Virus record (IMG/VR): IMGVR_UViG_3300020190_000383
Location: 1 to 22,468 of that record
DNA from: a virus
Length of the DNA stretch: 22,468 nt
Direction: 5' to 3' (one strand)
The notes under the pieces are model-generated. The model saw nothing but the letters and a program-made list of their open reading frames with translations. It ran no database searches and was not told the DNA's origin. Positions 1 through 22,468 of this stretch are shown here, in pieces (position 1 is the stretch's first letter; each line of letters begins with the position of its first letter). A program made the translations under genes and the position numbers.

Positions 1-800
1 GGAACTGGTTCCATGATTTGTACAAGTTGGGGCAGACAGACAAGGATAGTGATTGGAAAAGTTGGCACTTCACCACCAAGGACAACCCGCTAATCGACCC
101 GACCGAGATCGAGTCGGCGAAGAAGACCTTATCGAGCTTTGCGTTTAAGCAGGAATACATGGCGAGCTTTGATAACGCGGGCTCGGACGTATTCAAGGAA
201 GAGTGGATCAGGTACAGCGAAGAGCCGGACTACGGTAGTTACTATGTGGCGGTGGATTTGGCCGGGTTTGAGGAAGTGGCCAAGCAGGCGGCGAATTCGA
301 AAAAGCGGCTGGACGAGTCGGCGATTGCGATTGTAAAGGTCAGCGAAGACGGGACGTGGTGGGTGAAGGAGATCCAGCACGGGCGCTGGGACATCCGGGA
401 GACGGCGGCGAAGATTCTGATGGCCATGCGCGACTACCGGCCGCTGTCTGTGGGGATCGAACGCGGGGCGCTAAAGAACGCGGTTTTGCCGTATTTGAGT
501 GACTTAATGCGAAAGAATAATGTATATTCGCACATAGTTGACCTGACGCATGGCAACCGAAAAAAAGCCGACCGGATAATCTGGGGACTCCAGGGTCGTT
601 TCGAGCATGGCAGGATCGTGCTAAACGAAGACGGCGACTGGGAAACATTCCTCGACCAACTGCTGTTGTTTCCTGCGCAGGGCGTGCATGATGACCTGCC
701 CGATGCATTGTCCTACATAGACCAGTTGGCCGTGACTTCGTACTTTGCGGACGACGCAGACGATGATTGGGAGCCCATAGACGTTATTGCGGGGTTCTAA
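1..800 (+). CDS. terL: Terminase large subunit, C-terminal part (5' truncated by window edge)
   Basis: This is the nuclease half of the DNA-packaging motor, which cuts concatemeric phage DNA while the missing N-terminal ATPase half drives it through the portal. The reading frame is open from base 3 to the window edge, so the gene begins upstream; the TTG at 18 is not a real start. The RNase H-like nuclease signature is visible: Asp in VAVDLAG (codon at 255), Glu in VGIERG (codon at 459) and the Asp pair in VHDDLPDALSYID (codons at 690 and 693), matching the three acidic metal-binding sites of the family. The residues from DSDWKSWHFTT to FKQEYMASF are the usual linker before the nuclease. The stop is one base before the portal ATG. 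Family assignment is firm; the packaging type (headful or other) cannot be read from this part. Confidence 0.95.
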   Translation, partial: NWFHDLYKLGQTDKDSDWKSWHFTTKDNPLIDPTEIESAKKTLSSFAFKQEYMASFDNAGSDVFKEEWIRYSEEPDYGSYYVAVDLAGFEEVAKQAANSKKRLDESAIAIVKVSEDGTWWVKEIQHGRWDIRETAAKILMAMRDYRPLSVGIERGALKNAVLPYLSDLMRKNNVYSHIVDLTHGNRKKADRIIWGLQGRFEHGRIVLNEDGDWETFLDQLLLFPAQGVHDDLPDALSYIDQLAVTSYFADDADDDWEPIDVIAGF

Positions 801-801
801 G

Positions 802-2841
802 ATGGATCAAAACGACTTTGATCAGCCCGACGAAGCTGATAAAGAGTTAATTTCTTTCGTGACCGATCATTGCGATCGGTGGCGTACCTACCGAGATATC
901 AATTTCCTGCCTAACTGGGAAGAATACGAACGAATCTTCCGTGGCGAATGGGCCGTTGAAGACAAAACCCGCGAATCTGAGCGCTCCCGCTTGGTTACGC
1001 CGATGACGCAACAGGCGGTCGAGACACGCCACGCAGAGATCATGGAGGCAATCTTTGGCTCGGGCGAGTACTTTGACATCGAAGACGACTTGAAAGACGT
1101 CGACGGCAGTCCGCTGGACGTGGAGCAGTTAAAGCGCCAGCTGATGGAGGATTTCAAGAAGGACAAAATCAGAAAATCTATCGATCAGATTGAGTTGTTA
1201 GCTGAAATCTATGGTACTGGGGTTGGCGAGATTGTGGTCGGTATGGAGAAGGAGTACATACCGGCGACGCAGCCGATACCAGGGCAGATGGGGCAGGCGG
1301 CGATTGGTGTGATTGAGAAGCCGCGCGTGTCGGTGAAGCTGGTGCCGGTCAATCCGAAGAACTTTTTGTTTGACCCCAATGGCACGACGGTGGATGACTG
1401 CATGGGCGTGGCGATTGAGAAGTATGTGTCGATCCACAAGGTGGTCAAAAACATCGAGCGCGGTATCTACCGCAAGGTCAACATCACGCCGACCTACGAA
1501 GATACCGATCTAGAGCCCACGCAAGAGATCAGTCAGTATCAAGATGAGAAGGTCAAGCTCTTGACCTACTACGGACTGGTGCCGCGTGAGTACTTGAGCG
1601 GCAACGACGAGGACGTGGTCGAGTTGTTCCCGGACGAGTCGGCGGCGGAAGACTATCAGGACATGGTCGAGGCGATCGTGGTGATCGCGAACGACGGCAT
1701 GCTGTTAAAGGCCGAAGAGAATCCGTACATGATGAAGGACCGGCCCGTGCTGTCCTATCAGGATGATACGGTGCCGAACCGTCTGCCAGGCCGTGGGACG
1801 GTGGAGAAGGCGTACAACATGCAAAAGGCGATCGATGCGGAAGTACGATCGCACTTGGATGGCCTGGCGCTGACATCCGCCCCGATGATGGCGATGGACG
1901 CGACGCGTCTGCCGCGCGGTGCGAAGTTTGAAGTGCGTCCGGGCAAGGCGATTCTGACCAATGGCAACCCGAACGAGATTCTGTTCCCGTTCAAGTTTGG
2001 CCAGACCAGCAACGACAATCTGGCCACGGCGCAACGGTTTGAGACGATGCTGTTGCAGGCCACTGGCACGTTGGACAGTCAAGGTATGGTCAGTCAAGTC
2101 GCCCGCGATGGCGGCAATGCGGGCATGTCGATGGCGGTGGCTTCGATCATCAAGAAGTACAAGCGCACGCTGGTGAACTTCCAAGAAGATTTCTTGATGC
2201 CGTTTATCAAGAAGGCGGCGTTTAGGTATATGCAGTTCGACCCCGAGCGCTATCCGTCGGTCGATATGAACTTCATTCCGACTGCAACGCTGGGCATCAT
2301 TGCGCGTGAATACGAGCAGGCGCAGTTTATTGCGCTGTTGCAGACGCTTGGCCCCGACACACCGGTGCTGCCGCTGATTCTAAAAGGGATTGTGGCCAAC
2401 AGCAGCCTGTCGAACCGCATGGAATTGATGGATGCGTTGACGCAGATGGCTCAACCGAACCCCGAGCAGCAGCAAGCCGCGATGATGCAGCAGCAGTTGG
2501 CGTTGCAAGCAGCGCAGGCACAGATTGCGGTCAATCAGACGCAGGCTGAACGCAACCGTGCCGAGGCGATCAATACCACGATCGAGACGAAATTAAAGCC
2601 GATCGAGGTGCAAAGCAAGATCATGGCGGCGAATACGCAGAATTTGCCGAATGACGCCGAGTTAGCCAGTCAAGAATTCGACAAGCGGGTCAAAATCGCC
2701 GAATTGATGCTGAAAGAGGCCGACATCAAGAACAAATCGAAGATTGTCGAGATGCAAATGGCCGAAAAACGCAACAAGATCAGCGGTATGGAAGAGGATT
2801 TCCTCGACGAACTGACGAAGGAGCTTGGCGGTGGACGTTGA
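802..2841 (+). CDS. Portal protein (P22 gp1-like)
   Basis: The portal is the dodecameric ring at the capsid vertex through which DNA enters and leaves and on which the short tail is built. The 679-residue length fits podovirus portals of the P22 type (about 725 residues). The N-terminal part has the typical helical segment followed by SRLVTPMTQQAVETRHAEIM, and the central part an alpha/beta clip-and-wing region. The C-terminal 150 residues are Gln/Ala/Glu rich (PNPEQQQAAMMQQQ and beyond) and should form the long helical barrel. I place the start at ATG 802, one base after the terminase stop at 798-800, rather than at the in-frame TTG at 787, which would overlap terL. The 3' end overlaps the next gene by 11 bases. 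Gene order (terL, portal) supports the call strongly. Confidence 0.93.
   Translation: MDQNDFDQPDEADKELISFVTDHCDRWRTYRDINFLPNWEEYERIFRGEWAVEDKTRESERSRLVTPMTQQAVETRHAEIMEAIFGSGEYFDIEDDLKDVDGSPLDVEQLKRQLMEDFKKDKIRKSIDQIELLAEIYGTGVGEIVVGMEKEYIPATQPIPGQMGQAAIGVIEKPRVSVKLVPVNPKNFLFDPNGTTVDDCMGVAIEKYVSIHKVVKNIERGIYRKVNITPTYEDTDLEPTQEISQYQDEKVKLLTYYGLVPREYLSGNDEDVVELFPDESAAEDYQDMVEAIVVIANDGMLLKAEENPYMMKDRPVLSYQDDTVPNRLPGRGTVEKAYNMQKAIDAEVRSHLDGLALTSAPMMAMDATRLPRGAKFEVRPGKAILTNGNPNEILFPFKFGQTSNDNLATAQRFETMLLQATGTLDSQGMVSQVARDGGNAGMSMAVASIIKKYKRTLVNFQEDFLMPFIKKAAFRYMQFDPERYPSVDMNFIPTATLGIIAREYEQAQFIALLQTLGPDTPVLPLILKGIVANSSLSNRMELMDALTQMAQPNPEQQQAAMMQQQLALQAAQAQIAVNQTQAERNRAEAINTTIETKLKPIEVQSKIMAANTQNLPNDAELASQEFDKRVKIAELMLKEADIKNKSKIVEMQMAEKRNKISGMEEDFLDELTKELGGGR
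2818..2823 (+). promoter_or_regulatory. Shine-Dalgarno that fixes the GTG start of the collagen-like fibre
   Basis: AAGGAG lies inside the last codons of the portal gene. It ends 7 bases before GTG 2831 but only 1 base before the in-frame TTG 2825, so GTG 2831 is the better start for the fibre gene. Confidence 0.7.
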
Positions 2842-5023
2842 AAGCCTAAAAACCTACCTGATTCTTCAGGACATGACGGATGATCAGCAAGAAACCATCC
2901 TGTCGTCAGTACGCGCCGCTAACGAGAAGGCTAAACAGCTCAAAAAAGAGCGAATTAGCCAGAATGTCGGCATAGTTGTCGATGCGTTGAAGAAGATCGA
3001 GGCGGACATCCGCGCTCGATACGACGATCTAGGCAATAAGATCGAGACACGCGTCAATTCCATCCAAGACGGCCGCGATGGTAGCGATGGTCGTGATGGT
3101 AAGGACGGCAAAGACGGACGCCCAGGCCGTGATGGGGTGATAGGCCCAATGGGCCCGGCCGGTCGAGATGGTATTGACGGCGTTGATGGTGAAGATGGTG
3201 TGTCGGTCACCGACGCGAAGATTGATTTTGATGGCTCGCTTGTCATCACGCTCTCGAATGGGCGTGAAATCAACGTTGGTGAGGTTGTTGCACCAGATTT
3301 AGCCGAGCGTATCAAGGTCATTACCAATGGCGGCGGCACTTCGCAGACGGTGTTAAACACATTAGCGTCCTTGCAGACGCAGATCAACAACTTGATACCT
3401 AGCCAGACAGGCAACGCAGGCAAATACCTGACAACGAATGGTTCTGCCTTGTCGTGGGCGTCAGTTGCCGGTGGTTTGAGTTACCAAGGTACATGGAATG
3501 CGAGTACGAATACGCCGGCATTGGCGTCTAGTGTCGGCATAAACGGTTATTACTACGTAGTAGCCACTGCCGGGTCGACAAATTTAAATGGCATCACCGA
3601 CTGGCAAATTGGCGATTGGTTGCTGTTTAACGGCACTGTTTGGCAAAAGATCGATCAATCCGAATTAGTGACTTCCGTTGCATCTGCCGATTCAAGCGTT
3701 ACTGTCACAACGACTGGCCCGGCAGTTGATTTGGCGGTGTATTCGTCGCCCAGGTTGATCGCACAGGTGCGCAACGAGACGGGCGCAACGCTTACCAAGG
3801 GTACGGTTGTCTACGTCAACGGTGCTGCCGGCAACAAAGCAACCGTTACCAAAGCGATTGCAACGAGCGACGCGACATCCGCACAGACGTTTGGCCTGAT
3901 TGCGGCTGATATATCAAACAATCAGAATGGTTACGCCATTCTTGTTGGTGAGATTGCAGGACTAGACACCTCGGCGTTTACCGCTGGCGCGCAGTTGTAC
4001 TTGAGTTCGACCACGGCAGGCGCGTACACCGCAACGAAACAGTATGCACCGAATCACTTGGTGTATGTCGGCGTCGTTACGCGTAGTCATGCCAACCAAG
4101 GCACGATTGAAGTGCGGATTCAGAATGGCTATGAGATGGACGAGTTGCACAACGTCTCGGCGCAGAATCCAACCAATGGCCAAGTATTGATTTACAACGC
4201 GTCAACCAGTCTGTGGGAGAAGAATACCTTAACTGATGGCACAGGCATCACGATAACTGAAGGTGCCGGATCGATTACGATTACTAACTCAGCGCCGGAT
4301 AAGACAGTAGCATTGACAGGCGCCGGGACGACCAGTATTAGTGGTACGTACCCGAACTTTACTATTACGTCGAACGATCAGTACGCAGGTACGGTGACGA
4401 GTGTTGGCGGTACAGGCACGGTTAACGGTATCAGTTTATCGGGGACGGTGACATCAAGTGGTACTTTGACGCTAGGCGGCACGTTATCTGGCGTTGACTT
4501 AACCACCCAAGTGACGGGCACACTGCCAATTGCTAACGGCGGTACAGGCCAAACGACTAAGACACCTGCATTTGATGCGTTGGCACCAACGACAACAAAA
4601 GGCGATTTGATTGTCTATGATGGTACGGACAACATTCGTCTTGCTGTTGGCACAAACGGCTATTTGTTAACGGCGGATTCAGCGCAAACCTCTGGCGTGA
4701 AGTGGGCAGCTGCACCGGTCAGCACCACGGTAGCAGACGATACGTCGACAAACGCAACGTACTACCCGACGTTTTCAACCGCAACGTCTGGCACGTTTTC
4801 CACAGCTACGGTATCTAGCACTAAGCTCACGTTTAACCCGAGCAGCGGCGTACTAAACGCAACCGTCCCCAGGGCATCCAACGGTATCTTTGTGAACAGC
4901 GCGACTGTATCGACAAGTTATACGATTGCAGCGGGGGACAACGGGGTATCGGCTGGAACGATTACGGTGAATAGTGGCGTGACTGTCACGGTATCTAGCG
5001 GCTCCAAGTGGACTGTGGTGTAG
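2831..5023 (+). CDS. Collagen-like tail fibre / virion structural protein
   Basis: The product is 730 residues from GTG 2831. Residues about 15-78 are a charged helical, coiled-coil-like region that could attach the fibre to the virion. Residues about 80-123 are a run of about 15 Gly-X-Y triplets, mostly of the form G-[RKS]-D, with GPM and GPA in the middle, which should fold as a collagen triple helix. The rest is a beta-rich, Gly/Thr/Ser-rich shaft with familiar phage-fibre motifs such as PIANGGTGQTT, KGDLIVYDGT and GVKWAA. The last 35 residues (SYTIAAGDNGVSAG onward) form a conserved end seen in many phage fibre proteins. It is coupled to the portal gene by an 11-base overlap. It could be a head fibre or an adaptor fibre rather than the receptor-binding tip; no enzymatic motif is visible. 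Confidence 0.8.
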   Translation: MDVESLKTYLILQDMTDDQQETILSSVRAANEKAKQLKKERISQNVGIVVDALKKIEADIRARYDDLGNKIETRVNSIQDGRDGSDGRDGKDGKDGRPGRDGVIGPMGPAGRDGIDGVDGEDGVSVTDAKIDFDGSLVITLSNGREINVGEVVAPDLAERIKVITNGGGTSQTVLNTLASLQTQINNLIPSQTGNAGKYLTTNGSALSWASVAGGLSYQGTWNASTNTPALASSVGINGYYYVVATAGSTNLNGITDWQIGDWLLFNGTVWQKIDQSELVTSVASADSSVTVTTTGPAVDLAVYSSPRLIAQVRNETGATLTKGTVVYVNGAAGNKATVTKAIATSDATSAQTFGLIAADISNNQNGYAILVGEIAGLDTSAFTAGAQLYLSSTTAGAYTATKQYAPNHLVYVGVVTRSHANQGTIEVRIQNGYEMDELHNVSAQNPTNGQVLIYNASTSLWEKNTLTDGTGITITEGAGSITITNSAPDKTVALTGAGTTSISGTYPNFTITSNDQYAGTVTSVGGTGTVNGISLSGTVTSSGTLTLGGTLSGVDLTTQVTGTLPIANGGTGQTTKTPAFDALAPTTTKGDLIVYDGTDNIRLAVGTNGYLLTADSAQTSGVKWAAAPVSTTVADDTSTNATYYPTFSTATSGTFSTATVSSTKLTFNPSSGVLNATVPRASNGIFVNSATVSTSYTIAAGDNGVSAGTITVNSGVTVTVSSGSKWTVV

Positions 5024-5033
5024 AGGATAAATC

Positions 5034-6221
5034 ATGGCATCGACGATTACAGCGGGTAATGCAACAAATGGATTAGCGGTATCTTGTGACAACACCGGGA
5101 TACTGGAACTCAAGACGGGTACAGGGTCGGGTACGACTGCGGTAACGATTGGTACAGGACAGAGCGCCACGTTTGCTCAGGCTGCTAATTTACCGAATAC
5201 GTTTGGCTTCAAGAACCGCATCATCAACGGCGCGATGGTCATAGATCAGCGGAACGCTGGTGCGAGTGTGACTCCAACCACAAACCAAACTTATACGGTA
5301 GATCGGTGGAAAGCAGCTATATCTCAAGCGTCCAAATTTTCAGTACAGCAGTCTTCTATAGCCCCAACAGGATTTAATAAATCAACACTTGTAACATCAT
5401 TGTCAGCATACACAGTAGGTGCTTCTGAGGTTTTTCAACTTGTGCAAGCGGTAGAAGGTGTAAATGTCGCAGATTTTTCTTGGGGCATTTCTGCTGGAAC
5501 AACTTGTACGCTTTCATTTTTGGTGCGCTCAAGTCTGACAGGAACCTTTGGTGGTTCTCTTACGAACGGCAACGGCGCAGCTACCGCATCATATCCATTC
5601 AGCTACACAATTTCTGCCGCAAATACTTGGGAACAAAAAAGCGTCATAATTGAAAGCCCAACAATTGGCTCTTGGAATACTAATACATCTACTGCGTTTA
5701 ATCTTCGTATTAGCTTGGGCACTGGATCGACTTACCAAGGCACTGCTGGCTCATGGGTTGCAAGTGATAAAGAAAGTGTTACTGGCGAAACGCAGGTTGT
5801 AGCCACCAACGGAGCAACCTTCTTCATCACCGGAGTGCAGCTAGAAAAAGGTTCTACCGCTACTAGCTTTGATTTCAGACCGCACGGTACGGAGTTGGCG
5901 TTGTGTCAGAGGTATTACGAAACAACGTACCCACCTGGGACGGCAGTTGGTTCTGTTCACTCTGGTCCGGTCAATTTCCGCGCACCAACTACATCCAGTT
6001 CAATAATTAGCTGCTGCTCCTATAAAGCAACAAAACGTACCTCACCTACCATTACATTTTGGAACGGTGCGGCAGGAACGTCTGGGACTTGGCGTGGATC
6101 AAGCGGCGCAAACCGAACTATGTCTGTCACCTTCGCTTCAGAGAATGGATTTGGTGCAATTGGTGGGAGTTCCGATGATTTTATGCAGCAAGGCCATTGG
6201 GAAGCATCTGCGGAGCTATGA
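5034..6221 (+). CDS. Tail fibre / receptor-binding candidate with carbohydrate-binding-like fold
   Basis: The 395-residue product begins with about 55 residues shared in style with other phage fibres (MASTITAGNATNGL, then a Gly/Thr-rich stretch). It continues with FKNRIINGAMVIDQRNAGAS and YTVDRWKA, motifs I know from the start of a jelly-roll, carbohydrate-binding-module-like domain in many phage fibres. Residues about 85-285 look like that beta-sandwich, ending at the characteristic FFITGVQLEKGSTATSFD. The C-terminal 100 residues (after LCQRYYETTY) are a separate beta-rich domain that may be the receptor-contacting tip. The start is ATG 5034 after GAGGAT at 5023-5028. The DNA from about 5280 to 5880 is AT-richer than its flanks. 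It overlaps the first possible start of the next small gene. Fibre identity is likely; the ligand is unknown. Confidence 0.8.
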   Translation: MASTITAGNATNGLAVSCDNTGILELKTGTGSGTTAVTIGTGQSATFAQAANLPNTFGFKNRIINGAMVIDQRNAGASVTPTTNQTYTVDRWKAAISQASKFSVQQSSIAPTGFNKSTLVTSLSAYTVGASEVFQLVQAVEGVNVADFSWGISAGTTCTLSFLVRSSLTGTFGGSLTNGNGAATASYPFSYTISAANTWEQKSVIIESPTIGSWNTNTSTAFNLRISLGTGSTYQGTAGSWVASDKESVTGETQVVATNGATFFITGVQLEKGSTATSFDFRPHGTELALCQRYYETTYPPGTAVGSVHSGPVNFRAPTTSSSIISCCSYKATKRTSPTITFWNGAAGTSGTWRGSSGANRTMSVTFASENGFGAIGGSSDDFMQQGHWEASAEL

Positions 6222-6223
6222 CC

Positions 6224-6394
6224 ATGTACAAACTAGTTCAAGATTTTGAGGGCAATTGCGCTGCGCCGTTTGTGCGTCGGATTGGCGACAGCGCTTTCAT
6301 ACCCTTCGACCCCGCGAACACCGACTACCAAGCCTATTTAGCTTGGCTTGCCGAGGGCAACGAGCCATTGCCACCAGATGAAGGAGAAGCATAA
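6224..6394 (+). CDS. Small acidic protein following a fibre gene (possible fibre-assembly partner)
   Basis: The product is 56 residues and begins MYKLVQDFEG. It contains IPFDPANTDYQAYLAWLAEG, a motif I recognise from small phage proteins usually lying beside tail-fibre genes, and ends in an acidic PLPPDEGEA. ATG 6224 is chosen because GGAG at 6212-6215 is 8 bases away; the alternative ATG 6218 overlaps the preceding stop in an ATGA but leaves only 2 bases. The stop overlaps the next ATG by one base (TAATG), so it is translationally tied to both neighbours. The DPANTDYQAYLAWLAEG segment resembles the part of tail-fibre assembly proteins that follows the fibre, but its function is not shown by the sequence. 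Confidence 0.8.
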   Translation: MYKLVQDFEGNCAAPFVRRIGDSAFIPFDPANTDYQAYLAWLAEGNEPLPPDEGEA

Positions 6395-7089
6395 TGTCAA
6401 CGGGGCTGAAAGCAAACTCAGACGGAAGCGCAGCTATTCAGGTAGGCGGTAGTGATGCGATTACTTTAACGTCAGGTGGTGCAGCAGCGTTCTTGACCAG
6501 TCCTACGACGGTGCAAGCGGGAACAGCAGCGGCTCCTAGCATTACGTTCTCGGGCGACACGAATACAGGTATTTACTCACCTAGCGCAGATACGATTGCT
6601 TTAGCTGCTGGAGGAACGCTAGTAGGATCTGTAGGTCTTGGTACGACATTAGCTTTACAAGGCGCAACATCACAGTCAGGCACAGGCATCACTTTCCCCG
6701 TAACACAATCAGCATCGTCTAATGCGAATACGCTGGATGACTATGAGGAGGGGACTTGGACACCGAGTGTAACTTCTCTTGGTGGAACAATAACAACTGT
6801 GGGAACGGTATCTGGAACTTATACAAAAATAGGTCGAACAGTAGTGGCTACTTATGAGGTTGCAATAACAACTGCTGGAACTGCTACAAGTGCAATCCAA
6901 GTCGCTGGATTACCTTTTACTTGTGGGATTCGTGCTGTTGGTTGCGGTAGAGAAGTAAATTTAACAGGATATATTACATCAGGAATATTAGCAACAAGCA
7001 GTTCAACAATTAGTGTTAGATACTACGATGCGTCTTACCCCGGCGCTAGTGGTTCTCAAAACACAGGAACAATTATTTACCAAGTTTAA
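6394..7089 (+). CDS. Tail fibre-like protein with exchangeable C-terminal domain
   Basis: The 231-residue product starts MSTGLKANSDGSAAIQVGGS, a beginning common in phage fibres. Residues about 45-75 carry FSGDTNTGIYSPSADTIALA, a motif repeated in altered form in the fibre at 7392. Residues about 111-125 read NTLDDYEEGTWTPSV, a linker found in many phage fibres just before a variable C-terminal beta-sandwich. The C-terminal 105 residues form that domain. RBS AAGGAG at 6381-6386, 7 bases before the ATG. The DNA after the linker is clearly AT-rich (18 of 60 bases G or C at 6961-7020, against 38 of 60 at 6481-6540), which suggests the tip was acquired separately. Confidence 0.75.
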   Translation: MSTGLKANSDGSAAIQVGGSDAITLTSGGAAAFLTSPTTVQAGTAAAPSITFSGDTNTGIYSPSADTIALAAGGTLVGSVGLGTTLALQGATSQSGTGITFPVTQSASSNANTLDDYEEGTWTPSVTSLGGTITTVGTVSGTYTKIGRTVVATYEVAITTAGTATSAIQVAGLPFTCGIRAVGCGREVNLTGYITSGILATSSSTISVRYYDASYPGASGSQNTGTIIYQV

Positions 7090-7092
7090 TTA

Positions 7093-7113
7093 TCTACGCC
7101 GGACTAGCGTAGA
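7093..7113 (+). other. Intergenic stem-loop
   Basis: A perfect 7-bp inverted repeat (TCTACGC / GCGTAGA) with a 7-base loop lies 3 bases after the stop of the preceding fibre gene and 11 bases upstream of the RBS of the next gene. There is no T run after it, so it is not a standard intrinsic terminator. It could stabilise an mRNA 3' end, act as a weak processing site, or be a leftover of a cassette junction. Confidence 0.45.
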
Positions 7114-7135
7114 CGGACACTAACAGGAGAATCAA

Positions 7136-7390
7136 ATGGCAATCACTAAAGAAACAGTTGTTGACCAAATTACAGTAACTGAGAACGGCATCGTTCTGTA
7201 CCGCGAGGCGACTCGCATCATTGAAGATGGCAAGGTGTTGACGCAGACGTATCACAGAACAAGCCTGACACCGGGACAAGACTTAGAAGGTCAGCCAGCT
7301 AATGTCGTTGCTATCTGCAATGTAGCGTGGACACCGGAAGTCGTTGCTGCATATCAAGCAGCGCAGGAAGCGAATAATTTAGGAGTTTGA
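7136..7390 (+). CDS. Small protein following a fibre gene, unknown function
   Basis: The product is 84 residues with no signal peptide or membrane segment. It starts MAITKETVVDQITVTENGIV and contains YREATRIIEDG, TYHRTSLTPGQDL and VAWTPEVVAAYQA; I recall near-identical small proteins next to fibre genes of other aquatic phages, all without known function. The first 45 residues should be beta-strands and the last 25 a helix. RBS AGGAG at 7125-7129, 6 bases before ATG 7136. The stop TGA at 7388 lies one base before the ATG of the next fibre gene, whose RBS (AGGAG 7381-7385) is inside this gene. This is the second fibre-plus-small-protein pair of the block. A role in fibre folding or attachment is inference from position alone. 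Confidence 0.8.
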   Translation: MAITKETVVDQITVTENGIVLYREATRIIEDGKVLTQTYHRTSLTPGQDLEGQPANVVAICNVAWTPEVVAAYQAAQEANNLGV

Positions 7391-7391
7391 C

Positions 7392-8609
7392 ATGGCTCTC
7401 GTACTTGATGGCACAAACGGGATATCTGGCGTTGACGGTACTGCAGCGAATCCGTCACTAGAAGGCACAGACAGCAACACAGGCGTATTCTTCCCTGCTG
7501 CGGATACTGTAGCGATAGGTACGGGTGGTACTGAAGCGTTGCGGGTGAATAGTTCGCAGAACGTGGGGATTGGTACGACTTCGCCTGCTACCAAACTGCA
7601 CGTTTCCGGGCAGTCACGTTTTGCTGACAGCAGCAACGCATCGAACTACATTACAATTGGCGCAGGTGCAAACGCCCCTTATAGCAACGCAAGCATTTCC
7701 ACCACCACGGCAGGTCTTGCGATTGTTGCTGAAGGCGCTGGCAACATTACGTTCCGCAACAACGGCAGTGAAGCCATGCGGATTGACGCCGCAAACAACC
7801 TCGGCCTCGGGGTAACGCCGAGTGCGTGGGGGAGTACGACTCGTGCAATCGAACTAGCAGCTGGCGCGATTGAGTCGGGGACTAGTGGCGTGTTCTTGGA
7901 AGTCATACAGAACGCATATTTCGACGGTACGAGCTACATCTACAAAAACACCGCTACTGCGTTGCGCTATACCCAAAGCCTTGGCGCTCACCAATGGTTC
8001 AACGCCCCCTCCGGCACAGCAGGAAACGCTATCGCCTTCACAGAACGCGCTCGCATCACTAGCGGGGGTGATTTTTTAATTGGGACAACTACATCGCAAG
8101 ACCCGTTAACAGTTACAAATGGAGCAACAATCAATGGCGGTGGTTTAGATTTTTCAACTAGCGGCACAAAAAACTGGCAAGTCATTGGTAATGCAACTGA
8201 CTTTTATATTGGCAACCAAACTCTTACAAGATACGCATCACTTGTTGGAATTACAACCTTCACTGCTTGGACTTTTGTTTCAGATAGACGGCTGAAACAT
8301 GAAATTAAAGACTTGAGTTATGGTTTGAATTCTTTGATGCAAATCAAACCAAGAGAATTTAATTTTATAAAAGATAACCAGTTTAGCATCGGCTTTATTG
8401 CTCAAGAACTGAAAGAGGTAATCCCAGAAGCAGTTATGGGCGATGAAATTGAGTTTGATGATAACGACTCACCAGAAGAACGAGCATCAAAAACAATGGG
8501 GGTCAGCAAAGAAATGCTAATTCCCGTATTGGTCAAAGCCATCCAAGAACAACAAGCCCTCATCACTCAACTGCAAGCAGATGTAGCTGCATTGAAAGGC
8601 CAAGCATGA
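7392..8609 (+). CDS. Tail fibre/spike with C-terminal peptidase S74 intramolecular chaperone
   Basis: The 405-residue product has an N-terminal shaft (motifs NTGVFFPAADTVAIGTGGTE, LRVNSSQNVGIGTTSP, AMRIDAANNLGLGVTP, ERARITSGGDFLIGTTTS) and a C-terminal peptidase S74 domain. The catalytic Ser-Lys pair is present as SDRRLK, Ser297 and Lys302, with the five-residue spacing known from the endosialidase chaperones. By analogy cleavage should fall just before Ser297, releasing a 109-residue chaperone after it has helped the fibre trimerise, and leaving a 296-residue mature fibre. Downstream S74 landmarks IGFIAQELKEVIPEAV and KEMLIPVLVKAIQEQQALI, a trimeric coiled coil, are intact. The DNA from about 8070 onward is AT-rich compared with the first 680 bases. 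The final ATGA overlaps the next gene. Confidence 0.92.
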   Translation: MALVLDGTNGISGVDGTAANPSLEGTDSNTGVFFPAADTVAIGTGGTEALRVNSSQNVGIGTTSPATKLHVSGQSRFADSSNASNYITIGAGANAPYSNASISTTTAGLAIVAEGAGNITFRNNGSEAMRIDAANNLGLGVTPSAWGSTTRAIELAAGAIESGTSGVFLEVIQNAYFDGTSYIYKNTATALRYTQSLGAHQWFNAPSGTAGNAIAFTERARITSGGDFLIGTTTSQDPLTVTNGATINGGGLDFSTSGTKNWQVIGNATDFYIGNQTLTRYASLVGITTFTAWTFVSDRRLKHEIKDLSYGLNSLMQIKPREFNFIKDNQFSIGFIAQELKEVIPEAVMGDEIEFDDNDSPEERASKTMGVSKEMLIPVLVKAIQEQQALITQLQADVAALKGQA

Positions 8610-8752
8610 AATTTGAACTAGACCAGAACGAAGCGCAGTTTATCGTGCAAGTCATTGGCAACCTGCCAACACAGTCAGGAGCGCATCCATTGTGGCAAAA
8701 GCTGGTAGCACAGTTTAACGAGCAAGTACCACCCAAGACCGATGACGCCTGA
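8606..8752 (+). CDS. Small protein coupled to the S74 fibre gene, unknown function
   Basis: A 48-residue product, MKFELDQNEAQFIVQVIGNL followed by a short helix ending in PKTDDA. The ATG overlaps the fibre stop (ATGA at 8606-8609), so translation should be coupled to the fibre. Residues 4-18 look helical and amphipathic (LDQNEAQFIVQVIGN) and residues 28-40 make a second helix; there is no signal or membrane segment. Similar tiny proteins, predicted to be two helices, occur beside fibre or tail genes in related phages as far as I recall. It is the third small partner in a row after a fibre gene. Function unknown; the ORF is real by overlap pattern and by coding to a sensible compact sequence. 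Confidence 0.7.
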   Translation: MKFELDQNEAQFIVQVIGNLPTQSGAHPLWQKLVAQFNEQVPPKTDDA

Positions 8753-8981
8753 ACTCCAGCGCTACTACGAGGATCGCTTCTCGATGATGGCCACGCCAGG
8801 GTGGGCCGATCTGTTGGAAGATATTGACAAAATAATATCTACTTTGCAGGATATTTCCACCATTGACGGCGAGAAAGATTTACAATTTAAGAAAGGCGAA
8901 TTATCCATTTTGATTTGGCTGAAAAACCTGAAATCGGTCAGCGAACAAGCCTACGAGGACTTGAATGAGAAGAATGTATGA
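8742..8981 (+). CDS. Hypothetical helical protein
   Basis: A 79-residue acidic product, MTPELQRYYEDRFSMMATPG at the start, predicted largely helical with one long helix (DLLEDIDKIISTLQDISTID) and a second after a short break. It has no cysteine pair, signal peptide or membrane span. ATG 8742 overlaps the previous gene by 11 bases in another frame and no clear Shine-Dalgarno is visible, so coupled translation is likely. Its 3' end overlaps the zinc-ribbon-like gene by 17 bases. I have seen similar sequences beginning PELQRYYEDRF between fibre and scaffold genes of aquatic podoviruses; no function is known to me. Confidence 0.75.
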   Translation: MTPELQRYYEDRFSMMATPGWADLLEDIDKIISTLQDISTIDGEKDLQFKKGELSILIWLKNLKSVSEQAYEDLNEKNV

Positions 8982-9192
8982 TTTCCGCTGCGAAAGCGGC
9001 GAAAAGATTGAACGATTGGCAACATTTGATGAACAAATCGTTCGTTGCAAGTGTGGCAAGTCAGCCCGCCGCACGATTTCTGTTTCGAACTTTAATTTGG
9101 AGGGATGGTCTGGGGATTTTCCTACTGCGCATCAGCAGTTTGACCGGAAACACCGCGAAAAGTTAGAATCGGAGCGCAAAGCGAACGGATAA
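8965..9192 (+). CDS. Degenerate zinc-ribbon protein, FmdB-like
   Basis: The product is 75 residues. Residues 4-35 follow the layout of FmdB-type zinc ribbons: an aromatic start MYDFRC, the usual acidic/hydrophobic FEEL-like stretch (here EKIERLATFDE), then RCKCGKSARRTIS. The family normally has two C-x2-C pairs; here only Cys9, Cys28 and Cys30 remain, with Gly12 where the second Cys of the first pair should be, so metal binding may be weak or need a partner. The C-terminal 30 residues are polar and basic (FDRKHREKLESERKANG). Start ATG 8965 is preferred over ATG 8974 because GAGG at 8955-8958 is 6 bases upstream. A role in virion assembly or regulation cannot be told from this. Confidence 0.7.
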   Translation: MRRMYDFRCESGEKIERLATFDEQIVRCKCGKSARRTISVSNFNLEGWSGDFPTAHQQFDRKHREKLESERKANG

Positions 9193-9256
9193 GCAATTTC
9201 GCCCCGTTCATGTTTAATCCTGGGAACCAAAAGCTGGCAGGAAAAGGAACCACGAC

Positions 9257-10015
9257 ATGTTGATTGATAAAGAACCCGAGATGCCTAGTGAGTTAGAGGC
9301 AGAGGAAGCAAAACTACCTGAACTTGCAGCGCCCGAAGTACCTGAATTGCCAGACCGCTATCGCGGGAAGTCAATTGAGGACGTCGTGAAAATGCACCAA
9401 GAGGCCGAAAAGGTCATTGGGCGCCAAGCGCAAGAAGTTGGGGAAGTGCGGAAACTGGCCGATGAACTTATCAAGCAAAACCTTGGTGCCAAATCTCAAC
9501 CTGTTGGACAGGAAGAGCCGGAAGTAGACTTCTTTGAAGACCCGAAAAAGGCGATTCACAAGACGATCGAGACGCACCCTGATGTGCTCGCTGCCCGTGA
9601 GGCCAGCGCGCAGTTTAGAGTGTTGCAAGCCAAGCAAAAGCTCGCGCAGACCCATCCTGATTATGAGCAGGTGGTCCAAAACGAGGACTTTACGAACTGG
9701 GTGAAATCTTCACCGGTGCGTATTGGCCTTTATGCAAAAGCAGACGCAGAAGCGGATTTCGATGCGGCGAATGAGTTGCTGAGTACCTACAAGGAACTGC
9801 GTGGAGTTCGTACCAAGCAGGTGGAACAGCAGGCAACTGTCGCCCGCCAGCAGACGATGAAAGCCGCACAGGTCGACAGTGGGGGCACCGGGGAGAGTTC
9901 AAAGCGAGTTTACCGACGTGCTGACCTTATTCGGCTGAAAATGACCGACCCAGCCCGGTACGACGCGTTGTCTGATGAAATTATGGCGGCGTATGCAGAA
10001 GGGCGGGTCAAGTAA
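9257..10015 (+). CDS. Scaffolding protein
   Basis: Scaffold proteins co-assemble with the coat to form the procapsid and leave before or during DNA packaging. This 252-residue product (P22 gp8 has 303) lies directly before the capsid gene, as expected. It is strongly charged and almost wholly helical: an acidic N-terminus (EMPSELEAEEAKLPELAAPE), a DRYRGKSIEDVVKMHQEAEK segment common in phage scaffolds, a middle coiled coil, and a basic C-terminus with YRRADLIRLKMTDPARYDAL, typical of the helix-turn-helix that binds coat protein. RBS AAGGA at 9244-9248, 8 bases before ATG 9257. The 64 bases upstream (9193-9256) hold no other feature I can name. Call rests on position, charge pattern and C-terminal motif. 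Confidence 0.88.
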   Translation: MLIDKEPEMPSELEAEEAKLPELAAPEVPELPDRYRGKSIEDVVKMHQEAEKVIGRQAQEVGEVRKLADELIKQNLGAKSQPVGQEEPEVDFFEDPKKAIHKTIETHPDVLAAREASAQFRVLQAKQKLAQTHPDYEQVVQNEDFTNWVKSSPVRIGLYAKADAEADFDAANELLSTYKELRGVRTKQVEQQATVARQQTMKAAQVDSGGTGESSKRVYRRADLIRLKMTDPARYDALSDEIMAAYAEGRVK

Positions 10016-10039
10016 CCTTTTGACCTTTAGGAGATAGAC

Positions 10040-11011
10040 ATGGCAACCGCATTTAACCCTACCAATAGCGTCACCACAACTACAGCAGCAACCTTTATTC
10101 CAGAAATTTGGAGTGATGAGATTGTTGCTGCCTACAAAAAGAACCTCGTCTTGGCCAATTTGGTCATGAAGATGAACTTCCGTGGCAAGAAGGGTGACAC
10201 TGTTCATATCCCTGCACCGACCCGTGGCTCCGCATCGGCAAAAACTGCAACCAACGCAGTTACGCTGATCGCTGCAACTGAGTCCGAAGTCCAAGTGTCG
10301 ATCAACAAGCACTATGAGTACAGCCGTCTGATCGAAGACATCGTCGAAGCGCAAGCCCTGAACAGCCTGCGTCAGTTTTATACCTCGGACGCGGGTTACG
10401 CTCTGGCTCGCCAGGTTGACACTGATCTGGTGCAGCTGGGCCGCGCATTCAATGGCGCAACCGTTGGTACCGACGACTATGCAACTTCGGCGGCAACTAC
10501 TAAAGCCTTTATCGGTTCGGATGGCACGACTGCATACAACTCGACTTCGTCGAATGCAGCAGCACTGACCGACGCTGCTATCCGCCGCACAATTCAGCGT
10601 CTAGATGACAACGACACCCCGATGGACGGCCGTTTCTTTATCATCCCGCCATCATCGCGTAATACCTTGATGGGTCTGGCTCGTTACACTGAACAAGCCT
10701 TCGTGGGTGACGGCAACGCCATTCGCAACGGCGAGATCGGCAACCTGTACGGTATCCCCGTGTTCGTGACTTCCAACGCCGACTTCGGCGCGGGTAATTC
10801 GGGCGCTGACCGTATCTGCCTGATGGGTCACCGTGACGCGATGGTGCTGGTGGAGCAGATGGCTGTTCGTTCGCAGACTCAGTACAAGCAGGAATACCTT
10901 GGTACCCTGTTTACTGCTGATACGCTGTACGGTGTTAAGGCAATGCGTACAGCAGCTAGTACGGGCGCTGCGACGTCGTCCTCGGCATTTGCTCTGGCAG
11001 TTCCGGCCTAA
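10040..11011 (+). CDS. Major capsid protein
   Basis: The 323-residue product should form the icosahedral shell, most likely with the HK97 fold. Recognisable stretches are the N-arm followed by FIPEIWSDEIVAAYKKNLVL, the GKKGDTVHIPAPTRG loop, the long helix region HYEYSRLIEDIVEAQALNSL, the AIRRTIQRLDDNDTPMDGRF plus FIIPPSSRNTLM segment, and the late YGIPVFVTSNADFG strand. This pattern matches capsid proteins of short-tailed aquatic phages; it is shorter than P22 coat (430). A clear AGGAG at 10029-10033 lies 6 bases before the ATG, codons are GC-biased and regular, and a strong terminator follows, all fitting a highly expressed gene. No frameshifted longer form is evident. Confidence 0.93.
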   Translation: MATAFNPTNSVTTTTAATFIPEIWSDEIVAAYKKNLVLANLVMKMNFRGKKGDTVHIPAPTRGSASAKTATNAVTLIAATESEVQVSINKHYEYSRLIEDIVEAQALNSLRQFYTSDAGYALARQVDTDLVQLGRAFNGATVGTDDYATSAATTKAFIGSDGTTAYNSTSSNAAALTDAAIRRTIQRLDDNDTPMDGRFFIIPPSSRNTLMGLARYTEQAFVGDGNAIRNGEIGNLYGIPVFVTSNADFGAGNSGADRICLMGHRDAMVLVEQMAVRSQTQYKQEYLGTLFTADTLYGVKAMRTAASTGAATSSSAFALAVPA

Positions 11012-11018
11012 TTAAATT

Positions 11019-11044
11019 CCCCCGGCCAATGGTCGGGGGATTTT
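11019..11044 (+). terminator. Rho-independent terminator after the capsid gene
   Basis: A 9-bp stem CCCCCGGCC / GGTCGGGGG (one G-T pair) with a 3-base loop is followed by ATTTT. It starts 8 bases after the capsid stop and lies upstream of the next RBS, so some transcripts must read through it or a promoter I cannot see restarts transcription. Confidence 0.88.
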
Positions 11045-11065
11045 CAACCTAATTAGGAGAACATC

Positions 11066-11392
11066 ATGGCAAATGCAACTTCCGTGACCGTTCGTGCTGG
11101 CAATGACCAGTTTCGCGGTCTGTACACCAACACTTTTTTGGTACGCGCCACGCTAAACGCAGATAGTTTAGCTGACGGTGCTGGCGATACCGATACCGTG
11201 GCCGTCCCAGGCGTTGCCTTGGGCGACATGGTGCTAAGTGCTTCTCTAGCGGTTGATGTAGCCGGTCTGATTGTGACTGCTTACGTTAGCGCAGCTGACA
11301 CCGTTAGCATCCGTTTCCAAAACGAAACCGGCGGCACTGTCGACTTGGCATCCGCCACGTTACGTTTGGTTGTCGTTCGTTCGTTGGCGTAA
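11066..11392 (+). CDS. Small virion protein, capsid decoration candidate
   Basis: A 108-residue Ala/Val/Thr-rich product predicted to be all beta, with no signal peptide or membrane span. It begins MANATSVTVRAGNDQFRGLY and includes VPGVALGDMVLSASLAVDVA and ISIRFQNETGG-like strands near the end. It sits alone between two intrinsic terminators directly after the major capsid gene, with its own good RBS (AGGAG 11055-11059, 6 bases before ATG). Position, size and beta-rich composition fit a head decoration or head-fibre protein made in large amounts. I recall homologues next to capsid genes of aquatic phages but none with a proven role. A tail role is less likely. Confidence 0.75.
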   Translation: MANATSVTVRAGNDQFRGLYTNTFLVRATLNADSLADGAGDTDTVAVPGVALGDMVLSASLAVDVAGLIVTAYVSAADTVSIRFQNETGGTVDLASATLRLVVVRSLA

Positions 11393-11395
11393 TAC

Positions 11396-11418
11396 CCAGG
11401 GGCTTCGGCCCCTGGTTT
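11396..11418 (+). terminator. Rho-independent terminator with UUCG tetraloop
   Basis: A perfect 8-bp stem CCAGGGGC / GCCCCTGG closed by TTCG, the very stable tetraloop, followed by TTT. It starts 3 bases after the stop of the decoration-like gene and precedes GGAGG at 11426-11430 of the next gene. Confidence 0.85.
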
Positions 11419-11434
11419 CACTTCTGGAGGCACC

Positions 11435-11638
11435 ATGGTCGCAACATTCCGCTGTTTGCAAAGCGGGCAAACTGTTACGTTTACGCTCCAACACGACATT
11501 GACAGTATGAAGGGCCACGCTGGCTACGTTCGTATTGACGACGACGCGCCGGTCGAGGAATTACCACACCAAGTAGTCATGCGGCCGCCTGAAGTACCCC
11601 GGCGACCGGGACGACCAAGGAAGATGGAAAATGTCTGA
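11435..11638 (+). CDS. Small protein with AT-hook-like C-terminus
   Basis: A 67-residue product. Residues 1-35 (MVATFRCLQSGQTVTFTLQH, then DIDSMKGHAGYVRIDDD) form a short beta-rich unit that I recall as a recurrent small protein of aquatic phages. The C-terminus is quite different: Pro/Arg-rich PPEVPRRPGRPRKMENV, in which PGRPRK resembles the R-G-R-P core of an AT hook, so minor-groove DNA binding is possible. Start ATG 11435 after GGAGG at 11426-11430. It overlaps the following gene by 8 bases. No family function known to me; DNA-binding is inference from the tail only. Confidence 0.72.
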   Translation: MVATFRCLQSGQTVTFTLQHDIDSMKGHAGYVRIDDDAPVEELPHQVVMRPPEVPRRPGRPRKMENV

Positions 11639-11840
11639 CATTGATCCAAGAGAGTTTGGCAAGTTGGAAGCCCAAGTCGAAGCCTTACAGAAGGAAGTCC
11701 ATGCCCTGCGCGACGACGTCAAGCAGTTGCTGGAGATGGCCAACAAGTCCAAAGGCGGGCTTTGGGTGGGTATGTCGATTGCGTCCGCCGTTGGCGGCGT
11801 AATCACGTTTGTTGCAGATCGAGTCTTTTTTAAGGGGTGA
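11631..11840 (+). CDS. Holin-like membrane protein (coiled coil plus one TM segment)
   Basis: A 69-residue product. Residues 9-38 (FGKLEAQVEALQKEVHALRD and onward) are a heptad-like coiled coil; residues about 43-63 (LWVGMSIASAVGGVITFVAD) are one Gly/Ala-rich membrane span, followed by a short RVFFKG tail. This coiled-coil-then-TM layout is that of XhlA-like or pinholin-type accessory lysis proteins. It lies in the head region, about 9.5 kb from the endolysin, which is unusual for a holin, so a virion or membrane-anchoring role is a fair alternative. ATG 11631 overlaps the previous gene by 8 bases. Confidence 0.7.
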   Translation: MSDIDPREFGKLEAQVEALQKEVHALRDDVKQLLEMANKSKGGLWVGMSIASAVGGVITFVADRVFFKG

Positions 11841-11844
11841 CATC

Positions 11845-12009
11845 ATGCCAATAGTTGACGGAAAAAAGTACCCATACACGAAGAAAGGCAAGCAAGCTGC
11901 CGCTTCGGCCAAGATTAGCAAGTTGCGCAAAGAAGGCTATCCGCAGAAGCAAGCGGTGGCCATTGGTCTTAGCATGGCCGGCATGGCCAAGAAAAAGGCC
12001 AAGAAATGA
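11845..12009 (+). CDS. Lys-rich mini protein, DUF6496-like
   Basis: A 54-residue product with 14 Lys and 1 Arg but only 2 acidic residues. It starts MPIVDGKKYPYTKKGKQAAA and carries YPQKQAVAIGLSMAGMAKKK. The QAVAIGLS part resembles the conserved core of small basic phage proteins grouped, as I recall, under DUF6496. ATG 11845 is chosen over an upstream ATG 11809 because 11809 lies inside the preceding gene and AGGGG at 11833-11837 sits 7 bases before 11845. The last bases overlap the next gene in an ATGA. Nucleic-acid binding is plausible from charge alone; possible cargo packed with the genome. Confidence 0.72.
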   Translation: MPIVDGKKYPYTKKGKQAAASAKISKLRKEGYPQKQAVAIGLSMAGMAKKKAKK

Positions 12010-12158
12010 AGCCCGGCCTGTACGCCAACATAAACGCCAAGCGTAAACGCATTGCCGCCGGATCGGGCGAGAAGATGCGTAAGCCTGGGTCTAAAGGTGC
12101 TCCGACTGCCGCCGCGTTTAAGGAGTCGGCCAAAACGGCTAAACCGAGGAAAAAATGA
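12006..12158 (+). CDS. Lys/Arg-rich mini protein, unknown function
   Basis: A 50-residue product with 11 Lys and 4 Arg against 2 Glu. It begins MKPGLYANINAKRKRIAAGS and continues with GEKMRKPGSKGAPTAAAFK, a sequence I recognise as a recurring small basic protein of aquatic podoviruses and myoviruses located between capsid and connector genes. The ATG overlaps the previous stop (ATGA 12006-12009) and its own stop overlaps the next start (ATGA 12155-12158), so three basic proteins are translated as a coupled set. Likely disordered with DNA- or RNA-binding potential; function unproven. Confidence 0.78.
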   Translation: MKPGLYANINAKRKRIAAGSGEKMRKPGSKGAPTAAAFKESAKTAKPRKK

Positions 12159-12457
12159 AGACTCCAGCCTGGCAGCGAAAAGCCGGTCAAAACCCAAAGG
12201 GCGGCTTGAACGCTACAGGCCGCGCGTCTTATAATGCAGCAACAGGGGGCGACCTCAAAGCGCCGGTCAAAGCCGGCGACAACCCACGACGAGCTTCTTT
12301 TCTCGCCAGGATGGGCAGTATGCCCGGCCCGGAATACAAAGATGGCAAGCCAACTCGGCTGTTGCTCTCTTTGAAAGCCTGGGGCGCATCATCCAAGGCG
12401 GATGCAAAGGCAAAAGCTAGCGCTATATCCGCAAGGAATAAGGCGAAGAGCAAATGA
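12155..12457 (+). CDS. Basic small protein, DUF6321-like
   Basis: A 100-residue basic product; about one residue in five is Lys or Arg. The order of motifs WQRKAGQNPKGGLNATGRAS, then DNPRRASFLARMGSMPGPEY, then KDGKPTRLLLSLKAWGASSK matches a highly conserved phage family I know as DUF6321, found in cyanophages and other aquatic phages. The strict conservation of these motifs in the family suggests a specific binding role rather than simple charge neutralisation. The C-terminus is a Lys/Ala-rich tail (ADAKAKASAISARNKAKSK). Coupled by ATGA overlaps to the gene before and the connector after. Confidence 0.82.
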   Translation: MKTPAWQRKAGQNPKGGLNATGRASYNAATGGDLKAPVKAGDNPRRASFLARMGSMPGPEYKDGKPTRLLLSLKAWGASSKADAKAKASAISARNKAKSK

Positions 12458-13104
12458 CCTATTTAGAACTCGTCAACGATGTGCTGGTCCGCCTGCGAGA
12501 GCAGACGGTGACCACTGTCTCACTGACTACTTACTCCACGCTGATCGGTAAGTTTGTCAACGATGCCAAACGGCAAATTGAAGACGCTTACGATTGGAAT
12601 GCGCTTGGCACGGAAGTCGACGTTACAACATCATCTGGTGTGTACGAGTATGCTTTGACTGGTGCCGGTCAAAAGTTTCGCGTGACCAGTGAGCCGCTAA
12701 ATACCACGTCGAATGTTGTGATGCAGGTAATTCCTGTAGGCGACATGCGCCGCAAACAAAACTTGCTACCCATTGTCAACGCGGTGCCTACTCAATACTG
12801 CTTTGAAGGTGTAGACGGTAACGGCGACGCCAAAGTACAACTCTACGGCCGCCCAAATGGCGTGTACACCATTAAGTTTTTCTTAGCGGTTCCACAAGCT
12901 GCGCTGTCGTCGAATTCGACGTCGGTGTTGGTGCCGGATGTGCTGGTGGCGCAGAACGCTTACGCCAGAGCGTTGGTTGAGCGCGGCGAAGATGGCGGTC
13001 TAAATTCTTCGGAAGCATATGCGCTGTACAGAAGTATGCTGTCTGATTATATAGCGCTGGAAGCCACACGCTTTCCTGAGATGCAGGAGTTTGTGTCGAC
13101 ATGA
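12454..13104 (+). CDS. Head-tail connector / adaptor (P22 gp4-like)
   Basis: A 216-residue product, the expected first protein to bind below the portal after packaging. The N-terminal 55 residues are helical and begin MTYLELVNDVLVRLREQTVT, with the hydrophobic pattern FVNDAKRQIEDAYDWNALG that is characteristic of gp4-type adaptors; the middle is beta-rich and the C-terminus returns to helix (SEAYALYRSMLSDYIALEAT). Size is somewhat above P22 gp4 (166 residues). It is coupled by ATGA to both neighbours and directly precedes the hub protein, as in P22-like tails. In P22 gp4 also hydrolyses peptidoglycan; I see no lysozyme motif here. Confidence 0.85.
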   Translation: MTYLELVNDVLVRLREQTVTTVSLTTYSTLIGKFVNDAKRQIEDAYDWNALGTEVDVTTSSGVYEYALTGAGQKFRVTSEPLNTTSNVVMQVIPVGDMRRKQNLLPIVNAVPTQYCFEGVDGNGDAKVQLYGRPNGVYTIKFFLAVPQAALSSNSTSVLVPDVLVAQNAYARALVERGEDGGLNSSEAYALYRSMLSDYIALEATRFPEMQEFVST

Positions 13105-14660
13105 GTCAAGCAATCCAAACGTACAGTATTTCAGCGCCAGGTTTTTACGGGCTGAATACACAAGATTCGCCGCTTGATTTAGCGGCGGGTTTTGCTTTGG
13201 ACGCAATTAACTGCGTTATCGATCAGTACGGTCGCATTGGCGCACGCAAAGGTTGGGACAACTTAAACGCCAGCACAGGCAATCTTGGTTCCAATCCGAT
13301 TGGTGTTCTCCACGAATTGGTGGTGGCGGACGGAACATATACGATACTATTTGCTGGCAACAATAAACTTTTTAAGTTGGACGGCAGTAATGCCGTGGTT
13401 GAGTTGACTTATGGGGGCGGGGGAACAGCACCAACAATTACGGCCAACAATTGGCAATGCGCGTCGCTTAACAACATCACTTATTTTTTTCAAAGTGGCC
13501 ACGACCCACTAATTTACGATCCGACAGTTAGCACCACAACTTACCGTCGAGTAAGTGAAAAAACTGGCTATGCCGGAACGGTACCGTTGGGCGATATTTG
13601 TATTTCAGCTTATGGCCGGCTGTGGATTGCAAACACAACGACGGACAAACAGACCTTGACGTTTTCGGATCTAGTGTCTGGCCACGTTTACACCGGCGGA
13701 TCGTCTGGCACGCTAAACGTTAACAGCGTCTGGCCAAACGGGCCGGATGAAATTACCGCATTGGCGGCGCATAACGGTTTTTTGTTTATCTTTGGTAAGC
13801 GCCAGATTCTGGTGTACCAAGGCGCTACTGCGCCGTCGACCATGTCGCTATATGACACGGTGATTGGTATTGGTTGCATTGCACGCGATTCGGTACAAGG
13901 CACGAATACGGATGTGGTGTTCTTGTCGAATAGCGGCGTGCGGTCGGTATTGCGCACGATTCAAGAAAAATCCGCGCCGTTTCGTGACTTGAGCAAGAAC
14001 GTACGTAATGATTTGATGAATATCGTAGCGGGCGAAACAGCAGCTAACATCAAAGCAGTGTATTCGGAAGTTAACGCGTTTTATCTGTTGACGTTGCCAT
14101 CTAACAAATCTGTCTATGTGTTTGATACACGCGGCACGCTACAAGACGGCGCATCAAGAGTAACGACTTGGACAAGTATCGAGCCTACTGCATTATTGGC
14201 GCGGCGTAATGGTGATTTGTTGATCGGCAAAACAGGTTACGTCGGTAAATATACGGGATACACCGACAATGGTGCGGTTTATCGTTTGCAGTATTTTACA
14301 AACCACGCAGATTTAGGCGATCAAAGTGTCACCTCTATTCTGAAAAGATTGTCGATTGTGGTGATTGGCGGAACGAACCAGTATGTCACCATGAAGTGGG
14401 GGTTTGATTTTACTGAAAACTATCTGTCGCAAAACGTACAGATCCCAAAGCAATCTGTAGCGGAGTATGGTGTAGCTGAATTTGGTGCTAACGGATCGCC
14501 GTTAGCTGAATACGCCGATGGCATCGCGCTTCAAACTTTGTACGCACAAGGCACTGGAGCGGGCAAGATTGTGCAGACAGGTTACGAAGCAGATATTGAT
14601 AGTTCGGCGCTGTCTATTCAGCGCATTGAGATCCAAGCAAAGAATGGAAGGGTGTCATGA
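13101..14660 (+). CDS. Tail hub / packaged-DNA stabilisation protein (P22 gp10-like)
   Basis: A 519-residue product close in size to P22 gp10 (472). In that family six copies close the channel below gp4 and carry the tailspikes. The N-terminus has the family-typical GFYGLNTQDSPLDLAAGFAL and INCVIDQYGRIGARKGWDN, after which the protein is nearly all beta, in blades such as GRLWIANTTTDKQTLTFSDL and VVFLSNSGVRSVLRTIQE that suggest a propeller-like fold. A tight ATGA overlap links it to the adaptor before it and to the short-fibre gene after it. The assignment is based on gene order, size and the N-terminal motif, and is good but not proven. Confidence 0.82.
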   Translation: MSQAIQTYSISAPGFYGLNTQDSPLDLAAGFALDAINCVIDQYGRIGARKGWDNLNASTGNLGSNPIGVLHELVVADGTYTILFAGNNKLFKLDGSNAVVELTYGGGGTAPTITANNWQCASLNNITYFFQSGHDPLIYDPTVSTTTYRRVSEKTGYAGTVPLGDICISAYGRLWIANTTTDKQTLTFSDLVSGHVYTGGSSGTLNVNSVWPNGPDEITALAAHNGFLFIFGKRQILVYQGATAPSTMSLYDTVIGIGCIARDSVQGTNTDVVFLSNSGVRSVLRTIQEKSAPFRDLSKNVRNDLMNIVAGETAANIKAVYSEVNAFYLLTLPSNKSVYVFDTRGTLQDGASRVTTWTSIEPTALLARRNGDLLIGKTGYVGKYTGYTDNGAVYRLQYFTNHADLGDQSVTSILKRLSIVVIGGTNQYVTMKWGFDFTENYLSQNVQIPKQSVAEYGVAEFGANGSPLAEYADGIALQTLYAQGTGAGKIVQTGYEADIDSSALSIQRIEIQAKNGRVS

Positions 14661-15376
14661 CTAATTATGTTAAGAGTACGGACTTTGCCGCTAAAGATGC
14701 GCTGGCGTCTGGCAATGCAGGCAAAATCGTTAAGGGCACGGAGATTGACACCGAGTTCAATAACATTGCTACCGCAGTCGCCACCAAGGCCGACACCGCG
14801 TCACCAACATTTACTGGTACGCCTTCGCTGCCCACGGGTACGACGGGCGTTACCCAGTCGACATCGGACGACAGCACTAAATTAGCCACGACAGCGTTTG
14901 TGCAAGACATCGCGGACGCGATCAAGAACGCGCTGTATCCTGTAGGTTCTATCTACATTAACGCGACGAATAACACCAATCCGGGTACGTTATTAGGCTT
15001 TGGTACTTGGACAGCATTTGGTGCTGGTCGAGTCATGGTCGGTTTCAATAGCTCTGATCCGTTATTTGATACTGCTGAGGAAACTGGTGGTTCTAAGGAT
15101 GCGATTGTTGTAAGTCATACGCATACAGCAACATCGTCTGTTACTGATCCGGGTCACACACATACTGTAAATAACACTGGTGGCGCTCATCATAGCCCAT
15201 TGACTAACTCACCTGTAGCTGCTGGTTCTGGCTTTAATGGAGTATTAAACATGCTCACTGGTAGCATAACTACAGGGATTACTGTTTCAACATCTAACAG
15301 CACGACAGGTTCTAGCGGTACTAATGCTAACTTACAGCCTTACATTACTGTTTATATGTGGAAGCGGACTGCATGA
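14657..15376 (+). CDS. Collar/short-fibre-like tail protein with HxH motifs
   Basis: A 239-residue product. Residues about 35-90 are a shaft with the common phage-fibre repeat PTFTGTPSLPTGT and DSTKLATTAFVQDI. From residue 93 the sequence PVGSIYINATNNTNPG, then LLGFGTWTAFGAGRVMVGFN, and the end NLQPYITVYMWKRTA follow the pattern of the C-terminal receptor-binding domain of T4 gp10/gp12-type proteins. It carries His154-x-His156 and His167-x-His169 plus His178-His179; in T4 gp12 HxH motifs bind a metal ion along the trimer axis, so the same is inferred here. The gene is ATGA-coupled to the hub before and to a cupin-like gene after. It probably attaches to the hub and touches the cell surface. 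Confidence 0.83.
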   Translation: MTNYVKSTDFAAKDALASGNAGKIVKGTEIDTEFNNIATAVATKADTASPTFTGTPSLPTGTTGVTQSTSDDSTKLATTAFVQDIADAIKNALYPVGSIYINATNNTNPGTLLGFGTWTAFGAGRVMVGFNSSDPLFDTAEETGGSKDAIVVSHTHTATSSVTDPGHTHTVNNTGGAHHSPLTNSPVAAGSGFNGVLNMLTGSITTGITVSTSNSTTGSSGTNANLQPYITVYMWKRTA

Positions 15377-15696
15377 TTATTGATACGCTACCTGATCGGC
15401 AATTGATCCATCATTTTTCTGATGGGTTGTACGCCAAAGAGATTCGTGTACCGGCGGGCACTGCGATATTGAAGCATACGCATGATTTTAGTCACTTGTC
15501 GATTTTGGCTAAAGGTAAGGTAGCAGTATTGGTAGGTGACGATATTCAGATTGTTCACGCGCCAGCGTGTTTGGAAATTAAGGCAGGCGTCACGCATGGC
15601 GTGAAAGCTATTGATGATTGTGTTTGGTACTGCATCCACGCAACCGACGAGAAAGACCCGGCGAACGTGGACAACGTGTTGATTAAAGGAGAATGA
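15373..15696 (+). CDS. Cupin-like small protein coupled to the short-fibre gene
   Basis: A 107-residue product of about the minimal cupin size. It shows a GTAILKHTHDFSHLSILAKG stretch resembling cupin motif 1, with His35, His37 and His41, and IKAGVTHGVKAI resembling motif 2 with His75, so a bound metal is likely. The usual motif-1 Glu is missing and His41 may replace it. The end ATDEKDPANVDNVLIKGE is conserved, as I recall, in phage copies of the family. ATG 15373 overlaps the fibre stop (ATGA); an in-frame GTG at 15358 would lie inside that gene. Its place right after a fibre suggests a role in fibre assembly or sugar modification, but no substrate can be named. Confidence 0.8.
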   Translation: MIIDTLPDRQLIHHFSDGLYAKEIRVPAGTAILKHTHDFSHLSILAKGKVAVLVGDDIQIVHAPACLEIKAGVTHGVKAIDDCVWYCIHATDEKDPANVDNVLIKGE

Positions 15697-15697
15697 C

Positions 15698-16795
15698 ATG
15701 CCTATCGTTGGCGCTTTAATAGGAGGCGGCCTTGGGCTACTAGGCAGTTCGATGCAGGCAAGCGCGACTAGACGCGCGGCTGAAGCGGGCGCTGCCGGAA
15801 CTGTTGAAGCCGCGCGTATTGCTGCCGAAGAAGCACGTTTTCGCCCAATAGGCCTTACGACACGTTTAGGCCGCAGCCAATTTACGTTTAACCCGGAAGG
15901 ACGTGTGTCGGGCGCAGGGTATGAACTATCGCCCGAACTACGCGCCTATCAAGACAGATTGTTGGAGTTGACTGGCGGTGTTGGGCTAGACGTTGCCGCC
16001 GCAGCACCAGGTCTATACGCGCCGATGCGAGACGCGGCGGGGCGGCTGTTTGCTTTAGGCGGCCAATATCTGTCTGAGTCTCCTGCTGACGTAGCGCAGC
16101 GTTATATGACGTCGCAACTCGACATCTTGGCGCCGCAACGTGAGCGCCAATTGGCCGCGCTGCGTAACCGTGCATATCAGACTGGCCGCGAAGGTTTATC
16201 GGTAGGCGCAACTGGTTTGCGTCCTGGCGGCGGTGAAGGGTTGCGTGCGACAAATCCTGAGATGGAAGCGTATTACAACGCAATTGCACAGCAAGATGCC
16301 GAATTAGCGCGGCAAGCCCAGCTACGTGGTCAGCAAGATTTAGCTTTCGGCACCACGCTATTTGGCACAGGTGCTGGTTTGCTTGGCGGCTATGAGCAAG
16401 GTTTGGTCGGTTCACTTGCACCGTACCAAAGTTATCTTGGTGGGGTAACCGGCCTAGAATCTATAGGTCAACAACCTCTAAGTTTAGGCGCGGCTTTAGG
16501 CGGCGGAAATACGGCGTCGGCACAAGCCTTACTAAGTGGCGGTACCGCCGCTGCAAATCTGCGTATGCAAGCCGCTCAACTCAACCCGACTGCGTCATTC
16601 CTGCAAGGTCTTGGTACAAATCAACAACTGACGTCCGGGCTAGCAGAAGGTATACAAGGTTTATTTGGTGGTAGCAGCGGCCCAGCCTACAACCAAACGC
16701 AAATAAGAAGTGATGTATTGCCCGAAGGTTTTCCGACTAGCTATTTTAATTCAACCTCACAATTTACAGGACGACCCGGCTATGGCTACCTCTGA
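15698..16795 (+). CDS. Internal virion / DNA ejection protein (first of three)
   Basis: A 365-residue product beginning with a Gly-rich hydrophobic segment, MPIVGALIGGGLGLLGSSMQ, a glycine-zipper-like stretch able to insert in a membrane, followed by an Ala/Glu/Arg helix (residues 18-50). The middle (about 80-230) is long helix with many Gln, Arg and Tyr, and the C-terminal third is Gly/Ala/Leu-rich. Such proteins are packed in the head and leave with the DNA to form a channel across the envelope. RBS AAAGGAG at 15685-15691, and the ATG is one base after the cupin stop. The 3' end overlaps the next gene by 14 bases. Position at the start of three large Ala/Gly/Gln-rich genes just after the tail genes is the main support. 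Confidence 0.78.
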   Translation: MPIVGALIGGGLGLLGSSMQASATRRAAEAGAAGTVEAARIAAEEARFRPIGLTTRLGRSQFTFNPEGRVSGAGYELSPELRAYQDRLLELTGGVGLDVAAAAPGLYAPMRDAAGRLFALGGQYLSESPADVAQRYMTSQLDILAPQRERQLAALRNRAYQTGREGLSVGATGLRPGGGEGLRATNPEMEAYYNAIAQQDAELARQAQLRGQQDLAFGTTLFGTGAGLLGGYEQGLVGSLAPYQSYLGGVTGLESIGQQPLSLGAALGGGNTASAQALLSGGTAAANLRMQAAQLNPTASFLQGLGTNQQLTSGLAEGIQGLFGGSSGPAYNQTQIRSDVLPEGFPTSYFNSTSQFTGRPGYGYL

Positions 16796-18350
16796 CATCT
16801 TAGGCCTGTTCACCTCGCCGGAACAGTACCAGCAGCAGCAAGACTTGATGATGCAGCGCCAAGCGGCAGAGTTGGCGCAACTTGATCCGTACCAAAGCGT
16901 TCGGTTCGGCGCGATCCGTGCCGGTCAGCAGTTCGGTCGCGGCTTGGCGGGCATCTTGGGTGCAGAAGACCCACAGCTGCGCTTGATCAGCACGCGCCAA
17001 TCGGCTTTGCGCGGTATCAACTTGGGCGACCCCGAGTCGATCTTCACCGCCGCCCAACAACTCGCCGATGCAGGCGATCAGCAAGGCGCGTTGATGTTGG
17101 CCGACTACGGTCGTAAAGCCGCTGCGGATAAAGCATTGGTAGAGCAGCGCACACGCGAAAGAATGTCGCCTGCCTTGCAAGCGGCCGCGCGTATTCGCGA
17201 TCTAACCAAAGATAAAGAGAAGTTACTGGGAGAAGGTGCTACCGCAGACTCTCCTGAAATAAAACTTATCGACGCAGAGATAACTTCTTTGAGTCGTGGT
17301 GGCAAAGCTCCCGGTGCAGACCTGACAGATGCGCAAAAAAATGCGCGGGCTTTAGCTTTCCTAAAAGGACCGGAAGGAACAGTAGAATTTGACACTGAAT
17401 ACGCAAAACAATTACCGTTAATGCTATCAAAAGGCGGGCCCGAGGCGTCAAAAGAAATTAATTTGGCTAATAATATAGTCGACATAGAAAAACAAATACG
17501 AGAAGCGGCTGACCCTAATGCGCCAGAAGTAATGGATTTGAAATCTAAAGCTTCAATACTTCGTTCTCAACTTAAAGGTAACAGGCCAAATCTTACGGTT
17601 ATTGGAGAAGCGAAAAGTGGCCCTGATAAAGGTAAAGCTGTACTTGTTGATGAAGTTAACGACCAACAATTTATTTATGATATTGATAAAAACGGCAAAC
17701 AATACCGTAAACCGTTTACCGGTGATGTAGATAGGGTTACTTCTTCCGTAACGTCGACAACTACTGTTTTACCTTCGGGGCCAAAACAAGTAGTTGAAGG
17801 GCTTGGTAAGCTTGACGTTGAAGATGTAAAGATCGCGCGCGAAAATAAACGCGCTGCTGTTGCATCTAATATAGCGCTACAAAAATTAACTGCATTAGAT
17901 AACCAGGGCTTAATTAGCGGTGCTTTTGCAGCTAGTAGAGTGGGCGCAACTAACTTCTTAAATACTTTAGGGTTACTTAGCGCAAATGATGCAAGCCAGT
18001 TAGCTACTTCAGAACAATATCAAAAAGTAGGTTCTGACCTTGTGTTCCAATCTTTGCAAGGTAAGTTAGGCACTGGTATATCTAACGCTGACCGTGATTT
18101 TATTGAGAAAATATTCCCCAGATTGGAGAACAGCGCGGCAGCAAGACGTGAGCTAATACAATATTTAACTAAGAAAAATAACGCAATTATTGAAGAAGCC
18201 AACGCAGTAGAAAACTGGTTACGTAAGAACAACTCATTAGATGGGTACACACCAAAAATCAGCGGCATATATACGCCGCCGTCCAGCCCTGTTTCTAAAA
18301 TGACCGACCAAGAATTGCGCGATGCGCGGGCTAGATTGCTTAAAAAATAA
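16782..18350 (+). CDS. Internal virion / DNA ejection protein (second of three), mosaic in composition
   Basis: A 522-residue product from ATG 16782, preceded by ACAGGA at 16766-16771. An ATG at 16710 in the same frame is inside the previous gene without support. The N-terminal 140 residues are Gln/Ala-rich helix (SPEQYQQQQDLMMQRQAAEL, YQSVRFGAIRAGQQFGRGLA); the rest is mixed, with a beta-like middle and a helical end KMTDQELRDARARLLKK. Base composition changes sharply near 17210: 40 of 60 bases are G or C at 16921-16980 but 17 of 60 at 17641-17700. Codon choice shifts likewise to A/T-ending codons. The end motif recalls the ends of other phage internal proteins. Role in ejection is inferred from neighbours. 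Confidence 0.75.
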   Translation: MATSDILGLFTSPEQYQQQQDLMMQRQAAELAQLDPYQSVRFGAIRAGQQFGRGLAGILGAEDPQLRLISTRQSALRGINLGDPESIFTAAQQLADAGDQQGALMLADYGRKAAADKALVEQRTRERMSPALQAAARIRDLTKDKEKLLGEGATADSPEIKLIDAEITSLSRGGKAPGADLTDAQKNARALAFLKGPEGTVEFDTEYAKQLPLMLSKGGPEASKEINLANNIVDIEKQIREAADPNAPEVMDLKSKASILRSQLKGNRPNLTVIGEAKSGPDKGKAVLVDEVNDQQFIYDIDKNGKQYRKPFTGDVDRVTSSVTSTTTVLPSGPKQVVEGLGKLDVEDVKIARENKRAAVASNIALQKLTALDNQGLISGAFAASRVGATNFLNTLGLLSANDASQLATSEQYQKVGSDLVFQSLQGKLGTGISNADRDFIEKIFPRLENSAAARRELIQYLTKKNNAIIEEANAVENWLRKNNSLDGYTPKISGIYTPPSSPVSKMTDQELRDARARLLKK

Positions 18351-18359
18351 AGGTAAATG

Positions 18360-20489
18360 ATGGCTCAGACACTTACACTGGAAGAAGTTGAGCAGGCGAT
18401 GCGCGATCGTGGCATTCTCACCAGTACCGGTTCGGTTATGGATGAGAAAGGCACGACGCTTCAGGAGTTTAAGAATTTTGGCGAATCCTTGTTCAAGGGC
18501 GCGCCGATGGGCATTATTGACATTCTTGGCGGTTGGGGAAATCTGTACGATTACCTGAAAGAGAGCAAAGACCCGAGTGCGTTTTCATCCGCTGGCATTG
18601 CACGCGGTGTTAAAAATCTGACGGGCATTGATTTGCTGAAGATTCCCGGCTATCGAGGCGCGTATGAGTTTAGTTCTTCCGGTGCGCCTGCTGCCGCGTT
18701 AACTGCCGTCGGTGTGCCAGGATTATTTAGCCGCACTAAAACGGGGGTTGCTGGTGAATTCGGCGTTGGCGGCACAACAGGATTATTCTCAAGCCAAGTA
18801 GCGCCTGACAGCCCAGCCGCTCAACTTGCATTAGGCATGACGCCGTATGCTGCCAAAGCATCCTATCTTGGCGCGCAACGATTAATGACGCAACCTAACG
18901 TGAGAATGCCGTCGGTGCCGGAAACGCAATCACTATTGCGTGTTGGCCGTTTGACGCCAGGCGAAGCGGCGGTAGATCGCCCACAATTAGCTATCGAAGC
19001 CCGCGCAGAAGCATCGCCGCGCAGCGGCCAAGCGCCTATCGCATTCCGTCAAGGACAAGCGTTAGACGTGGAAAGTTTCCTTGATAAGCTGTTTCAGCGT
19101 TCGGCTGGCGCGCCGGTCACTTTGCAGCGCGCAGAAGCTACAACCAAAGCCGTCGTGGATGCGTTTAATAACTACGGCAAAGCGTTGTCGTCTAAGTTGC
19201 GCAGCGACGCCAATAAAGACTTTAAGGCCGCAAAAACAGCAGGCGGCATGGTTGATACCACACCAGTGGTAGATAAAGTGCGCCAGCAATTGGCCAGCAT
19301 TGCGCCAGAAGAACCCGGCTTTGCGCAACTGCGCTCGTCATTAGAAAAGATTTTGACGGAGTACGTTGAGCCAGGTAAGCCTGCGACCACAACGACATCA
19401 GCTGTGGTTGGCCCAACAGGTCAACCGGCCAGCGTTACTGTGACGCCAGCAACGCCAGACGTCATCAAATCAATCGATATCAAGCGATTGCAAGATAACT
19501 TGGCGTTGTGGGGCGACGCGGCGTATTCGGGCAAAGCCACAATTGGCGGCAGCAACATTTTTGAGGGTGTAGCGCCAGGCAAAGCTAAAGGCATTGCTAT
19601 GAATGTGCTGCGCGGCTTCAAAGAATCGCTGGATCAAGCAATCGCTAATAAAGTGCCGGGTGCCGATAAATTGGTTCAGGCGCGCGATAACTTTGCGACC
19701 AACATACGTCGTATCGAAGAATTTGCTGATCGTCCTTTAACCAGGGAATTTGATGTTGCCAACGTCACGAAGTTGGTGCCGGAAGAAGTACTGACGAAAC
19801 TTAAGAAACTGCCCGAGTCTCAGCGCAATTTCTTGGTTGATGTCATGCAGAAACACCCTAACCCGCAAGTCAATCTAGTGCTAGACACAATACGTCGCAG
19901 TACGATGGACGACATTCTAGTTAGCGGTCGCACGTCAGGGTCAGCATTAGACCCAAAAATAAGCATTGCAAAAACATTAAGAGCGCTGAAGAAAAAAGGC
20001 GACTTGGCGGCGTTGTTTCCTAACCCTGCCGATTTGCAAGAAGCGCAGTTAGCCATAAAGTACATGCAGCGCGTATTGGCAAAAGAAGCACCAGCAGGTA
20101 CGCCGGGTATCGGTGCAGGTACGGCATATAGTGCGTCACGCGGCGCAGGCGCGACGGCCACACAAGGTTTGGTTGCTAAAGAACTTGAATCTTTCGTAAC
20201 CGCGACGTTAATGAGCCCAGAAGCACTTTCCAAAGTGCTGTTTCAAGGCGATAACCGCAAACTGCTGCTTGACCTAGCTAAAGGTAAGACCAAAGGTGAG
20301 AAGGCGTACATTGCTGTCCGTAAACTTGGTGAAGGTCTTGCTATTACCGGCGCGCGTGGCGGCCCGATGGTTGGCACCGAGCGCCCGGAAGTTGAAGGTG
20401 AAGGTGCGATGGCGCCTGCGCCATCTGCTGGACCATCTATGCAAGAGATTGAGCAGGAGATGCGCGACCGCGGTTTATTGGAGGAATAA
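18360..20489 (+). CDS. Internal virion / DNA ejection protein (third of three), with matching motifs at both ends
   Basis: A 709-residue product from ATG 18360; the adjacent ATG 18357 is too close to AAAGG at 18349-18353. Residues 5-19 read TLEEVEQAMRDRGIL and residues near the end read MQEIEQEMRDRGLLEE, the same motif in two places. Residues about 35-60 hold a GAPMGIIDILGGWGNLYDYL segment, Gly-rich and partly hydrophobic. The middle (about 230-450) is charged helix with a Pro/Thr-rich gap (TTTTSAVVGPTGQPASVTVT), and residues 540-640 are helix/Ala-rich. No enzyme motif such as a transglycosylase is seen. It is the last large gene before the ejection-associated membrane protein. Internal virion identity is inferred from size, order and composition. 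Confidence 0.72.
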   Translation: MAQTLTLEEVEQAMRDRGILTSTGSVMDEKGTTLQEFKNFGESLFKGAPMGIIDILGGWGNLYDYLKESKDPSAFSSAGIARGVKNLTGIDLLKIPGYRGAYEFSSSGAPAAALTAVGVPGLFSRTKTGVAGEFGVGGTTGLFSSQVAPDSPAAQLALGMTPYAAKASYLGAQRLMTQPNVRMPSVPETQSLLRVGRLTPGEAAVDRPQLAIEARAEASPRSGQAPIAFRQGQALDVESFLDKLFQRSAGAPVTLQRAEATTKAVVDAFNNYGKALSSKLRSDANKDFKAAKTAGGMVDTTPVVDKVRQQLASIAPEEPGFAQLRSSLEKILTEYVEPGKPATTTTSAVVGPTGQPASVTVTPATPDVIKSIDIKRLQDNLALWGDAAYSGKATIGGSNIFEGVAPGKAKGIAMNVLRGFKESLDQAIANKVPGADKLVQARDNFATNIRRIEEFADRPLTREFDVANVTKLVPEEVLTKLKKLPESQRNFLVDVMQKHPNPQVNLVLDTIRRSTMDDILVSGRTSGSALDPKISIAKTLRALKKKGDLAALFPNPADLQEAQLAIKYMQRVLAKEAPAGTPGIGAGTAYSASRGAGATATQGLVAKELESFVTATLMSPEALSKVLFQGDNRKLLLDLAKGKTKGEKAYIAVRKLGEGLAITGARGGPMVGTERPEVEGEGAMAPAPSAGPSMQEIEQEMRDRGLLEE
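18388..18412 (+). repeat. 5' copy of a 25-bp direct repeat
   Basis: This 25-bp segment encodes VEQAMRDRG near the N-terminus of the 709-residue protein. It matches 20449-20473 at 22 of 25 positions, in the same reading frame. Confidence 0.75.
20449..20473 (+). repeat. 3' copy of the 25-bp direct repeat
   Basis: This 25-bp segment encodes IEQEMRDRG at the C-terminus of the same protein, 22 of 25 identical to 18388-18412, ending 14 bases before the stop codon. Confidence 0.75.
20480..20485 (+). promoter_or_regulatory. Shine-Dalgarno in front of a probable ATT start
   Basis: GGAGGA, a near-perfect anti-16S match, ends 4 bases before ATT 20490. No ATG, GTG or TTG in the right frame lies within reach; the TTG at 20491 is in another frame and meets a stop after three codons. 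Confidence 0.65.
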
Positions 20490-21185
20490 ATTGACCCGCT
20501 AACCCTTCTTGCTGCTGCCAATGCTGCGGTTGCGGCGGTCAAGAAGGGCTGCCAACTTTACAAGGACATCAAGGGCGCAAGCGGTGAGGTGTCCGAAGTA
20601 CTGAAGGACTTGCGTGCGCAGTTTGACAAGGTAACAGGCGGCAATCCAACCGTCGAGCAGAAGCAGCAGTACAACGCCGAGGTGCAGCGCGTTCAGGAGA
20701 TTGCCAAGGCCGATCCGAACGATGTCTACACTCAGATCGGTGACCAGCTGGGCGCGTTGATGGACAACTATGATGCGTTAAGCAAGGCGCTGTTGGCCGA
20801 ACAAGTAGACGGCAAGAAGGTTTACAAAGGAGAGGAAAGCATTGGCCGCCGGGCGCTGCGCCGTATCATCATTACGACACGATTGGATGCCATGCTGACT
20901 GAAATACGCGAAACGATGGTGTACCAGGCGCCGCCCGAGTTGGGCTCACTGTGGCACAAATTCGAGGAGATGTGGAAGACCATCGTCGAAGAGCAGGAGG
21001 CAGCGCACGCAGAGGAACTTAAACTAATTCAGATTGCCAGATGGCGACGCAAAAGAAAAATAGCGGAAATAAAAGCCAGAATAACTTGGATTTCGGCAGT
21101 CGTTTTCGTAATTCTGTGGGCGGTGGGGCTGATGTGGCTAACGACAAGAAGCGCGACGATGAAGACATCCCTTGGTCTTTACTGA
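20490..21185 (+). CDS. Ejection/tail-associated membrane protein with probable ATT start
   Basis: With start ATT 20490 the product has 231 residues. The first in-frame conventional start, GTG 20589, would remove 33 residues, IDPLTLLAAANAAVAAVKKG and the next 13, yet these match the N-terminus I recall for this family (PLTLLAAANAAV.., CQLYKDIKG). The open frame reaches back exactly to the stop at 20487, and GGAGGA sits 4 bases before ATT, so ATT initiation is the best reading. Residues 34-160 are helical (PTVEQKQQYNAEVQRVQEIA; YQAPPELGSLWHKFEEMWKT), residues 160-196 very basic (RWRRKRKIAEIKAR), and residues 198-219 a membrane span (ITWISAVVFVILWAVGLMWL). The basic stretch would stay in the cytoplasm. 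The 3' 145 bases are shared with the next gene. Homologues occur after internal virion proteins. Confidence 0.75.
   Translation: MDPLTLLAAANAAVAAVKKGCQLYKDIKGASGEVSEVLKDLRAQFDKVTGGNPTVEQKQQYNAEVQRVQEIAKADPNDVYTQIGDQLGALMDNYDALSKALLAEQVDGKKVYKGEESIGRRALRRIIITTRLDAMLTEIRETMVYQAPPELGSLWHKFEEMWKTIVEEQEAAHAEELKLIQIARWRRKRKIAEIKARITWISAVVFVILWAVGLMWLTTRSATMKTSLGLY
20503..20548 (+). other. Inverted repeat just after the probable ATT start
   Basis: CCCTTCTTG at 20503-20511 and CAAGAAGGG at 20540-20548 form a perfect 9-bp stem with a 28-base loop rich in GC and able to pair partly on itself. Its first base is 13 bases after the first base of ATT 20490. No T run follows, so it is not a terminator. Confidence 0.55.
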
Positions 21186-21346
21186 TTACCGTAATGGCCG
21201 TACTACTAACCTTTTTTGTATTACTTCCCGTCATGGCTTTTATGTACTGGGATATGTATAACGCAACACAAGCCGCGGTCAATGAGGTGCGAAAGATGCG
21301 CGAATTGCGGCGTGAAATTCAAGTTGAAAGGATGTATGGCCAATGA
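21041..21346 (+). CDS. Small inner-membrane protein, possible spanin-like partner
   Basis: A 101-residue product. Residues 1-44 are polar and disordered-looking (MATQKKNSGNKSQNNLDFGS), residues about 46-70 are one strong membrane span (WSLLITVMAVLLTFFVLLPV), and residues 71-101 are a charged helix NATQAAVNEVRKMRELRREI. This is an N-in membrane protein with a short helical tail that would face the periplasm, reminiscent of an i-spanin but shorter than typical Rz (about 150). The first 145 bases overlap the previous gene in another frame. No Shine-Dalgarno lies at the usual distance from ATG 21041; GAGGA is 24 bases away, so coupled translation is likely. The ATGA overlap to the endolysin puts it in the lysis unit. 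I recall comparable small proteins here in related phages. Confidence 0.7.
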   Translation: MATQKKNSGNKSQNNLDFGSRFRNSVGGGADVANDKKRDDEDIPWSLLITVMAVLLTFFVLLPVMAFMYWDMYNATQAAVNEVRKMRELRREIQVERMYGQ

Positions 21347-21963
21347 TTACTGAAGCCCAACTCCGTCAAATCATCCCGCAAAACAAGTACGTCGAATACT
21401 GGCACAAGGCGCTTGCGCAACTCTTTCCCGATTACGACATCAACACCCCGAAGCGCATGGCGGCGTTCCTGGCCCAATGTGCCCATGAATCGGGCGGCTT
21501 TACCGCTATCGTCGAGAACCTGAATTACAAACCTCAAGCGCTACGGCGCCTCTTCCCAAAATACTTTTCCGACGATGTCACAGCTAATCAGTATTGCGCG
21601 CGGCCTAACAAGCAAGAGGCTATTGCAAATCGCATTTATGCTAACCGTATGGGGAATGGCGATGAACATTCTGGTGATGGTTATCGTTTTCGTGGTCGCG
21701 GCCTTATTCAGCTTACTGGACGATCGAACTATCAGGCTTTTGCTGACAGTCTGGAGATGAATATCAACGACGTGCCGGAATACTTGGGTACGTTCGAAGG
21801 CGCGGCGCAAAGCGCCTGCTGGTTCTGGGAAACAAATAACCTGAACAAATGGGCAGACACGGGCGACATCAAAGAGCTAACCCGCAGGATTAATGGCGGC
21901 TACATTGGACTAGACGACAGGATCAAACACTATGACCACGCGCTTCATATTTTTGGTGCTTAG
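21343..21963 (+). CDS. Endolysin, GH19 (chitinase-like) lysozyme
   Basis: A 206-residue single-domain enzyme expected to cut the glycan strands of peptidoglycan at the end of infection. The GH19 signature is present: FLAQCAHESGGFTAIVENLN with Glu49 and Glu58 in the places of the catalytic acid and base, then LNYKPQALRRLFPKYF, and YRFRGRGLIQLTGRSNY lining the cleft, ending with the conserved NGGYIGLDDR loop. The core is complete and the length normal for Gram-negative phage endolysins of this family. There is no signal peptide or membrane anchor, so a holin is needed for release. It is ATGA-coupled to the membrane-protein gene before it and overlaps the lipoprotein gene by 32 bases. Confidence 0.95.
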   Translation: MITEAQLRQIIPQNKYVEYWHKALAQLFPDYDINTPKRMAAFLAQCAHESGGFTAIVENLNYKPQALRRLFPKYFSDDVTANQYCARPNKQEAIANRIYANRMGNGDEHSGDGYRFRGRGLIQLTGRSNYQAFADSLEMNINDVPEYLGTFEGAAQSACWFWETNNLNKWADTGDIKELTRRINGGYIGLDDRIKHYDHALHIFGA

Positions 21964-22135
21964 TATCGCTGGCGTTGTCTGGTTGGTCGGCTGCGAGGAT
22001 AGGTTCCGTTATCCCTGCCAGGACAACAAGAACTGGGGCAAGCCCGAGTGCCAGCGCCCGACCTGCGCGGTGACCGGTACCTGCCCCGACCAGCTGGTGC
22101 CTGCGGCTGACTTCAAACAGGAGGAACAAAAGTGA
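21932..22135 (+). CDS. Small lipoprotein, outer-membrane lysis candidate
   Basis: A 67-residue product with a type II signal peptide: MTTRFIFLVLSIAGVVWLVG then Cys21, a lipobox LVGC. The residue after the Cys is Glu, not Asp, so sorting to the outer membrane is expected. The mature 47-residue part has four more cysteines (29, 40, 45, 51) in EDRFRYPCQDNKNWGKPECQ and the following PTCAVTGTCPD. I recall this family next to phage endolysins. Its site and lipidation fit an o-spanin-like role, though the Pro content of Rz1 is missing and the Cys pattern suggests disulphides, so superinfection exclusion or envelope modification are alternatives. AGGA lies 10 or so bases before ATG 21932. It ends GTGA with the next gene. 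Confidence 0.8.
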   Translation: MTTRFIFLVLSIAGVVWLVGCEDRFRYPCQDNKNWGKPECQRPTCAVTGTCPDQLVPAADFKQEEQK

Positions 22136-22468
22136 AGTGGACACCAGATCAAATTGACTCAGTCATCAAGCTGATTATCGGCACCACCTTCTGCATGGTA
22201 CTGTTGATGATGTCTAGCCTGGCCATGTATTCGGTGGTCTTTGTGACCCAGCCAATGAATTCCATCGCACCTGCTGACAAGCAGTTTTTTATGCTGCTGT
22301 CGGACATGTCAAAGTACATACTTGGTGCTTTGGCAACATTATTGGCCATCAAAGGCAAGGACGGCGTGGCCAAGCTGATCGACCCACCACCTGGCGTATC
22401 CAAGGCCAGCGATTGGACCGACCCGCAGCCGCCCGCGCCGAAAACGCCGGCGCCAATCCATGCGCCAA
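22132..22468 (+). CDS. Holin-like protein, two membrane segments (3' end cut by window)
   Basis: The open frame from GTG 22132 runs off the window after 112 residues. GTG is chosen because GGAGGA at 22120-22125 is 6 bases before it and it overlaps the previous stop in a GTGA. Residues about 12-38 (VIKLIIGTTFCMVLLMMSSL and on) are a long hydrophobic segment and residues about 62-80 (KYILGALATLLAIKG) a second, separated by a short acidic loop with MNSIAPADKQFFMLL. A Pro-rich tail (DPPPGVSKASDW; PQPPAPKTPAP) follows. Two spans, small size and a place beside the endolysin fit a class II holin. Other membrane roles cannot be excluded. Confidence 0.72.
   Translation, partial: MKWTPDQIDSVIKLIIGTTFCMVLLMMSSLAMYSVVFVTQPMNSIAPADKQFFMLLSDMSKYILGALATLLAIKGKDGVAKLIDPPPGVSKASDWTDPQPPAPKTPAPIHAP

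Follow-up and report, generated by a model that had tools for sequence, protein, structure and literature searches.

A phage gene that probably starts at ATT lies beside the lysis genes of many freshwater phages and almost never uses ATG

In a tailed-phage fragment of 22,468 bases (the window, i.e., the whole stretch of DNA analyzed), which carries terminase and portal genes at one end, our analysis identified a gene at 20490-21185 that most probably begins at ATT. Genes with such a start are found beside the lysis genes of many freshwater phages, in which ATG is almost never used at the aligned position. Taken together, the ATT start, an initiation rate held low by selection, an alternation between start codon and Shine-Dalgarno (SD) strength and the avoidance of in-frame NTG codons make up a reading to which we assign a probability of about 0.7 (0.72).

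Results

The ATT start site and its homologues

Direct reading of the site gave ...TTATT GGAGGA ATAA ATT GAC CCG CTA ACC..., and the features on which the analysis is based are as follows:

18357..20489, + strand: upstream gene, 710 aa, in the same frame as the ATT gene (ORF list); putative source of ribosomes for the ATT
20480..20484, + strand: Shine-Dalgarno GGAGG, 5 nt 5' of the start codon and inside the final codons of the upstream gene (direct reading)
20487..20489, + strand: TAA, the stop of the upstream gene, abutting the start (direct reading and ORF list)
20490..20492, + strand: putative ATT start codon; among 222 distinct homologues, the column holds ATT/ATC/ATA 124 times, GTG 87 times and ATG 4 times
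20490..21185, + strand: ATT gene, 231 aa, predicted all-helical with one membrane helix on the C-terminal side (translation, 21-sequence family alignment, AlphaFold2 model)
20493..20588, + strand: codons 2-33, skipped by gene calling from ATG/GTG/TTG (purifying selection, in-frame NTG avoidance)
20589..20591, + strand: first in-frame GTG, the start of a mechanical caller, judged not to be the real start (ORF list; first-NTG position variable among homologues)
21041..21346, + strand: next gene, 101 aa, one membrane helix, ATG start, in another frame than the ATT gene (ORF list)
21343..21963, + strand: GH19-type endolysin (PHROG 181, E=1.1e-77; Pfam PF00182)

The preliminary description of this site had placed ATT 20490 right behind TAA 20487-20489, which is correct to the base, the TAA being the stop of ORF 18357-20489; it had also noted GGAGGA 4 bases ahead of the ATT, and this motif indeed occupies 20480-20485 with ATAA as spacer. 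The stop adjoins the ATT, and no in-frame NTG lies between it and the conserved N-terminus. The first in-frame ATG, GTG or TTG is, as described, GTG 20589, 33 codons on, and the expectation that automated calling would start there agrees with the mechanical ORF list, which gives 20589-21185 (198 aa); the ATT-initiated frame would encode 231 residues, beginning IDPLTLLAAANAAVAAVKKGCQLYKDIKGASGEVSEVLKD.

A protein search of viral contigs yielded 589 related stretches, the best 80 of which were kept; ATT, ATC, GTG, GTT and TTG were seen at the aligned start of these best 80, and ATG in none of them (0/80). The homologue set, drawn from viral metagenome contigs, comprised 222 distinct genes after duplicate removal, with first codons ATT (108), GTG (87), ATC (14), ATG (4), TTG (3), GTT (2), ATA (2), CTA (1) and GTC (1), so that the orthologues with ordinary starts (GTG 87, TTG 3, ATG 4) carry them at the aligned position. 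In addition, we scanned the whole viral collection without bias, using the degenerate pattern xxx-DPLTLLA(A/T)AN in which codon 1 alone was varied. With ATG at codon 1, for which the scan was complete, it found 7 contigs, 4 of them from a remote, shorter family, against at least 119 contigs with ATH and at least 120 with BTN. Of the 4 contexts in which ATG genes occur, 3 show little or no SD.

These counts support ATT as an initiation codon, as far as a comparison of homologues can. A sequencing error at 20490-20492, which the preliminary description had named as a possible refutation, is effectively excluded because ATT/ATC/ATA occupies the column in 124 distinct genes on contigs from many separate metagenomes. 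Likewise, the suggested check for homologues with ATG at the site found it in only 4 of 222; ATT is therefore the state of the family and not a mutated ATG. In the collections searched, no cultured phage carries a gene of the ATT family, and a genome scan for the host gave one weak MAG locus.

Start codon and Shine-Dalgarno strength alternate

The SD strength differs markedly between the start-codon classes, with a median anti-SD pairing energy of -9.3 kcal/mol in ATH genes vs. -2.75 kcal/mol in GTG genes (p=3e-19). The spacing is fixed at 5-6 nt, and GGAGG at 5 nt or GGAG at 6 nt is the rule in ATH homologues. The tree implies at least 35 changes from ATH to GTG or back, with ATG confined to 2 of its 156 tips. 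Among independent tree pairs, the SD follows the codon in the expected direction by 12.6 : 0.1 (sign test, median p=2.4e-4). As read from the aligned genes, this trade-off recurs over independent switches, and selection for a low, roughly constant initiation rate would be its simplest reading. It should be noted that the linkage between SD and codon may stem in part from exchange between phages at the 5' junction, and that a strong SD together with reinitiation could give moderate, not low, expression. Shared structural accessibility was rejected, the free energy of the start region being the same in ATH and GTG genes (p=0.32).

An alternative is that AUU works as an IF3 sensor like that of infC, the protein being made only when IF3 discrimination drops during infection, which would time the lysis module. 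AUU, AUC and AUA do form the class against which IF3 discriminates, as in infC and sigR (PMC5472188), and the ATT gene adjoins the endolysin. However, the IF3-sensitive class does not extend throughout the family: GTG, which like ATG and TTG is exempt from IF3 (PMC5472188), is the start of about 40% of the homologues (87/222), and the codon classes switch repeatedly on the tree, making this reading unlikely. These comparisons gave no sign of the infC-like feedback raised in the preliminary description; the GTG alternative points rather to a generally weak start.

Many GTG genes have an out-of-frame ATG overlapping the start (ATGTG), found in 42 of 68 GTG rows and 17 of 30 upstream contexts (expected from the upstream AT frequency: ~6.6%); L208, L039, L210 and L223 are examples. 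This ATG is possibly a decoy start, or a site of initiator slip. A +1-frame mini-ORF ending at CTAA was considered as a partner of ATGTG and rejected because it is equally frequent with and without ATGTG.

Geometry of the upstream junction

The distance from the upstream stop to the start in ATH rows (n=79) is 0 nt in 49, 3 nt in 23 and 1-2 nt in 6, and 98 of 106 ATT genes have an in-frame stop 0 or 1 codon ahead of the start. No ATG, GTG, TTG or CTG occurs between the upstream in-frame stop and the start in 103 of 106 ATT, 14 of 14 ATC and 2 of 2 ATA genes. Termination-reinitiation is enhanced by SD sequences and reduced by distance (PMC2268962), and the 0- or 3-nt geometry of 72 of the 79 ATH rows would suit such a mechanism, making coupling to the upstream gene a plausible feature of the family.

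Codon 1 marks the exact end of similarity between homologues, and different clusters have unrelated DNA upstream of it. Moreover, in near-identical genes (e.g., L097/L298 and L093/L232) a change of start codon accompanies the change of upstream DNA, with the break at codon 1, suggesting that codon 1 is a frequent recombination junction between phages. In L096 and similar loci, which form a remote context cluster, ATC, ATA and GTG share an almost identical upstream context, AAGGAAATAAG/ATGAG; there, the start codons therefore interchange by point changes, without ATG.

The L097/L298 and L093/L232 pairs, with their different start codons behind unrelated upstream DNA, could also mean that ATT and GTG starts are unselected and are simply carried along with the upstream module. 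This explanation leaves the near absence of ATG over 30-38 upstream contexts unaccounted for, as well as the interchange of ATC, ATA and GTG within the single context AAGGAAATAAG/ATGAG, and we consider it quite improbable.

The shared frame of TAA and ATT and the nearby in-frame stop of most ATT genes would also be expected if ribosomes read through the stop and the segment were a C-terminal extension of the upstream protein. Yet the upstream genes are unrelated, with 38 upstream clusters for ATH alone, the upstream stop is out of frame in some ATH loci, e.g., GGAGGAGTAAGATT (L148) and AAGGAAATAAGATC (L096), and out of frame or spaced in many GTG loci, and the SD spacing points to initiation. 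TAA is also generally the least leaky of the stops. Readthrough is, in consequence, very improbable and effectively excluded.

The segment ahead of GTG 20589 is conserved and avoids NTG codons

Conservation of the protein starts at codon 2 (DPLTLLAAAN). Within ATT/ATC/ATA genes, pN/pS is 0.027 in codons 2-12 and 0.15 in codons 13-33, and synonymous sites are near saturation, so the stretch from ATH to the first NTG is protein-coding. The position of the first in-frame NTG varies among homologues, being as early as codon 4 in some and as late as codon 80 or later in others. Translation from GTG 20589 behind an accidentally open frame, although it would use one of the usual starts (ATG/GTG/TTG) and matches the mechanical ORF, has almost no chance and is effectively excluded, as the protein is most strongly conserved in codons 2-33 while synonymous change is free, the codon-34 GTG is present only in some homologues, and the SD at its fixed spacing belongs to the ATT. 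Homologues beginning at GTG 20589, the other refutation that had been foreseen, were not found: conservation is strongest in codons 2-12, and ordinary starts sit at the aligned codon. A start at ATT 20490 is by far the best explanation of the open frame and is strongly supported by these comparisons.

The same segment is depleted of NTG codons. Leucine is encoded by CTG or TTG in 6% of cases in codons 2-33 vs. 52% later, valine by GTG in 3% vs. 29%, and methionine accounts for 4 of 5216 codons within 2-33 vs. 3.1% later. At L/V/M positions, almost no NTG is seen in codons 4-37, and the NTG fraction, still 12% at codon 37, jumps to 67% at codon 38. The leucine NTG fraction in codons 2-33 vs. 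later codons of the neighbors is 45% vs. 51% (endolysin) and 56% vs. 51% (overlapping 101-aa gene), and G-ending Pro, Gly, Glu and Lys codons of the family are not depleted alike; a low Leu-NTG fraction was also seen in homologues of window gene 15698 (n=10 sequences). We read the depletion as probable avoidance of internal, truncated starts, to which relief of mRNA structure near the start may contribute. An RNA hairpin was rejected as a shared feature: the strong stem seen at 20503-20548 of the window does not keep its wobble pairs, and the family shows no excess over synonymous draws.

The annotation of one homologue, UOF77123.1 of MW202462.1 (L089:3001-3690), begins at a codon-9 ATG and omits the conserved N-terminus. 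The likely start of this gene is a GTG one codon ahead of the aligned CTA.

Neighboring genes, gene product and specificity of the start

The 3' end of the ATT gene, encoding its membrane-helix part, overlaps the 101-aa gene by 145 nt (21041-21185) in another frame. This arrangement is widely kept, the 101-aa gene adjoining the ATT-family gene in 293 of 294 loci with a median overlap of ~135 nt, and the GH19-type endolysin following in 197. A small lipoprotein-like ORF (21932-22135, LVGC lipobox) overlaps the end of the endolysin gene and may be an outer-membrane spanin-like part of a lysis cassette.

The product of the ATT gene is predicted to be all-helical (AlphaFold2 pLDDT 78), with a membrane helix at residues ~199-217 predicted by sequence. 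It matched no PHROG and no Pfam family above cut-off, and no PDB structure significantly, with nothing below E=0.4; by these same PHROG, Pfam and PDB fold comparisons, it showed no match to spanins, holins or other known lysis families. Its best structural relatives in a viral library are exclusively uncharacterized proteins of uncultured phages. A role in the lysis module is likely by position only, because the 101-aa gene overlaps it (293/294 loci) and the endolysin follows (197).

The unusual start is specific to this gene. In the same loci, the endolysin starts at ATG in 84 of 105 cases, at GTG in 16 and at TTG in 4, and never at ATT, and the overlapping 101-aa gene starts at ATG in 106 of 119; these start-codon controls cover the endolysin and the 101-aa gene, the start positions of other neighbors being imprecise (e.g., CTT, gene 22132). 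The arrangement is also much more frequent than chance would allow, as a scan of 3.16 Mb of loci showed. The scan looked for an ATH codon with a suitably spaced SD and a stop, without NTG, ahead of it, opening a frame of at least 80 codons with no NTG for 15 codons. With ATH, the scan returned 76 genes of the ATT family and 8 scattered others; with the control codon sets ACH, GTH, TTH and CTH, it returned no family genes and 2-17 scattered others. A genome-wide habit of ATT starts was accordingly rejected, the other SD+ATH candidates being scattered, without a conserved family and no commoner than those of the control codons. Both the neighbors' starts and the control-codon scan therefore indicate that the ATH start belongs to the ATT-family gene and not to the genomes.

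Discussion

We propose that gene 20490-21185 is translated from ATT by fMet-tRNA, either by direct initiation or by termination-reinitiation, in which case the upstream gene (18357..20489) would feed ribosomes to the ATT; the strong SD in the last upstream codons and the stop abutting the ATT argue for initiation at AUU. The weak codon would be kept by selection, holding initiation of the membrane-anchored protein below the ATG level, and this low initiation could be reached by two routes, AUU/AUC/AUA with a strong SD or GUG with a weak SD. Avoidance of in-frame NTG over the first ~37 codons would prevent a truncated product. From the conservation, the start/SD trade-off, the NTG avoidance and the synteny, all read from the genomes themselves, we infer initiation at AUU, the coupling, low dosage as a selected trait and any lysis role. 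Most likely, the weak start and the upstream coupling keep the dosage of this membrane protein, encoded next to the lysis genes, low. More tentatively, and with the odds rather against it, the phage lineage may hold a layered initiation limiter at one set point, in which AUU/AUC/AUA goes with a strong SD and GUG with a weak one, the GUG often being overlapped by an out-of-frame AUG (AUGUG) as a decoy, and in-frame NTG is purged downstream. Such a limiter would control the dosage or timing of a lysis-region membrane protein and possibly be IF3-sensitive in AUU lineages.

Several cellular genes have comparable starts. The infC start is AUU in E. coli, AUC in Streptomyces and AUA in S. aureus (PMC5472188, PMC13009471), and infC resembles the ATT family in that an ATH start with low initiation is conserved over related genomes, in S. 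aureus also with an extended SD; it differs in being cellular and regulated by its own product, IF3, whereas the ATT family encodes a phage membrane protein and has GTG as an alternative state. In S. aureus, cvfC1 (AUU) and ccpN (AUA) likewise combine a non-canonical start with an unusually strong SD, both conserved across species, and in reporters AUU or AUA with an extended SD gave ~10% of AUG output (PMC13009471); these genes are, however, cellular and of one codon class, with starts proven by ribosome profiling, whereas that of the ATT family is supported by sequence comparison. Streptomyces sigR illustrates how a protein ratio can be set by a non-canonical start: this start is conserved and keeps the protein at a low level compared with its translationally coupled partner, and a canonical codon in its place leads to a misregulated system (PMC5472188). 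However, that start is GTC and IF3-repressed, unlike the AUU/AUC/AUA or GTG of the ATT family. The AUU start of E. coli pcnB limits translation (Binns and Masters 2002, as cited in PMC13009471), as proposed for the ATT family; pcnB is a single cellular gene and not a phage family. E. coli lacI has a weak start, GTG in 99% of genomes, that is selected for a low protein level (PMC11445065), but uses GTG only and no ATH starts. Avoidance of ATG, as expected of translationally limited genes such as pcnB and lacI, is also found in the ATT family (ATG in 4/222, vs. 84/105 for the endolysin). For pcnB, we know of no codon/SD alternation.

Our search of the open-licence literature found no report of ATT/AUU starts in phage genes, an absence that is weak evidence. 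The chemistry of non-ATG starts is known (infC, pcnB, cvfC1, sigR), but a phage family that keeps to such starts over hundreds of genomes seems to be unreported, and the family-wide alternation between start codon and SD strength seems to be new.

Textbooks treat AUU starts as rarities of a few cellular genes. The more than 200 phage genes described here form a natural series of repeated codon/SD trade-offs in which selection on initiation rate becomes directly measurable. A gene caller that accepts only ATG/GTG/TTG would truncate the protein in all ATT/ATC/ATA genomes and remove its most conserved segment; UOF77123.1, the sole annotated homologue examined, is also shortened. Finally, the ATT family offers a concrete test case for the part that IF3 and reinitiation may play in the timing of the phage lysis region.
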